DNA of 64,000 nt from positions 160,401 to 224,400 of the forward strand of contig JAFXVN010000072.1 of the NCBI GenBank assembly GCA_017524545.1. Direction: 5' to 3'. Positions 1-64,000 of this stretch are shown here, one piece after another. The position numbers were made by a program, and so were the translations under genes. The notes below the pieces were generated by a model, which saw only the letters and a list, made by a program, of their open reading frames with translations, was not told the origin of the DNA and did no database searches. Numbering within the stretch: the first letter of the stretch is position 1; each line of letters starts with the position of its first letter. The DNA is from Bacteroidaceae bacterium (GTDB lineage Bacteria; Bacteroidota; Bacteroidia; Bacteroidales; Bacteroidaceae).

Positions 1-1337
1 GTTTCAGGAATGCCAAATCTGTTTCTAAGCGACTTGTTTGTCAAAGCATCACCTTGTATATACATTAGACATGCATGTAGATAGCATGACCACAGTTTGT
101 CCTCCATCGGAATATTGCTAAATTCCATTTCAGAGAAAAGAGTAACCTTGGTGCTATCTTGGAAAACTTCAATGCGAGGAGCTGGAAGATATTGAGCTTC
201 ACATGCCAGTACCATTCTGTCCCAACCACGGCCAAGTTCCTCACACATCTTTAATCGACGCATGAGTGATGCCAGTTTCTCATTTCTCGATTTTGGAGGG
301 TTGTCAATTATACGAAGTACATCTACCAATGGAGTACCAGGATTCGTCACCTCAATACGATTGTCAAATATCTCCACTACAGGAGCGGCCCCTGTTATGT
401 ACAGGTCTTGATGAATAAGACTATTTGCGATGGCTTCTCTTACAGATGGCAACGGGAATTTGCTTGTTGTTGACAGTTGGACAGCATTGACATCCTCGTT
501 ACTTGGCAATAGAGCATTCACATAACGCACGATATTCTCGAAGCAAACAGCATAGCCCTGTACAAATGATTCTTCTTTCTGAATCAGCAAGCGGTTGATA
601 CCCTTATACTGAACCACACGCATAGCCTTACGCCCTAATCTCGCAAATTCGTTCAAGTCCTTTGCAAATAGCAGAGCACCTAAGTTTGTTATCGAATAAA
701 GACCATTGTCCTGCTTCTGGATGATTTCGTCCTCATTCAAATAATGCACAACAGCCTCTTTCTCTGCTGGCTGTGGTATCTTCAACAAGGTAAAGTATGC
801 ATCCACTTGGAGCAATCTGATAATATCCTCATACCTTTGGTCTGTCTTTACGCAAACGTCTTCAAACTGGGCATGACGTAGCTTGTCCCATAACTGAGCA
901 CGAAATACAGGAAACTCGTGCAACTTCTTGGTGTAGCTGCCACTACGAATATAGTCTATCTTCTGAAATGAAACAGGTTCATTGAGTGCCTTGTGGATTC
1001 GAATCAACTCCACATGCTTCCCGTCTATGTCTGCACCATAGAATTCGAAATCAGCATTTTTAGAAAGAAGGTATCGAAGCCAGTTCTCCAACTCCTGTTC
1101 ACCTTTCTTTTCAAGTTGAAGACGCACCTTAGTACCAATAATCTCATGAGTACCATCATCCACGCCCCAAATCATATAGGCATAATCACGATCGTTCAAA
1201 GTAGCACTATTTGCGAGAGCGCTAATGTCCTCACCAACCATTGTCGGCTCGCAATTGTTATGCTTGAACTCAACCCAACTAACCTCCTTGGGAAGTTTGC
1301 AGAGTTCCTTTACCAGTATGTCGATATTTCCTATCAT
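1..1337 (-). CDS. AlbA_2 (Schlafen-like) ATP-binding protein, 3' end outside window
   Basis: Reading the minus strand from the ATG at 1337 gives an open frame that runs off the window edge (about 445 codons seen). The N-terminus has the AlbA_2 pattern: WVEFKHNN near residue 22, then EDISALANSA and a MIWGVDDG strand. The second half matches the C-terminal ATP-binding part of this family (HATPase_c_4 type): LPSVREAIANSLIHQD followed by EIFDNRIEVTNPG and a CEELGRGWDRM helix. Members are annotated as putative transcriptional regulators or ATP-binding proteins and often occur in defence islands; the true activity is unclear. It is the last of four minus-strand genes and is separated from the upstream nuclease gene by 115 bp, so it may have its own promoter. 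Family assignment is firm, function is not. Confidence 0.82.
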   Translation of the reverse strand, partial: MIGNIDILVKELCKLPKEVSWVEFKHNNCEPTMVGEDISALANSATLNDRDYAYMIWGVDDGTHEIIGTKVRLQLEKKGEQELENWLRYLLSKNADFEFYGADIDGKHVELIRIHKALNEPVSFQKIDYIRSGSYTKKLHEFPVFRAQLWDKLRHAQFEDVCVKTDQRYEDIIRLLQVDAYFTLLKIPQPAEKEAVVHYLNEDEIIQKQDNGLYSITNLGALLFAKDLNEFARLGRKAMRVVQYKGINRLLIQKEESFVQGYAVCFENIVRYVNALLPSNEDVNAVQLSTTSKFPLPSVREAIANSLIHQDLYITGAAPVVEIFDNRIEVTNPGTPLVDVLRIIDNPPKSRNEKLASLMRRLKMCEELGRGWDRMVLACEAQYLPAPRIEVFQDSTKVTLFSEMEFSNIPMEDKLWSCYLHACLMYIQGDALTNKSLRNRFGIPE

Positions 1338-1414
1338 ATTATTACTTCATTTACATAATTATAATCTTACATACTACAACATTATCAACATAGCGGATTC
1401 GAAGTTACTGTTTT

Positions 1415-1426
1415 TATCAGCTGATA
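1415..1426. promoter_or_regulatory. 12-bp palindrome upstream of the AlbA_2 gene
   Basis: TATCAGCTGATA is a perfect palindrome in the 115-bp gap between the REase/PIN gene and the AlbA_2 gene. It could be an operator; a TAACTTCG box (a variant of the Bacteroidota -7 element) lies just downstream on the minus strand. No experimental support. Confidence 0.25.
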
Positions 1427-1452
1427 CATGTTGTTTTTAGGGGGTATATCCA

Positions 1453-3708
1453 TTATTTGTTTATTAGGTTATCTAGACGAGTAATAGTATCGCTTCCTAT
1501 GTTGTTATTATTTATATAGCATTGTATTGCATCTTCCATAATTTTTATAACATCGTTAATAAGTTCTTTTGATTTGAACAAACCTTTAAAGTTGTCATAC
1601 TTTTCTTTGTTCTCTCTATAATGGGCAATAATTCTATATATCACGTTATCAATAGCATTATTTTCTGTGTACTCACCTTCTCCATCAGGGTTTTTATTCG
1701 TCATATATATCTGTGAATCCTTCATTTGAGTAAATCTTTTCGTATATTCCAATCCTACCTCGTCTTTGGGATTTATAATTAAAGCCAAAGAATCTATTAG
1801 CGATGTCGTATGCTGTATAATATCGCCAGAAATAAGTGCTAATATATCCTTGGATATAGTCTCTTCATTAATTGAAAAAGATAATAACGAATACCTGTCT
1901 ATGAATTGGCTTGGTGTAAATTGCATCCATCTTGCCGAGTTTGGGTTCTTTTTATAGAATTCATTGAGCACTCCGAATAGTGTTCTGTCCCATGTGACAA
2001 ATACAGAATCTATTGGATGAACATCGACATCTTTGTCTCCTAAATATTTTAGCATAATTGCATCATTATTGAGGGCAAATGTGGTTTTGAAGCGACCTGT
2101 TTCAGATAGTTTATTCCCTATAATTTTTATTTCATTCTGAATGTCGTATTTAGGAATCTTAATTATTGTTACGCCCATCTTTTCTAGATAGTTCTCTGCT
2201 AATTGACAGTTTATATTTGGGGTATTTGAGATACGAAACTCATAATCATTTAGATACTCTTCAAATGAACCTTCTATTATACCATTATCTCTAAGAAAAC
2301 AATAATGATTATAAAACACATTTCTTGATTCACCGAGCAAAGAAAAACCTGGAAGCGTAGTAAAAGGAATAAGATTCAATGCTTCTTGAATATGTGTACC
2401 GATTTCCCATAAATAACGATTTGTTAGATAAAGCTGTATTTTATTTCTTTTACAATAGTCGCACAATGATTTTGACAACACATAATTGTAGCGACTGTAA
2501 TCACTATTTTTATAGAAGTAACATATAATATGTAACGCTATTGTTGTGTCGATGAATACTTGTTTCCTTTCACGAGCATATTTCTGCAAGTTATCAATAT
2601 TCACTTTCTTGCTAAAAATATAACTTGCACATATTTTTTGTAAATATTTATTCTGTTCGCAAACACCAACTAAATCACTGACTAATTTTTTTTGACTAAT
2701 TTCACTATCTATTTTTCCTTTTACATAATACATCAATTTATTTATAGAAACATTTTCTACAATATTTTGAGCTTCTATTCTTTTGCTGAAATTGTCAATA
2801 TACATATCATTAAGTAATTCTATGTATTCATCGATATATTCTTCTTGATGAAATTCTACCAAGACAGCCCCAATTTGATTAATAAAAAGCTTTTCGTCTA
2901 TTTTGATTTGTTCTATCTGCTTAGATATTTCATCATGAGTATTAGAAGTTAACTCATAAGACTGTATTTCCTTATTATAAAAAATCTTTTTCTCTTTACT
3001 AATCAATTTGTTTATGAGTTTAGTATAAAAAGCGGGATTATCATTAGTTTGAAATTTGTTTATGCACGATTTTGCTATCTCATCTTGTGACATATTCGTG
3101 TTATCATAAAGACATCTCAATATATATGCCTCAACAATCTCTAATTTGACATCAGATGTTTTCCCAAAACTCACCAAATCATAAATTAGATTCTTGTTCT
3201 CATCTTCATATAATGATTTTTTCAATTTGAAATCAGCAAGTCCGCTTGTATCATAAATTACTTGCTGTAAGGCAAAGAACTCTTCTGATTCTTCTGCGAT
3301 TTGGTTAGCATCAACAAATTCCAAATTAATACCATATTCAATTAATGCTTTCTGTTTATATTCTCTTTGAGCTTTATTTGTCAGTTCATACGAATAGAAA
3401 TAGAGTAAATTATTACTCCATCCATATTCTTTCGAGTTTTCCTCTGCCTTAGCTACATCTTCAAATATTTTATTCTTCAACTGTGCTTTTTCTTGAGGTG
3501 TACTTGATTTTTGGATTGTGAGCTGGTATTGTATCTTTCTACCCGCATTATCAAAAACTTTAATATCAATGCCACAATCATTTTTTCCATCCGTTTGTAC
3601 AATGCGATGAAAACCATAGACTTCTTGCAAATAGACCTTTACTATTTTGTCAAACTCAGTTTTTTCACAGGCGGCTATAATTTGCACTAGATTTTTCTTC
3701 CTTGACAT
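1453..3708 (-). CDS. Large putative nuclease: REase-like N-terminus plus PIN-like C-terminus
   Basis: A 751-residue protein I cannot place in a named family. The N-terminal ~130 residues look like a restriction-endonuclease (Mrr-like) fold: GIDIKVF with D48, then a strand with QYQLT (Q62, T64) where QxK is usual, so one catalytic residue would be unorthodox. The middle (about 170-370) is helical and without recognised motifs. The C-terminal part shows the spaced acidic pattern of a PIN-like nuclease: FIDTT (D387), LWEIG (E435), ALNNDA (D549) and VTWDR (D574). It starts 12 bp after the methyltransferase-HIT gene on the same strand, so co-transcription is likely. It is AT-rich compared with the chromosome to the right. 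Both nuclease readings are by eye and need a structure model. Confidence 0.6.
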   Translation of the reverse strand: MSRKKNLVQIIAACEKTEFDKIVKVYLQEVYGFHRIVQTDGKNDCGIDIKVFDNAGRKIQYQLTIQKSSTPQEKAQLKNKIFEDVAKAEENSKEYGWSNNLLYFYSYELTNKAQREYKQKALIEYGINLEFVDANQIAEESEEFFALQQVIYDTSGLADFKLKKSLYEDENKNLIYDLVSFGKTSDVKLEIVEAYILRCLYDNTNMSQDEIAKSCINKFQTNDNPAFYTKLINKLISKEKKIFYNKEIQSYELTSNTHDEISKQIEQIKIDEKLFINQIGAVLVEFHQEEYIDEYIELLNDMYIDNFSKRIEAQNIVENVSINKLMYYVKGKIDSEISQKKLVSDLVGVCEQNKYLQKICASYIFSKKVNIDNLQKYARERKQVFIDTTIALHIICYFYKNSDYSRYNYVLSKSLCDYCKRNKIQLYLTNRYLWEIGTHIQEALNLIPFTTLPGFSLLGESRNVFYNHYCFLRDNGIIEGSFEEYLNDYEFRISNTPNINCQLAENYLEKMGVTIIKIPKYDIQNEIKIIGNKLSETGRFKTTFALNNDAIMLKYLGDKDVDVHPIDSVFVTWDRTLFGVLNEFYKKNPNSARWMQFTPSQFIDRYSLLSFSINEETISKDILALISGDIIQHTTSLIDSLALIINPKDEVGLEYTKRFTQMKDSQIYMTNKNPDGEGEYTENNAIDNVIYRIIAHYRENKEKYDNFKGLFKSKELINDVIKIMEDAIQCYINNNNIGSDTITRLDNLINK

Positions 3709-3720
3709 AATTATACTGAA

Positions 3721-4611
3721 TTAATATTTTTGTTTGCTTGGAATAACTCCCCTTACTCCTCCCTTGGGATTCTCAACATCACCTTTGTAACGTGGAATTA
3801 AATGCATGTGACAATGGAATACACTTTGTCCAGCATATTCACCAACATTGATGCCTATATTGTAGCCGTCAGGATGGAAACGTTCATCAACTTTCTGCTT
3901 CACATATTGCAACACTACATTCATTGCCTCGCGCTCGTGATTAGTGAGGTCAAAATAGTTGGCAACATGCCGTTTGGGAATTATCAGGGCATGACCTGGA
4001 GAAACAGGATAACCATCGTAGAATGCAACGCACGTAGCTGTCTCACATACTATTTCAACCCTCCTTGATAACCTACAGAAGGGACATTTCTCACCGTCCT
4101 TGCGAGGTAGTTTGTTAAAGTGGTTGTATTGATACAGTTCGTAACTCTTGTTGGCAACGAGACTCTTGTATGGCAATTTGACGTTGCACTGATAGGTATA
4201 TTGTTTATGTATGGCGTGGAGTCGGAAGCCTTCTTCTGTCAAGTCACGACGTACTGCAAAATATGCAGTTCCTTTTGGAGAGAGAAGATTAGTAACATTC
4301 ATCAATACCTCCGCTTGGGCATAGGGCTCAAGAACATTCAGTACATAATTACAGATGATGGTATCAAACTTTCCTTCGGGGAAGTCGGGCCGATAGTAAT
4401 AATCATATCCTGTAATGTCGTATCCTTGCTTTTTCAGTTCGTCAGTATCGAATCCGAAACCGCAACCGAAGTCAAGAATCTTTCCTTTCAGCAGTTGATG
4501 TTGCATGAGGTATCTAGTCGGCACAGAAAAGTCTGTGCGTTTGATAGCCGTGAGGTAGGGATGATTTATTTTCTCTGGTTCCATAATCATTTTAGTATTT
4601 CCAGACCTCAA
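3721..4611 (-). CDS. Bifunctional class I SAM methyltransferase / HIT domain protein
   Basis: Residues about 35-125 form a small class I methyltransferase: motif I ILDFGCGFG (45-53), motif II acidic ITGYDYYY, and FDTIICNYVLN as motif IV. A linker follows, then a C-terminal HIT domain with a CPFC metal-binding pair (176-179), the ALIIPKRH strand and the histidine triad HCHMHLIPR (266-274). HIT proteins hydrolyse or transfer nucleotidyl groups. Fusions of this kind are recorded in bacterial genomes, but I know of no assigned substrate. The first ATG lies inside the end of the HNH gene; two further ATGs (at 4590 and 4584) just after the HNH stop codon are equally plausible starts. The overlap implies translational coupling with the HNH gene. 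Confidence 0.85.
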   Translation of the reverse strand: MRSGNTKMIMEPEKINHPYLTAIKRTDFSVPTRYLMQHQLLKGKILDFGCGFGFDTDELKKQGYDITGYDYYYRPDFPEGKFDTIICNYVLNVLEPYAQAEVLMNVTNLLSPKGTAYFAVRRDLTEEGFRLHAIHKQYTYQCNVKLPYKSLVANKSYELYQYNHFNKLPRKDGEKCPFCRLSRRVEIVCETATCVAFYDGYPVSPGHALIIPKRHVANYFDLTNHEREAMNVVLQYVKQKVDERFHPDGYNIGINVGEYAGQSVFHCHMHLIPRYKGDVENPKGGVRGVIPSKQKY

Positions 4612-5662
4612 AACCCATATTCAGGGCAATTTGGTTGATTGGATTAAACGTTCTTTCGTATAGTTTGCGAAAATGAGCATCATCCATGTCCGCCAGTTCT
4701 CTTGCCGTATAACCGAGAGAAATGAAGTCCTCCATAACCTTCGGCTCCTTATTATTCTTAATTAGCAATTGTAAGGAATGATGTTGTAATTCTGCCAATT
4801 TAGGCAAGTAAACGTTCAAGTCTGGGAGATTATTACTCTTTGAAGAATTGATGCTGCCGTCAGAAGGAATCAGGTTCCATAACAAATCATGAGAAACAAA
4901 ACTCCAAGGGATAAAATGATCAAGATCATAATCTTTCGGATGAAGTTCCTTGTCTGTATAGATGCAATGAATAGGACCTCCTATTTCCATCACCATATCC
5001 CAATAATTATGCTGCCTTGCAAGTGAATTTCTAACTTCAGGACGAATCAATTTGCTAGAGATGGCAGGTACGTTGGGATTCCTTGTTTGCAAGAATAACG
5101 TAAGATTCCAATAAGCAAAATCTATTAAAATATTGTAATGTGTATGCAGATAAGTGTCCCAAGCATTATTGAGAACGATGTAGAAATCCGAGCCCTCCTT
5201 GTACAAAGCATATAGACTTCCATTCTCCAATGTCTGGGAACGTCTGACCATCTCCTTGTCATCAGAGGTGTCAATCCATGGGCGTAGGAAACGATAGGGA
5301 ACATTCAGTGTGAGTGTGTTTAATAGTCGCTTTATCTGTTTGTCCTCTAATCTGCTTTTCAAGCCTTCAATGATTATCTGAGAATTGGCATCAATGGGAA
5401 TCTGTGTGATGTGCTGTAAATCCATCACAATATCAAATAGAGAATCGCTCTTACCAAAGGACAGGCGGAAATAGTGAATAGGATACCATGCATTTGCAAT
5501 CATTCTGATTACGATGTCCCATACGCTGATTCTCGGATTGTCCGATTTTGCGTGTATCTGCATAATCGATACAAACCAGAAGAATTTGTATGCTGCAACT
5601 GTATTTGAGAAAATCTTCCCAAGCCGGTTCGTGGTCAGTATGTCAGACGTCGGTATTTGCAT
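4592..5662 (-). CDS. HNH endonuclease domain protein
   Basis: A 356-residue protein with a C-terminal HNH nuclease signature: LDHFIPWS (D248, H249), then LWNLIPSDGSINSSKSN with N263 and N277, the expected spacing for the beta-beta-alpha metal finger. The N-terminal 240 residues are helical and without recognised motifs. It is the first gene of the minus-strand cluster, preceded by a TATCTTTG promoter box at 5736-5743, and overlaps the start of the methyltransferase-HIT gene. HNH domains of this type occur in restriction, toxin and CRISPR contexts; here the neighbours suggest defence or nucleic-acid processing. Domain call firm, role inferred. Confidence 0.82.
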   Translation of the reverse strand: MQIPTSDILTTNRLGKIFSNTVAAYKFFWFVSIMQIHAKSDNPRISVWDIVIRMIANAWYPIHYFRLSFGKSDSLFDIVMDLQHITQIPIDANSQIIIEGLKSRLEDKQIKRLLNTLTLNVPYRFLRPWIDTSDDKEMVRRSQTLENGSLYALYKEGSDFYIVLNNAWDTYLHTHYNILIDFAYWNLTLFLQTRNPNVPAISSKLIRPEVRNSLARQHNYWDMVMEIGGPIHCIYTDKELHPKDYDLDHFIPWSFVSHDLLWNLIPSDGSINSSKSNNLPDLNVYLPKLAELQHHSLQLLIKNNKEPKVMEDFISLGYTARELADMDDAHFRKLYERTFNPINQIALNMGFEVWKY

Positions 5663-5735
5663 TAAATATTCATTATGTCTAAGTATATTTTAATATCTGT
5701 GAATTTTCTTATTCTGAATTGTCAATTTTTGGATA

Positions 5736-5743
5736 CAAAGATA
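5736..5743 (-). promoter_or_regulatory. Promoter -7 box for the HNH cluster
   Basis: On the minus strand the sequence is TATCTTTG, matching the Bacteroidota sigma-ABfr -7 consensus TAnnTTTG, about 75 bp before the HNH start. A TTG lies about 22 bp upstream as a weak -33 box. Confidence 0.5.
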
Positions 5744-6012
5744 ATAATAAATAATGTAAAAGCTGCAATGTTATGTGAAAAACTATAGTATTTTTTGCAG
5801 AATTAACAATAAAAGGCAACTATAGGTGACATTTTTCCTATAGTTGCGCTTTTGAAAAGAGACTTTCCGTTTCACTCCTTATAAGATTCAATCAATACTT
5901 TAACCACTGAAGAGCCATTTGTGTCAACCTTTAAGTCACGTGAACGATTTGGTGCAAATTTACGGTAAAAATCCGAAAAACGGCAGAAAGTTACAAAGTT
6001 TAACCAAAAGTA

Positions 6013-6047
6013 AAATCCCGCATAACTACTTGAGTTATACGGGATTT
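6013..6047. repeat. Hairpin beside left att core
   Basis: AAATCCCG pairs with CGGGATTT and ATAACT pairs with AGTTAT around a 5-nt loop. A related hairpin (25860-25893) stands in the same position and orientation relative to the att core at the right end. It may be a terminator or part of the recombination site. Confidence 0.65.
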
Positions 6048-6077
6048 CTATAATTGCTTGTTGTTTGCTTATCAAAC

Positions 6078-6096
6078 TTACTTCACCTCCTCTAAG
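6078..6096. repeat. Left att-like core copy (dnaK 3'-end sequence)
   Basis: TTACTTCACCTCCTC is identical to 25935-25949, where it is the stop-codon end of dnaK; the match continues after one mismatch with AAG. It is taken as the left attachment junction of the element. Confidence 0.65.
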
Positions 6097-6315
6097 TAGC
6101 ACATCACTGAGAGTCAGCGCTTTAAGCCACATTGTGACAAGATTGTGCCAGCGTTTTGATAAGTTTTTCAAAAGGTTGATAAGTCTTCATAAATCAAAAT
6201 TCTGATTGTTTTATGATGTTTTATCAAAACTTTGGGAAAGTACGATTAGATTAGAGGCTCTAATATAACATCCTGTATGTTGGATGATATACAAGTATAA
6301 GCGAAGAACGTTGTT

Positions 6316-7164
6316 CTAAACAGCCTTGCGCTGTCCGAATGCTTGTAAGGATGGTAAGGTCTTCAGTTTGCCTAAGACCTTCTGCACCTCACGATGTGCC
6401 CACTGCTTGTTCTTGCGATACTTCTTGCCTATCTGTTCGTAGTTCATCTGGGGACATGATATGCCATAGTAAAGGAAAAGAAGATCTTTCTCTCTACGTG
6501 AAAGCTCTTTGGTCGTGTTCTCAACGAATGACATGGAGTCGCAATTGTCACAGATTGTATCTTCATTGTATGAAGTGTCAGGGAGGTCAACCTGCTTCGT
6601 GCTTCCATCATCATCAGTGTATGTCAAGCCATCACAGATAGGAGCACAGATTTCGCCATCTACCAGTTTGCCCAGTTTCTCAATACTTATTCCCAAAAAC
6701 TCCGCACAACGAGTTATTGCCTCCTCGTTTTGAGGTGTGCCATACTTGTTGACGTATTGCTCGTATTTTCTATAAAGAGCATATTCTTTATCAGGAAGTA
6801 CAACTGCATTTGCATGGCGAAGGCAAAGGAATATCTCTTTCTTGATATAATGGGTGGCATAGGATGAGAAGTATGCATCTCTGCTCCAGTCGAAAACGAT
6901 GGCTGCTTCTATTAGTCCCATGTTGCCTGCTTGGATTAAATCTTCTAATGGCATGCCTTTATCAGAATATCGTTTTGCGATAGTCACAACAAGTCGAAGA
7001 TTGCCATTGATCAGTAGCTCACGTCCCTTCTGAGCAGTCATGGTTCCATTCACAACGGAATGGCGGATTTCCTTCTCCTTGTCTGCAGTCAAAGGAGGGA
7101 AATGTCCTACCTCTTTATAATAGAGGCTACAGATGTCAATACTGTTATCCTTATATGCTTTCAT
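6316..7164 (-). CDS. Element-borne sigma-70 family RNA polymerase sigma factor
   Basis: A 282-residue protein with a recognisable region 2 (LINGNLRLVVTIAKRYSDKG, EDLIQAGNMGLIEAA, FSSYATHYIKKEI), a region 3-like middle and a region 4 helix-turn-helix (LSRREKDLLFLYYG, then NYEQIGKKYRKNKQWAHREV). It resembles primary-type (RpoD-like) sigma factors more than ECF factors, but the -10-reading helix is changed and region 1.1 is missing. Its start overlaps the end of the upstream membrane-protein gene by 14 bp, so the two are probably translated together. Primary-like sigma factors are unusual cargo; it may direct transcription of element genes. Family call is secure, regulon unknown. Confidence 0.88.
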   Translation of the reverse strand: MKAYKDNSIDICSLYYKEVGHFPPLTADKEKEIRHSVVNGTMTAQKGRELLINGNLRLVVTIAKRYSDKGMPLEDLIQAGNMGLIEAAIVFDWSRDAYFSSYATHYIKKEIFLCLRHANAVVLPDKEYALYRKYEQYVNKYGTPQNEEAITRCAEFLGISIEKLGKLVDGEICAPICDGLTYTDDDGSTKQVDLPDTSYNEDTICDNCDSMSFVENTTKELSRREKDLLFLYYGISCPQMNYEQIGKKYRKNKQWAHREVQKVLGKLKTLPSLQAFGQRKAV

Positions 7165-8014
7165 TATTATTCGGATTACATGTTCTTCTCATATCCTCAA
7201 CTATCTCCTCAAGTGAGACAGAATCAGATATTTTCGAGAATTTGCTTGAAGATGTTTTGCTGAAATTGCTTATCAATGAATCCAATGACGTGTTAGGGAA
7301 CCAGTTACCAAATACCTTTTCTTGGAATTTTGCCATAACATCGACAGGTATTTCACAAAACAGTTGTACGTTCGAACAAAACACTCTAATGTCTGCCTTA
7401 GAATATGACTTATTGCAAGCAAGCTGTTCATAGCGCATATCAGCGTCCATGCATACCAAAAATCGAATGATCGATTCATCCAATGAACGGTAGTCCTCTA
7501 ATCGACCGGCAAAGAAAAGCCTGGTATATTCCTCAACAAGGATGTTTCTTTTCTTTATTCTATCTTCTTCAATTCTTCTAAGCCTCGTGATCATTTCCTC
7601 CAAAGCCTGTTGATTGCGTATATAATTCTTTATATCTTCAGGCAAACCATCCATTCCATATTCCCTGAGCAATGCAAGCACTTCTGCTCTAGCCTTGTCA
7701 GAAAGAGAGTTATGAGCATAAGTCTCACGCACATCCTTTATAATATATGGAGTAGCATATTTTTTGCCTATTGCCGTAAATTTCACTATTGTCCAATTTG
7801 ATAAACGTAAAACAATAGCTAAGGCTCCGTTCAATACAACAGCTTCCACAAAGAATAATGCTATTGTCATGGAGCATCCCAAACTATGCTGAAATCCTAC
7901 ACCTATTGATCCCAAAGCAGATATAGTAAAGATTGCAAACTCTACAACGAAAGGGATTACATTAGGAAAGGATCCCAGTATCGTGATGCAAACGCTTAAT
8001 ATTTTCTCTTTCAT
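7151..8014 (-). CDS. Membrane protein of unknown function, coupled to the sigma factor
   Basis: No family recognised. The 287-residue protein has two N-terminal hydrophobic segments (about 6-37 and 46-69) and a long soluble C-terminal part with a charged helical stretch (ALEEMITRLRRIEEDRIKKR near 135-155). It starts 4 bp after the HTH gene and overlaps the sigma gene by 14 bp. Membrane protein plus sigma factor suggests, by analogy only, an anti-sigma or sensor role; no anti-sigma motif is visible. Confidence 0.6.
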   Translation of the reverse strand: MKEKILSVCITILGSFPNVIPFVVEFAIFTISALGSIGVGFQHSLGCSMTIALFFVEAVVLNGALAIVLRLSNWTIVKFTAIGKKYATPYIIKDVRETYAHNSLSDKARAEVLALLREYGMDGLPEDIKNYIRNQQALEEMITRLRRIEEDRIKKRNILVEEYTRLFFAGRLEDYRSLDESIIRFLVCMDADMRYEQLACNKSYSKADIRVFCSNVQLFCEIPVDVMAKFQEKVFGNWFPNTSLDSLISNFSKTSSSKFSKISDSVSLEEIVEDMRRTCNPNNNESI

Positions 8015-8018
8015 CTTT

Positions 8019-8324
8019 TTATCTCTTATTTGTTTTCTGCGAAGTAATGTACTCTTCTATATCATCCAACTTATATGCTATCTTATGAGGACCAAGACGA
8101 ACTGGATATAATCCACCATCGGGGAGCTTCCCTAATCGCCACAAAGTGGTTGCAGAACAACCAAGCATCTGTTGTGTCTCTTTTGCCGTGAGAAGTCTTG
8201 TCTGATTGTCTCTGAATTCATGCTGTAATTGATAATCTCGTAATGCTTTGCGAACAGCCGACTCTATGAGCTCATGCTGCTGCTTGTGAGTCATGATGAC
8301 AATTGAATTATCCTTGTTTGCCAT
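8019..8324 (-). CDS. Small MerR-type/HTH_17 DNA-binding protein
   Basis: A 101-residue protein whose C-terminal half is an AlpA/excisionase-like winged helix: LLTAKETQQMLGCSATTLWR, then PVRLGPHKIAYKLDDIEEYI. Proteins of this shape act as excisionases or element regulators. It heads the three-gene minus-strand operon with the membrane protein and sigma factor and is divergent from the WYL regulator. Confidence 0.78.
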   Translation of the reverse strand: MANKDNSIVIMTHKQQHELIESAVRKALRDYQLQHEFRDNQTRLLTAKETQQMLGCSATTLWRLGKLPDGGLYPVRLGPHKIAYKLDDIEEYITSQKTNKR

Positions 8325-8622
8325 AGTTGAAATTATTGTAAGTTTATTGCTGTTTATTTCAATTTTTTGGCAAAGTTATATATAAAAGATGGAATAAGAC
8401 ACAACTTTTTTAATACCCAAAAATCTACGCGCACACGCGTATAATACAAGAAATGTCTATATGAATAATGCGTGTTACTGTACCAAATAACGGTACATTT
8501 GTTAACAAAGAATAACAGAGTATGTTATTTAATCCTAACAAAACATGGATTGTTTCTGAAACTTTCTGATTATTTCAAATATTTACACTAACTTTGCACG
8601 TACCCAATTATGCAAAGAAGGA
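8325..8622. promoter_or_regulatory. Divergent control region between HTH operon and WYL gene
   Basis: It contains two clear palindromes: TACGCG-CACA-CGCGTA at 8426-8441, and TGTACC/GGTACA with a 7-nt spacer at 8479-8497. A TAACTTTG -7 box at 8589-8596 precedes the WYL start by about 26 bp. The palindromes are candidate operators for the WYL or HTH proteins. Confidence 0.5.
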
Positions 8623-9606
8623 ATGAAAAAGGAATCTGTAAGCACAAAAGTCAGTGAAACCATACGACTCTATCAATGGTTCATCTCAACTATCGTGTCC
8701 CATGGTCATATCAGCTTTTCGAAACTGAATGAATTATGGGTAACAAGTCGTATGGAGGAAGGTTGTCCTCTTTCTCGCACAACATTCAACCGCTATCGCG
8801 AAGGAATAAAAGAACTGTATGGTATAGAGATATTGTGTGAAATAGGTGGCAATGACAAAAACAAGTATTACATCCGTAACAAAGCAGACCTTTACGATGA
8901 TTCGCCTTTGCTATGGTCAACAAATGCTATGGCCTTGAATGCATTGCTTTATAAGCATGATTCCATCCGAAGAAGAATATCTATAGATCAAAACTTCAAC
9001 ATGGAACATTTGGATGTTATAATGGAAGCAATAGAGAATCATCAGGTACTTCTTGCAATAACTTGGGATTATAAGAAAAGAAAGCACATGTCTGTACGCA
9101 TCAACCCTTATGGCCTTGTCCTTAGACAAAATCAATGGTTCATCATTAGTATTACTGAGGGCGACTACCCTTCAACATGTGTTGAAATGCTTAGCATGGA
9201 AGGGGAACCTGCTTATCAGTATTACATGGTGTCAGAATTTGTACAAGTAGAGAACACAGGTGAACGCTTTGTGCAGAACAAATACTTCAAATTGCACAAA
9301 GCCATTTCTATGGCACCAGAATTGAGACATCATAAAAGAGAAGAATCAAAGAAGGAGATTGTTCTGATGGCAAACAACACTGCTCTGATGAAGATACGAT
9401 CGCAGAACAGTTTCCTTTATAATGTAGAAGAAGCTGAGAACACCGCCATGTCGAAAGTTTCACTCTATTGCTTTGGAACAGATGCTGCTGTCGACTTTAT
9501 ATTATCCCTTGGCCCAGATGTAGAGATTGTTGGTCCAAATGACATACGAGATATTGTGGTTAGCAAACTAATGTCTATGTGTCATGATTACTTTGAAGTG
9601 ATATAA
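8623..9606 (+). CDS. WYL domain transcriptional regulator
   Basis: A 327-residue protein with an N-terminal HTH region (about 10-75, including LSRTTFNRYREGIKELYG) and a WYL domain (about 135-205) with AITWDYKKRKHMSVRINPYG and LVLRQNQWFIIS, followed by a WCX-like C-terminal extension (about 245-325). WYL proteins bind ligands or single-stranded nucleic acid and often control defence or mobile-element genes. It is transcribed away from the HTH/membrane/sigma operon, which it may control. The promoter box lies at 8589-8596. Confidence 0.88.
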   Translation: MKKESVSTKVSETIRLYQWFISTIVSHGHISFSKLNELWVTSRMEEGCPLSRTTFNRYREGIKELYGIEILCEIGGNDKNKYYIRNKADLYDDSPLLWSTNAMALNALLYKHDSIRRRISIDQNFNMEHLDVIMEAIENHQVLLAITWDYKKRKHMSVRINPYGLVLRQNQWFIISITEGDYPSTCVEMLSMEGEPAYQYYMVSEFVQVENTGERFVQNKYFKLHKAISMAPELRHHKREESKKEIVLMANNTALMKIRSQNSFLYNVEEAENTAMSKVSLYCFGTDAAVDFILSLGPDVEIVGPNDIRDIVVSKLMSMCHDYFEVI

Positions 9607-9761
9607 ACCGTACCATTAACGTAATAAGAATTATTATTAATTTATATCGAGCTGTTGTCTTTGTAAGTGTTGATGACGACAACAATTTTTCCTTTAGAAC
9701 TCCACAACTACCTTTGTTAAAAAACATTTATCGTGCAATAATGTTAATTAATCGTTAAAAC

Positions 9762-9803
9762 ACGAACAATATTTGGTAGTTCGAAATAATGTTCGTAACT
9801 TTG
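9762..9803 (+). promoter_or_regulatory. arsR promoter with ArsR operator-like inverted repeat
   Basis: A TTTG -33 box (9772-9775) and a TAACTTTG -7 box (9796-9803) are 20 bp apart, as in the Bacteroidota consensus. Both elements lie within or at the edge of a perfect 7-bp inverted repeat, ACGAACA (9762-9768) and TGTTCGT (9790-9796), suited to repression by ArsR. Confidence 0.65.
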
Positions 9804-9831
9804 CGACCAGAAAATCAAGCAAACGCTTATT

Positions 9832-10161
9832 ATGGCAGAAAAGAAATATTGTATAAAGACAGAAACATTGGCGGGATTTGCAAAGGCCCTGGGACATCCG
9901 GCTCGCATTGCCATCATGAAGTTTCTGGCAAAGCAAGACACCTGTTACTTCGGTGACATTCATGAGGAGTTGCCTATTGCCAAGGCTACTGTAAGTCAGC
10001 ATCTGTCGGCTTTGAAGGAAGCTGGATTGATTCAGGGGGAGATTGAGACACCTAAAGTGAGATACTGCATCAATCGTGAGAACTGGCAGTATGCTCAGCA
10101 GCTGTTCTCGGAGTTCTGGAGCATGGAACTATGCGAGAAGAAAGAGGAGTGCTGCAAGTAA
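9832..10161 (+). CDS. arsR: ArsR family metalloregulator
   Basis: A 109-residue winged-helix repressor: [19 protein letters not shown], the recognition helix [17 protein letters not shown] and a wing before VRYCIN. It lacks the classic ELCVCDL metal-site motif but has C38 in QDTCYFGD and a cysteine-rich tail (C101, C107, C108) that could form the arsenite site. It opens the arsenic operon and has an operator-like repeat in its promoter. Derepression by As(III) is the expected mode. A terminator hairpin follows directly. Confidence 0.92.
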
Positions 10162-10199
10162 TTCTTCTTACGCTCTAATCCTCTCTTTGATATAATTGT

Positions 10200-10229
10200 A
10201 CCCTCGTGGCAGGCTTCGAGGGTTTTCTT
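10200..10229 (+). terminator. Intrinsic terminator between arsR and the rest of the ars operon
   Basis: ACCCTCG (10200-10206) pairs with CGAGGGT (10217-10223), followed by a T-rich run. It would end most transcripts after arsR, so downstream genes rely on read-through or on a second promoter in 10230-10281. Confidence 0.7.
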
Positions 10230-10281
10230 TAAATTAACACGTTCGTTGTTTTGCGAATTGTAAACATTAAACAATATAAGT

Positions 10282-10512
10282 ATGAAACAGATTAAAGTAT
10301 TGGTAAGCTCTTGTGCTTGCAACCAGAAGTATTTCGCTCTCGTAGAGACGGTAGTGAAGAACAACCAGATTGATGCCACCGTGGAGAAGGTGGATGACAT
10401 CATGGAGGTAATGCAGTACAACGTGATGTCGCTCCCTGCATTGGTGGTTGATGGTCAGGTTGTGGCTCGTGGTCAGAAGATCGAGAAGGAACTGCTGGAG
10501 ATTTTGAAGTAA
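10282..10512 (+). CDS. Small thioredoxin-like redox protein
   Basis: A 76-residue glutaredoxin/thioredoxin-fold protein of the small redox-active disulfide family: KVLVSSCACNQKY with C11 and C13 (a CxC variant of CxxC), a DIMEVMQYNVMSLPALVVDG segment with the cis-proline, and a C-terminal helix. It lies in the arsenic operon with a lipoprotein thioredoxin and a CcdA-like permease, suggesting electron transfer for arsenate or organoarsenical handling. Confidence 0.85.
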   Translation: MKQIKVLVSSCACNQKYFALVETVVKNNQIDATVEKVDDIMEVMQYNVMSLPALVVDGQVVARGQKIEKELLEILK

Positions 10513-10538
10513 TTCCCTAACCACAAATGCTCAGGAAT

Positions 10539-10976
10539 ATGAAAAAGTCCATTATCATCCTCATGGCAGCGATTCTTTCTACTGCCACAATCAGCGCTTG
10601 CACGGGTAATAATGCGCCCGAAACAAAAACCGAAACCGTTGCCTCGAAAGAAAGTTCGCCAGTTGAGATCATCTACTTCCATGGCAAACAGCGTTGCAAG
10701 ACTTGCGTTGCCATTGAGCAGGAAACAAAGGCGCTCGTTGAGGGCGAACTTGCACAACAGGTAAAGGATGGCAAGGTGAAGTTCCGCATCGTTGACATTT
10801 CCACCGAAGAAGGCAAGAAGTTGGCTGCGAAATACAAGGTGACGTTCTCGTCGCTCTTCGTAGTATCATCCAAAGGTGCAGAAGACCTCACTCGTTTTGC
10901 TTTCGCTAATGCGAGAAGTAATCCGAAAGAGTTCCGCAAGGAGTTGAAGAACAAGGTAGTGAAAGCAATAGAATAG
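10539..10976 (+). CDS. Thioredoxin-like lipoprotein (sometimes named nitrophorin-type)
   Basis: MKKSIIILMAAILSTATISAC is a lipoprotein signal with the lipid-bearing Cys at residue 21. The mature part is thioredoxin-like with a CKTC active site (C53, C56) after VEIIYFHG, and VTFSSLFVV in place of the usual cis-Pro strand. It is likely anchored in the periplasm. An ATG 12 bp earlier (10527) is possible, but the chosen start gives a standard signal peptide. It ends 3 bp before the CcdA-like permease and probably exchanges electrons with it. Confidence 0.82.
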   Translation: MKKSIIILMAAILSTATISACTGNNAPETKTETVASKESSPVEIIYFHGKQRCKTCVAIEQETKALVEGELAQQVKDGKVKFRIVDISTEEGKKLAAKYKVTFSSLFVVSSKGAEDLTRFAFANARSNPKEFRKELKNKVVKAIE

Positions 10977-10979
10977 CGT

Positions 10980-11723
10980 ATGATGGATTTTCTCAACCAA
11001 CTTCTGGATAATAGCCAGATACCAGTAATCACGGCATTTCTTCTTGGTTTGCTAACGGCTGTAAGTCCTTGTCCGTTAGCAACGAACGTAACGGCAGTCG
11101 CCTATATTGCACGCAACTGTATGGAGGAAAACGAGGACAAAGGCAACGCCAAGCGCAAGGTGCTGTGGAGCGGCATACTCTACACCCTCGGTCGCACGCT
11201 GGCTTACACACTCCTTGGCGCACTCCTTATTTATATTATTAGGCGTGGTGCCGACACGTTCGGACTTCAAAAGTTCATCAGCGAATGGGGCGAACTCATC
11301 CTTGGTCCTGCGCTCATCGTCATCGGCTTGTTTATGCTCTTTGGCGACAAGTTGCATTTGCCGAAGTTTAGCCTCACCCCCAGCCCCTCTCCAAATGGCG
11401 AGGGGAGTTATAAAGGCAATATGGGAGCGTTGCTTCTCGGCATCCTCTTCGCCATGGCATTCTGTCCATCCAGCGGTTTGCTCTATTTCGGTATGCTGAT
11501 ACCCATGTCAGCCGAAGCTACGGCTGGCTATTTGCTGCCCCTCGTCTTCGCCATTGCTACGGCTCTGCCTGTCCTCGTGGTTGCTTGGGTACTTGCCTAT
11601 AGTATGCAGTCGATGGGCAAAGTGATGGGCAAGATAGCTGCATTCCAAAGATGGCTCAACCGCCTCGTTGCCCTTCTCTTCATCGGAGTCGGCATTTATT
11701 ATTCAATCACAATGTTCACGTAA
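10980..11723 (+). CDS. CcdA/DsbD-like permease, ArsG-type
   Basis: A 247-residue polytopic protein with about six membrane segments and the CcdA/DsbD-type cysteine motifs SPCPLAT (near residue 30) and FCPSSGLLYFG (near residue 160). In Bacteroidota ars operons such proteins are annotated as ArsG-family permeases; electron transfer across the membrane is the alternative role. A loop (about residues 131-145) carries LTPSPSPNGEGS, encoded by a palindromic dispersed repeat inserted in frame. The second ATG codon may be the true start. Confidence 0.8.
   Translation: MMDFLNQLLDNSQIPVITAFLLGLLTAVSPCPLATNVTAVAYIARNCMEENEDKGNAKRKVLWSGILYTLGRTLAYTLLGALLIYIIRRGADTFGLQKFISEWGELILGPALIVIGLFMLFGDKLHLPKFSLTPSPSPNGEGSYKGNMGALLLGILFAMAFCPSSGLLYFGMLIPMSAEATAGYLLPLVFAIATALPVLVVAWVLAYSMQSMGKVMGKIAAFQRWLNRLVALLFIGVGIYYSITMFT
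11372..11406. repeat. CCCCTCTCC-type palindromic repeat inside a coding sequence
   Basis: GCCCCTCTCC and GGCGAGGGGAG form an imperfect hairpin of the same class as the intergenic copy at 47007-47039. Here it is translated in frame. Confidence 0.7.
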
Positions 11724-11730
11724 ATAAACC

Positions 11731-12765
11731 ATGGAAAAAGGAATCGGATTCTTTGAGCGCTATCTTACGATATGGGTAGCACTCTGCATAGTATTAGGTT
11801 TGCTTATTGGTCAGAATCTCCCTGCCTTGCCCCGAACACTCAGCCAATGGGAATATGCCAATGTCAGCATCCCGATGTCAGTACTCATTTGGCTGATGAT
11901 CTGGCCAATGATGATGAAGATTGACTTCCGTAGCGTGCTGAATGTCGGACGTAATCCCAAAGGAATCGTCATCACCTGCGTTACGAACTGGATTATCAAG
12001 CCATTCAGTATGTTCTTGATAGCCAAATTCTTCTTGTGCGTTGTTTTCGGACGATTCATCCCAGCATATTTGGCAAACGACTATCTGGCAGGTGCTGTTT
12101 TGCTTGGGGCTGCCCCATGCACCGCAATGGTGTTTGTGTGGAGTCACCTGACCAAAGGTGATGCGGCTTATACGTTGGTGCAGGTAGCCATCAACGACCT
12201 GATCATACTGGTAGCTTTTGCACCTATCGTAGGATTTCTCCTCGAAGTGGGAGGCGTAAGCATACCTTGGGACACTCTGTTGCTTTCTGTCGTTCTATTT
12301 GTCGTGATACCACTTGTTGCAGGTGTCATCACACGTTATATGGTAATCAAGAAACGAGGAAAGGAGTATTTTGAGAACGTCTTCATAGGGAAGTTCAACA
12401 GCATTACCACCATTGGTCTTCTGCTCACGCTTATCATTCTATTCTCGTTCCAGGGCGATGTCATTCTGGAGAATCCCTTCCACATCTTCCTGATTGCCAT
12501 ACCATTGACAATACAGACGTTCCTTATCTTCTTCATTGCCTACCGATGGGCAAAGGCATGGAAACTGCCACATAGAATAGCCTCTCCGGCAGGAATGATC
12601 GGAGCCAGCAATTTCTTTGAACTGGCTGTTGCCGTAGCCATTTCACTCTTTGGCTTGCACTCAGGAGCATCGCTTGCTACAGTGGTTGGCGTGCTGGTAG
12701 AAGTACCTGTTATGCTGACACTTGTGAGAATTTCAAATAAGACAAAACATCTGTTCAACGATTAA
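11731..12765 (+). CDS. arsB: ACR3 family arsenite efflux transporter
   Basis: A 344-residue, ten-segment transporter of the bile/arsenite/riboflavin superfamily. It has the ACR3 signature GAAPCTAMVFVWSHLTKGD with the essential Cys (C130) and a conserved late Glu in VLVEVPVML. It extrudes As(III) produced by ArsC. It begins 7 bp after the ArsG-like gene and is followed 4 bp later by arsC, so one operon. The gene is named acr3 or arsB in different genomes. Confidence 0.95.
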   Translation: MEKGIGFFERYLTIWVALCIVLGLLIGQNLPALPRTLSQWEYANVSIPMSVLIWLMIWPMMMKIDFRSVLNVGRNPKGIVITCVTNWIIKPFSMFLIAKFFLCVVFGRFIPAYLANDYLAGAVLLGAAPCTAMVFVWSHLTKGDAAYTLVQVAINDLIILVAFAPIVGFLLEVGGVSIPWDTLLLSVVLFVVIPLVAGVITRYMVIKKRGKEYFENVFIGKFNSITTIGLLLTLIILFSFQGDVILENPFHIFLIAIPLTIQTFLIFFIAYRWAKAWKLPHRIASPAGMIGASNFFELAVAVAISLFGLHSGASLATVVGVLVEVPVMLTLVRISNKTKHLFND

Positions 12766-12769
12766 GTTT

Positions 12770-13213
12770 ATGGCACGCATATTAGTTCTTTGTACCGGCA
12801 ACCGTTGTCGAAGCCAGATGGCACAAGGCATTCTGCAAAGTATTGACCCTGGGCTCGAAGTCCATTCTGCTGGCATTCATCCTGCTGCAGAGGTTCACCC
12901 TCTTGGCATCAAGGTGATGGCTGAGATTGGTATCGACATCAGCAATCACTACCCGAAGCATATCGACCAACACCTTGGCGAATCGTGGGATTACGTCATT
13001 ACCGTTTGTGGTGGAGCCAACGAATCCTGTCCTGTCTTCATCGGGAAAGTAGGCAAGCGTCTTCACATTGGCTTTGATGATCCAGATGCTTTTAAGGGCA
13101 CGGAAGAAGAGATACTGCCTGAGTTTCGCAGAGTTCGTGATGAAATAATGGCAAAGATGCAAGATTTCTATTTGTCTGAGAGAATAGGCATCAAGATAGA
13201 ATGCTGTTCATAA
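12770..13213 (+). CDS. arsC: Arsenate reductase, thioredoxin-coupled LMW-PTPase type
   Basis: A 147-residue low-molecular-weight phosphatase fold with the P-loop CTGNRCRS (C8-S15) and two further cysteines, C80 and C87, in ITVCGGANESCP. This C8/C80/C87 triad matches the spacing of the pI258-type ArsC relay, which is recharged by thioredoxin. Two thioredoxin-like proteins are encoded just upstream. It reduces As(V) to As(III) for export by ACR3. Confidence 0.95.
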   Translation: MARILVLCTGNRCRSQMAQGILQSIDPGLEVHSAGIHPAAEVHPLGIKVMAEIGIDISNHYPKHIDQHLGESWDYVITVCGGANESCPVFIGKVGKRLHIGFDDPDAFKGTEEEILPEFRRVRDEIMAKMQDFYLSERIGIKIECCS

Positions 13214-13231
13214 ACCTTATAACCTCAAAAA

Positions 13232-14200
13232 ATGATACAACAATTTGCAGATTGGCTGATCTATGACCTTTTCGGCATAGACTCCACTACACGCTTGGGC
13301 GAAGCTCTCAACTTCTTCGTCTATGACTCCCTGAAGATCATTCTGCTGCTCTTCCTCATCAGCACGGTGATGGGCGTGGTCAATGCCTATTTCCCTGTGG
13401 AGCGACTACGCAACTTCCTCAATTCACGCAAACTATATGGTATGCAATACCTGCTGGCATCGGTCTTTGGAGCCGTAACGCCCTTCTGCTCATGCTCCTC
13501 AATACCGCTGTTCATCGGTTTCGTTAAAGGTGGCATACCATTGGGCGTGACCTTCTCGTTCCTCATCACTTCACCTCTGGTCAATGAGGTGGCAGTAGCG
13601 ATGTTCGCCGGAACATTCGGCTGGAAGGTGACTGCCATTTACGTCATCAGCGGCATACTGCTTGGCACAATCGGCGGCTTCATCCTGGGCAAGATGAAGT
13701 TGGAGAAGCATCTGAGTCCTTGGGTGTTGCAAATCCAGCGGATGGCAAGTGGAGCACAAGAGGAACTGACCACCGAACGCATCACACTCATTCGACGAAT
13801 GCCGCAGATTATAAAGGAAGCCATCGGCATCATCCGTGGCGTAATCCTCTACGTCATCATCGGCATCGCCATCGGAGCCACAATGCACGGCTATGTGCCA
13901 GAAGGATTCTTCGAGGAGTATCTGAGTGGCGAACACTGGTATGCCGTACCATTGGCGGTTATCCTTGCCGTACCAATGTATGCCAATGCAGCCGGCATTG
14001 TCCCTGTTGTAGAGGTCTTTGTAGCCAAAGGCGTAAGCCTCGGTACTGCCCTTGCCTTCATGATGTCGGTAGTAGGTCTCTCATTGCCCGAAGCCACCAT
14101 GCTAAAGAAAGTCATGAACATGCGTCTCATCGGCATCTTTTTCGGCACGGTTGCCCTCGCCATCATCCTGCTCGGTTGGCTGTTCAATGCCGTGTTGTAA
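13232..14200 (+). CDS. ArsP/YraQ-type permease, copy 1
   Basis: A 322-residue membrane protein of the PF03773 permease family, with the signature FCSCSSIPLFIGF, then GVTFSFLITSPLVNEVA, and a second-half repeat YANAAGIVPVVE. Relatives export trivalent organoarsenicals (ArsP) or other thiophilic compounds. It is the last gene of the ars operon (18 bp after arsC). A paralog with most residues identical lies at 17289-18257. Confidence 0.88.
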   Translation: MIQQFADWLIYDLFGIDSTTRLGEALNFFVYDSLKIILLLFLISTVMGVVNAYFPVERLRNFLNSRKLYGMQYLLASVFGAVTPFCSCSSIPLFIGFVKGGIPLGVTFSFLITSPLVNEVAVAMFAGTFGWKVTAIYVISGILLGTIGGFILGKMKLEKHLSPWVLQIQRMASGAQEELTTERITLIRRMPQIIKEAIGIIRGVILYVIIGIAIGATMHGYVPEGFFEEYLSGEHWYAVPLAVILAVPMYANAAGIVPVVEVFVAKGVSLGTALAFMMSVVGLSLPEATMLKKVMNMRLIGIFFGTVALAIILLGWLFNAVL

Positions 14201-14258
14201 ACCACACACATCCAACCATCTCTATTCAATCATCATCAATAATTAAGGACACAATTTA

Positions 14259-16445
14259 ATGAGACATTTTATAATACTAATATTCTTATGGATAATATCT
14301 CTGTCACAGACAGCAGCCGCGCTTAACACATTTAAGGCAAAAATCATAGACGGAGACAGCGGCGAACCGCTAATAGGAGCGTCCGCAACTGTGGAGGGGA
14401 CACAACTGGGAAATGTAGCCGACAAGGACGGTTTCGTGGAAATCACAGGTATCCCCGATGGTCCACAAACCATCAGGTTCAGCTATCTTGGATATGAGAC
14501 AGAGGAAAAGAGTTATGTGTTTCCTTTGTCTGATGGCGAACCCTATGTAACAATTACACTTGAAGAGGGCGAAGACAACGAGCTGGAAGGGGTTGTTATC
14601 TCTGCAACCCGAGGCACCCGCACTTTCAGGGATATTCCGACGCGTGTGGAATTTATCGGTTCAGAGGAACTTGAAGAGAAAAATGTCATGAAGCCCGGTG
14701 ATATAAGAATGCTGCTCAGCGAAAGCACTGGCATACAGACACAGCAGACTTCGGCCATCTCCGGCAACGCCATGATAAAAATACAGGGTCTTGACGGTAA
14801 ATACACCCAAATTCTCCGTGACGGTTTTCCCGTTTTTTCCGGAGCTGCTGCCGGTCTCGGAATGTTACAGACTCCGCCCCTTGACCTGAGACAGGTCGAG
14901 ATTATAAAAGGATCCTCAAGTACCCTCTATGGCGGTGGCGCCATCGCAGGTCTTGTCAATCTTGTAACCAAGACCCCCACAGAAAAGCGTGATTTTCAGA
15001 TACAGCTTAACGGGACAACCGCAAAAGGGCTGGATGTCAACACTTTCTTCGGACAGCGTTTTGGCAAAGTCGGCACCACTGTCTTCGCATCCTACAATCG
15101 GAACTGGGCTTATGATCCCTCGCATGTGGGATTCACTGCCATACCTCAATTTGATAGGTTTACTGTAAATCCCACTCTTTTCCTGTACTTTACAGAGAGC
15201 ACCAACCTTAATATAGGGCTGGAGTCAATGGTCGAGAACCGTCTTGGAGGCGATATGGAATACATACGCCACGGATATTCAGAGGAACATCCATATTTTG
15301 AGCGGAACAAATCACAGCGTTATTCCTCGCGAATCTCATTCAAGCACAGATTTGATGATCAGAGCAGCCTTAACGTAAAGAACAGCGCGACACTCTACAA
15401 ACGAGACATCACCATTCCTACATATAATTTTAATGGAGACCAGTGGTCAACATTCAGTGAAATCTCATACGTTAATTCGGGAGAAATCTCTGAATGGATT
15501 GTCGGTGGTAATGTATGGACCGAACGGTTCAACGAAAAGAGAATCACAAACAATCTTGACCGAGACTATTCACTCGACACCTATGGCATATTTGTGAACA
15601 ACACCACAAACGTATCTGACCGGGTGATCCTTGAAGCCGGACTCCGTGGCGATTATGTCAAAGACTATGGATTTATAGTTCTTCCACGCATATCGGCACT
15701 TTTCAAACTGTCGGACAAATTCTCGACCCGTATTGGTGGAGGATTCGGCTATAAGCCACCCACAATATTCTCTGAGGAAAGCGAACGTCTTCAATTCGCA
15801 AACATTCTCCCTGTGGACAAAGATGTCAATAGCATAGAGCGAAGCTATGGGGCTCAGGCCGATGTGAATTACCGCACAAGCATCGCGGACGGCAGAGTCA
15901 TTTTCACAGCTAACCAGCTCTTCTTCTTCACTTATCTGAGACACCCGCTTGAACTGAGACCCCTGCACAACGGGCTTTACCAGTTCTTCAATATCAACGG
16001 AAACATGCGCAGCCTTGGCGCAGAGACAAATCTGAAAGTCAAGTATTCAGACTTCAGCCTGTTTCTCGGGTATACATTCAACCATGCCCGTGTAAGAGAG
16101 GACGGTCACACCTACGATAAGACGCTGACGCCTAAACACCGTCTCAATTCAGTGCTTATGTATGAGGTTGAGGATTCATGGCGTATAGGCTACGAACTTT
16201 ACTATACCAGCCGTCAGCGACTCACCGATGGAATGTATGGCAAAGGATATGTGACAATGGGCCTTATGGTACAGAAAATTTGGGAGAAATTCTCAGTGTA
16301 TGCAAACTTTGAGAACTTCACCGACCGCCGCCAGACAAGATTTGACACCATCTATACCGGCAGCGTCACAAATCCCGTTTTCCGTGATATTTATGCACCT
16401 CTCGAAGGATTCGTGGCTAATTTTGGTGTGATTATCAAAATTTGA
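14259..16445 (+). CDS. TonB-dependent receptor with carboxypeptidase-regulatory-like domain
   Basis: A 728-residue outer-membrane receptor. A signal peptide (about 1-22) is followed by a carboxypeptidase-regulatory-like beta domain (about 23-105, with GEPLIGASATVEGT), a plug (about 120-235, with IKGSSSTLYGGGAIAGLVNLVTK) and a 22-strand-type barrel ending FGVIIKI. No SusD partner follows, which argues against a glycan SusC and for a metal-chelate or cofactor substrate. It lies between the two permease copies, convergent with a CDF transporter, within metal-resistance cargo. Confidence 0.9.
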   Translation: MRHFIILIFLWIISLSQTAAALNTFKAKIIDGDSGEPLIGASATVEGTQLGNVADKDGFVEITGIPDGPQTIRFSYLGYETEEKSYVFPLSDGEPYVTITLEEGEDNELEGVVISATRGTRTFRDIPTRVEFIGSEELEEKNVMKPGDIRMLLSESTGIQTQQTSAISGNAMIKIQGLDGKYTQILRDGFPVFSGAAAGLGMLQTPPLDLRQVEIIKGSSSTLYGGGAIAGLVNLVTKTPTEKRDFQIQLNGTTAKGLDVNTFFGQRFGKVGTTVFASYNRNWAYDPSHVGFTAIPQFDRFTVNPTLFLYFTESTNLNIGLESMVENRLGGDMEYIRHGYSEEHPYFERNKSQRYSSRISFKHRFDDQSSLNVKNSATLYKRDITIPTYNFNGDQWSTFSEISYVNSGEISEWIVGGNVWTERFNEKRITNNLDRDYSLDTYGIFVNNTTNVSDRVILEAGLRGDYVKDYGFIVLPRISALFKLSDKFSTRIGGGFGYKPPTIFSEESERLQFANILPVDKDVNSIERSYGAQADVNYRTSIADGRVIFTANQLFFFTYLRHPLELRPLHNGLYQFFNINGNMRSLGAETNLKVKYSDFSLFLGYTFNHARVREDGHTYDKTLTPKHRLNSVLMYEVEDSWRIGYELYYTSRQRLTDGMYGKGYVTMGLMVQKIWEKFSVYANFENFTDRRQTRFDTIYTGSVTNPVFRDIYAPLEGFVANFGVIIKI

Positions 16446-16486
16446 TTAGTGATGTGATAACGTGGACACATCATATTGTTAGGACA

Positions 16487-16526
16487 AGACAGCGATATGC
16501 CTAAAGAACATGGCATATCGCTGTCT
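16487..16526. terminator. Bidirectional terminator between TonB receptor and CDF gene
   Basis: AGACAGCGATATGCC (16487-16501) pairs perfectly with 16512-16526 around a 10-nt loop. It lies between two convergent genes. Confidence 0.75.
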
Positions 16527-16626
16527 CGTGTTTATATACAGTATTCTCTTCGTCATTACGGCAGACTGGCAAGACCGCAATTGAAGGTGTATGGAATACC
16601 TCTTTTTAAGTTTTGTATACTGTAAT

Positions 16627-17229
16627 CTATTTTGAAAGTTTCAGAATCCTTAACGCACCTGAAATTACGATGCAGAATATTATAAGACCTACTACAAGAT
16701 CGGGGATGCCACTGCCAATAAAATGCACCATCAGAGCGGCTGCTATCACACCCAGGTTTATGATTACATCGTTTGCTGAGAAGATGACGCTTGCCTTCAT
16801 ATGGGCATCTATGCTGTGTGAACGTTGCAGCAGCCAAAGGCACAAGGCATTTGCAATAAGTGCGGCTCCCGAAACGGATATCATTACAATATAATGAGGC
16901 ATTTCCTCCATGCCAAGGAAACGCCTCAGCACTTCCCACAGGCCAATAACCGCAAGTGTTAGCTGGATGATTCCACACCACATAGCCACGCGCTTTTTTC
17001 TGCGCACAGTGGCACCTACAACCGCAAGGCTCATGCCGTAGACCAATGCATCAGCCAGCATGTCAAGACCGTCTGCAACGAGTCCCATAGAGTCGGCGAT
17101 ATAACCGAACACCGTCTCAAGTACAAAGAAAACAGCATTGATTACCAACACCTGTATCAGAATTTTCCTTTGCGTCTTATCTTCTTCTGTATCAGTCTTG
17201 ACATCGTCGTCGATAGTTTCTTCCGACAA
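16627..17229 (-). CDS. Cation diffusion facilitator, transmembrane domain only
   Basis: A 200-residue CDF-family protein with six predicted membrane segments. The two metal-site segments are visible: ADGLDMLADAL (a DxxxD site in TM2) and FSANDVIINLG (TM5). It lacks the cytoplasmic C-terminal domain of ordinary CDF exporters (about 300 aa). The acidic N-terminus is hydrophilic. Likely exports Zn, Co or Cd; substrate not determinable. It is divergent from permease copy 2 with only 59 bp between starts. Confidence 0.82.
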   Translation of the reverse strand: MSEETIDDDVKTDTEEDKTQRKILIQVLVINAVFFVLETVFGYIADSMGLVADGLDMLADALVYGMSLAVVGATVRRKKRVAMWCGIIQLTLAVIGLWEVLRRFLGMEEMPHYIVMISVSGAALIANALCLWLLQRSHSIDAHMKASVIFSANDVIINLGVIAAALMVHFIGSGIPDLVVGLIIFCIVISGALRILKLSK

Positions 17230-17288
17230 TAGATGCGTACCTAAATTGAGTGACTCAAGCGTGGGAGTAATCTCAGTCGCATAGCATT

Positions 17289-18257
17289 ATGATACAACAA
17301 TTTGCCGATTGGCTTATCTTCGACCTTTTGGGCATGGATGCCAACTCGCGTCTGGGTGAGGCAGTCAATTTCTTCGTCTATGACTCAACGAAAATCATCC
17401 TCTTGCTCTTTTCCATCAGCATCGTGATGGGCATTGTTAATGCCTACTTCCCGATAGAACGTCTGCGCAATTATCTCTCGTCGCACCGGCTCTATGGTTT
17501 TCAGTACCTGCTGGCAAGTATTTTCGGAGTCATCACACCATTCTGTTCCTGCTCGTCCATACCACTTTTCATCGGATTCGTCAAGGGAGGCATTCCCTTG
17601 GGCGTAACCTTCGCTTTCCTCATCACTTCACCTTTGGTCAATGAGGTGGCTGTGGCAATGTTCCTCGGCACCTTCGGTTGGCAGGTGACAGCCATCTATG
17701 TCGCGTGCGGCATCGTGATGGGAATGGTGGGAGGTTTCGTGTTAGGCAAGCTGAAACTCGAACGCTACCTCTCGCCATGGATCCTTCAGATGCAGCAGAT
17801 GCAAATGCAAGCCGACGAGGCATTTGAAGCAGAACACACACCTTTCATGAAACGTCTGCCATCCATCACGAAAGATGCCCTCGGCATCGTCCGTGGGGTG
17901 ATCCTTTACGTCCTGCTCGGCATCGCCATTGGCGCAGCCATCCATGGTTATATGCCCGAAGATTTCTTTGCCGACTTCATGCAGAAGGCAGGATTGCTGG
18001 GAGTACCGGCAAGTGTGCTCATAGCCGTTCCGATGTACGCCAATGCTGCTGGAATCGTCCCTGTTGTGGAGGTGTTCGTTGCCAAGGGCATTCCTCTCGG
18101 CACAGCCCTCGCCTTCATGATGTCAGTGGTAGGACTATCCCTGCCCGAAGCCACAATGCTCAAGAAGGTGATGACTTGGCGGCTCATCGGCATCTTCTTC
18201 GGCACAGTAGCATTTATGATCATGATTTTAGGGTGGACGTTCAATCAGATATTGTAG
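17289..18257 (+). CDS. ArsP/YraQ-type permease, copy 2
   Basis: A 322-residue paralog of the permease at 13232-14200: same length, same FCSCSSIPLFIGF and YANAAGIVPVVE motifs, and by eye about four of five residues identical. The most divergent part is the central loop (about 165-190, with QMQQMQMQADEAFEAEH). The two copies flank the TonB receptor and CDF gene in direct orientation. A strong terminator follows. Confidence 0.88.
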   Translation: MIQQFADWLIFDLLGMDANSRLGEAVNFFVYDSTKIILLLFSISIVMGIVNAYFPIERLRNYLSSHRLYGFQYLLASIFGVITPFCSCSSIPLFIGFVKGGIPLGVTFAFLITSPLVNEVAVAMFLGTFGWQVTAIYVACGIVMGMVGGFVLGKLKLERYLSPWILQMQQMQMQADEAFEAEHTPFMKRLPSITKDALGIVRGVILYVLLGIAIGAAIHGYMPEDFFADFMQKAGLLGVPASVLIAVPMYANAAGIVPVVEVFVAKGIPLGTALAFMMSVVGLSLPEATMLKKVMTWRLIGIFFGTVAFMIMILGWTFNQIL

Positions 18258-18319
18258 ATTTGAAAATAGTGGCAATGGAGTATCTGGCAGGGAAACGAAA
18301 GTAAGTGCGTAATATTTAG

Positions 18320-18364
18320 CGAGGGTGTTTCAAAATCTGCAAAGAAGCTTTTGCAACACCCTCG
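18320..18364. terminator. Bidirectional terminator between permease 2 and the relaxase gene
   Basis: CGAGGGTGTTTCAAAA (18320-18335) pairs with TTTTGCAACACCCTCG (18349-18364), 15 of 16 matched. It separates convergent genes. Confidence 0.75.
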
Positions 18365-18386
18365 TTGAATACAAATAGTTTCTATG

Positions 18387-20444
18387 TCAGAGGGACAAAC
18401 CTTTCTTCTTTGCCGGTGCTCCCAACCCTTGCTTTTGAGTGCCATCCCAGTTTGTAAGCTGGTCAGCACATCCATTGGAACCACCGATAGATACGTATGT
18501 TTCCGCACTGCATGACATATGATCTACAAATGCGCAGAAGTTGTTAATGGCAGCCTCCGAGAAATCAACCTCTTTTGCAGCAAACAACCTTGTCCAGTTG
18601 CAAACACAGTCTTCACGAAAATCGCTGCAGTCTTTCCATGAAATGCCAGACAGGAATTCTTTTACAGAAGCTTCGATGCCATTGCTATTAGAGAGTGAGC
18701 GGTTATGCCTTGAAGCAGATGCCATTATGCCATAATAGATTGATGATGCCTCTTTCTGGTTAAATGAGGTTCTGGTGGTCAGAGCAAATGCACGGAGTAC
18801 AGACCGTCCTTCAGATATGAACCTGTCAAGAACGCCATTGTGTCTTGTGATTCGTGCTTCTGCCTCACGTTTTGATTCTGTAGCAATGCGTGCTTCACGT
18901 TCCTTACGCTCATTTACCTTCCTTGTCGCCTCGTTGAATTCAGGTTCTTTCCACAGAGCGTTCCACTGCAAAGAAAGATCCTCATAAGCAGAACGAAGGT
19001 TTCCCAAGTCTCTCTCTGCCTTATCAGCACGAGTCTTCTCTGCAATTCTGGAGTTACGGAGTTTCTGAACTGCATCTTCATCAATCAAAGTCAAGCGGAA
19101 TTTGAGACCATCGATCTCCTCTGTCAGATTGGAAACCTTGACATTGAGTTCATTAATCTCAGCATCCTTCTCAGAAACAAGACTATCCTTGTCCTTCAAT
19201 TCCTTTGCAAGATTCTTGTTGCTGTCCCATGTCATGCGGAAGTTCTGACCGATAGACTCAGCCGTTGGTTTTCCGCCCTTCCACGTCAAACCTGAAGCTT
19301 TTATAATGCCATCAATAGTTTCCTTAACACCAGCCTCGTATGACTCCTTGATCTTTTCTGCTTCTTCTTTCTTGAACTTGCCTGGCTGAAAGATCTTGGC
19401 AAGGAAACCTGATTGAGCAGTCTTCAGTTCCTTCTGGGCTTCATTCTTCTGATGCTGGATGACAGCGGTCTCGGCTTCAATCTCTGCTTTCTGTCGTTTT
19501 GCTTCTTCGATAGCCAGTTTTGCCTGGCGCTCAGCTTCAAGTGTTACCTTGTCCTTATGCTTGCGCTCACGCTTCTCTTCATCAGAAAGCTCTTCATAAG
19601 GGATGCCACGTTCAAGTCCGTACTTGTAACCAACCTCATCATGATAATCAGTATGAAGTTGGGAAAGATATTCGGACTTCTCCTTCTTTGTCTCACCCCA
19701 CACCTTTGCGTATGACACACGTTCAACCATGCCCTTGGTTGCTTCACGCTTGGTGTAGTTGCCTCGCTCGTCCTTTGGCAAAGCCTTCCATTCCTTGGTG
19801 GTGAGTTCTACATCAGGATTGTCATTGCTGACATACACACTACCTATGCGTCCACGTTTCTTGACCTGTTCAACAGGAACAGTGAGGACATGTGCATGGA
19901 TGTTGGTCTCATCACAATGAACACTGAAACCGATGACGTTTTCTTCGCCCCATTTACGGCAAGCAAACTTGTAGGTGTCCACAGCCCATTCTCGGATTGG
20001 ATCCATAAGTTTGATGTGACTTTGGTCAGCATTAGGGTCTGAAGTGTCAAGTTCCTGATCACCGAAAGCAAGTCTCTTCATAACATCACGGTCGCCACTA
20101 AAGACAATGTCCACAAGACAATTGGGTGAGTTATGGGAAACTAGTCCAGGGCTGTCCGCATCCTTGTAAGGTTTGAAACCAAGTTCTTCATAACGTTGCT
20201 GAAGTCGCATGTACAAAGGTGTAGGATTAGAGCCAAGAGGCATTATCTTTGCCCCTTTCGCAACCTCAAAATTGAGGCGCTTGCGAGAAAAGTTATAGTG
20301 ATTATTCTTTTCCTTCTCTGCATTCTTTAGCTGGTAACGTTTTTCGTCCCAACCTCTTCGTTCTGCCTCATTGCTAACTTGTACAGGAAATGATTTTCTG
20401 TCTTTGCCTGCATGAATCGAGGCGCGAGGAATATGATCTTCCAT
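18387..20444 (-). CDS. MobV family relaxase (Pre/Mob)
   Basis: A 685-residue mobilization relaxase. Residues 1-200 form the Pre/Mob catalytic domain with the histidine motif HCDETNIHAH (H176, D178, E179, H183, H185). A long coiled coil follows (about 310-540), then a C-terminal region without known motifs. An open frame extends 20 codons upstream, but MEDHIPRAS at 20444 fits the usual MobV start, so it is chosen. The relaxase would nick the oriT-like inverted repeat just upstream and allow transfer by a helper element. Confidence 0.92.
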   Translation of the reverse strand: MEDHIPRASIHAGKDRKSFPVQVSNEAERRGWDEKRYQLKNAEKEKNNHYNFSRKRLNFEVAKGAKIMPLGSNPTPLYMRLQQRYEELGFKPYKDADSPGLVSHNSPNCLVDIVFSGDRDVMKRLAFGDQELDTSDPNADQSHIKLMDPIREWAVDTYKFACRKWGEENVIGFSVHCDETNIHAHVLTVPVEQVKKRGRIGSVYVSNDNPDVELTTKEWKALPKDERGNYTKREATKGMVERVSYAKVWGETKKEKSEYLSQLHTDYHDEVGYKYGLERGIPYEELSDEEKRERKHKDKVTLEAERQAKLAIEEAKRQKAEIEAETAVIQHQKNEAQKELKTAQSGFLAKIFQPGKFKKEEAEKIKESYEAGVKETIDGIIKASGLTWKGGKPTAESIGQNFRMTWDSNKNLAKELKDKDSLVSEKDAEINELNVKVSNLTEEIDGLKFRLTLIDEDAVQKLRNSRIAEKTRADKAERDLGNLRSAYEDLSLQWNALWKEPEFNEATRKVNERKEREARIATESKREAEARITRHNGVLDRFISEGRSVLRAFALTTRTSFNQKEASSIYYGIMASASRHNRSLSNSNGIEASVKEFLSGISWKDCSDFREDCVCNWTRLFAAKEVDFSEAAINNFCAFVDHMSCSAETYVSIGGSNGCADQLTNWDGTQKQGLGAPAKKKGLSL

Positions 20445-20504
20445 ATTCGAAAATTGTATTAGGATCCAGTGATACCACTGGCAGTATGTGTATAAATGTG
20501 TCAT

Positions 20505-20686
20505 CGGGTCTCGGGCAGAGCCTGAGCATAATTGGACTTTTTAAGGGAGCCATCTTCAGAGGTGATTCTAAAAGTCCCTATTATGTTTAGGACTTTTAGA
20601 AAAAGTCCGCTGTACGCCCAGGGCGTTTCTGTATAGCCTGCCCGTTAGCTAAGGGGGATCTCGTGTACAGTTATATATGTTCAACA
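20505..20686. other. Candidate origin of transfer upstream of the relaxase
   Basis: CTAAAAGTCC (20566-20575) and GGACTTTTAG (20588-20597) form a perfect 10-bp inverted repeat, with further GGACTTTTT and AAAAAGTCC copies at about 20532 and 20599. GC-rich GCCCAGGGCG and GCCTGCCCG segments follow. Position next to mobV and this repeat structure fit an oriT; the nick site is not identified. Confidence 0.5.
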
Positions 20687-22645
20687 TCATGATGCTTCTG
20701 ATGAATTTGGAGTTAGCTTACGATAATCATTATGTTCACATCGCTCCAGACGCCCTTGAAGAATGAAGGTGTTAATCCATTTGCTTGTGGTGCTTGGGGA
20801 GAATCCTAAATCAGTTGATACTGCAACATACTGAGGACGGCTGAAAGAATCCGGAAGTGCTGCATAAAGCATCTCCATCTTGTCTTTTTTAGTGAGAATC
20901 TTGCCACCTATGGTTGTCGCAACATCAGTCTTTGGCAGATGAGAGTAACAATATACAGTGTGATAGATTAGTGTGTCACCAAGAGCCATCGCGATTCTGA
21001 AGTCTTCCTCCTTGCAGCGAAGAATAGTACGAACATCTTTCTGTGCTAAGGCGGATGGATTTGGCGTTTCATCCATAAAGCGAATAGCTGTTAGTACCAT
21101 CATCATGCGGAACACGGCAAAAGCCAAGCGTCTGACAACACCCTGCATATCATTAGAGATGTCTTCAACTGCCTCCTTGTTTACCAATCGATAGTGCTGA
21201 TTGAACTCTTCACAGAGATCTTGAGGGATAACGACTCTGTAGTTTCCACCACGGAAGAAAGCCTCACGCATTCGTTTGTATCTAAGTCCCAACTGATAGT
21301 AAACATCACGCAAAGAGGAACTCTGTTTTCCCTCGGAAAATGAGCTCTCAGAAAGAACGTCACGGAAGTCCATCTTGAAAGGAATGTGATAGCAAGTGAT
21401 TCGAGAGAATGTTCCGTCCTCAGCTTTTGGAGTAAGCGTGTACAACTGTTCTGGAGTGCCTGACAGACAAATAGCCAGCATTGGATGCTCAACAAGTCGA
21501 TCCTCGTTTTCCTTACGACGCTTAATGTCTATAGGCTCATGATGGTATGCCTTACGAATGATTGTTGTATAATCACCAAACTCTGACTTCAAGACTGCAG
21601 ACAGGGTATCACACTCGGTGTCAAAGATTAGTCCGATACCGTCATTATAGTCCAATTGCTCTATGACAGAAGCAGCGCTACTATTCGTTGGAATAAAAAG
21701 AGTACGGCGATGTGGTTCCTCTCCAGAGAAGGTATTGCCATCCTGCTTTGCTTGTCTCTTCTCGGCCTTATATTCACGTATCTGCTGGTCAGAAATCTCA
21801 CGAAGTTCCTTATGGATAGGAGCCACCAGTTGACGACAGTAATTCAATGATCCCTTACCCATACCTGCATCTGCCATGACAAAGAAATACAACATCGGTC
21901 CCCAATCATCATGATTATATTCACCAACGACATTGTGTAATGTAATGGATAAGCAAGTCATTGCACCCATGAGAATCATATCTCTATCGTCCGGAGAAAT
22001 GCAGTTGTCAACAACCTCTTTCAAGAACGGAGGGAGTGTTTCATAAACAAAAGAAGGGAAATGAGGGAGTTCTTCTTCGTCATAAATCCATTTGCCGCTA
22101 ATTTCACATGAATGGACATTTGGATTTTTGGCTTTATGGATATTTGCAGATTGAGGCTGTGGTGCTTTATTACTATCTCCATTTTTCCAAAAATCCATAT
22201 TTCCAATGTGGGCATTTTGGATTTCTATAGGTGGCACATCAGGTTTGGCATTGGAAATATCTACGCCTCTATCCTTTGCCATTTGGAAGAATGTGCCGAT
22301 AGTTACACCAGAACCAGTAGAGGCAAGACATTTATCATATTGTTTGTCAGTCTCGGCATGGTTGTATTTCGCATTCACCTTGCTGACACGATGAAAGAAA
22401 TCACGCCCAGATTCTTTGAACTCGCTTGCAAGGGCAAAGCCTACCTTTACCCAGGCGTCATAACCTTCTGTGATGTCAACTCCACTTTCCTCAATGAGTC
22501 CAATTACACGGTCTACCTTATCATAAGTACATTCGCCCCCTATATTATTATAAGGAGTCATCTGCTGTGGGGCGTTCTTAGCTGCATTGCTATTAGAAGG
22601 GGCATTCTCCCACTGCTCTGGTAAAAAAGTTTTCTTTTCTGACAT
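20687..22645 (-). CDS. PriCT_2/DUF3987 replication protein
   Basis: A 652-residue protein with a PriCT_2 primase-associated module (about 38-115, including GYDAWVKVGFALASEF and GSGVTIGTFFQMAKDRG) and a DUF3987 helicase-like part containing a P-loop-like ADAGMGKGS and a downstream LIFDTECDTL segment. These proteins accompany VirE-N primases in Bacteroidales elements and probably act in element replication. Its start overlaps the end of the VirE-N gene by 53 bp. Confidence 0.85.
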   Translation of the reverse strand: MSEKKTFLPEQWENAPSNSNAAKNAPQQMTPYNNIGGECTYDKVDRVIGLIEESGVDITEGYDAWVKVGFALASEFKESGRDFFHRVSKVNAKYNHAETDKQYDKCLASTGSGVTIGTFFQMAKDRGVDISNAKPDVPPIEIQNAHIGNMDFWKNGDSNKAPQPQSANIHKAKNPNVHSCEISGKWIYDEEELPHFPSFVYETLPPFLKEVVDNCISPDDRDMILMGAMTCLSITLHNVVGEYNHDDWGPMLYFFVMADAGMGKGSLNYCRQLVAPIHKELREISDQQIREYKAEKRQAKQDGNTFSGEEPHRRTLFIPTNSSAASVIEQLDYNDGIGLIFDTECDTLSAVLKSEFGDYTTIIRKAYHHEPIDIKRRKENEDRLVEHPMLAICLSGTPEQLYTLTPKAEDGTFSRITCYHIPFKMDFRDVLSESSFSEGKQSSSLRDVYYQLGLRYKRMREAFFRGGNYRVVIPQDLCEEFNQHYRLVNKEAVEDISNDMQGVVRRLAFAVFRMMMVLTAIRFMDETPNPSALAQKDVRTILRCKEEDFRIAMALGDTLIYHTVYCYSHLPKTDVATTIGGKILTKKDKMEMLYAALPDSFSRPQYVAVSTDLGFSPSTTSKWINTFILQGRLERCEHNDYRKLTPNSSEAS

Positions 22646-23234
22646 ATTCTGGATATTTTGAATTTATGTATGCTTCAGGATCGTAAGGAATGAAGCACGA
22701 GCGTGCCACATCACTCCCAGATTTGTCTGGCTCAGGATAACCAGAAGCAACAAGATAGTTATAAACTGCATTGTAGAAACGACTGTGTTCCCAGCCTTTA
22801 CGTTCAATGTCTATCACCCACTTTAAGCCATCGCCTGATGGTGAACGGAAGAGTAGTTCAGTCTCAAAGCAATCATCATGAAGCAGTCTTTCCCTCAACG
22901 ACGGAATGTCTGCTACATGGTCAAAGTCAATGCAAAGCAATTCCGAATGCAACAGGAGGTGATTCTTGTTGCGAATGCGGAATGTACCTGAGAACGTACA
23001 AAAGTCAAAGTTTTCTGCTTTGTATTTCCTCGCAGCATCTTTATCGATTATTGCACGTAAAGTCTCTGTTTGCCTTTGGGCATAAGGACCGACAATGTAG
23101 CGATAGATGTCAGGAATGGTGATACACCTAAGTGGTTCTACGTTTCTGATTGGTTTCCTGAAGAAAGAGAAGGAGTGATTTTCTCCCTCTCGTTCTCCAA
23201 AGAAATCTTCATAGATGGACAGGGCATTATCCAT
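22593..23234 (-). CDS. VirE N-terminal-like (BT4734/BF3469 type) primase-related protein
   Basis: A 213-residue protein matching the VirE-N/BT4734 family: AENFDFCTFSGTF, then LLCIDFDHVAD and FRSPSGDGLKWVI, resembling an archaeo-eukaryotic primase core. The ATG at 23234 (MDNALSIYEDFFG) overlaps the stop codon of the upstream HTH gene and is preferred to a longer frame with an unlikely N-terminus. It probably works with the DUF3987 protein. Confidence 0.85.
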   Translation of the reverse strand: MDNALSIYEDFFGEREGENHSFSFFRKPIRNVEPLRCITIPDIYRYIVGPYAQRQTETLRAIIDKDAARKYKAENFDFCTFSGTFRIRNKNHLLLHSELLCIDFDHVADIPSLRERLLHDDCFETELLFRSPSGDGLKWVIDIERKGWEHSRFYNAVYNYLVASGYPEPDKSGSDVARSCFIPYDPEAYINSKYPEYVRKENFFTRAVGECPF

Positions 23235-23610
23235 AATTGCGCGTCGCCTCCTTTCTGCCAGATAAAGGATTATTAGAAACGTATGCACGTGCCTGATCCA
23301 TAAGATCCTTACCTGATGACATACCATCTTCTGCTAACCATGCATCAATCTCAGACTTAATAAAGTACAGTTCTCCTTTTTTATGATAAGGTATCTTAGG
23401 AGGCTTAGCTGATACCCATCCATAGACCGTTTGCTTCTTCGGTTTTGTTGGCAAATAGTCGCAAAGTTCTGTAATGTTAAAACGAACTTCTTCTACTACA
23501 GGCACGCAATTATGATTGTTCATATTGCCTACCATCGTTTCAAGGTTGCCTATTCGTTTGAGTATCTCGCTCAAAGTTTCTGGCATGGTGTCGAATGTAA
23601 TTTTTTCCAT
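23227..23610 (-). CDS. HTH_17 DNA-binding protein
   Basis: A 127-residue protein with an N-terminal helix (SEILKRIGNLETMVGNM) and an excisionase-like HTH: FNITELCDYLPTKPKKQTVYGW, then IPYHKKGELYFIKSEIDAW. It begins the replication/mobilization operon, with stop/start overlap to the VirE-N gene, and probably regulates it. Confidence 0.82.
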   Translation of the reverse strand: MEKITFDTMPETLSEILKRIGNLETMVGNMNNHNCVPVVEEVRFNITELCDYLPTKPKKQTVYGWVSAKPPKIPYHKKGELYFIKSEIDAWLAEDGMSSGKDLMDQARAYVSNNPLSGRKEATRNYG

Positions 23611-23857
23611 ATTCTTATTGATTTTTTCGATGAATTACATCGCAAGAATACGGAGATAAGCAGAGTATGTAGGGGTATATGATAAATATAGTCTATTATA
23701 GTCGTAAGTCACTAATTGTCAATGAATAAATAATCAATATTAATTTCGCTACGAACATACAACGTAAGTATTCGTAACAGAATCGTAAAGAATATAAAGC
23801 AGAAAAAAGGCTACCTAAGCATTTTACTTAGATAGCCTAATCGATAGTTATGAATTT
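23611..23857. promoter_or_regulatory. Control region upstream of the replication operon
   Basis: AT-rich, with a TACGAA/TTCGTA inverted repeat near 23750-23780 and the integrase terminator at 23808-23838. No gene seen. Confidence 0.35.
23808..23838 (-). terminator. Terminator of the integrase operon
   Basis: AGGCTACCTAAG pairs with CTTAGATAGCCT (11 of 12) around a 7-nt loop just after the integrase stop codon. Confidence 0.7.
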
Positions 23858-25162
23858 TTATTTGGATGAATTGCCTGATATGTCATTATCAGGTTCCTCT
23901 TGTTGGGTATTGTTACCAAAGTCAATTGTGAAAGCATCTGCAGCAGCTTCTTTTTTCTTGTCCACAACTTTGGCATACACCTGAGTGGTTCTGACGTTAG
24001 TGTGTCCCATCATCTTGCTTAGGGTAAAGAGGTCAGTACCTTCGGTCAACTGTATTGTAGCATAGGTATGGCGAAAGCAATGGAATGTGATATGTTTGGT
24101 AATGCCAGCAGCTTTAATCCATTTCTTAATCGGACGAGAGATTACCGATTTGTCAGGGATACCTTCAAAAACAATTTGCTGAGGTTCTCTCGGCTCACCA
24201 CATAGTTTATATGCCTGAGGGCTGATAGGCATATACTCCACACCACCCGTCTTCTTCTGGTCAAAGTTAATACGATGATGCTCACCTTCCTTGGCCAATT
24301 CAGCCCATTTGAGTTTTGTGATGTCGCAGAGGCGCAATCCTGTAAGTGCAGAAAATAGGGCTGCACGATACAAAATAGGATTATCGCATGGTGTCTGAGC
24401 TAGCTGGTTAAGTTCTTCAAGGCTTAGGTGCTCACGTCTTACCTCTTCTTCAGGAACCCCTTTTACCTTTGCGGCAATATCAACTGTGATATAACCGTCA
24501 ATGAATGCCTGATGTACTGCACATTTGAATATGGCGAAATAAGTATTTGCTGTGTTCTGTGATAGCAATCCTTTCCTCTTGTCTCCACGTGGAGCCGTTA
24601 GGAGATACATTTTGAAGTCTTCCATCAATTTCTGACTCAACAGAGAGAAAGGAATATAGTCACTCTTGGCAAACAGACAGAGATAATCATATACACGATT
24701 CCAGTTAACGATGATTGACTCAGAACTACGTGCATGTTTCTTTTTCGACAAGTCTTTGACAAACTGAATGAAGTTTTGCTTGCCTTTTTCATTCAACTCT
24801 GCCTGAGCGGCATCTGTTTCTGAATACAATGAGGCATTGTCATACTCATGTTGACGCAATGCTCTGACGTTGTCTGCAAAGATACACGATTCTTGATCTA
24901 CAGCAGAACGGCAGATGATAACGCCATTCTGATTACGCTTGGGCAGATAACTGATAGTACCATCCTTATCAGTTTTACATGGCTGCGACTTATCCCATAC
25001 TGGAGTGGTTATGTCACGATGCAAATTTTCTCGAATGCGCTGTGGCTTATCGCTACCTGGTTGATAGATGGGATAAATGTCAAGATAAAGATACCATCCC
25101 TCATGAAACTCTTTCTTGCGGAGTTTCACTGATACTTTTGTTAATGCGAGTTTTCTTCTCAT
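23858..25162 (-). CDS. Tyrosine site-specific integrase
   Basis: A 434-residue tyrosine recombinase: N-terminal arm-binding region, SAM-like core-binding domain (about 125-225) and catalytic domain with R277 (TGLRLCD), the HCFRH motif (H361, R364), H387 (MMGHTNV) and nucleophile Y396 (TTQVYAKV). All catalytic residues are intact. It starts within the 3' end of the HTH gene (4-bp overlap) and lies about 0.8 kb from the dnaK att junction, which it should recognise. Confidence 0.95.
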   Translation of the reverse strand: MRRKLALTKVSVKLRKKEFHEGWYLYLDIYPIYQPGSDKPQRIRENLHRDITTPVWDKSQPCKTDKDGTISYLPKRNQNGVIICRSAVDQESCIFADNVRALRQHEYDNASLYSETDAAQAELNEKGKQNFIQFVKDLSKKKHARSSESIIVNWNRVYDYLCLFAKSDYIPFSLLSQKLMEDFKMYLLTAPRGDKRKGLLSQNTANTYFAIFKCAVHQAFIDGYITVDIAAKVKGVPEEEVRREHLSLEELNQLAQTPCDNPILYRAALFSALTGLRLCDITKLKWAELAKEGEHHRINFDQKKTGGVEYMPISPQAYKLCGEPREPQQIVFEGIPDKSVISRPIKKWIKAAGITKHITFHCFRHTYATIQLTEGTDLFTLSKMMGHTNVRTTQVYAKVVDKKKEAAADAFTIDFGNNTQQEEPDNDISGNSSK

Positions 25163-25716
25163 ACGTCGGACTTATATAATTTATCAAATTCTTCTTTGGG
25201 TACATACACATAGTTGCCAATCTGTCTTGATGGGATGCCATACTTTCTTACCTGAGCCCACACTGAACTATCATTGATTTTGTACTTCTGGCATATCTCA
25301 CCAATGGTGTAGCAATTCTCAGGCTCCATGTTGTAGAGTTTTGGCAAGGCATACTGCCTATTGATGGGTTCTTCTCGCAATGGGAATTTGCCCAAGAGTT
25401 CAGTCTTGCTGATGCGAGTTAAGCGAGTACCAAGATTGATACTTTGTATTTCTCCCTTACGGACTAAACGATGTAGGGTCTTTTTGCTTACACCAAACAA
25501 TGCCTCCGCTTCTGCAATGGAGATATAATCCCTTGCATCGGGAATACGTTGTTTGAGTTCATCCAATCTCTGCAAGCGTCTCTCTTCTGCCTTCTTTCTT
25601 GCACTGGCAATCTTCTGGCATTTTGGAGAACAATACCTTGAGTCCAAAAACTTTGCGAGAAATACATTCCCACAGATAGCGCATTTGCGCTTGATTTCAA
25701 CTTTTAATGTAGCCAT
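25159..25716 (-). CDS. Zinc-ribbon plus double HTH_17 protein, excisionase-like
   Basis: A 185-residue protein with an N-terminal four-Cys zinc motif (CAICGNVF...RYCSPKC), then two excisionase-like HTH modules: YISIAEAEALFGVSKKTLHR with INLGTRLTRIS, and CYTIGEICQKYKINDSSVW with RQIGNYVYVPKEEFDKLY. It precedes and overlaps the integrase gene; role as recombination directionality factor or regulator is inferred. Confidence 0.82.
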   Translation of the reverse strand: MATLKVEIKRKCAICGNVFLAKFLDSRYCSPKCQKIASARKKAEERRLQRLDELKQRIPDARDYISIAEAEALFGVSKKTLHRLVRKGEIQSINLGTRLTRISKTELLGKFPLREEPINRQYALPKLYNMEPENCYTIGEICQKYKINDSSVWAQVRKYGIPSRQIGNYVYVPKEEFDKLYKSDV

Positions 25717-25859
25717 CTTTTACCGTATATCATATTAAGTTCCCACAAGAGGATATTAGGGACACCACGTCTAAAGTTTAGTGACGTGCCAAATCTGTGA
25801 CAAGAATACGGTAAAACTTGATAAAAGTCCGAAAATCCAACAAAATTTAACAAAATAAG

Positions 25860-25893
25860 AAATCCGTGCAACTCACTGAGCTACACGGACTTC
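25860..25893. repeat. Hairpin beside right att core
   Basis: AATCCGTG and CACGGACTT pair with one G-T wobble around a short inner stem. It is the counterpart of the hairpin at 6013-6047; upstream of both, the similar stretches beginning TACGGTAAAA (5961 and 25807) also align. Confidence 0.6.
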
Positions 25894-25934
25894 CTTATAT
25901 ATTCTTATTTTTGTTTATCGATTCTTATGGCGAT

Positions 25935-25953
25935 TTACTTCACCTCCTCGAAG
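25935..25953. repeat. Right att-like core within dnaK 3' end
   Basis: TTACTTCACCTCCTC is the reverse complement of the last dnaK codons and stop. It is repeated at 6078-6092. Confidence 0.65.
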
Positions 25954-27857
25954 TCGGCGTCTTGGATGTCGGGGCCTTGCTGACCGCCGCCATTGTTGCC
26001 GCCTTGGTTGGCGCCTGCGCCAGTGAAGCCGCCGTTCATGTCGGGACCGGGCTGCGGGCCTGCCTGCTGCTGGGCTTGGTACATCTTGCCGGCGGCAGTC
26101 TGAAGCTCGTTCATGGCTGCGTCGATGGCTGCGAGATCCTGAGCTTGGTGGGCGGTCTTCATCTTGGCGAGGGCTGCCTCAACTTCGCTCTTCACGTCGG
26201 CAGGAATCTTGTCGCCGCTCTCCTTCAGCATATTCTCGGTCTGGAAAATCATGCTGTCGGCCTGGTTGAGCTTGTCAACCTTCTCGCGCTCCTTCTTGTC
26301 GCTCTCGGCATTGGCTTCTGCCTCGGCCTTCATGCGCTCGATTTCCTCCTTGCTGAGGCCACTGGAGGCGGTGATGGTGATGTGCTGCTCCTTGCCGGTA
26401 GCCTTGTCCTTCGCGCTGACATTGAGGATGCCGTTGGCGTCGATATCGAAGGTGACTTCAATCTGAGGCACGCCGCGACGTGCGGGAGCAATACCGTCGA
26501 GGTTGAACTGGCCGACGCTCTTGTTCTGGCTTGCCATTGGGCGCTCGCCTTGCAGGACGTGGATGGTGACGGCCGTCTGGTTGTCCGCTGCGGTGGAGAA
26601 GATTTCGCTCTTCTTGCAGGGGATGGTCGAGTTGGCTTCGATGAGACGTGTCATTACGCCACCCATCGTTTCGATACCCATAGACAGAGGCGTTACGTCG
26701 AGCAGAACGATGTCGCTCTTGTCGCCTGCCAGCACAGCGCCCTGGATGCTTGCACCGATGGCAACCACTTCGTCAGGATTGACGCCCTTGCTGGGTTCCT
26801 TGCCGAAGAAGTCGGCCACGAGCTTCTGCACAGCGGGAATACGTGTGGAGCCGCCCACGAGGATGACCTCGTTGATGTCGCTGTTGGAGAGGCCTGCGTC
26901 CTGCATAGCCTTCTGGCACGGAGCCTTACAAGCCTGGATGAGGCTGTCGGCAAGCTGTTCGAACTTAGCGCGAGTCAGGCTCTTCACGAGGTGTTTGGGC
27001 ACACCGCCTATTGCCGTGATGTAGGGCAGGTTGATTTCAGTCGTGGTGCTGCTGGAGAGTTCAATCTTTGCCTTCTCGGCTGCTTCCTTCAGGCGTTGCA
27101 GGGCCATCGGGTCTTGCTTCAGGTCGATACCTTCCTCGGCCTTGAACTCGCTTGCCAGCCAGTCGATGATAACCTGGTCGAAGTCGTCGCCGCCGAGGTG
27201 TGTGTCGCCGTTGGTGCTGAGCACTTCAAACACGCCACTGCCAAACTCCAGGATGGAGATATCGAAGGTGCCGCCGCCAAGGTCGAAGACGGCAATCTTC
27301 ATGTCCTTGTTTGCCTTATCGACACCGTAAGCCAGAGCTGCTGCTGTTGGCTCGTTGACGATACGCTTCACGTCGAGACCTGCAATCTGACCGGCTTCCT
27401 TCGTAGCCTGACGCTGCGAGTCGCTGAAGTAGGCAGGCACGGTGATGACGGCTTCCGTCACTTCCTGTCCGAGGTAGTCCTCTGCGGTCTTCTTCATCTT
27501 TTGGAGAATCATGGCGCTGATTTCCTGCGGTGTATAGTTGCGGCCGTCGATGTCAACACGCGGTGTGTTGTTGTCGCCACGCACTACATTATAAGGTACG
27601 CGCGAGATTTCCTTCTGCACCTGGTCGTAGGTCTCGCCCATGAAGCGCTTGATAGAGAAGATGGTCTTCTTCGGGTTTGTGATGGCCTGACGCTTTGCAG
27701 GGTCGCCCACCTTGCGCTCGCCACCATCTACGAATGCCACGATGGAGGGAGTTGTGCGCTTGCCCTCGCTGTTGGCAATTACTACAGGCTCATTGCCTTC
27801 GAATACGGATACACAGCTGTTAGTGGTACCCAAGTCAATTCCAATAATCTTTCCCAT
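25935..27857 (-). CDS. dnaK: Molecular chaperone DnaK (Hsp70)
   Basis: A 640-residue Hsp70 with all landmarks: [16 protein letters not shown] at the N-terminus, [14 protein letters not shown], the [13 protein letters not shown] segment, the substrate-binding domain start [13 protein letters not shown], an alpha-helical lid and a G/Q-rich tail ending [10 protein letters not shown]. It folds and protects proteins with DnaJ and GrpE. The element at 6.08-25.95 kb is integrated exactly at its stop codon and leaves the coding sequence intact. Upstream, a sigma-54-like element lies at 27930-27944. Confidence 0.98.
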
Positions 27858-27929
27858 AATGCTATTTAATGATTTAATGATTTACGATTTAAGGATTTAA
27901 TTCTCTCGTCATTTCGACACCCTTATCAT

Positions 27930-27944
27930 ACAAAGGGCGTGCCA
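27930..27944 (-). promoter_or_regulatory. Sigma-54-like promoter element upstream of dnaK
   Basis: On the minus strand TGGCACG-CCCT-TTGT follows the -24/-12 pattern TGGCACG-N4-TTGC with one change in the -12 dinucleotide. TGTCAG/TGTCAC repeats lie just upstream (about 27948-27973) and might bind an activator. Confidence 0.4.
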
Positions 27945-28014
27945 AAGTGTGACAGGCTGACAGGAATCTGACAAAAACGGACAGAGGAAAGCCTTTTCGT
28001 ATATGCCCGATGTC

Positions 28015-28055
28015 AGAAAAAAGGGGGCACTTCGCTTTGAAGTGTCCCCTTTTCT
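28015..28055 (-). terminator. Terminator after the YccF gene
   Basis: AGGGGGCACTTC and GAAGTGTCCCCT pair around GCTTT, flanked by A and T runs. It separates the YccF operon from the dnaK promoter region. Confidence 0.75.
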
Positions 28056-28070
28056 GTTATTCTGTTATGA

Positions 28071-28451
28071 CTATTTCGAGGAGCTAACCACCTTGCGTCC
28101 GAATGGCATCAGAGCGACGGCAGCCAGTTTGAAGTGCTGCTTTCCGAATGGAATGCCGATGATAGTGATAAAGAAGAAAAGTCCCAGAATGGCATGTTCA
28201 AGACCAAGCCAGATGCCGCCAATGAGGAACCACAGCACGTTCATGCCTGTGTTAAGGCATCCTGTAGCTTGCTCCGTGCTCTTCACTTCCTTGCCAAACG
28301 GCCAAAGGGCGAGACCTGCCAACTTGATAATCTTCCATCCGAAAGGAATACCAATGATGGTGAGGCACAGTAGGAGACCAGAGAAGAGATACCCCAGAGC
28401 AAGGAACAGTCCTCCGAAAAGAACCCAAATAATGTTTCCTAAAACTTTCAT
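28071..28451 (-). CDS. YccF domain inner-membrane protein
   Basis: A 126-residue protein with two copies of the YccF membrane hairpin, each ending in the ITIIGIPFG motif (LCLTIIGIPFGWKIIK and FFITIIGIPFGKQHFK). A longer frame upstream overlaps the previous gene and looks fortuitous; the ATG at 28451 gives the usual family start. Function of YccF proteins is poorly known. It lies 22 bp after the secreted-protein gene, same strand. Confidence 0.85.
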   Translation of the reverse strand: MKVLGNIIWVLFGGLFLALGYLFSGLLLCLTIIGIPFGWKIIKLAGLALWPFGKEVKSTEQATGCLNTGMNVLWFLIGGIWLGLEHAILGLFFFITIIGIPFGKQHFKLAAVALMPFGRKVVSSSK

Positions 28452-28473
28452 AATAGTAGTGAATTGAAGAGCC

Positions 28474-29280
28474 TCACTTAACAGCAAACTTTTGTCCCTT
28501 GACGACATAGATGCCTTGGGGCAGGCTCTGCTTGGCAGCGGTGATGCTGGTGCCGGACATAACCAGTGTACCCTGTGCGTTGTAGATGTCAACCTTGGCA
28601 CCTGTCTGCTGGAGCTTCTCGATGCTGGTCTCTATGTCGCTGAGGCTGGTGACGTGCTTGATTTCGAGAGCAGAAGCGGTGCTTGTCTGCTCGTCCCATG
28701 TGAAGCCGCAGCGTGTGGGCAGGAATGCCTTGTCGCCCTCGGTGCGAATCAGCACGCTTTCGAGGATGTAGGTGTCCTGCTGTGCGGGGATGCCGTAGCG
28801 GCCTTCCACCTTGAGCATTTCCCATGAGCTGCCGAAGGTGACGGTGTTGCCTGCGCCGTCGCTCTTGGTGATGCTCTGAAGTTCAGTGCTGATGCCCAGA
28901 GACTCAGTCGTGTTGGCATGAAGTGTCTGGAATGTTGGTGAGAAGATGAGGTAGGGGACACCTGCCTCGATGCCTTCGTTGGTGCAGTCCAGGAAGTACA
29001 TGTTCAGGGTGCTGCCCTCCTGACGGATGGTCTCCAGACGCTCCACCTGAACGTCCTTGGCAGCGGCCTGAAGCTGTTCTGCGCTGAGGCTCATGGGCAG
29101 GCAGATGGTGTTGTAGCCAGCGAAGAGCGTGCGGTTGAGCACTACGGGCTGTGCCTGGTTCTGCAGAACTTCGAGGTTGAGCTCTGTGGTGCTGGTATAG
29201 ATGTTTTTAGCCCTGTTCTGTGCGAAGGCGTTGGTGCAGATGGTTGCTGCAGCCATCAAAAGAAGAGTAAAATGTCTCAT
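28474..29280 (-). CDS. Secreted protein with Por-tail-like C-terminus
   Basis: A 268-residue protein with a clear signal peptide (MRHFTLLLMAAATICTNAFA). The C-terminus (VDIYNAQGTLVMSG, then LPQGIYVVKGQKFAVK) resembles a type IX secretion (Por_Secre_tail) domain. The middle is unassigned. Function unknown; probably exported or surface-attached. Confidence 0.7.
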   Translation of the reverse strand: MRHFTLLLMAAATICTNAFAQNRAKNIYTSTTELNLEVLQNQAQPVVLNRTLFAGYNTICLPMSLSAEQLQAAAKDVQVERLETIRQEGSTLNMYFLDCTNEGIEAGVPYLIFSPTFQTLHANTTESLGISTELQSITKSDGAGNTVTFGSSWEMLKVEGRYGIPAQQDTYILESVLIRTEGDKAFLPTRCGFTWDEQTSTASALEIKHVTSLSDIETSIEKLQQTGAKVDIYNAQGTLVMSGTSITAAKQSLPQGIYVVKGQKFAVK

Positions 29281-29425
29281 ATTGTTATAGTTTTAATGGT
29301 TTTCTCATGCAAACTTACTATTTATTTCGCAAACCGCCAATAATTTGTGGAAGTTTTTTTGCTTTTTTAAGAGTTATGGGCAAAATAGGCTTGACAGGCA
29401 TGGCAGGCACGATGGGCATAGCGGG

Positions 29426-32047
29426 TTATTGCCTGATGTGTACGTCGCGCTGCGGGAAGGGTATTTCGATGTTGTTTTTGCCCAGGGTGTTGTAGATGGT
29501 TTCCTTGATGCGTGCGGTGAGGGCGAGCTTTTCCTCGACGAGCATCCAGACGCACACCTTGAGGTCCACGCTGCTGTCGCCGAAGTCGCTGAAGGAGACG
29601 CTGACGGGGATGTTGGTGTCCGTGATGGGCTGACCGGCGGCGTTCACCTCTTGGCAAAGCGGCGTGATGGCCTCGACGAGCAGGCTGCGCACCTGTTCCA
29701 CGTCGGTGCCGTAGGCCACGCCGATGGGTATCTTGATAAGCTCGTAGCGGTGGTTGCGCGTCATGTTCTTGAAGTTCTTGCTGAAGAGGGCGCTGTTGAG
29801 GAATGCGATGACGCTGCCGTCGGCAGTAGTGATTTGCGTGCTCTGGTAGGTGATGCTTTCCACCTTGCCCGCTATGCCGTCGCACTCGATGTAGTCGCCC
29901 ACATGGATGCGTCCCGTCATGAGGCTAATACCGTAGAAGAAGTTCTCCAGTATGCTCTGCATGGCAAAACCGAGACCAGTGGCAAGACCGGCGCCCACGA
30001 TGGTAATGCCGTCCTTCGGCACCTCAAAGATGATGAGTACGATGATGATGTAGAGTCCCCAGCAGAAGATGCCGATGACGTTGCGTGCCAGCGTCTTGTT
30101 CACAGCCGTGTAGTCGCTGCTCAACTGCTTGCGGTAGTAGAGATAGAAGCTGCGCAGGGCATAGTTCACATAGCGGAAGATGAAGAAGAGCGCAGCTGCC
30201 ATACATACCCAGAAGAGCGAGATGCGGATGATACCTGTCTGGTGGACAATGTCGCGCATGAAGATTTTCTCGCAGAGGCTCGTCATCTCAAAGACCTCTG
30301 CTGCCCAGTAGATGCTTACCAGCACGGAAAGCACGGCCAGGATGGGCACGACGGTGCGGCAGAAGAAGTCGTAGAACCACGTCTGCTCGATGTACTCACC
30401 CTTCTTCATGCGGCGCAGGATTTCGTGTTGGCTCATGTCTGAGCGTTCAGAACCCAGCTTGTGCAACAGGATGCTGGCCTCGTACTTCTTCGTCAGGTCG
30501 TAGATGAAGGTGATGGTCATAATGGCTGCCAGCTGGAAAGTCCACCATATCATCACCTGCACGGCAAGCAGCGTATAGCCTATCCATGCAGCCAGACAGG
30601 AGAGGATGAGCGCGGCGTTGGTGATGTGTGTATAGACCTTGTCGAGCATCGGCAGGTACTTCCTGTGCCGCTTGGCCACCATGTATTGCCAAATGGCAAA
30701 GCCAAGCAGGATGGGAGGGAAGATGAGGTTGACCAGCGAGTTGGGTATGAGCACGATGCGGAACAGGATGACGATGAAGGCCAGCACCATCAGCGGTGTG
30801 TAGATGATGGCGGCGTGCCGCATCTGTTCGCCCTTGAGCCGGGCATACAGGCTCAGGAAGATGGCTTCGAGCAGCCAGGCAATGTTGATGATGAGGCCTG
30901 TGCCCATCTGTATGAAGTTGCGCTGGGCAAAAGCCCTGACCAGCATGACGATGATGGCGAAGAGTGCGATGCCGACCACATTGTTGAGCATCGCCCGCTT
31001 CACCTTGAAGTCCTGTCCGCGCCATTTCTTCGGCAGCAGCCAGCGCAGCACAATGTAGCTGATGCCGAGTGCCAGGGCGAGGTAGAAGACGAGGAAGATG
31101 CTGATGAAGAGCACCGTTGCGCCGCGCCACTCGGAGTAGAGCTTGTCATGTCCTTCGAGGGGCTTGTACTTATGGTTGATGCTTGATTGCACCATCATAA
31201 TCTGCTTGGGCAGATTGGCAAGGATGCTGAAGTAGTTGGAACTGCCGTTGCGGAAGATGTTCTCCTGCAGCAGGCGGTAGCGGCTCTGGGCATACTCGTC
31301 GAGCTCCTGCACCTTGTCGCGCACGCTCTGGTAGTAGGCGTTCTCTGCCTCAAGGCTCTCCAGAAAGCGCTGCAAGTTGGTGCGTATCGTGTCGGCATAG
31401 AGCAGGCAGGCTTCGCGGTCCTTCCTTTGTTCCCGGTTCAGGTAGAGTGGTTCCAGGTTCTCCTCTTCCTCTTCTGTAATCCCGTCGTCTCTTTTCTCCA
31501 TGATGGCAATGGTCTCCTCGTCCATCGATTCGCGTGCCATGAGCAGGGAGTCCTTCTTGCCTGCCAAGGAATCGATGGCCTGGAAGAGGATGCTGTCGCT
31601 GCTGCTGAGGATGCTGTCGGCATCGATGACAGGCGGCATACGCTTGAGCGAGCGGATGAGGTGGTCGGTGCGTTCTATCTCCTGCTTCAGGCGGACGATG
31701 AACTTGTCGTACTGCCGCATCTTGCTGTTGCGGTTGTCGAGGTCGCGCTTCAGGTTTGCGGCCTGCTGGCAGGCGTACGCCATGTCGAAGGTGTTGTCTG
31801 TAGATTGCGAATAGAGCATCAGCCCTATCTGTTCGCACTGGTGCATGTACCAGACCAACTGCTTGTGCTGCTGCATACCCTGCTGCTCGTAGCTCTGTAT
31901 GAAGGCCTGCTGCTGCTCGTATTCGTTTTGCAGTTCGGCCTTAAGCACGCCCAGTGTGCGTGCCAGGTCTTTCTCCTTGAGCACAGAGCCGGCGGGAACA
32001 GCGAGAAGGAGCAGCAGGGCTGCCAGGAAAAGGGAACGGGGTTTCAT
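29426..32047 (-). CDS. Large MscS-family mechanosensitive channel
   Basis: An 873-residue protein with a signal peptide, a periplasmic helical/coiled-coil part (about 20-290), several membrane segments, and a C-terminal MscS domain (about 690-860) with the pore-lining GAGLATGLGFAMQSILENFF and the beta domain GDYIECDGIAGKVESI. The size and layout are like MscK/YnaI-type channels. It protects against osmotic downshock. It is the third gene of a minus-strand operon, 8 bp after GH31. Confidence 0.92.
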   Translation of the reverse strand: MKPRSLFLAALLLLLAVPAGSVLKEKDLARTLGVLKAELQNEYEQQQAFIQSYEQQGMQQHKQLVWYMHQCEQIGLMLYSQSTDNTFDMAYACQQAANLKRDLDNRNSKMRQYDKFIVRLKQEIERTDHLIRSLKRMPPVIDADSILSSSDSILFQAIDSLAGKKDSLLMARESMDEETIAIMEKRDDGITEEEEENLEPLYLNREQRKDREACLLYADTIRTNLQRFLESLEAENAYYQSVRDKVQELDEYAQSRYRLLQENIFRNGSSNYFSILANLPKQIMMVQSSINHKYKPLEGHDKLYSEWRGATVLFISIFLVFYLALALGISYIVLRWLLPKKWRGQDFKVKRAMLNNVVGIALFAIIVMLVRAFAQRNFIQMGTGLIINIAWLLEAIFLSLYARLKGEQMRHAAIIYTPLMVLAFIVILFRIVLIPNSLVNLIFPPILLGFAIWQYMVAKRHRKYLPMLDKVYTHITNAALILSCLAAWIGYTLLAVQVMIWWTFQLAAIMTITFIYDLTKKYEASILLHKLGSERSDMSQHEILRRMKKGEYIEQTWFYDFFCRTVVPILAVLSVLVSIYWAAEVFEMTSLCEKIFMRDIVHQTGIIRISLFWVCMAAALFFIFRYVNYALRSFYLYYRKQLSSDYTAVNKTLARNVIGIFCWGLYIIIVLIIFEVPKDGITIVGAGLATGLGFAMQSILENFFYGISLMTGRIHVGDYIECDGIAGKVESITYQSTQITTADGSVIAFLNSALFSKNFKNMTRNHRYELIKIPIGVAYGTDVEQVRSLLVEAITPLCQEVNAAGQPITDTNIPVSVSFSDFGDSSVDLKVCVWMLVEEKLALTARIKETIYNTLGKNNIEIPFPQRDVHIRQ

Positions 32048-32055
32048 AGAGAAAA

Positions 32056-35043
32056 TTATTTAATCATCAACGTCTTCAACCGCAGGATGCCATTGTACTC
32101 GTTGTCGTAGTATTCGATGCGGACATTGTACTGCTTGCCTTTCTCAACGGGGACGGTGGCACTGCGTGTTGTTTCGGCATGGTTGCCCCAGTCGCCCATG
32201 AGTTCTTTGCCGTCGAGGATGAGGCGGTAGGCATCGTCGCCCGACAGGATGAAGATGACTTCGCCTGTTTCGGGGGCGGTGAAGGTGCTCACGGCTGTCA
32301 TGCTCCAATAGTTCTCGGGAATGCCCTGTGTGGGGCTGCCGCTATGGAACATGTCGATCTTCTCGGCATGTCCTGTAGCCTTTGCCTCGCCTTCCAGTTT
32401 CATATTGGGGAAGTAGCAGAGGTCGAAGCCTGTGCCGGTTGCGGTGCTGAATGCTTCGGCTGGTACCTCGCTGAACATGTTGTCGCTCTCGCCGAGCTGA
32501 CGGAGGAAGCGGTCGAAGTTTTCGTTCTTGCCCATCTGCTCAATCAGCACGACAGGCAGCCTCTTGTAGAACTGATGGAAGCGGTCGAGCGTCTCCTGCT
32601 GCTTTTCGGGATGATAGGAGAGGCGCAAGGGTGCGGCCTCAAGGTAGCCGAAACCCTCGGTATAGACCATGTTCGGGTCGTGATTCTTGAAGTCCTGCAC
32701 GGCATTCTGTATGCGGTGGAACTGTCCCTTCTCGCCACCTGTTACGGCATAGTCGGCAGAGGGGAATGTCACTTCGACAGTGGCACCCTTGCTGCAATCG
32801 ATTTTGCCTAAGGCGATAGAGGTTTCGAGGTTCAGGCCATCATAAGTAAAAGCCCCCTTCCCGTTCCCCCTTTGGGGGAGTGCTTTGCCGTTAATGCTAA
32901 CGCTGACAGGTGCCTTCTGGCAGGGCAGGGCAAGGGTATAGTCGCGGCTTGCTGGCATATCCTTGTAGCTGCCTTTGCGAGCACCGATAGTGACGGTAAG
33001 CTTCTCGCCGTCGCGCTGGTAGGATAGGGGCGTAGTGGCATACTCGTTGACGTAGTTCTTGTCCTCGCCGTTATCCTCGTAAAGCGTGAACTCATCCTTG
33101 TCGCCGTCAGGGAAGACACGCACGATGACAGGCTGGTCCGTGCCGCTCAGGTTCTTGACCTTGCCGTAGTAGGGCAGGATGCTGCCAGCCTTGACATAGA
33201 CAGGATATTCGTCCATCGAGAACTGGCGCTCGATGTTCTGTCCGCCCTGAAGCATCGTGCCGGTCTCATACTCCAGCCATTGTCCTTCGGGCAACCAGCC
33301 TTTCACCGGGGCCAGTCCGCTCTCCTTGTTGACAGGTGTCGTGGCGGGGACGATAATCATGCGGTCGCCGAACATATACTGCTCCTTCACCTCGTAGGCT
33401 TCCTTTGCCTCGGGGTAGTCGTAGTACATCGGCCGGCAGAGCGAGATGCCGGTCTCGTAGTCCTGACGCGCCATCGTATAAATATAAGGTATAAGGGCAT
33501 AGCGGCCGTTGATGACAGCCGAGAGGCGGCGCTGTGTCACCTGGTCGAAGGCCCAAGGCTCCTTGTTGAGGCTGGGGTCTTTTGCGCTATGGCTGCGGAG
33601 GATGGGCAGGTACTGTCCCATCTGCATGGCGCGGGTGTAAAGCTCAGGCTCAACGCCCATGCCGTACTTCCGGACCTGGTGTCCGCCGATGTCGTGGCTC
33701 CAATAGCCATAGAGCACGTTGGAAGCGGTCGAGTTGAAGTAGGGCAGGAAGCGGAGGCTCTCCCATGTGGCGTATGAGTCGCCCGAGAAGCCAATCTGAT
33801 AGCGGTGGTTGCCGAGGCCGCCCCAGCGGTGGTAGAGCAGGGGACGCTTCGTGCCGTTGTTCTCCATATCCGAGAACCAGATGTAGTTGCACCAGAAGAC
33901 ATTGTCGAGGTTCTTCAGCTTCTTGTCCTTCTCCCACTGCTGCCAGTCGAGCCACCAGAAGTCAACGCCCTCATCGACATATTGGTGCAGATAGGTGTCG
34001 AAGAGTGCCTTCACGTATTTCTTGTCGGAGCCCATCCACTCGTAGGTCTTGCCGTCGTTCTTGCCGAAGCGCTGCATGAACTCCTTGTACTTCTTCTCGT
34101 AGGGGCGCACGCCATCGGCGGGGTGAAGGTTCATAGTGGTCTTTACGCCTTGCTCGTCGAGGAAGGAGAGAAGGCCCTTGTAGTCGGGGAAGATGTGCTC
34201 GTTCCAGTCCCAGCCTGTCCAGCCGCCACCAGCCGATTCGCTGTTGGGATGCCAGTCCATGTCGATGACCAGCACGTCGAGGGGCAGGCCGAAGCGCTGG
34301 AAGCCAGCAATCAGGTCGCGCAGGTCTTTGTCGGAGTAGGTCCAGTAGCGGCTCCACCAATAGCCGAAGGTATAGCGGGGAGGCAGGGGCACTTTGCCGG
34401 CAAATTTCGTGAAGCTCTTCAGGGCACCCTTGTAGTCGTGTCCATAAGCCATGAAGTACCAGTCCTGTGCACCTTCGGCACTTGTGCGCTCTGTCACCCA
34501 GTCCCAATCCTTTGCACCATCGAAGATATAGTTCTTCGAATCGTCGAGGAGCGTCCAACCGTCGGTGGCAAGCAGTCCGTCCTCTAAAGGCATGGGGTAC
34601 TTGGGGTTGCTATATTGGAAGGTGTCGCCATCGTAGCCGTCGAGGGTGCGATAGGTGCCCTTCAGGTTGCCTTTCTGTGCAGTGCCAGGCGTCCATGTGA
34701 AAGGAATGCCGAGCGTCTTGGCAGAGGTGATGGTGAGGTTCTTTGCACTCAGCGGTGCGCCGTCCTTCTTGTAGGTGAGCTTGAACTTGCTGGTCGTGAT
34801 GACCACTTTCCCGCCGCTCGTGGATGCCTTGTGCGGCACGTCGCCGTACTCGCGGATGACAGCCACGAAGCTCTTGTTGTCAACGAACTTGCCGTCTGGC
34901 GCATATTCCAGACGAATGGTGCCCTCGTCGATGAGGGTGAAACGGACAGTGTTGTCGCGATAGACTTCCTCGGCCTGTGCCGTGTTTGGCACGATGGCAA
35001 AGGTCAGTAAGGCCGAAGCCAGTAAACGAATGTTGAGTTTCAT
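32056..35043 (-). CDS. GH31 family alpha-glycosidase with C-terminal PA14 domain
   Basis: A 995-residue secreted enzyme. Signal peptide (about 1-24), N-terminal DUF4968-like beta domain, GH31 barrel with nucleophile D366 (DFWWLDWQQW) and acid/base D422 (GFSGDSYATW), a DUF5110-type C-terminal beta domain, and a PA14-like domain at about 850-990. Specificity (alpha-glucosidase, xylosidase or other) cannot be settled from motifs. The segment KALPQRGNGKGAF near residue 725 is encoded by a CCCCCTTTGGGGGA repeat. Five bp separate it from the upstream gene, so one operon. Confidence 0.93.
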   Translation of the reverse strand: MKLNIRLLASALLTFAIVPNTAQAEEVYRDNTVRFTLIDEGTIRLEYAPDGKFVDNKSFVAVIREYGDVPHKASTSGGKVVITTSKFKLTYKKDGAPLSAKNLTITSAKTLGIPFTWTPGTAQKGNLKGTYRTLDGYDGDTFQYSNPKYPMPLEDGLLATDGWTLLDDSKNYIFDGAKDWDWVTERTSAEGAQDWYFMAYGHDYKGALKSFTKFAGKVPLPPRYTFGYWWSRYWTYSDKDLRDLIAGFQRFGLPLDVLVIDMDWHPNSESAGGGWTGWDWNEHIFPDYKGLLSFLDEQGVKTTMNLHPADGVRPYEKKYKEFMQRFGKNDGKTYEWMGSDKKYVKALFDTYLHQYVDEGVDFWWLDWQQWEKDKKLKNLDNVFWCNYIWFSDMENNGTKRPLLYHRWGGLGNHRYQIGFSGDSYATWESLRFLPYFNSTASNVLYGYWSHDIGGHQVRKYGMGVEPELYTRAMQMGQYLPILRSHSAKDPSLNKEPWAFDQVTQRRLSAVINGRYALIPYIYTMARQDYETGISLCRPMYYDYPEAKEAYEVKEQYMFGDRMIIVPATTPVNKESGLAPVKGWLPEGQWLEYETGTMLQGGQNIERQFSMDEYPVYVKAGSILPYYGKVKNLSGTDQPVIVRVFPDGDKDEFTLYEDNGEDKNYVNEYATTPLSYQRDGEKLTVTIGARKGSYKDMPASRDYTLALPCQKAPVSVSINGKALPQRGNGKGAFTYDGLNLETSIALGKIDCSKGATVEVTFPSADYAVTGGEKGQFHRIQNAVQDFKNHDPNMVYTEGFGYLEAAPLRLSYHPEKQQETLDRFHQFYKRLPVVLIEQMGKNENFDRFLRQLGESDNMFSEVPAEAFSTATGTGFDLCYFPNMKLEGEAKATGHAEKIDMFHSGSPTQGIPENYWSMTAVSTFTAPETGEVIFILSGDDAYRLILDGKELMGDWGNHAETTRSATVPVEKGKQYNVRIEYYDNEYNGILRLKTLMIK
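32850..32881. repeat. CCCCCTTTGGGGG palindromic repeat inside the GH31 gene
   Basis: A TCCCCCTTTGGGGGA palindrome preceded by CCCCCTTCCC resembles the intergenic copy at 47007-47039. It is read in frame as LPQRGNGKG. Confidence 0.55.
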
Positions 35044-35048
35044 ATAGT

Positions 35049-37793
35049 TTATTTAATTATTGTTTTCTTTCCGTCTTTGATGTAAATACCCCGAGGTAAT
35101 TTACTATTTGATAATTTACTATTTGACAATTTCTCGGATGCTCTAGCACCAAGGCGCGATTGTAGTCGCGGAGTCCCATTTACGATTTGGCGGCCGCTGA
35201 GGTCAAACCATTTACTATTTGAAGATTTACTATTTACGATTTCATTTCCCCTAAAGGGTGCAATGCCTGTGCGGTTGCAGTCGAGGAACTGCTCTACGAA
35301 GACGCGCATCCAGTAGCCGCCCACCACGCTGCGTGCCTGGAACATGGCCATGCTGCCGCCGCTGGCATAGTGGTTGTCGCTGACGGGGACGCGCGAGGGG
35401 GTTTCGTTGATGTACTTCCAGAGGGTGTTGATGAGCTTCGTGCGCTGCGCTTCTTGGTCGGCGAAGCCCATCACCCACATCTGCCAGTCGCTCTTGCAAA
35501 GGTCTCCCCGGCTGTCGAGCGGGAGGCCGTAAGTCTTCATCTTATTGCCTGTGTAGTAGGCTATTTCTGTGTTGCGCACATCGGCCATGAGGTTCCAGCC
35601 CCAGATTTTGTCCCAGACGAGGTTGTACTTGGTGCTCCAAGTCCCTGCGTCGGCACCGAAGTTAAGCAGGTAGTGCTTTCCGCCGCTGGTGGAGACGGCG
35701 TTTCTCTTCCAGAAGGTTGCCATATCCAGGGCCTTGGCTTTGTACTCTTCGGCCGTCTCTTCGTCGTCCAGCATACGGCATATCTCGCTGTAGCTCATTA
35801 CGCCCATGATGGCTTTGGCGGCGAGGTTGGTGTTGCGTGCGCTGTGTCCCATGAAGTCGTCGGTGCAGAGCTGGTTGGCAGGGTCTTTGCCGTTCTCCAC
35901 CAGATAGTTTGCCCACTTGGTCATGTAGGGCAGGTATTTGCGGAGGTAGTCGAGGTCGCCGTCCTGCGAGGCGATGATGGCAGCCAGTGTGAGCATGTTG
36001 CCGCTCTGCTCCACGGGCATGGTGCTACCGCTGCCGTCGGATGGGTTGCCGTAGTGGTTGCCGTTGGCGATGGGGTAGTGGCCGAGGTCGTGGTTGGGGA
36101 AGTCGTAATTCCACTTGCCCAGTGCGCTGTACTCGAAGACAGGCGTAATCATGGCCTTGGCAAGTGCGGGAGAGTAAATCCAGTAGAGCGGTTGCGAGGG
36201 ATAGGTTACGTCGAGCGTGTTGATGAAGCCGCCGGAGTTGTTCTCGCGGCTCATAAACATGAGGTTGCCTTTGGTGTCGGTGAAGAGCTTGTGCGCGGCG
36301 TTTACCTGACGATAGACAGCCGCCAGTATCTCGGCATACTTTGCGCCGCCAACTTCATAGCCGTCACAGTAGATGAGTCTGTCCACGTTGCGGCAACGCT
36401 CCATGATGTCGTTGTAGTTCTCATTGAGGTCCTCGAAGCGCTTCGTGATAGGAGTCTTGCCGTTGTTCGACCAGTAGCCCTTGCGGTTGCTGTTGAAGTA
36501 TTGGATGGAATAGGTGTCGTCGTAGCCGAACATGGCAAAGGCGCGTTTGCCGCCGGTGTTCACGATGCCGAGGCTGTCGTTATAGACGATGCTGTAGTAG
36601 GTGCCGCCGGGACTTGTTTTGTTAATGACGGTGCTAGTGACGGTGCCTGTGCTGGCGAACTCGCGCAGCATGGCATCGTGCTCCCCAAGTCTGAGGTTGT
36701 GGCCTTCCTGCTGGTCGCTGAAGACATAGACGTAGCCCCAGTCGATGAGGTCGCCTGTGTGGGACAAAACACTTTGCGATGCATTGCCGCCGTAGAAGTA
36801 CATGTTGCCGTTAGCCAATTTGCGCCGGGTTGTGGTGTTTTGGCTGGCGTTGCGCACAGCCATCTCTGCGCTGGTTTGCAGGAAGATGCGCACGTCGTGC
36901 GCCTTGCCGTCGTTGGCTTTTGCCTGATAGGAGATGTAGGAGATGGGTGTGGAGAAGAGCACGAGGTCGTCCATCACTTGAGGCGTGGTGAAGACCACGT
37001 CGAGGTCTATGCCGCCACATTGGAAGGTATAGTAGGTGCTGGTGGCAGTGACGGTGCATGACTTCTGCACGGCTTCCTCGAGGAAGCTCATATAGAGTCC
37101 CATATCGACGAAGGCACCGCCATAGGTGTTGTGGCAGTGGCAGGCAATCACATTGTCGCCCTGGCGCAGCAGGTTCTTGTCTATGAGTGCGGCTTTGCCG
37201 GTCACGTCCCAAGTGAAGCCAGTGGAAACCACCTGCGTCCCATTGATGTACAGTTCGAAGGTGTCGTCGTGCTTATACATGGCATAATAGAGTGCGCCGG
37301 ATTCTATCTCGTCGAGCGTGAAGCTGCGTCGAATCCAAATATCTTTGTTGTCGCCCGACCAGGGGGTCTTCACGCTACTGCTGTAGCCGTCGTCGCCTCC
37401 GCCCCAAGGAGCCGCACCGCTTTCCCAGCTGCTGTCGTCGTAGTCAAGGCCTGCCCATGAACCAGAAGGCTTGCTGGTGACGTATTTGCCATTCCATGCC
37501 TTTTCGGCGGCGAAAGGATAGATGCTCTCCATGCTCTCGCCCATGAAGCGGTAGGCTTTGCCATCCACATAGACGGCACCGTTGAGGGGCTTCTTCACAC
37601 CGCTCCAGTGTGTGACGCTGCCGTCGTAGAGGTGGTTGTACTTGCTCCAGAGGCAGAAGTAGGGGTCAACGGTGATGAGCGGCACGGCAGGCAGCCGCAG
37701 GGCGTTCTGGTGGACGGGAGTGAAGTACTCGGACTTCTGTGCGCTGCCTGCAAGGGAAAGGAGGCAGAGCGCGGCGGTCAACAATTTTTTCAT
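35049..37793 (-). CDS. DUF4964/DUF5127/DUF4965/DUF1793 (glutaminase-A-like) secreted enzyme
   Basis: A 914-residue secreted protein. After the signal peptide comes the family start LRLPAVPLITVDPYFCLWS, then a galactose-binding-like insertion (about 105-245, with YYAMYKHDDTFELYINGTQV and NVIACHCHNT). The DUF4965/DUF1793 (six-hairpin-type) core follows, with YWIYSPALAKAMITPVFEYS, FPNHDLGHYPIANG and WDKIWGWNLMAD. Such proteins are called glutaminases by homology to fungal GtaA, but in Bacteroidota are probably glycan-active. The C-terminus is a Por-tail-like strand interrupted by repeat-derived residues (NSKSSNSK, then RLGARASEKLSNSKLSNSK). ATG at 37793 gives a standard signal peptide. Confidence 0.85.
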   Translation of the reverse strand: MKKLLTAALCLLSLAGSAQKSEYFTPVHQNALRLPAVPLITVDPYFCLWSKYNHLYDGSVTHWSGVKKPLNGAVYVDGKAYRFMGESMESIYPFAAEKAWNGKYVTSKPSGSWAGLDYDDSSWESGAAPWGGGDDGYSSSVKTPWSGDNKDIWIRRSFTLDEIESGALYYAMYKHDDTFELYINGTQVVSTGFTWDVTGKAALIDKNLLRQGDNVIACHCHNTYGGAFVDMGLYMSFLEEAVQKSCTVTATSTYYTFQCGGIDLDVVFTTPQVMDDLVLFSTPISYISYQAKANDGKAHDVRIFLQTSAEMAVRNASQNTTTRRKLANGNMYFYGGNASQSVLSHTGDLIDWGYVYVFSDQQEGHNLRLGEHDAMLREFASTGTVTSTVINKTSPGGTYYSIVYNDSLGIVNTGGKRAFAMFGYDDTYSIQYFNSNRKGYWSNNGKTPITKRFEDLNENYNDIMERCRNVDRLIYCDGYEVGGAKYAEILAAVYRQVNAAHKLFTDTKGNLMFMSRENNSGGFINTLDVTYPSQPLYWIYSPALAKAMITPVFEYSALGKWNYDFPNHDLGHYPIANGNHYGNPSDGSGSTMPVEQSGNMLTLAAIIASQDGDLDYLRKYLPYMTKWANYLVENGKDPANQLCTDDFMGHSARNTNLAAKAIMGVMSYSEICRMLDDEETAEEYKAKALDMATFWKRNAVSTSGGKHYLLNFGADAGTWSTKYNLVWDKIWGWNLMADVRNTEIAYYTGNKMKTYGLPLDSRGDLCKSDWQMWVMGFADQEAQRTKLINTLWKYINETPSRVPVSDNHYASGGSMAMFQARSVVGGYWMRVFVEQFLDCNRTGIAPFRGNEIVNSKSSNSKWFDLSGRQIVNGTPRLQSRLGARASEKLSNSKLSNSKLPRGIYIKDGKKTIIK
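35101..35175. repeat. Dispersed repeat absorbed into a protein C-terminus
   Basis: TTACTATTTGA units (35101, 35115, and again at 35211-35234) plus a 28-bp segment at 35131-35158 that matches 63973-64000 in reverse complement with one mismatch. The block is entirely coding on the minus strand. Confidence 0.75.
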
Positions 37794-37826
37794 AAAGCTA
37801 TGTGTCATAATATGGAAAATGCTCTG

Positions 37827-37834
37827 CAAAGATA
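37827..37834 (-). promoter_or_regulatory. Promoter -7 box for the glycan enzyme/GH31/MscS operon
   Basis: TATCTTTG on the minus strand, 33 bp before the start codon at 37793. Confidence 0.5.
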
Positions 37835-37919
37835 CAATTTTTTTCGTTCTCTGCCTATACCTTTGTTTCTAAAAGCAAAAAAAAGCACGGCAAAGCAGGA
37901 AACTTATCGTAAAAAGTGC

Positions 37920-37927
37920 TAACTTTG
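37920..37927 (+). promoter_or_regulatory. Promoter -7 box for the CotH gene
   Basis: TAACTTTG, matching TAnnTTTG, 54 bp before the chosen start at 37982. Confidence 0.5.
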
Positions 37928-37981
37928 TGGCGTATAAAATGCGCAGGTGCGCACGCAGGCACAATTATAACACAGTATGAC

Positions 37982-40900
37982 ATGAGAAAAGAGATATTCC
38001 GCAGGCTTCCTGTCCTGCTCGCTTTATTGTTCACGACGACCCTGCTCCATGCCTACGACGGGACGGTTGACCATCTGCTCCAAGGCACGATAATGTTTTC
38101 AGGTGCGGAGTCAAAGGCTCAGTTAGCTTTCGACAATGATGCATCGACCTACTACAGCACCAACTCGGACGCATTCCAGTGGGTGGGGCTTGACTTGGGC
38201 GAACCCTATGTCATTACCCGTGTCGGCTATACCTCTGCTCCGACCAGCCAGGGCGCAGACCGCATGTTGCTCAGCCTCTTTGAGGGTGCCAACAGCCCCG
38301 ACTTCATGGATGCCATGCCGCTCTACCTCATCAGCCAGACGCCAGCCATTGGCACTGCCACCGTTGCCGATGTCAACGTCAGCCGAGGCTTCCGCTATGT
38401 CCGTTATGTGGGCGGCACGGGTTCCTATTGCAACATCGCCGAGCTGCAGTTCTATGGACATGCCGGTGAGGGCGATGACAGCCAGTTCTACCAGATTACC
38501 AACCTGCCCACACTCAGCATCCACGTCCAGAACAACATCCTCCCCCAGAACCGAGGCGAGGACTTCGAGTCGCAGTCGGTGCTTATCTTCGACGACGGTA
38601 CAATGGTGCAGGAGTACCCCATCCTGTTCCGTGTGCGCGGCAACTTCTCTGCCTCGCACGTGAACAAGGCTTTCCGCATGAAGTACAACGACGGCAAGAG
38701 CCACCATGTGATGAAGGGCGGGCGCAACGAATCGCCCGTCAAGGCCAAGAAATGGGTGCTCATCAACAGCTATCGCGACAAGACATTGATGCGCAACCCT
38801 GTGGCTTGGGCCATGTCGAAGCGTGGCGAAAAGGATTGGACGCCGTGGAGCCAGGTGGTTGACCTTGTCGTCAACGGCGACTATCGCGGCACCTATACCA
38901 TTGCCGACCATGTGGATGTGCACAGCGGACGTATCGACATCACCGAGATGAGCGAGTGGGACATCGATGAGGAATACATCACAGGCGGCTATCTCGTTGA
39001 AGCAGACAACAATTACTCCAAGGAGACGTATCATTTCCTGTCTGGGCACGGGAACACGATGTCTGTTCACGAGCCCGATGAGGACGTCATGCAGCCGGAG
39101 CAGTTCCAGTACATCGAGGACACCTGGAACGGTATGGAGAGCGTCGTCTTCGGTTCCGATTATGCAGACAAGGAGAAGGGTATGCGCTCTGTCCTCGACC
39201 TGGAATCGTTCCTCCATTGGTTCCTCATCAGCGAGTTCAACGGCAATACCGACATGATATGTCAGGTGTTCCTATACAAGGAGCGTGGCGACGCCCACTT
39301 CTACACAGGTCCTGTGTGGGATGCAGACCTCGCCCTCGAGAACGACCAGACCACCTATCCCGCCAACGACCGCATGAGCTGGACCTATAAGGTGCGCCAG
39401 ACAGGTCAGTATGGACAGCTTGTCAGTCGCGTTCTTTCCGATGCATCGGTTTTTGCGCAGTTGCAGGAACTGTGGGCAAGGCTTCGCAAGAAGGGCAACT
39501 TCAATCCTGATGATGTGGCTGCGGATGTCGATTCGCTCCGCAACGAGCTGCGGGCTTCCGCCAATCTCAACTTTATCCGCTGGCCCTACCTCAACCAGTG
39601 GCTTTCGCTCAACCCTGCCGTCCCGGGGTCGTGGGAGGCGGAGGTGGATCGTGTCCGTGACTTCGTCTATAACCGTGTCGCATGGATGGACGAAATGCTC
39701 TCCTACGGCAAGGTGCGTCAAGAGAACGGTGTCTATCAGATAGGAACGGCTATGGATCTCTGTGTCTTCTCCCAGATGGTCAACGAGGGTGGCGAGACGA
39801 GTGCCAAAGCTGTGCTTACCACCGACATCGACATGGAGGGCTTCAACGAGGACTTCCACCCCATCGGCACCTTGTCCGCAGCCTTCGCCGGAAGTTTCGA
39901 CGGCAAGGGGCACACCATCCGCAACCTTCACATCACCGGCGACGATGCCGTCGGCCTCTTTGGTTATCCTGGAAGCTGCACGTTGAGCAACATCGTTTTC
40001 GACGAGACATGCTCTGCTGAGGGAAAGAAAAATGTGGGAATGCTCGCCGGATATGCCCGCAACGGCTCCGTCACAATCTCCGGCATCGAGAACCACGGCT
40101 CCGTCACGGCAACAGAGGGTTCTGCCGGTGCCCTCGTCGGCTCTGGCCGCGTGCTGGCAAGCTTCACTGTCACCAATTGCAGCAACACGGGCAACATCAC
40201 CGCAGGGTTTAATGCCGCAGCCCTCATAGGCCCCTCTGCCGGCAAGATGTCGCTGGCCAACTGCTTCAATACCGGCACCGTCACCGGCGCAACGGAAGGC
40301 AAGGAGTTTGGCTTTGCCGACAAGAGCACCTCTATCAACAACTGCTGGGACTACAACTCCACACAGACCTTGACCATGACCCCCGGGCAGGTCGATAACG
40401 GCTACCTCTGCTACCAGCTTAACTACAATGCCGGCAGCGACAAGTGGCGCCAGAACCTCGACAACGGCCGCGAGCATGACCTCTGGCCTGTGCTTCGCAA
40501 GACAAGCGGCATGGTCTATGAAAAGGACGGACGCTACACCAACATCAATGCAGACGCGATGAAGTTCCGCTACTACAACCTCGTCGTCACGAAGCTGCAA
40601 AGTGGCAATTGCATACAGTTCTCGGAGTTCGACATTCTGGACGAGACACTCAACGAGGTGGATGCCCTCTATATCTACGACGGCCCCGACAACGGCTTCA
40701 ACAATGAGGGCTGGGAGAATGCCGCCGACAACAGCGTCTATACAAAGTATTGTGCTTCCTTCTACTCCGACGCCTGCTTCCTCTTCGATGCAGGCAGCGA
40801 AGTGGATGCATACGGCTACCGCATCTATACAGCTAACGATACGGGCAACCAGCCTGGACGCAACCCAAGCTCGTGGAAGCTCTATGGCAGCAATACCCAG

Positions 40901-41902
40901 CTATATGACCCCAACGATGCAGGATGGGTGCTCATCGACGAACGCGAGGAAGATTATTCCCTGCCGGCAGCCAACTACACACCGATTGACTTCTACATCC
41001 CCCGTGCGCTTGAGACATTAACCCTGAACACGCAATCTGCCATGCTTCTGCCTGGCGACGAGCTGCAGTTGGAGGTCAGCCACACACCACTCACCATACA
41101 AAACCCGAAGATACAGTGGACGAGCAGCGACGAGGCCGTTGCCACCGTCGATGAGAAGGGACTTGTCGTGGCCACTGGCTTAGGCACGGCAGACATCATC
41201 ATTTCCGCCCCCAACATCAGCACCTTGCGCGACACCTGCACCGTCACCGTCGTGGAAGAGATACCGGGACACCGTTACTATCAGCTTGCACTTGAGGCAA
41301 TAGGTGGCGGCACTACAGTCCAGTTCTGCGAGTTCGACCTCCTCGACACGGATGGCAATGAAGTAAAGCCACTCACGCTCTATGCTTGCACAGGCGAATA
41401 CTTCAAAGACCATGACCAGGCAGACCTCTTCGACGACAACATTAACACCAAGTACTGCGGAACCATCCCCACCGGTGACACATTATATATATATATAGAT
41501 GCAGGAAAGCAGGTTGTGCTCTCCGGCTATCGCATCACCACAGCCGCCGACACCCAGAAGTTCCCAGAGCGTAATCCCGTCTCCTGGTCGCTGCTTGGCA
41601 GCAACACACAGAGCGATGTGCCCGACGATGAGGTATGGACGCTTCTCGACCACCGCGAGCACGACACCACACTCGGTGCCGAGAACTATACGCCCTACGA
41701 CTTCTTCTTCACCTATCCGCAGCCCGTCACCCCTGGCGATGTCAACGGCGACGGTGTGATAGACCGTGCAGACTACGAGGCGCTGAGGCTCCACATCGTG
41801 GGCAAGCCAGTGGAGGGCTTTGTTCCCGCAGCAGCCGACCTCAATGGCGACGGCAAGGTCAACGCACAGGATTTGGTGATACTGGTTGGCAAACTTCATT
41901 AA
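37982..41902 (+). CDS. CotH kinase-like secreted protein with discoidin-like modules, Ig-like domain and dockerin
   Basis: A 1306-residue exported protein. Signal peptide at 1-26; an F5/8-type module (about 28-160); a CotH domain (about 190-560) with FRVRGNFSASHVNKAFRMKY, DKTLMRNPVAWAMSK and the acidic motif WDADLALEND; GLUG-like repeats (about 640-780); two further discoidin-like modules containing TANDTGNQPGRNPSSWKLYG and TAADTQKFPERNPVSWSLLG; a BIG_2 Ig-like domain between these; and a C-terminal type I dockerin (GDVNGDGVIDRADYEAL and DLNGDGKVNAQDL). CotH proteins can be protein kinases; targets unknown. Translation from 37982 (MRKEIFRR) fits the signal peptide. Gene spacing to the next is 23 bp. 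Confidence 0.85.
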   Translation: MRKEIFRRLPVLLALLFTTTLLHAYDGTVDHLLQGTIMFSGAESKAQLAFDNDASTYYSTNSDAFQWVGLDLGEPYVITRVGYTSAPTSQGADRMLLSLFEGANSPDFMDAMPLYLISQTPAIGTATVADVNVSRGFRYVRYVGGTGSYCNIAELQFYGHAGEGDDSQFYQITNLPTLSIHVQNNILPQNRGEDFESQSVLIFDDGTMVQEYPILFRVRGNFSASHVNKAFRMKYNDGKSHHVMKGGRNESPVKAKKWVLINSYRDKTLMRNPVAWAMSKRGEKDWTPWSQVVDLVVNGDYRGTYTIADHVDVHSGRIDITEMSEWDIDEEYITGGYLVEADNNYSKETYHFLSGHGNTMSVHEPDEDVMQPEQFQYIEDTWNGMESVVFGSDYADKEKGMRSVLDLESFLHWFLISEFNGNTDMICQVFLYKERGDAHFYTGPVWDADLALENDQTTYPANDRMSWTYKVRQTGQYGQLVSRVLSDASVFAQLQELWARLRKKGNFNPDDVAADVDSLRNELRASANLNFIRWPYLNQWLSLNPAVPGSWEAEVDRVRDFVYNRVAWMDEMLSYGKVRQENGVYQIGTAMDLCVFSQMVNEGGETSAKAVLTTDIDMEGFNEDFHPIGTLSAAFAGSFDGKGHTIRNLHITGDDAVGLFGYPGSCTLSNIVFDETCSAEGKKNVGMLAGYARNGSVTISGIENHGSVTATEGSAGALVGSGRVLASFTVTNCSNTGNITAGFNAAALIGPSAGKMSLANCFNTGTVTGATEGKEFGFADKSTSINNCWDYNSTQTLTMTPGQVDNGYLCYQLNYNAGSDKWRQNLDNGREHDLWPVLRKTSGMVYEKDGRYTNINADAMKFRYYNLVVTKLQSGNCIQFSEFDILDETLNEVDALYIYDGPDNGFNNEGWENAADNSVYTKYCASFYSDACFLFDAGSEVDAYGYRIYTANDTGNQPGRNPSSWKLYGSNTQLYDPNDAGWVLIDEREEDYSLPAANYTPIDFYIPRALETLTLNTQSAMLLPGDELQLEVSHTPLTIQNPKIQWTSSDEAVATVDEKGLVVATGLGTADIIISAPNISTLRDTCTVTVVEEIPGHRYYQLALEAIGGGTTVQFCEFDLLDTDGNEVKPLTLYACTGEYFKDHDQADLFDDNINTKYCGTIPTGDTLYIYIDAGKQVVLSGYRITTAADTQKFPERNPVSWSLLGSNTQSDVPDDEVWTLLDHREHDTTLGAENYTPYDFFFTYPQPVTPGDVNGDGVIDRADYEALRLHIVGKPVEGFVPAAADLNGDGKVNAQDLVILVGKLH
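41484..41497. repeat. (TA)7 microsatellite in the CotH gene
   Basis: Fourteen bases of alternating TA encode part of LYIYIDAG. Slippage here would frameshift and remove the dockerin. Confidence 0.8.
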
Positions 41903-41925
41903 CTAACATACTATATTAACCCTAA

Positions 41926-44900
41926 ATGACAAACAACATGAAAAGACTGTTTACATCTTCGAGCACTCTTTGGTCATGCCTCATCGCCCTGGTGATGATG
42001 ATGGCCTCTTCGAGTGCGTGGGCAGAGTACGTCAAGCTCACAGCCTTAGACGGCACAGGCGGAACGGGTGGTGAAGGCTATCCCAAACTGGTTGACACCT
42101 TCGACGGCAAGGACGGCAGGGCAAGCACCAAGTGGGGTCATCGCTTCCTGCCGGGAAGTGAAGACCCCGCGAAAGCCGAGTCATGGATAATCCTAAAGGC
42201 AGACAAGGCTTTCACGCCTGCAAATTACTTCCTTGTCACCGGCAACGACACCAATGCCCATCAGGAACGCAACTGGAAGAGCTGGAACATCTATGGCGCC
42301 AACTTCGACAGCGAGGCAGATGCGACAAAGGATGCCGAGGCGTGGACGCTTATAGACCAACGCGAGGAGGCATCGGTCAATCCTGCAAACTATGCGCTTA
42401 CCGAGTTCAAGATGAACGATGAGGAGACGCTTGTCCAGTACGACGGTACCCCCTATCAGTACTATATGATTGAGGTGACTCGTGCCAACACTGATTCGGA
42501 GGTTTATGTGCAGATGAACGAGTTCGGCTTCGGCACGTATGCTGAGTTCCAGGTTTGGCTCGAGGTTCAGGCTGCCGACCCCACAAAGCCCGTGACCTAC
42601 AAATACCTTGCAGGCAGTGGCGGTTACAACAACGAGGGAACAGCCAACCTTGTTGACGGCCAGACCAACAACAAGTGGTGTACCGGTTTTACCAACAGAA
42701 GCGAGGGCTCGACCCAGAATGGTGCCTACATCGTCTTCAAGGCTTCCCGCTACATGGCTCCCACATACTATTCCCTTGTGACCGGTAACGACACCCGCAA
42801 TAACCCTGGTCGCAACTGGAGGCAATGGCAGATATACGGCATGAATGCCAGCAGTGATTCCGAGGTGAAGCGAACATCCAACAAGTGGGTTGCTATAGAC
42901 AAGAAGTATGGCATTGGCTCCGAGTTGCCTGCCGACAACTATGCAACGGCTTACTTCTCCCTTTCGGAGGGCAGCACAACGGCCTACAAGTATTTCAAGA
43001 TAGAGATTGATGAAATACAGAGCGGCGGAACCATGCAGATGACGGAGTTCGCATTTGGCGACCAATACACCCTCGACATGGAGCGCGTCAGCATCATAGA
43101 GGGTCTTGGATACGACCCCGACCTTTTCGCTGAGAAGGCTCTGCTCGACCCGATGGAGGGAATCATTGCATCCATCGAGGCTTGCGACGATCCTATGGAA
43201 CTGATTAGCTTAGGCAAGACGGCAGCAGAGCAGATGAGCTTAGTCAATGCTTCTGCCAACAAGTATGCAGAACTGACCACCGTGCGCAACCAGGCCGTCC
43301 GCCTGATGGAAGAGGACAACCTGAATGCCGCCGCTGCCGCATACGCTACCTCATGGATTAGCGAGACCGATGCCATCGCTCCCGGCAACGACTTCCCATG
43401 CGGCAACTACGCCTATATCAAGGCCACTCGCCAGATTACTGGCGACGAGGCTTCGGCAGAGGCAAAGCGCTTTACGACATATCTTCTCAGCAACACCAAG
43501 ACAACGGACGACCCCATCTATGTCACATACGAAACCATCATCGATGCGAATGGCTTCAACGAAGGAGAGAAGGGGCATTCCCTCGTCGATGGCGACCGCG
43601 ACGGCACCAAGTGGTGTGCAAATTCGGGTCACAAGCCGTGGCTCCTCGTCTTCAAGAGCAGCGAACCCATCAAGCCCACCTACTACGGTCTCGTGACAGG
43701 CGGCGACACAAGCCGCTTCCCCGAACGTAACTGGAAGTCGTGGAAGATATGGGCAGCCAACTTCGAGGAGGGCGAGACTGTAACATCCAACTCCGACAAG
43801 TGGGTGCTCATTGACGAGAAGAGGAACGTCGGCACGGATGTCCTCGCAAGCACCAGCCTGTACGAGAGCTACATCAACCTTTCTGTCGGTTGTGCAGAAT
43901 CGTATCAATACTTCAAGATTGAGGTTCTCGAAGCTGTTAAGAACGACCTCATCCAGATGAACGAGTTTACGTTCTACAATCAGGGTAACTTCGGAGAGTA
44001 TCGCGAGCAGTTCACCTCTGAGTTTGAGGACTACGACCCCGAGGCAGACCCCGCATACATTGGCTACATCAATGCCTATAAGCAGAAGTATCAGGAACTG
44101 TGCACTGCCACCAACGCCCCCGACCTGATGAGGCTCAAGAACGAATTGCTGAGCCTGCAGGAAGAGATTGCAGCCTCTGCCGTTAAGTACAGCCTGTACG
44201 AGGATGTATATGGAGAGCTCAGTGGCGTGACACCCGATTCCGAGAGCCTGATTTCCTGGTTCCAGGGCTACACGTCTGAAAATGTGGGTCCTTGCGCCAA
44301 GTACATCCGTGGCACGTATGCATACATCATGGCCACGCTTTCCCTCGACAACGATGCCATGGACGCGGAGATTGCCTATCTGGAGAGCATCATCAAGGCA
44401 CTCGACGAAGACCTGTACATCCTGCTGGGCGGACACACTGTCAATGAGTGGGGCGACGGCTTCTATGGCAACCTCATCGACGGCATCGCCTTCAATGAAA
44501 AGGGATATGACGATAACGGCAACCAAATAGACGTCCTTGCCACCAAGTGGGGCGGCGAGCCTGACATCAACGGCAACACCTACATCGTCTTCCGCACACA
44601 CGACAAGACCAATCCCTTCTTCTACACACTGACCACCGGCAACGACACACAGCGCTTCCCCGAACGTAACTGGGGCACATGGTATATCTACGGTGCCAAC
44701 TTCGAGGGCGACGGCGCAGCCACAAAGGATGCCGAGGGCTGGGTGCTCATCGACGTCAAGGAGAACATCGGCCAGGAGCGTCTGCACCCCGTCAATGCCG
44801 AGCCTTCTTACTTCGGCTTCAGCACCGAGACGACCGAAGCATATACCTATTATAAGGTTGTCGTAACGAAGGCATACAGTGGCAACAAAATCCAGATGAA

Positions 44901-46998
44901 CGAACTTCATTTCGGCACGCCGGATGAGTTCGAGGAAATCAAGAACGAGTACATCGCAAAGGCCGACGAGTTCGATTACGATGTCGTGGCGGAGCAGGCA
45001 CTCATCGACCAATACGAGAGCATCATCGGCGACATTGAGGCATGTGTCAACATGGAGGCTCTCTTCCGTGCCAACTACGCTATCGAAACGCTCCAGCAGA
45101 GAATCACCGAGAGCACAATCGCCTACGACAACTATCTGGCAAAGGTGGAGGAACTGATAGCATATCTTGAGGAGAACCCCTTGGCAGACTGTGAGGCAGT
45201 GACCATCCTTACAGACTACCTGACAGCCGATGGCGAACCCTCCGAACTCTATCCCAACGGTACGGCAGAGTATATCCTCGAACACCATGTGCTGGCAGAC
45301 AGTGTCCTGACCGAGGAGGCCGCCTTCATGGAGTCCTTGAAGTTGGCTGCCGTAGCTGCTGGCTATGTCAAGGGCACGGACATCAGTTCGCTGATTGTCA
45401 ACCGCACCTTCGCAGAGGCAGGCGAAACAATTGTGGACGAGCAGGACAACAAGCTCGGCAGGAAGGCTCAGGGCTGGGACGGCTACATCTACCGTACGGA
45501 AAAGGCCAATGGCTCCCTCTATGCTGCTGAGTTCTGCAACGAGGTGAAGACCTTCGACATCAGCCAGACGCTCACAGGCATGAAGAACGGATTCTACAAG
45601 GTGACGCTCAATGCCGGCTACCGTGCCAACGGCAACCTGTTGAGCTACAGCTACGCTCCTCTGGCATACGCTAACGACGTGAAGACCTTCATCCCCGTCA
45701 TCCGCGAGGATGCCATTCAGGATGAGGCAGAGACATGGAAGGGCTATGCTCCCGACCGTGGCATCTACGACGCCGACTCCACCGAGTTCTATGGCTGGGG
45801 TATTTGGGGCTGCGAAGGTGCTGCCAACGCATTCGAGAGAGGCTACTATCTGATTACAATGGTTGCCCAAGTGACAGACGGCACGCTGACCTTCGGCCTG
45901 AAGAACGAAGGCACGAAGGACAACGAATGGACTGCTGCCGGCAACTTCTGCCTCTACTATCTTGGTGAGGAGGAGGCCGATGCCGACGAGGCTCTCCAGG
46001 AAGTTGCCGACTACAATGCCGCCCGTATCGCCACTCTGACCGAGACATACTTCGAGACAGAACCTGAGGAATACAGCGACGCTCCCGGTTTCGGCGCTGC
46101 ACAGAAGGAAACGCTCATCGAGAATAGCGGTGTGGCTACATATCAGGCCGCAAAGGTCATCGGCGAGGTGATGGACGCTATTCCTGCCACGAAGAAAGCT
46201 TACCTGTCTCTCTATATTACGGCAAACAAAGTTTTCGACAAGTGGATCAATTTCAACTCCCCCGATGCCGACCGCATGGCAGAAGAGGTTGACGCCATTT
46301 TGTTTGAAGGCATTCCTGAAGGTCTTTACGATGCCGTCACTGCCAAGGCAACGGAAGAAGAACTTCTGGCCAAGTATCCCGACTATCTCGAAGTCGCTCC
46401 CTTCAATGAAGCCGTTGACGTGGTGCCTTCTGATAACGAGGCCTTCAACTTCACCATTTCCTCCTATGGCCGCAATCCTTCCGTCCTCATGGGCGGTGCC
46501 TTCTACGATGCCCTCACCGAGGACGAGGTGATTCTTGCCTTCGAATACAGCGCAAGCGAAGCGCTCCCCGACAGCAAGTTCTGGCTCGGCAAGGATGCCG
46601 ACGACACCAAGAGGATGGAAGTCGCTCTTCCCGCTGCTGATGAGCTGACCCAGCTCTACATCGACATATCCAAGGCTGTCGAGGAATGGGGCTTCGGCAA
46701 GACCGACGACCAGATTCGCTGGCAGTTGGCCACAGGCGAGAGCGAGGTTGTCGTGGCTCTGCGTCACGGCCGCATCATCACCAAGGCTCAGATGAAGGCC
46801 GAGGGTGGCAAGGTCATCAACGGCGCGGCAGAGGCTGGCGACCTGAATGGCGACGGCAAGATTGATATCGCCGATGCCGTGTCTGTCCTCGACATCATGG
46901 CAAGCGAAGGCTACGACGAGGTTGCCGACTTGAACGGTGATGGCAAGATTGACATTGCCGACTTCGTCGGAGTCCTCGATATCATGGCACAGCAGTAA
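41926..46998 (+). CDS. Giant secreted discoidin-repeat protein with dockerin, paralog 1
   Basis: A 1690-residue protein with a signal peptide ending SSSAWA. It contains four related modules, each with a T-G-[NG]-D-T-x4-[PEG]-x-R-N-W-x2-W-x-I-[YW] core (near residues 95, 275, 585 and 905), separated by helical linkers. A large unassigned beta region (about 1130-1380) and a helical part follow. The end is a type I dockerin with two calcium loops (DLNGDGKIDIADAVSVLDIM and DLNGDGKIDIADFVGVLDIM). Modules resemble F5/8 type C (carbohydrate-binding) domains. No catalytic domain was recognised. A second start (41938, MKRLFTSS) matches the paralog and is equally likely. Confidence 0.8.
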   Translation: MTNNMKRLFTSSSTLWSCLIALVMMMASSSAWAEYVKLTALDGTGGTGGEGYPKLVDTFDGKDGRASTKWGHRFLPGSEDPAKAESWIILKADKAFTPANYFLVTGNDTNAHQERNWKSWNIYGANFDSEADATKDAEAWTLIDQREEASVNPANYALTEFKMNDEETLVQYDGTPYQYYMIEVTRANTDSEVYVQMNEFGFGTYAEFQVWLEVQAADPTKPVTYKYLAGSGGYNNEGTANLVDGQTNNKWCTGFTNRSEGSTQNGAYIVFKASRYMAPTYYSLVTGNDTRNNPGRNWRQWQIYGMNASSDSEVKRTSNKWVAIDKKYGIGSELPADNYATAYFSLSEGSTTAYKYFKIEIDEIQSGGTMQMTEFAFGDQYTLDMERVSIIEGLGYDPDLFAEKALLDPMEGIIASIEACDDPMELISLGKTAAEQMSLVNASANKYAELTTVRNQAVRLMEEDNLNAAAAAYATSWISETDAIAPGNDFPCGNYAYIKATRQITGDEASAEAKRFTTYLLSNTKTTDDPIYVTYETIIDANGFNEGEKGHSLVDGDRDGTKWCANSGHKPWLLVFKSSEPIKPTYYGLVTGGDTSRFPERNWKSWKIWAANFEEGETVTSNSDKWVLIDEKRNVGTDVLASTSLYESYINLSVGCAESYQYFKIEVLEAVKNDLIQMNEFTFYNQGNFGEYREQFTSEFEDYDPEADPAYIGYINAYKQKYQELCTATNAPDLMRLKNELLSLQEEIAASAVKYSLYEDVYGELSGVTPDSESLISWFQGYTSENVGPCAKYIRGTYAYIMATLSLDNDAMDAEIAYLESIIKALDEDLYILLGGHTVNEWGDGFYGNLIDGIAFNEKGYDDNGNQIDVLATKWGGEPDINGNTYIVFRTHDKTNPFFYTLTTGNDTQRFPERNWGTWYIYGANFEGDGAATKDAEGWVLIDVKENIGQERLHPVNAEPSYFGFSTETTEAYTYYKVVVTKAYSGNKIQMNELHFGTPDEFEEIKNEYIAKADEFDYDVVAEQALIDQYESIIGDIEACVNMEALFRANYAIETLQQRITESTIAYDNYLAKVEELIAYLEENPLADCEAVTILTDYLTADGEPSELYPNGTAEYILEHHVLADSVLTEEAAFMESLKLAAVAAGYVKGTDISSLIVNRTFAEAGETIVDEQDNKLGRKAQGWDGYIYRTEKANGSLYAAEFCNEVKTFDISQTLTGMKNGFYKVTLNAGYRANGNLLSYSYAPLAYANDVKTFIPVIREDAIQDEAETWKGYAPDRGIYDADSTEFYGWGIWGCEGAANAFERGYYLITMVAQVTDGTLTFGLKNEGTKDNEWTAAGNFCLYYLGEEEADADEALQEVADYNAARIATLTETYFETEPEEYSDAPGFGAAQKETLIENSGVATYQAAKVIGEVMDAIPATKKAYLSLYITANKVFDKWINFNSPDADRMAEEVDAILFEGIPEGLYDAVTAKATEEELLAKYPDYLEVAPFNEAVDVVPSDNEAFNFTISSYGRNPSVLMGGAFYDALTEDEVILAFEYSASEALPDSKFWLGKDADDTKRMEVALPAADELTQLYIDISKAVEEWGFGKTDDQIRWQLATGESEVVVALRHGRIITKAQMKAEGGKVINGAAEAGDLNGDGKIDIADAVSVLDIMASEGYDEVADLNGDGKIDIADFVGVLDIMAQQ

Positions 46999-47006
46999 AA
47001 CAACAG

Positions 47007-47039
47007 CCTCTCCCTAACCCTCCCCAAAGGGGAGGGGAC
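47007..47039. repeat. CCCTCCCC/GGGGAGGGG palindromic repeat
   Basis: CCCTCCCC and GGGGAGGG flank AAA. Related sequences occur inside coding regions at 11372-11406 and 32850-32881. Confidence 0.7.
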
Positions 47040-47087
47040 ACTCCCATAGCGAGAAGGGAACACAACGAGGCTGTGTCATAATTAACG

Positions 47088-47169
47088 ACAACGGATTTCA
47101 CGGATTACACGGATTTTTTTGCCGATTATCAACATCGCATAAATCCGTGTAATCCGTGAAATCCGTTGT
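47088..47169. repeat. 29-bp perfect inverted repeat (CGGATTTCACGGATTACACGG type)
   Basis: 47088-47116 and 47141-47169 are exact reverse complements around a 24-nt loop. A degenerate relative flanks the repeat region near 63528-63800. It may serve as terminator for paralog 1. Confidence 0.8.
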
Positions 47170-47426
47170 TTTATAATACTGGTTGTGTTTTGACATCCCC
47201 TTTTTGCTTTTGAAAATATATTATCACGCCTTGAAAATAGTTATGTGGCGTGCCTCGTAGGGTTTTGTAGGCTGCGACGCCTGCAAATGTGGCGTGTTGC
47301 GTTGGGGAACACAGCATGGGATGTTTTGATTTGGAAAAGCCTGTGATGAACGGATATGCCCGTTAAAAAATGTTAAGCAGCACAAAATATATGTCAATGA
47401 AAGCAAAAAGAAAGCAAAAAAATCAT

Positions 47427-47434
47427 AACTTTGT
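47427..47434 (+). promoter_or_regulatory. Promoter -7 box for paralog 2
   Basis: TAACTTTG about 108 bp before the start of the second giant gene, leaving a 5' leader of about 100 nt. Confidence 0.5.
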
Positions 47435-47541
47435 CCTCTGTTAGGTGTGAAAGGTGCTTTTTAGCATACAGGATAACAGGGAAAACATAAAGAACATATA
47501 ATGCAATTAACTTATTTTATTAACTTCAAAAACAAACAAAG

Positions 47542-50500
47542 ATGAAGAGATTATTTACTTCTTCAAGCACTCTTTGGCTGTGCCTCGTCGCTTTGATGAT
47601 GATGGCTTCACAGAGTGCGTGGGCTGAGTATGTCAAGCTCACAGCGTTGGACGGTACCGGCGGTACTGGCGGCGAAGGTTATGCCAGCTTGGTCGATGGA
47701 AAGACAAGCACCAAGATGGGCCATTCCTTCGACCCCACCAACCCCGAACGCGCCAATGCCTACATCGTGGTGAAGGCAGCTAAGGCTGTGGTTCCCGATT
47801 TCTACTTCCTCGTCACTGGCGGTGACACAGGTAGCTATCCTACCCGTAACTGGAAGAAGTGGAACATCTATGGCGGTAACTTCGAAAGTGATGCCGATGC
47901 AAAGCGCGATGTTGAAAACTTTACTGGCTGGACGCTCATCGACGAGCGCGACGGCGACCCCCTGCCACAGGCAAACACGGCAAGCGCCAACTTCCAGTTC
48001 AACAATGCGGACGGCGTAACCGCCTACCAGTACTTCTGGATTGAGATTCTGGAGTCTGTCCAGGGCAGCGACATTTGGCTGCAGATGGCAGAATGGGGTC
48101 TTGGCACATACGGCGACTTCGAGAAGTATCTCGATGATTTGGCCAATGCCACGACAGGCACAGACGAACCCGTCGTATACACCATCATCGACGGTGACCG
48201 TCGCGATGGCAGTGGTGAGGCTCTCGAAAAGCTCTTCGACGGCGACATCTCTACCAAGTGGGGTATGGGCTTGACCGCAAAGAACTTCGGCGAGACCACA
48301 AACGGTGCCTTCTTCATCATTAAGACCTCCCGCGCTATGGCTCCCACTTATTACAAGCTCGTGACAGGTACAGACAATGCAAGCTGGAACCACCGTAACT
48401 GGAACAGCTGGCAGATTTATGCCATGGCACAGGCCGATGTTCCGAGCAATGGCAAGCCTACCCGCGCATCCGACAAGTGGGTGATGATTGACAAGAAGGA
48501 CAACATCAGCGAAGAAATCCTGCCCGACAAGAACATGTTCACCGTCCTGTTCGGCCTTTCTGAGGAGAACACCACAACCTACCAGTACTTCAAGGTCGAG
48601 ATTGACCGCACGATGGCTGGCAGCGGCTACATGCAGATGGGCGAGTTCTCTCTGGGCGACGAATATACGATAATTCTCGACCGCACGGCTTTGGCAGAGG
48701 AAGCAGAGGCTGACTTCAGCACAGACATCTTCGCAGAAAAGACGCTGGTTGACGCCATGGCAGATGCTATTGCCAGTGTCAAGACTTGCACCGACCCCTT
48801 CGTTCTTGGCGAATTGTCTGCCTTCATTGACGAGCAGAGTGGCAAAATCAGTACTTCTGCCAACCAATATGCAGAGCTGACAACTGCTCGCAATAAAGCT
48901 ATCAACCTCCTTGCCGAGGACAACCTGACAGATGCAGCTACAACTTATGCAACGGGATGGGTTAGCGAGACAGAGGCTATTGCTCCGGGCAATGAGTATC
49001 CTGTAGGTAACTATGGATACATCAAGGCAAACCGCCAGATTACTGGCACCGAAGCTGTTGCCGAGGCAAAACGCTTCAATGAGTACCTTACTGCCAATGT
49101 CAAGGTGGTGGATGATCCCATCTATGCAGAATACACTGCCCTCAGTGGTTCTGGCGGCTTCGGCGGTGAAGACCACAGTATGCTTATCGACGGCGACCGC
49201 GATAACACAAAGTGGTGCTCCAACAACATGCCCGGTTGGATGATTTTCAAGACTGATAGTTCCATCAAGCCCTCATACTACGGCCTCGTAACCGGTGGCG
49301 ACACCGATACCTATAAAGACCGTAACTGGAAGAGCTGGAAGATTTATGCTGCCAACTTCGACAGCGATGAGGAGGCTACCATGGAGTCCGACAAGTGGGT
49401 TCTCATCGACGAGAAGAACAATGTCGGTACAGATGTTCTGAAGACCACCAACAAGTACGAGAGCTACATCAACCTCTCCATTGGTTGCTCAGAGTCCTAC
49501 AAGTACTTCATGATTAAGGATGTCTATGCTTGGGGTGGTCTCATGCAGATGAACGAGTTCACATTCTACAACCAAGGCAACCTTAACGAATATCGTGAAG
49601 GCTTCATCGAAGAGTTCCAGACTCCCGAGGAAATAGAGAGCAGCTATGTAGCATATCAGGGCTACATCGATGCTTACAAGGCAGCATACAATGTTCTCAA
49701 GAGCGCTACCAATCCTCCCGACGTGATGAAGGCTTACAACGACCTGAAGGAGGCTCAGGAGAACCTTCAAAGCTCTGCTGAACTCTATGAGGAGTATCGG
49801 TATGCATACGAAGATGTTGTAGGTCTTTCCTTCGAATCTGAGAGCATGAGCGCTTGGCAGGAAGGCTACACCAGTGAGAACCAAGCTCCCAACAACAAAT
49901 ACATCCGTGGCACATACGACTATATCATGGAGACCCTCTGGCTCGACAACGAAGGCATCCGGGCTGAGACCGCTTACCTGCGCAACATTTATGCCGCAGT
50001 AGAAGATGGCCTCTACATCCTGCTTGGCGGTCACACAGAAGGTCAGTGGGGCGACGGTTTCTACGGTCACCTCATCAACGTCAACAAGAATGGCGAAATG
50101 GAAGGTGGCAACGACGCAGGTGAAGTTAAGTGGGGCGGCCAGGCCGACTTCAATGGCAATACCTACATCATCTTCCGTACACTCGACAAGACCAACCCGT
50201 TCTTCTACACTTTGACTACAGGTAACGACACCCAAGCTTACTATGGCCGTAACTGGGGCACTTGGTACATCTACGGCGCTAACTTCGAAGGCGACGGCGA
50301 CGCTACCAAGGACGCTGAAGGCTGGGTACTCATCGACGCTAAGGAGAACATCGGCCAGGACCGTCTGCATCCCGTTAACAACCAGCCTTCTTACTTCGGT
50401 TTCAGCACAGAGACAACCGAGGAGTACACCTACTATAAGGTTGTCGTAACGAAGGCATACGAAGGTAGCGCAATCCAGATGAACGAACTTCACTTCGGTA

Positions 50501-52602
50501 CAGAGGAAGAGTTCGATGAAATCAAGGACGAGTACATCGGACAGGCCAACGAATTTGACTATGACGTTGTGGCAGAGCAGGCTCTCATCGACGCTTACGA
50601 GGAAGCTGTTGGCAGCATTGAAGATTGCACGAACATGGAGGCCCTCTTCCGTGTGAACTACTACCTCGAGGATCTTCGCGAGAGGATTACTGCAAGTGCA
50701 GCCACCTACGAATACTATAAGGACCAGGTGGAAGCAGCCAAGGCTTATCTTGAGGACAACGCTCTGGCAGACAGCGAGGCTAAGACCGTCTTCGTGAACT
50801 ATCTGAATGACGACGACGAGCCCTCTGAACTCTATCCCAACGGTGCTGCCGGTTATATTCTCGAAGAGCATGTACTGGCCGACAGCGTTGTTACTGCCGA
50901 AATCGACTTCATGGAATCTCTGAAGGTTGCTGCCGTTGCAGTTGGCTATGGCAAGGGTATGGAGATTAGCTCCCTCATTGTCAACCGCACCTTCAAGAAG
51001 GCTGGCGAGACTGTCAAGGACGATGACGACAACAGCCTTGGTCGCGAGGCTGAAGGCTGGAATGGCTACATCTATCGTACCGCAAAGGCTGATAACGAGG
51101 ACTTCTATGCAGCTGAGTTCTGCAACGAGAACAAGGTCTTTGATATCAACCAAACGCTCACTAACCTGAAGAATGGTTACTACAAGGTAACGCTCAACGC
51201 CGGTTTCCGCGCCAGTGGCGACATGAAGAGCTACAACTACGCAGCTATGGCATACGCCAATGACGTTGCTACCTTCGTTCCTGCCATTTGCGAGGGCATG
51301 GTTACTGACTCCATTGACTCTTGGCAGGGTGCAACCGCCGACAAGAAGATCTACAACGAAGACTCTACCGAAGTTATCGGTTGGGGTATTTGGGGTTGCG
51401 AAGGCGCAGCATACGCATTCGAGAACGACCGCTATGCTATCACTTTGGTTGCCCAGGTAACTGACGGCAAGCTGACCATCGGCGTGAAGAACGAAGGCAC
51501 CACCGGCAACGAATGGACTGCCGTAGGTAACTTCAACCTCTTCTACCTCGGTGAGGATGTAGCCGACGCTGCCGAAGCTCTCCAGGAGGTTGCTGCTTAC
51601 AATGCTGCTCGTATCACCTCTTTGGTGGAACTCTATGAGACCGATGCATACGATGACGCAAACTACGCAGCCGCTCCCGGCTTCGGTGCTGCCCAAAAGA
51701 CAACACTTAGCGAGAACAGCGGTGTCGCTACGTTCGAGGCAGAAAAGACCATCAGTGAGACCATGCAGTCCATCGTAGAGACCAAGAAGGCATACATTAC
51801 TCTCTTTGATGCATCTGTCAAGGTTTATGAAAAGTGGTTCAACTATGCATTTAACGATGATGCTGAAGCTGCCATCTACGACCTTAGAGACAGTTTGCAG
51901 CTTGGTGCTTATGCCGATGCCGCAGCCGCTATGGAAGCCAAAGCAAGACTCTATGCCAAGTTCCCCGGCTATCTGCAGGTTAAGAACGACAAGGGCACCA
52001 ATGTCCAGTTGAATATCGATGGTGGCTTTACCTTCGAGATTACAACCACTGGCGCTAATCCTTCTTTGGAGCTGACAGCTCTCTATGAGGCTCTGGCAGC
52101 CGACGAGGTAATCCTTTCCTTCGACTACACTGCACAACAGGATATCGAGGGTGGCTACTTCTACTATGAGACTCCCAACCTCCTGACCGACGTTAAGGAA
52201 GAGATTCCCACTCTGCCCGAGACAGCAGATTGGACCACTGTTTACTATAGCGTGGTTAAGGGTATCGAGGCTTACAAGTTCGGTTCTTCCGCAGACCACG
52301 GTATCTTCTGGGGCATCACCAACAAGGCCAACAAGGAAAACACGTATGTACTCGGTGCTCGCAACTTCCGCTTCATCACCAAGGCTCAGATGGAAGCCGA
52401 GGGCGGTAGTCTCATCAATCCTGGTACAGACGTTGTTAAGGGCGACCTGAACGGTGACAGCAGAGTTGACATCGCCGATGCAGTGACAGTTCTCGACATC
52501 ATGGCAGAAGAAGGTTACAGTAAGGCAGCCGACCTGAACGGTGACGGCAAGGTTGACATCGCCGACTTCGTAAGCATCCTCGACATCATGGCAGAACAGT
52601 AA
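47542..52602 (+). CDS. Giant secreted discoidin-repeat protein with dockerin, paralog 2
   Basis: A 1686-residue tandem paralog of the preceding gene, collinear over its length. Signal peptide MKRLFTSSSTLWLCLVAL to QSAWA is nearly the same. The four modules recur (LVTGGDTGSYPTRNWKKWNI, LVTGTDNASWNHRNWNSWQI, LVTGGDTDTYKDRNWKSWKI, LTTGNDTQAYYGRNWGTWYI). The dockerin (DLNGDSRVDIADAVTVLDIM, DLNGDGKVDIADFVSILDIM) is intact. The part before the dockerin diverges most. It has its own promoter and a strong terminator. Confidence 0.8.
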   Translation: MKRLFTSSSTLWLCLVALMMMASQSAWAEYVKLTALDGTGGTGGEGYASLVDGKTSTKMGHSFDPTNPERANAYIVVKAAKAVVPDFYFLVTGGDTGSYPTRNWKKWNIYGGNFESDADAKRDVENFTGWTLIDERDGDPLPQANTASANFQFNNADGVTAYQYFWIEILESVQGSDIWLQMAEWGLGTYGDFEKYLDDLANATTGTDEPVVYTIIDGDRRDGSGEALEKLFDGDISTKWGMGLTAKNFGETTNGAFFIIKTSRAMAPTYYKLVTGTDNASWNHRNWNSWQIYAMAQADVPSNGKPTRASDKWVMIDKKDNISEEILPDKNMFTVLFGLSEENTTTYQYFKVEIDRTMAGSGYMQMGEFSLGDEYTIILDRTALAEEAEADFSTDIFAEKTLVDAMADAIASVKTCTDPFVLGELSAFIDEQSGKISTSANQYAELTTARNKAINLLAEDNLTDAATTYATGWVSETEAIAPGNEYPVGNYGYIKANRQITGTEAVAEAKRFNEYLTANVKVVDDPIYAEYTALSGSGGFGGEDHSMLIDGDRDNTKWCSNNMPGWMIFKTDSSIKPSYYGLVTGGDTDTYKDRNWKSWKIYAANFDSDEEATMESDKWVLIDEKNNVGTDVLKTTNKYESYINLSIGCSESYKYFMIKDVYAWGGLMQMNEFTFYNQGNLNEYREGFIEEFQTPEEIESSYVAYQGYIDAYKAAYNVLKSATNPPDVMKAYNDLKEAQENLQSSAELYEEYRYAYEDVVGLSFESESMSAWQEGYTSENQAPNNKYIRGTYDYIMETLWLDNEGIRAETAYLRNIYAAVEDGLYILLGGHTEGQWGDGFYGHLINVNKNGEMEGGNDAGEVKWGGQADFNGNTYIIFRTLDKTNPFFYTLTTGNDTQAYYGRNWGTWYIYGANFEGDGDATKDAEGWVLIDAKENIGQDRLHPVNNQPSYFGFSTETTEEYTYYKVVVTKAYEGSAIQMNELHFGTEEEFDEIKDEYIGQANEFDYDVVAEQALIDAYEEAVGSIEDCTNMEALFRVNYYLEDLRERITASAATYEYYKDQVEAAKAYLEDNALADSEAKTVFVNYLNDDDEPSELYPNGAAGYILEEHVLADSVVTAEIDFMESLKVAAVAVGYGKGMEISSLIVNRTFKKAGETVKDDDDNSLGREAEGWNGYIYRTAKADNEDFYAAEFCNENKVFDINQTLTNLKNGYYKVTLNAGFRASGDMKSYNYAAMAYANDVATFVPAICEGMVTDSIDSWQGATADKKIYNEDSTEVIGWGIWGCEGAAYAFENDRYAITLVAQVTDGKLTIGVKNEGTTGNEWTAVGNFNLFYLGEDVADAAEALQEVAAYNAARITSLVELYETDAYDDANYAAAPGFGAAQKTTLSENSGVATFEAEKTISETMQSIVETKKAYITLFDASVKVYEKWFNYAFNDDAEAAIYDLRDSLQLGAYADAAAAMEAKARLYAKFPGYLQVKNDKGTNVQLNIDGGFTFEITTTGANPSLELTALYEALAADEVILSFDYTAQQDIEGGYFYYETPNLLTDVKEEIPTLPETADWTTVYYSVVKGIEAYKFGSSADHGIFWGITNKANKENTYVLGARNFRFITKAQMEAEGGSLINPGTDVVKGDLNGDSRVDIADAVTVLDIMAEEGYSKAADLNGDGKVDIADFVSILDIMAEQ

Positions 52603-52625
52603 AAGAAATCAGATAACTCTCTAAA

Positions 52626-52660
52626 TTCTCTTGGTCAGGCCTCGTGCCTGACCAAGAGAA
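52626..52660 (+). terminator. Terminator after paralog 2
   Basis: TTCTCTTGGTCAGGC and its exact complement flank a 5-nt loop (15-bp perfect stem), followed by TATCTTTAGT. Confidence 0.8.
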
Positions 52661-52705
52661 TATCTTTAGTAAAAAGACAAACAAACAATCATTCACACTA
52701 CAACA

Positions 52706-54856
52706 ATGAGGAAGTCTATCCTTACACTCACCACCCTGCTCATCATCATCTCTTCCTGCAAGGAGGAAATCGACACGTCTTCCCGCTATGTCTTCAAAGA
52801 ACATACTGTTGCCAGTTATCTTGAGGCACACGCAGAATACTCGCAGTATCTTGAATTGACGAAACTGGTGCCGGTGAGTAGAAGGAGTCAGTCTTCCGTC
52901 TATCAGCTTCTGACGGCGCGTGGCAACTACACATGCTTCGCCCTCACCAACAAGGCCATCGACGACTACCTGCAAGACATGGTGGAGCAAGGCCTCATCA
53001 GCGAACCTTCATGGGACGCCTTCACAGACGAACGCAAGCTCGACTCCGTGCGAAAAGTGGTTGTGCTCAATACAATCATCGATGGACACGATATGGAGTC
53101 GCAACGATATACAACATCCCTTATTATGACATTCGGCGGCGGCAAGGAAAATGCAGCCTTCCCGCTACCCACCATCTACGACCATACTCTGACCTACAGT
53201 CTGGGCAAGAAAGACACAATCCTTTTGGACAAGGAGTGCCCCATCGACCCGGAAAACTGCGACATTCCCCTTATCAACGGTGTCATGCACCAGCTGCACA
53301 AGGTCATCGCGCCAAAGGACGAGAGCTGTGCACGCTATATGAAGAACATCCTGGAGTCGCAGCGCGAAGGCTACCTGATGTTCGCCAAGGCACTGCAGGC
53401 ATGTGACTTGTTCGACACATTGAGTGCCGTGCGCGACGAGAAGTACGAGGCTTTGTATCAGGAGTATGGCGAGGACCTCGACATGAAGAACTATATGGAC
53501 GTGAGCGGCTACGACATGACCAACATAGCGAGCGACAAGGACGCGCATCAGCCCGAGCACCGCAAGTATGGCTTCACGCTCTTCTGCGAGACGGACGACT
53601 ACTGGAAGTCGCAGGGCATCGACCCGAAAGCATCCGATGCCGTCCAGCAATTGCAGAACTGGATTGTGACAAACAACATGTACCTCAGCGACGGCGGCTA
53701 TGTGGTCAACACCGACTACACTTCGCCCAAGAACATGCTGCACCAATGGCTGGTGTACCATATCCTGCCCATGAAAATCCCGGCCAACAAGCTTGTCTAT
53801 CACTGCAATGAGCTGGGCTACACCCTCAGCAAACCCTCGCAATACACGCTTCCCGTCATGGAGTGGTACCCTGTGTACGGCGGCGACCGCTTGATTAAAA
53901 TCTACGAGAGTGCGGAGAGCAACGGCATCTACCTCAACACCTTCCCGGAACGGGACAACGGCATATCAGGCACGGGACATGAGAGTTACTGCGCTCCCGA
54001 CAAGCGCGGTGTCCTCGTTCAAACCGAACACGAAATGGCCGAGGTGTCCGACATCGTCAACGCCTGCATCTATCCCATCGACAAGCCCTTGGCATATACC
54101 GATGTGACGCGCGAAGATTTGGGCAAGGAGCGCATCCGCTTCGACCTGTTTGCCCTCTTCCCCGAGGCTATCACCAACGGCATCCGCCGCGCCGACAGCC
54201 CGGAGGGTAAGTGGCAACATGTTTATTTCAACCCCATCTACCAGTATTTCGAGAACATGACCTTGATGAACAACGACACACACATTATCCATTATAATGG
54301 CTATAAGGCTGCATGGTCGAACTACTCCCAAGATGAGGATAAGGCATTCGGGCATTTCGACATCAGGTTCAAGCTGCCCCCCGTCCCCAAGCGCAACACC
54401 TACGAGTTCCGTTACAAACTGCTTGCCACGGCAGCGCGTGGTGTCGTGCAGGTTTATTTCGGCAACAACCCTGAAAAGCTTGCTGTTGCCGGCATTCCCA
54501 TTGACATGACCAAGAATGTAGAGACATTCTTTGGTGAAGGTGCCACATGGGGCGATGACCTTTCTGACAATGGCAAAACCGAGGAGCAAATCATCGAAAT
54601 CGACCACAAGCTCCGTAATCATGGCCTGATGAAAGGCGCACGCCATGAGTGTGAGCTGAGTTCTACGACTTCCCGCGACAAGAACAACTGTAGCCGTCAC
54701 ATCATCGTGCGCCAGACACTTGACCCCAGCGAGACCTATTACGTCCGCTTCAAGTCTGTGCTCGACGGCACGAAGTGGGAGCTGTATCTCGACTACTTCG
54801 AGTACTGCCCGAAGGAAATCTACGACAGCCCCGTAACGCCGGAGGATATTTGGTAA
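52706..54856 (+). CDS. Fasciclin (FAS1) domain lipoprotein
   Basis: A 716-residue protein with a lipoprotein signal (LLIIISSCKEE, lipid Cys 18). The N-terminal part is FAS1-like: TVASYLEAHAEYSQYLELTK, the LLTARGNYTCFALTNKAID strand and VVLNTIIDGHD. Further FAS1-like and beta-rich parts follow, with an unassigned C-terminus. FAS1 lipoproteins are cell-surface adhesion or glycan-associated proteins, and in Bacteroidota often occur near SusC/D systems, though none is present here. It precedes a fucosidase gene by 50 bp on the same strand. Confidence 0.72.
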   Translation: MRKSILTLTTLLIIISSCKEEIDTSSRYVFKEHTVASYLEAHAEYSQYLELTKLVPVSRRSQSSVYQLLTARGNYTCFALTNKAIDDYLQDMVEQGLISEPSWDAFTDERKLDSVRKVVVLNTIIDGHDMESQRYTTSLIMTFGGGKENAAFPLPTIYDHTLTYSLGKKDTILLDKECPIDPENCDIPLINGVMHQLHKVIAPKDESCARYMKNILESQREGYLMFAKALQACDLFDTLSAVRDEKYEALYQEYGEDLDMKNYMDVSGYDMTNIASDKDAHQPEHRKYGFTLFCETDDYWKSQGIDPKASDAVQQLQNWIVTNNMYLSDGGYVVNTDYTSPKNMLHQWLVYHILPMKIPANKLVYHCNELGYTLSKPSQYTLPVMEWYPVYGGDRLIKIYESAESNGIYLNTFPERDNGISGTGHESYCAPDKRGVLVQTEHEMAEVSDIVNACIYPIDKPLAYTDVTREDLGKERIRFDLFALFPEAITNGIRRADSPEGKWQHVYFNPIYQYFENMTLMNNDTHIIHYNGYKAAWSNYSQDEDKAFGHFDIRFKLPPVPKRNTYEFRYKLLATAARGVVQVYFGNNPEKLAVAGIPIDMTKNVETFFGEGATWGDDLSDNGKTEEQIIEIDHKLRNHGLMKGARHECELSSTTSRDKNNCSRHIIVRQTLDPSETYYVRFKSVLDGTKWELYLDYFEYCPKEIYDSPVTPEDIW

Positions 54857-54876
54857 TCAGTTATGGGTTTGATGGA

Positions 54877-54906
54877 CCCATTAAACCCATTAAACCCATT
54901 AAGCCT
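54877..54906. repeat. Three 9-bp tandem repeats before the fucosidase start
   Basis: CCCATTAAA occurs three times in tandem (last copy CCCATTAAG) directly before the ATG at 54907, where the ribosome-binding region would be. Confidence 0.7.
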
Positions 54907-56280
54907 ATGAGATTAAACTTCCTTTCCTTTTTCCTTTTGGCAACCCTTTTTGCAGCTGCCCAGCCGAAGCCGCTGCATGAGTTGCAGCAGGCTTTCGTCG
55001 ATTTGCGCTTCGGCATGTTCATACACTACAACATGCCCACCTATTCCCTCGAGGACTGGCCCGACCCGGACATGCCTGTGTCTGCCTTTGCCCCGACGCA
55101 CCTCGACTGCCGCCAATGGGCAAGGGCTGCCAAGGCCGCTGGCATGACCTACGGCTGCCTCACCACCAAGCACCATAGCGGCTTCTGCATTTGGGACACC
55201 AAGACCACCGACTACAACTCCATGCAGTCGCCAGCCCATGTCGATGTCGTGCGCCAATATGTCGATGCTTTCCGCGAGGCTGGGTTGAGTGTGATGCTGT
55301 ACTACAGCATCCTCGACACACACCACCGTATTCGCCCCGGTCACATCAAACCGAGGAAGCATACAGACTATATCAAGGCACAGCTGCGCGAGCTGCTAAC
55401 CAACTACGGCGACATCACCGCGCTCATCATCGACGGCTGGGATGCCCCGTGGTCGCGCATCTCCTACAGCGAAATCTCCTTCCCGGAGATTTACGACTAC
55501 GTCAAGAGCCTGCAACCGGGCTGCCTGCTCATGGACCTCAATGCAGCCAAGTACCCCCGCGAGGCACTCTTTTACACCGACATCAAGAGCTACGAACAGG
55601 GAGCCGGCCAGAAAATCAGCACCACGGAGAACCGCCTGCCTGCCTTGGCTTGTCTAAGCATACAGCGCACTTGGTTCTGGAAGGAGTCGATGCCAACGGA
55701 CAAGCTCAAGGATGTGCGCTGGCTCGTGGAGGAGAATATACGCCCCTACAACAATGCCTATTGCAACTTCATCCTCAATGTCGCCCCGAACCGCGCAGGG
55801 TTGATGGACGACAATGCTGTCGAGGCTCTGCGCCAGATAGGACAGATTTGGCAGAACGAAGGCCCCACGCAGCCCATACCAGAATGCGACGCACCCATCA
55901 CTTTGTGCAATATCGCGAAGGGCTGCCCCACGGAGTACAGCTGGAGTTATGATTATGGCATTGGCGATTTTGCCAACGACGACAACTTCAGTTCTGCCTG
56001 GGAATCGCATCCCACTGTCGATGAACCTTGGTGGGAAGTGGATTTGAGGGGAAAGAAAACCATCTCGCTCGTCACCATCGTGGAAGGGACGAAAGGTTGT
56101 TTGCAAACGTATCGGTTAGAGTGCAAGCAAGGCAAACAATGGTACACGCTCTTCGAGGGGACAGCTCCCGAATGCCGCGTCAAGCAACATCGTTTTGCTC
56201 CCATAAAGGCAGAGAAGGTACGCATCACCGTCACCCGACATCAGGGCAAAGTTGCCCTTTCTGAAGTGGGCGTTTATTAA
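54907..56280 (+). CDS. GH29 alpha-L-fucosidase with F5/8-like C-terminal domain
   Basis: A 457-residue secreted enzyme. The GH29 core shows FVDLRFGMFIHYNMPTYS, TTKHHSGFCIWDT, and the nucleophile strand ALIIDGWDAPW with D176. The remaining region includes NFILNVAPNRAG. A C-terminal discoidin-like domain (about 330-455) has FANDDNFSSAWESHPTVDEP. It removes terminal alpha-L-fucose from glycans. The start at 54907 gives a signal peptide (MRLNFLSFFLLATLFAAAQ); a longer frame overlaps the preceding gene and is unlikely. Confidence 0.9.
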   Translation: MRLNFLSFFLLATLFAAAQPKPLHELQQAFVDLRFGMFIHYNMPTYSLEDWPDPDMPVSAFAPTHLDCRQWARAAKAAGMTYGCLTTKHHSGFCIWDTKTTDYNSMQSPAHVDVVRQYVDAFREAGLSVMLYYSILDTHHRIRPGHIKPRKHTDYIKAQLRELLTNYGDITALIIDGWDAPWSRISYSEISFPEIYDYVKSLQPGCLLMDLNAAKYPREALFYTDIKSYEQGAGQKISTTENRLPALACLSIQRTWFWKESMPTDKLKDVRWLVEENIRPYNNAYCNFILNVAPNRAGLMDDNAVEALRQIGQIWQNEGPTQPIPECDAPITLCNIAKGCPTEYSWSYDYGIGDFANDDNFSSAWESHPTVDEPWWEVDLRGKKTISLVTIVEGTKGCLQTYRLECKQGKQWYTLFEGTAPECRVKQHRFAPIKAEKVRITVTRHQGKVALSEVGVY

Positions 56281-56413
56281 AGGATGCTTTCTGGCTTGCC
56301 CTTTCTGTGCAGATAATGACAGATAGGGCATTTTTTTTAGTCAGAAGCATGGAAATCCCAAAGGTTTTTTGTACCTTCGTGCCGAAAAATCATATAATAC
56401 ACTTAATAGACTA

Positions 56414-57001
56414 ATGGAAAAGATACAAGAACTCACTGAGAAAATACTGCGCGAAGGCGTGGAAAAGGGACAGGCAGAAGCCGACCGCATCATCCAGGAG
56501 GCGAAGCAGCAGGCAGAGAAGATTCTGGAGGAGGCTCGCCAGCAAGCAGGGGAAATCGCTGCCCAGGCTCAGAAGAAAGCCGACGAGACAGCAGCCAACA
56601 CGCGCAGCGAACTCAAGATGTACACCAGCCAGGCTCTGAGTGCCCTCAAGAGCGAGGTGACCAACGTCGTGACCGACGGCGTGGTCAAGGAAGCTGTTGC
56701 CGGTCTGACCGCAAGCCCTGACTTTCTGGGACAGTTTGCCGTCGCCCTCGCAGAGAAGTGGAGCTCCGACGAGCCTGTTGTCATCTCTACCAGCGAAGCC
56801 GACAGCCTCAAGGCTTACTTTGCTGCTAAGGCAAAGGCTCTGCTCGACAAGGGCGTGACCATCAACAAGGTCAACGGCAAGGACACCCTGCTCACCATCG
56901 CTCCTGCTGACGGCAGCTACAAGGTGAACTTCGGCAAAGAGGAGTTCGAGACCTATTTCAAGAATTTCCTGCGTCCGCAACTCATAGAGATGTTGTTCTG
57001 A
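56414..57001 (+). CDS. atpE: V-type ATP synthase subunit E
   Basis: A 195-residue peripheral-stalk subunit: N-terminal long helix rich in K/E/Q/A (EAKQQAEKILEEARQQAG) and a C-terminal globular domain ending NFLRPQLIEMLF. First gene of the V-ATPase operon. The ATG at 56414 fits the family start. A TACCTTCG box at 56372-56379 is a weak promoter candidate. Confidence 0.9.
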   Translation: MEKIQELTEKILREGVEKGQAEADRIIQEAKQQAEKILEEARQQAGEIAAQAQKKADETAANTRSELKMYTSQALSALKSEVTNVVTDGVVKEAVAGLTASPDFLGQFAVALAEKWSSDEPVVISTSEADSLKAYFAAKAKALLDKGVTINKVNGKDTLLTIAPADGSYKVNFGKEEFETYFKNFLRPQLIEMLF

Positions 57002-57002
57002 A

Positions 57003-57095
57003 TGCATAATTCATAATTCACAATTCATAATAAGGCTACGCCCTTAACTAGGCGATAGAAATAATTATGAATTATGAATTAAAAATTATGAATTG
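57003..57095. repeat. AATTCATAATTCAC inverted-repeat element, empty copy 1
   Basis: The left arm (CATAATTCATAATTCACAATT, 57004-57030 in part) is complementary to right-arm ATTATGAATTATGAATT units at 57063-57095. The loop contains GGCTACGC. It sits between atpE and the DUF2764 gene. Confidence 0.75.
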
Positions 57096-57101
57096 AAAAA
57101 G

Positions 57102-57944
57102 ATGGCCAATTACTATTGCATGATAGCCGGCTTGCCGGACATTGACCTGCAGGACACGAAGCCAGGCATGAGCATCGAGGACATGCGTGAGCAGTGCGAA
57201 CAGCAGCTCACGGAGCATGACCGTAAGTTGCTCTTCTACTTCTTCCTGCACTTCGACTGCGTCAACCTCGTCAAGCTGCTCAAAAACCCGGAGGCACAGA
57301 TAGACCAATGGGGCAACTTCTCGCTCGACCAGCTGCGCGACCTCATCACCAGTGCCACGGAACTCAACTTCAACGTGCATCGCTACCCTGCCTTTATGAG
57401 TATCTTTGCACGTGAGTATGCTTTCAACAAAGACAAAGCAGGTTACTTCCCCGAGGACGAAATGGCCTTTCAGTTCCTCGACTATGCCATCAGCACTTGC
57501 CCCAGCCGTATGATGCGCCGTTGGTACAAACTCAACCTCGACATCACCAATATCCTCACTGCCATGCTTGCGCGGAAGCAGGGGTGGAGCATCGGTGACT
57601 TCATCAAGGGCGAGGGCGAGGTGCAGGAAATGATACGCGAGAACAAGACGAAGGACTTCAACCTCAGCCACGAGCTGGACTACATTCCGCAGCTCATGAA
57701 GATTGTCGAGGAGGAAGACCCTGTTCGCAAGGAAAAGATGATAGATGCTTTCAAGTGGATATGGCTCGACGAACGAACCTTCTTCGAACCCTTCAACATG
57801 GAGGCCGTCTTCGCCTACCTCTGCAAGCTCGAAATGCAGCAACGCTGGGCAAAGCTCGACGTGGAGCAGGGCAAGGAAACCTTCCAAAAGATAATCGACG
57901 ACCTCCGCAGCGAGGCACAAGTACCCCAAGAGTTCTCAATATAA
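57102..57944 (+). CDS. DUF2764 family protein, V-ATPase operon
   Basis: A 280-residue helical protein beginning ANYYCMIAGLPDIDL, the hallmark of DUF2764. It is invariably found between subunits E and A in Bacteroidota V-ATPase operons and is thought to play the part of subunit C. No catalytic motif. The ATG at 57102 is preferred over one 9 bp upstream. Confidence 0.88.
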   Translation: MANYYCMIAGLPDIDLQDTKPGMSIEDMREQCEQQLTEHDRKLLFYFFLHFDCVNLVKLLKNPEAQIDQWGNFSLDQLRDLITSATELNFNVHRYPAFMSIFAREYAFNKDKAGYFPEDEMAFQFLDYAISTCPSRMMRRWYKLNLDITNILTAMLARKQGWSIGDFIKGEGEVQEMIRENKTKDFNLSHELDYIPQLMKIVEEEDPVRKEKMIDAFKWIWLDERTFFEPFNMEAVFAYLCKLEMQQRWAKLDVEQGKETFQKIIDDLRSEAQVPQEFSI

Positions 57945-58397
57945 TTCACAATTCACAATTCATAATTCACAGTTATGAGGGATGCTGAGACAAATGCCAT
58001 AGTGGGTAAAAGCTTTGCTTTTGCTGTGAGATGCGTGAAGCTCAGGAAGTACCTCACAACAGAGAAGAATGAATATGTAATGTCCAAGCAACTGCTGAGA
58101 TGTGGCACAAGCATCGGAGCAAATGTAAAGGAAGCTTTGCGAGGACAGTCTCGGCCAGATTTCGGCACGAAGATGAATGTCTCGCTGAAAGAAGCAAGTG
58201 AAAGTGAATACTGGATTGAATTATTGCAAGCAACAGAATATATAACCATAGAGCAAGGCGAAAGCCTGCTTACAGACTGTAGAGAGTTAATTAAGCTACT
58301 GACAAGCATTGTCAAGACAACTTTTACCAAAGAATGGGGAAGCCTTGAAAGTGCGTAGCCTAATTATGAATTATGAATTAATAATTATGAATTAAAT
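57944..58397. mobile_element. Four-helix-bundle gene enclosed by inverted AATTCATAATT arms
   Basis: Left arm at 57944-57974 (ATAATTCACAATTCACAATT units) and right arm at 58361-58397 (AATTATGAATTATGAATTAA units) are inverted. Elsewhere in this operon the same pair of arms encloses only a short loop. GCGTAGCC at 58348-58355 is the complement of GGCTACGC in the empty copy at 57003-57095. Mobility is inferred. Confidence 0.45.
57975..58358 (+). CDS. Four-helix-bundle protein (23S rRNA IVP/S23 type)
   Basis: A 127-residue all-helical protein of the S23/IVP family: SFAFAVRCVKLRKYL, QLLRCGTSIGANVKEALRGQ, FGTKMNVSLKEASESEYWIE and a C-terminal helix with LTDCRELIKLLTSIVKT. Relatives are encoded in 23S rRNA intervening sequences and as free genes across Bacteroidota; the Avd protein of diversity-generating retroelements has the same fold. 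It has no known role in V-ATPase, yet lies between the DUF2764 and subunit A genes, enclosed by inverted repeats. Confidence 0.88.
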   Translation: MRDAETNAIVGKSFAFAVRCVKLRKYLTTEKNEYVMSKQLLRCGTSIGANVKEALRGQSRPDFGTKMNVSLKEASESEYWIELLQATEYITIEQGESLLTDCRELIKLLTSIVKTTFTKEWGSLESA

Positions 58398-58401
58398 AAA
58401 G

Positions 58402-60147
58402 ATGACAAAAGGTATTGTTAGTGGCGTAGTCGCCAACATGGTCACGCTCCGTGTCGATGGTCCCGTGCTCCAAGGCGAGATATGCTACATCACCACAGGA
58501 GGCGACCGGTTGATGGCAGAGGTCATCAAGATACTCGGTCAGGACGTATATGTGCAGGTCTTCGAGAGCACACGCGGTCTGAAGGTTGGTGCCGAAGCAG
58601 AATTTACAGGGCACATGCTGGAGATACAGCTCGGCCCGGGTATGCTCAGCCACAACTACGACGGTTTGCAGAACGACCTCGACAAGATGGAGGGTGTCTT
58701 CCTGAAGCGCGGTCAATATACAGAACCGCTCGACAGCGAACGCCTCTGGGACTTCGAACCGCTTGTTAAGCCGGGCGACAAGGTACAGGCAAGCGACTGG
58801 CTCGGCAAGGTGGAGGAGAACCACCAGCCCCTGAAGATTATGGCTCCCTTCCAGATGGAAGGCACGGCTACGGTAACGAGCATCATGCCGAAAGGCAAGT
58901 ACAAGATTCACGACACTATTGCTGTCCTGACCGACGAAAAAGGCAGTAACATTGTCGTCGATATGGTGCAGCACTGGCCTGTGAAGTTCGCCATGACGAA
59001 CTATCGCGAGAAGCCCCGTCCATTCAAACTGTTGGAGACAGGCGTCCGCACCATCGACACCTTCAACCCCATTGTGGAGGGCGGCACAGGCTTCATCCCC
59101 GGCCCCTTCGGAACAGGTAAGACGGTGCTTCAGCACGCCATCTCGAAGCAGGCAGAGGCCGACATCGTGGTGATTGCTGCCTGCGGCGAACGTGCCAACG
59201 AGGTTGTGGAAATCTTCACTGAGTTCCCCGAACTGGTTGACCCGCACACAGGCCGTCAGCTGATGGAGCGTACCATCATCATCGCCAACACCTCCAACAT
59301 GCCTGTCGCAGCCCGCGAGGCTTCCGTCTATACAGCCATGACGATGGCAGAGTACTATCGCTCGATGGGCTTGCGCGTCCTCTTGATGGCCGACTCCACT
59401 TCCCGTTGGGCACAGGCTCTGCGCGAGATGTCGAACCGCATGGAAGAGTTGCCCGGCCCCGATGCCTTCCCCATGGACTTGGGTGCCCTCATCTCAAACT
59501 TCTACGGACGCGCAGGTTATGTCTATCTCAACAACGGCGAAGTGGGTTCCGTGACCTTCCTCGGCACCGTGTCGCCTGCCGGCGGTAACTTGAAGGAGCC
59601 TGTCACCGAGAACACGAAGAAGGTGGCCCGCTGCTTCTACGCCCTCGAACAGGACCGTGCCGACAAGAAGCGCTACCCGGCTGTCAACCCCATTGACTCC
59701 TACTCCAAGTACCTCGAATACCCAGAGTTCGCCGAATACATCAAGGAGCACATCAACGAGGAATGGATTCCGAAGGTGCTTGCCCTGAAGACCCGTATGC
59801 AGCGCGGTAAGGAGATTGCCGAGCAAATCAACATCCTGGGCGACGATGGCGTGCCTGTTGACTACCACATCGTCTTCTGGAAGTCCGAGGTCATCGACTA
59901 TGTCATCCTCCAGCAGGATGCCTTCGATGAAGTGGATGCCGTAACGCCCCTCGAACGTCAGGAAGAGATACTCAACCTCGTGACGAAGATTTGCGAGAAG
60001 GACGACTACAAGTTCGAGAACTTCCTCGAGGTCATCGACTACTTCAAGAAGCTCATCAACCTCTGCAAGCAGATGAACTACTCCACCTACAAGAGTGAGC
60101 AGTACTACGACTACATTTCGCAAGTTGAAAACTTGCTTAATTCATAA
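58402..60147 (+). CDS. atpA: V-type ATP synthase subunit A (catalytic)
   Basis: A 581-residue catalytic subunit with Walker A GPFGTGKT (234-241), preceded by the V-ATPase-type insertion, a Walker-B-like LRVLLMADSTSRW segment and ALREMSNRMEELPGPDAFP. It drives ATP hydrolysis or synthesis coupled to H+ or Na+ movement. The last codons and the stop (LNS*) are supplied by an AATTCATAATTC repeat unit. Confidence 0.97.
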   Translation: MTKGIVSGVVANMVTLRVDGPVLQGEICYITTGGDRLMAEVIKILGQDVYVQVFESTRGLKVGAEAEFTGHMLEIQLGPGMLSHNYDGLQNDLDKMEGVFLKRGQYTEPLDSERLWDFEPLVKPGDKVQASDWLGKVEENHQPLKIMAPFQMEGTATVTSIMPKGKYKIHDTIAVLTDEKGSNIVVDMVQHWPVKFAMTNYREKPRPFKLLETGVRTIDTFNPIVEGGTGFIPGPFGTGKTVLQHAISKQAEADIVVIAACGERANEVVEIFTEFPELVDPHTGRQLMERTIIIANTSNMPVAAREASVYTAMTMAEYYRSMGLRVLLMADSTSRWAQALREMSNRMEELPGPDAFPMDLGALISNFYGRAGYVYLNNGEVGSVTFLGTVSPAGGNLKEPVTENTKKVARCFYALEQDRADKKRYPAVNPIDSYSKYLEYPEFAEYIKEHINEEWIPKVLALKTRMQRGKEIAEQINILGDDGVPVDYHIVFWKSEVIDYVILQQDAFDEVDAVTPLERQEEILNLVTKICEKDDYKFENFLEVIDYFKKLINLCKQMNYSTYKSEQYYDYISQVENLLNS

Positions 60148-60237
60148 TTCACAATTCACAATGCACAATTGGCAGGATGAATATGAATTACCCTATGAAT
60201 TAAGAATTAAGAATTATGAATTAAGAATTATGAATTA
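60138..60237. repeat. AATTCATAATTCAC inverted-repeat element, empty copy 2
   Basis: Left-arm units (AATTCATAATTCACAATTCA) at 60138-60170 and right-arm GAATTAAGAATTATGAATT units at 60196-60237. It fills the spacer between atpA and atpB and includes the atpA stop codon. Confidence 0.75.
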
Positions 60238-60245
60238 AATAAGTT

Positions 60246-61568
60246 ATGGCAACAGCATTTCAGAAAGTATATACAAAGATAAGCCAGATAACGAAGGCTA
60301 CTTGTTCGCTCAAGGCGAAGGGCGTGGGCTATAATGAGTTGGCAACCATCAATGGCAAGCTGGCACAGGTGGTGAAGATTATCGGTGACGATGTGACGCT
60401 TCAGGTCTTCGAAGGCACAGGCGGCATTCCCACCAATGCCGAGGTTGTGTTCCTCGGCAAGAGTCCGTCCCTCAAGGTCAGCGACCAGTTGGCAGGACGT
60501 TTCTTCAACGCTTACGGTCTGCCAATCGACGGCGGCCCAGAGGTTGAAGGCAAGGAAGTCGAGATTGGCGGCCCGTCGGTGAACCCTGTACGCCGTAAGC
60601 AGCCCAGCGAACTCATCGCGACGGGTATTGCAGGCATCGACCTCAACAACACGCTCGTCTCTGGTCAGAAGATTCCCTTCTTCGCCGACCCCGACCAGCC
60701 GTTCAACGAAGTGATGGCATTGGTTGCCATGCGTGCCAAGGCAGACAAGATTATCCTGGGCGGCATGGGTATGACCAACGACGACTACTACTTCTTCCGC
60801 AACACCTTCGCTAACGCCGGTGCACTCGACCGCATCATCTCCTTCATCAACACCACCGAAGACCCTGCCGTCGAGCGACTCCTTATCCCCGACATGGCTT
60901 TGGCGGCTGCCGAGTACTTCGCAGTCGAGAAGCACGAGACGGTGCTCGTCCTCTTGACCGACATGACCAGCTATGCCGACTCACTTTCCATCGTGAGCAA
61001 CCGTATGGACCAAATCCCGTCGAAGGACTCTATGCCCGGCTCGCTCTATTCCGACTTGGCAAAGATATACGAGAAGGCCGTGCAGTTCCCCGAGAGTGCA
61101 GGCGGCGGCTCCATCACCATCATTGCCGTGACCACGCTGTCTGGCGGTGACATCACGCACGCTGTGCCCGATAACACGGGTTACATCACCGAAGGTCAGC
61201 TCTACCTGCGCCGTGACAGTGATGTCGGCAAGGTCATCATCGACCCGTTCCGTTCGCTGTCCCGTCTGAAGCAGCTCGTCGCAGGAAAGAAGACGCGCAA
61301 GGATCACAGCCAGGTGATGAACGCAGCCATCCGCCTCTATGCCGACGCGGCCAATGCCAAGACAAAGCTGGAGAACGGCTTCGACCTCACCGACTACGAC
61401 AACCGCTGCCTCGACTTCGCGAAGGACTATTCGAGCAAGCTCCTTGCCATCGACGTCAACCTCAACACAGAGGAGATGCTCGACGTCACATGGAGCCTCT
61501 TCCGCAAGTACTTCAAGCTCGAAGAGGTGAACATCAAGAAGGAGTTCACCGACATTTATTGGAAATAA
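60246..61568 (+). CDS. atpB: V-type ATP synthase subunit B
   Basis: A 440-residue non-catalytic nucleotide-binding subunit. The P-loop position is degenerate (VSGQKIPFFADP), as normal for B subunits; the VLVLLTDMTSYADSLSIVSNRMDQIPSKDSMPG region is typical in its parts. It ends in DIYWK, followed by a strong terminator. Confidence 0.97.
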   Translation: MATAFQKVYTKISQITKATCSLKAKGVGYNELATINGKLAQVVKIIGDDVTLQVFEGTGGIPTNAEVVFLGKSPSLKVSDQLAGRFFNAYGLPIDGGPEVEGKEVEIGGPSVNPVRRKQPSELIATGIAGIDLNNTLVSGQKIPFFADPDQPFNEVMALVAMRAKADKIILGGMGMTNDDYYFFRNTFANAGALDRIISFINTTEDPAVERLLIPDMALAAAEYFAVEKHETVLVLLTDMTSYADSLSIVSNRMDQIPSKDSMPGSLYSDLAKIYEKAVQFPESAGGGSITIIAVTTLSGGDITHAVPDNTGYITEGQLYLRRDSDVGKVIIDPFRSLSRLKQLVAGKKTRKDHSQVMNAAIRLYADAANAKTKLENGFDLTDYDNRCLDFAKDYSSKLLAIDVNLNTEEMLDVTWSLFRKYFKLEEVNIKKEFTDIYWK

Positions 61569-61574
61569 GTAAAT

Positions 61575-61634
61575 AAGGAAATAGGAGAATAAGAAAAGGA
61601 GATGCACCCCCTTTTCTTGTTCTCCTATTTCCTT
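61575..61634 (+). terminator. Strong terminator after atpB
   Basis: AAGGAAATAGGAGAA (61575-61589) and AAGAAAAGG (61591-61599) pair with CTTTTCTT (61611-61618) and TTCTCCTATTTCCTT (61620-61634), giving a stem of over 20 bp. Confidence 0.8.
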
Positions 61635-61653
61635 TATATCAAAATCTCAAATT

Positions 61654-63507
61654 ATGAAAAAGCTTTTACTTGTATTATCGATGTTCATGGCGGCGTGGAC
61701 TGTTCAGGCCGACGATCTCCTCTATGGTCTCTATCAGGGTAATGGCACTCCGACAGCCAGAGGCACAAAGAAGGCCGAAACCTACGACGTGGCCATTCAT
61801 CTCTCCGACCCTTTCCTTGTGGGGAAGGAGGTGCGCGGACTGAGGATTCCCATCAACACTGGGGCAACGAATGCCACAAACTATGTGGCGTGGCTCTCGT
61901 CGGCACTGACCCTCGACAGCGACAAGAAGAACGTCCCCAACATCCGTAGCGTCAGCTTCACGCCCAGCGGCAGTTGGACCGATGTGACGTTTGATGAACC
62001 CTACGTCATCACGGAAGAAGGCCTCTATGCAGGCTATTCGTTCGAGGTGCCCTCTGTAAGCACCACAACGAGCGATGCCAACCAGACACCTCTTATGTGC
62101 TTCGACGGCAGCGAGGGTCTCTACATCCACACCTCACGCACCTATCGCAAATGGCAGACCACGGCCTCGCTTGGCACTTCCGCTCTCCTGTTGCGTTTGG
62201 GCGGCGAGGGCATTCACCAGCGTGCCGCTTCCTTGCAACTGCCCGACGACCTGGCGGCTTACGCTTCTGTCGGCAAACAGACTTCGGTGAGCCTCACTGT
62301 TACCAGCCACGGCACGGAAGCCATCAAGAACATCAACTATATCATGGTGATGGATGGCGACACCATCAAGAAGCGCGTCAGCACCAGCTTTGGCACTGCC
62401 TACTATGGACAGCAGAAGACCATTAAGGCCACAATACCAGCCGTGAAGACACCCGGCACGCGCAACATCACGCTTCGCATCACCATGGTCAACAGCTTTG
62501 AAAACGAAGACGAACAGCCCTCCGTCAGCTTCGAGATGCCTTTCCTCTCCGAGCTGCCAAAGCACAAGCCCCTCATGGAGGAATACACGGGAGCATGGTG
62601 CCAGTACTGCCCCTTGGGCACGGCGGCTATGGAGGCGATGACAAAGCTGCATCCTGATGACTTCGTGGGCATTGCCTATCACGACGGCGACGAGATGGCT
62701 GCCATCCTCTCGAAGCCTGCCAATCCGTCGGGCTATCCTGCCGCCTATCTCGACCGTGTGCTGGCCGTGAGTCCTTTCTACGGTACCGGCGGCACGAGCC
62801 TTGGCATCGAGAACGACTGGAAGACGCGGCAGGCCATCATGGCTCCAGCAGCCCTCGCGCTCGAAGCCGTTTGGACGTCACCCACCACTATCGACGTGAC
62901 AGCCACTGCTACCTTCATTCGCAACTTCCCCAACAACCCATACCGCTTGACATACGTCCTTGTGGCCGACGACCTCTATGGCAAGGGACGCTACTGGAGC
63001 CAGCAGAACGCCCTCTCCGGCAACACCAGCTACAGCAGCGACCCCTATTTGTCGCCTTGGGTATCGTTGCCGGGTGTGGTCATCGACATGCACTTCAACG
63101 ATGTTGCCATACAGACATCCTGCGCAGGTGATGCTGTCCTCGACAACAGTCTGCCGGATGCCATCGTCGAGAACACACCCTACGCGCACACCTATACTTT
63201 CGATGTCGCCGACAACAAGTTCACCCAGACGTGCCTGAACAACCCCGCTCAGGAACCCATCGACAACAGGGCCAACATCCGTGTCGTTGCCATCCTTGTC
63301 GATACTCGTACAGGCGAGGCAGTGAATGCCGAGAAAGCCAACATCGACGGGCTTCAGGAAGTAATCGACGGCATTGAAGGAATTCATAATTCACAATTCA
63401 TAATTCATAATGAGGATGCTGTCTATGACCTCAGTGGACGCAAAATTGTAAATAGTAAATTGCTTCGGGGCATATACATCAAAGACAACAAGAAAATAAT
63501 GAAGTGA
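61654..63507 (+). CDS. Omp28-related secreted thioredoxin-like protein
   Basis: A 617-residue exported protein. Signal peptide (MKKLLLVLSMFMAAWTVQA); N-terminal beta region; a central Omp28-like thioredoxin fold with PLMEEYTGAWCQYCPLG, where the CQYC pair takes the CxxC position; then beta domains and a Por-tail-like C-terminus (YDLSGRKIV, LLRGIYIKDNKK). Residues IHNSQFIIHN before the tail are encoded by an AATTCATAATT repeat inserted in frame. It lies after atpB, where V-ATPase D/I/K subunits usually follow. Confidence 0.82.
   Translation: MKKLLLVLSMFMAAWTVQADDLLYGLYQGNGTPTARGTKKAETYDVAIHLSDPFLVGKEVRGLRIPINTGATNATNYVAWLSSALTLDSDKKNVPNIRSVSFTPSGSWTDVTFDEPYVITEEGLYAGYSFEVPSVSTTTSDANQTPLMCFDGSEGLYIHTSRTYRKWQTTASLGTSALLLRLGGEGIHQRAASLQLPDDLAAYASVGKQTSVSLTVTSHGTEAIKNINYIMVMDGDTIKKRVSTSFGTAYYGQQKTIKATIPAVKTPGTRNITLRITMVNSFENEDEQPSVSFEMPFLSELPKHKPLMEEYTGAWCQYCPLGTAAMEAMTKLHPDDFVGIAYHDGDEMAAILSKPANPSGYPAAYLDRVLAVSPFYGTGGTSLGIENDWKTRQAIMAPAALALEAVWTSPTTIDVTATATFIRNFPNNPYRLTYVLVADDLYGKGRYWSQQNALSGNTSYSSDPYLSPWVSLPGVVIDMHFNDVAIQTSCAGDAVLDNSLPDAIVENTPYAHTYTFDVADNKFTQTCLNNPAQEPIDNRANIRVVAILVDTRTGEAVNAEKANIDGLQEVIDGIEGIHNSQFIIHNEDAVYDLSGRKIVNSKLLRGIYIKDNKKIMK
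63381..63411. repeat. AATTCATAATTCAC repeat inside a coding sequence
   Basis: AATTCATAATTCACAATTCA and further units form a left-arm type block read in frame in the Omp28-like gene. Confidence 0.8.
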
Positions 63508-63579
63508 ACAGACACAATATATAATATAAACCACAGATTAAACGGATTGAACGGATTATTCTTAATTGTTTTCGGATTA

Positions 63580-63773
63580 AACCCAAATCGGTCATTAGAA
63601 TTTATGTCAGAGTAGTATTTATATCAGTCAGATTGTTTAAGTGGTCATTGCAGGCGTAGCGAGCTACGTCAAAATGAGTACTTTGGACAAGATGACGATA
63701 GAAATGCTGCTATGGCATGAATAAACAAGAAAAACAATATAACAATAAGTTGGTCTAATGACCGATTTGGGTT
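63580..63773. repeat. MITE-like element with 20-bp terminal inverted repeats
   Basis: AACCCAAATCGGTCATTAGA (63580-63599) is the exact complement of 63754-63773. The enclosed 154 bp has no open frame. Size and structure fit a miniature inverted-repeat element; a clean target-site duplication was not found. Confidence 0.5.
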
Positions 63774-63972
63774 AAACCGATTCAGGGGCAATCCGCTAAA
63801 TCTGAATAATTTAAGTTTCGGGAGTTATAAAATGGAGTTAAATAGGGAGTTAAGCCAGCAAGCTGGCTGGAAGTTAAGCACTTCGTGCTGGCCGATAGTT
63901 TTGGATGCGAGGAAATACATTTGGTATTGTCCTCTTTAACTTCCACGAGCGTAGCGCTCCGCGCCTTAACAG

Positions 63973-64000
63973 CGCGCCTTGGTGCTAAAGCATCCGAGAA
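63973..64000. repeat. Second copy of the repeat found inside the 35-kb gene
   Basis: Reads CGCGCCTTGGTGCTAAAGCA then TCCGAGAA and matches the complement of 35131-35158 at 27 of 28 positions. It continues past the window edge. Confidence 0.8.

What the first reader, a model, noticed from the sequence alone, without database searches (positions are those of the whole stretch)
1..5743. Candidate undescribed defence system: HNH nuclease, methyltransferase-HIT, REase/PIN protein, AlbA_2 ATPase
Four minus-strand genes with overlapping or 12-bp spacing (except 115 bp before the last) combine two or three nuclease types with a nucleotidyl-handling HIT domain, a methyltransferase and an ATP-binding regulator. 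I know no named system with this set. It lies in AT-rich sequence next to an integration hotspot, as defence islands do. The combination suggests one enzyme modifies a nucleic acid or nucleotide and others degrade unmodified or signalled targets.
Basis: partly seen in the sequence, partly recalled or inferred. Interest (0 to 1): 0.75.

Follow-up and report, generated by a model that had tools for sequence, protein, structure and literature searches.

The report
Portable nuclease–HIT gene pair, swappable partners
The four genes do not look like one fixed defence system: the first two (a DNA-cutting HNH protein and a methyltransferase–HIT enzyme) are a conserved pair that appears to move between bacterial defence gene clusters, sometimes beside intact or broken DNA-sulfur-modification genes, while the last two are exchangeable companions.

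Summary
The four genes are real, but only the first two form a unit. HNH lies directly before MT-HIT in 80 of 85 loci, and all 16 of 393 same-order genomes with full-length MT-HIT carry the HNH gene. The REase/PIN gene hit 3 of 393 genomes and was seen with the pair only here. Two close relatives keep the pair (82–97% DNA identity) and the start of AlbA_2 (93–96%) but carry other cassettes between them. Elsewhere the slot holds Wadjet, a methylase with a GajB-like helicase, HEC-05 and others.

The pair is linked to Ssp-type DNA phosphorothioation: 15 of 85 loci hold ssp genes or only their truncated 5' ends. Eight scar genomes searched had no full SspD, so the pair outlives the modification genes; its control therefore probably lies in MT-HIT. 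The HNH N-domain model resembles winged-helix folds and, weakly, ScoMcrA's sulfur-binding domain (79). The papers seen in our searches do not describe the pair. Defence activity, targets and HIT/MT substrates are untested. Verdict: a new variant built from known defence parts; the four-gene reading is not supported.

The parts
4592..5662 (-). HNH nuclease, 356 aa: mostly helical N-domain (residues about 1–210, window 5033–5662; predicted winged-helix-like) and Cas9-type HNH domain (residues 233–280, window 4823–4966)
3721..4590 (-). MT-HIT fusion: class I SAM-binding domain (about 4228–4485) and C-terminal HIT domain (about 3760–4032) with the HxHxH triad
1453..3708 (-). Exchangeable cassette: 751-aa protein with REase-like N-terminus and PIN-like C-terminal half; not beside the pair in the other places found
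1..1337 (-). AlbA_2 / HATPase_c_4 protein (483 aa, continues beyond the window); right flank of the cassette slot. L058 keeps its DNA at 96% but as a 297-aa frame; L052 keeps about its first 90 codons

Best explanation
Shown: HNH and MT-HIT are a conserved two-gene module; genes 3–4 are exchangeable companions; the pair recurs beside Ssp phosphorothioation genes or their truncated remains and beside other defence operons. Inferred: the pair is a self-contained DNA-targeting defence unit. The HNH protein binds DNA through its N-domain and cuts or nicks it. MT-HIT is the control enzyme: the HIT domain hydrolyses a nucleotide or nucleotidyl adduct (general HIT chemistry, recalled) and so restrains or resets the nuclease, and the MT domain adds a SAM-dependent step in the Bacteroidota version. 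Such built-in control would let the pair ride with any partner cassette and survive when the partner is lost. In the window genome the partner is the REase/PIN gene, with AlbA_2 as a putative regulator.
For: Pairing: 80 of 85 loci adjacent, commonest spacing a 13-nt overlap (39 loci); 16 of 16 full-length MT-HIT genomes have HNH against 6 of 377 others, one of these a 41-residue fragment. HIT + HNH with no MT annotated between or beside them in two betaproteobacterial plasmids and Hymenobacter canadensis, and in L047, L048. Single-chain HNH–HIT proteins with a different HNH family in L049 and L050; MT–HNH proteins in Roseomonas (HNH_4 22.3 bits, cut-off 22; with a SATYK motif like that of our HNH family) and Azospirillum (18.7 bits, below cut-off). 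Cassette slot: DNA identity to L058 stops at the MT-HIT stop codon and resumes about 10 nt before the AlbA_2 start. Partners by PADLOC/Pfam: JetABCD, SspC/SspD with PbeA, methylase + GajB-like helicase, HerA–NurA, HEC-05, DdmD-like helicase. Ssp link: ssp genes or scars in 15 of 85 loci, the scars being 5' parts only, needing 10 changes on the MT-HIT tree; none of 8 scar genomes searched has a full SspD, one shows only its 29-residue scar. DUF4007 within about 9 kb of the HNH homologue in 9 of 16 plasmid records with a full-length one. HNH core residues invariant in 48 rows; HIT triad in 82 of 85 frames. No SspD or DndC hit in 14 of 16 pair genomes. HNH and MT-HIT show mosaic divergence.
Against: No experiment; no phage data. 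HIT and MT substrates unknown. One locus has a degenerate HIT triad (L046). No HIT is annotated near the HNH homologues in eight plasmid stretches read (61–65, 93–95), so HIT is not universal; four of these (62, 64, 93, 94) also show no DUF4007. Two HNH genomes (G250, G268) had no MT-HIT/HIT match. Genome-level co-occurrence of DUF4007 with HNH is weak (4 of 22 against 19 of 371, p 0.03; without the two relics 2 of 22, p 0.33). In L106–L122 no gene of 180 aa or more follows within 60 nt (124). Adjacency to defence operons could be ordinary defence-island clustering; no position-matched control was run.
Confidence: 0.5

Rival explanations
1. Phosphorothioate-linked restriction: HNH is a restriction effector of Ssp systems whose N-domain reads phosphorothioate like the ScoMcrA sulfur-binding domain; MT-HIT processes phosphorothioate or adenylylated intermediates. 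Orphan pairs are leftovers or act as type IV enzymes against incoming phosphorothioate DNA.
Confidence: 0.25
2. Four-gene defence system.
For: Co-directional genes, 0–115 nt spacing.
Against: REase/PIN gene hit 3 of 393 genomes, own included; no pair beside it in L142 or on the Raoultella plasmid; cassette swapped in L052 and L058, where AlbA_2 is also incomplete.
Confidence: 0.05
3. Selfish or toxin–antitoxin-like pair: HNH nuclease toxin kept in check by MT-HIT, maintained by addiction or by spreading between defence operons, with no defence role of its own.
For: Abutting or overlapping genes, conservation through loss of partners, mosaic divergence.
Against: Repeated operon-like positions inside defence loci; HNH N-domain varies more than the HNH core, as a target-recognising part would.
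Confidence: 0.15

Closest known systems
SspBCD(E)/Pbe phosphorothioation defence
   Same: In L046, L068 and L101 the pair sits directly after sspD of an sspB-C-D run (sspB of L101 runs off the contig; small genes lie between C and D in L068); PbeA and a PbeC-like gene follow in L101. DUF4007 = SspB is recalled
   Different: 70 of 85 loci show no ssp trace; the window genome has no DUF4007, SspD or DndC hit
ScoMcrA (SBD–SRA–HNH, type IV phosphorothioate-dependent)
   Same: DNA-binding-type N-domain plus C-terminal HNH; weak fold match to the SBD
   Different: Only HNH_4 found by Pfam; pair found in hosts with and without SspD; has an MT-HIT partner
ThsC, HIT protein of a Thoeris variant (PADLOC)
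   Same: HIT domain in a defence operon; its authors suggested an off-switch role; our MT-HIT hits the ThsC model at 8.7e-12
   Different: ThsC accompanies Thoeris; here HIT is fused to an MT and paired with HNH. A ThsB-type TIR is the third gene beyond AlbA_2 (110); ThsA was not searched
TIGR04096 phosphorothioation-associated methyltransferase
   Same: N-terminal SAM region, 61 bits over positions 6–85 of 478
   Different: Cut-off is 150 bits; ours is fused to HIT. One search compared only the C-terminal part of a pSYSM member, so it says nothing on the SAM region

Membership tests
   MT-HIT, HNH and REase/PIN searched in 393 genomes, AlbA_2 only in fetched loci
Ssp phosphorothioation system | sspB-C-D modification genes in the genome | tested here: not met
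   window genome: no DUF4007 (53), SspD or DndC (77) hit; SspC not searched in G000; genome 92% complete
Ssp phosphorothioation system | Module found inside ssp loci elsewhere | tested here: met
   ssp genes or scars in 15 of 85 loci; 9 of 16 plasmid records
Type II restriction-modification | DNA methyltransferase domain or motif in the partner | tested here: not met
   MT hits only generic Methyltransf families; no NPPY/PCQ motif by eye (motif knowledge recalled)
ScoMcrA-type SBD–HNH | Sulfur-binding domain | tested here: inconclusive
Thoeris | ThsA effector with ThsB | not tested
   ThsB-type TIR nearby; ThsA not searched
HNH endonuclease | Conserved catalytic H and N residues | tested here: met
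   H249, N263, N272, K275 invariant in 48 rows; catalytic roles recalled from the HNH motif
HIT superfamily | HxHxH triad | tested here: met
   82 of 85 frames; window has HCHMH. Exceptions: L075 (half of a split gene), L104 (frame ends early), L046 (degenerate)

The most novel reading that the evidence does not exclude
HNH–(MT-)HIT is an unrecognised, widespread portable immunity core: a nuclease with its own nucleotide-based control enzyme that arose within or was recruited to phosphorothioation operons, repeatedly outlived them, and pairs with whatever defence cassette is swapped in beside it, giving a common nuclease layer to many otherwise unrelated systems.
Probability: 0.3. Interest if true: 0.78.

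Novelty: new variant of a known kind. Interest (0 to 1): 0.55.

Why it matters
If right, a gene pair annotated in the plasmid records seen here only as 'HNH endonuclease' and 'HIT family protein' is a shared module of many defence operons, and its repeated survival after loss of ssp genes gives a natural experiment on how self-DNA is spared. The HIT/MT control step would be a new type of nuclease regulation and is easy to test. It also warns against defining defence systems from a single co-directional gene run.

Tried and rejected
Rejected: the fixed four-gene system; classical RM; plain Ssp membership of the window locus. Led nowhere: relatives of the REase/PIN protein in viral contigs (none) and by sequence in the PDB (none at E 1); comparison of MT with the Roseomonas MT (only a 26-residue motif stretch, E 0.009); comparison with a pSYSM phosphorothioation-associated MT (no match, but only its C-terminal part was given, so uninformative). 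Twelve viral contigs carry MT-only relatives, not followed. SspE hits in 4 of 13 scar/ssp genomes, three N-terminal stretches and one C-terminal stretch at a contig end, were not interpreted. L067 looks like an HNH–MT-HIT fusion, but its sequence suggests a deletion across the gene junction; not counted as a natural fusion. Foldseek had no hit at E 0.001 or better; missing fold matches show nothing. The tree is a quick one with 28 of 76 inner branches open, and 13 of the 15 ssp loci are on it (L046 and L067 fell under my length/score cut). Mosaic divergence of HNH and MT-HIT (109) could partly be faster evolution of HNH rather than exchange.

Literature: searches (no paper), 80, 84, 85, 119, seen as listings; most listed papers were not opened. 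Passages seen of PMC8565338, PMC10853773 (81, plus outline 82), PMC12839542, PMC6224610, PMC8775712; outline only of PMC8092258. What I saw describes no HNH–HIT pair; HIT does not occur as a whole word in PMC10853773. Subscription papers and preprint servers are largely not covered.

Full report
OBSERVATION. The four minus-strand genes are present, with corrections: the HNH gene begins at 5662, and the AlbA_2 gene is cut by the window edge but complete (483 aa) in the genome. Pfam confirms HNH_4, a methyltransferase plus HIT, and SLFN_AlbA_2 plus HATPase_c_4; the 751-aa protein has no significant hit, though REase- and PIN-like motifs recur in three homologues (by eye). PADLOC gives no coherent system for the set. 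Next to the operon in the genome lie type I RM-like genes (by eye) with a Fic-type gene, a WYL regulator and a ThsB-type TIR.

ONLY TWO GENES FORM A UNIT. MT-HIT was searched in 393 genomes of the order, own genome included: 28 had a hit, 16 of them over nearly the whole protein. The HNH profile hit 22 of 393, one a 41-residue fragment, including all 16. HNH is directly before MT-HIT in 80; the five exceptions are L067 (one frame), L070 and L075 (an 89-aa ORF between), L084 and L130 (no HNH recognised). The REase/PIN gene hit 3 of 393 genomes. In L142 and on a Raoultella plasmid no pair lies beside it, and L140 is a 3.5-kb contig, too short to tell.

A CASSETTE SLOT. Against its nearest relatives the window locus is 97% identical at DNA level over HNH and MT-HIT in L052; in L058 it is 96% over most of HNH and 82% over the rest. 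Homology stops at the MT-HIT stop codon and resumes 10–17 nt before the AlbA_2 start. Between lie, respectively, a 427-aa gene with a DUF4062/STAND gene, and HerA–NurA–DNA methylase. AlbA_2 itself is not intact there: L052 keeps about its first 90 codons, followed by another AlbA_2-type gene of 27% identity, and L058 has a 297-aa frame. In 26 of 85 loci a gene of at least 180 aa follows within 60 nt, from 20 sequence clusters. Identified partners: Wadjet JetABCD (PADLOC on L083; the same clusters in four more loci), SspC and SspD with PbeA and a PbeC-like ATPase in L101, a type II methylase with a GajB-like helicase-nuclease, a DdmD-like helicase, HEC-05 (75) and DUF5131 with a GMT-wHTH protein (its name TcmP is recalled). 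Several partners have no hits. GC content also sets gene 3 apart: 29.9% against 39–43%. HNH and MT-HIT diverge as mosaics: L068 has MT-HIT at 93% but HNH at 44% protein identity, and L058 shows the opposite at DNA level.

LINK TO PHOSPHOROTHIOATION. Seven of 85 loci carry substantial ssp genes (L046, L068, L085, L091, L095, L099, L101; not all have all three). Eight more (L066, L067, L083, L093, L107, L125, L126, L128) carry only the 5' end of sspB and/or sspD upstream of HNH; L036, outside the 85, shows the same. No 3' part of sspB was found within the fetched stretches of the scar loci (some are short), which fits deletion or replacement rather than insertion of the pair into sspB. SspD was then searched in the genomes of eight scar loci (L067 left out): none has a full copy, and one shows only its scar; it is full-length in five of seven genomes with ssp genes, absent in L091's and only a weak hit in L095's. 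L083 has an sspB scar before the pair and Wadjet behind it. On an MT-HIT tree the ssp state needs 10 changes (quick tree, 80 rows, 13 of the 15 ssp loci). On plasmids, 9 of 16 records with a full-length HNH homologue (six different backgrounds; four of the nine are Synechocystis records) also have DUF4007 within about 9 kb, while only 94 of 72,556 plasmids have DUF4007 at all (34 DUF4007 records were not listed, so 9 is a lower bound). Against this, four plasmid stretches read show no DUF4007, genome-level co-occurrence in the order is weak (p 0.03; 0.33 without relics), and 14 of 16 pair genomes have no SspD or DndC hit.

WHAT FOLLOWS. A nuclease that spares host DNA only because it is phosphorothioated would kill a host that lost sspBCD; one that always attacks phosphorothioated DNA would kill a host that has it. 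The pair occurs in both backgrounds, with catalytic-type residues kept. So, unless it is silent, its control should lie within the pair. Whether the ssp genes or the pair are expressed is unknown. HIT-only partners and HNH–HIT single chains built on another HNH family suggest that HIT is the essential half of the control and MT an addition; HNH homologues without an annotated HIT nearby (61–65, 93–95) speak against making this general. This is inference.

VERDICT. A conserved two-gene module in exchangeable defence settings; most likely a self-controlled DNA-targeting defence unit, with a real but incomplete historical link to Ssp phosphorothioation. Function is untested.

Noticed in passing
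L002:13110-14129 (own genome, beyond window start): ThsB-type TIR protein (PADLOC 5.9e-78), small ORF and HTH regulator downstream of AlbA_2; the same HTH gene lies downstream of AlbA_2 in L058.
   Followed up: partly
L002:1189-9613: Type I RM-like genes (HsdM, HsdS, HsdR by eye) with a Fic/Bro-N gene (PADLOC PDC-S04, 1.4e-158) between the HsdM-like and HsdS-like genes.
   Followed up: partly
L135:4126-5453 (Streptomyces phage phiSASD1): Phage gene pair: PAPS-reductase-like protein followed by a HIT protein related to the window's HIT domain.
   Followed up: no
L143-L154 (viral contigs): Relatives of the MT domain in 12 viral contigs; the matches do not reach the HIT domain.
   Followed up: no
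L049:7956-8930, L050:7765-8748: Single proteins joining an HNH domain of another family to a HIT domain.
   Followed up: partly
L142:6839-10391: REase/PIN homologue in two pieces with transposase-like ORFs (by eye) between them.
   Followed up: no
window 9832-12765: ArsR-type regulator, small thioredoxin-like and ACR3-like arsenite efflux genes (read by eye, not searched).
   Followed up: no
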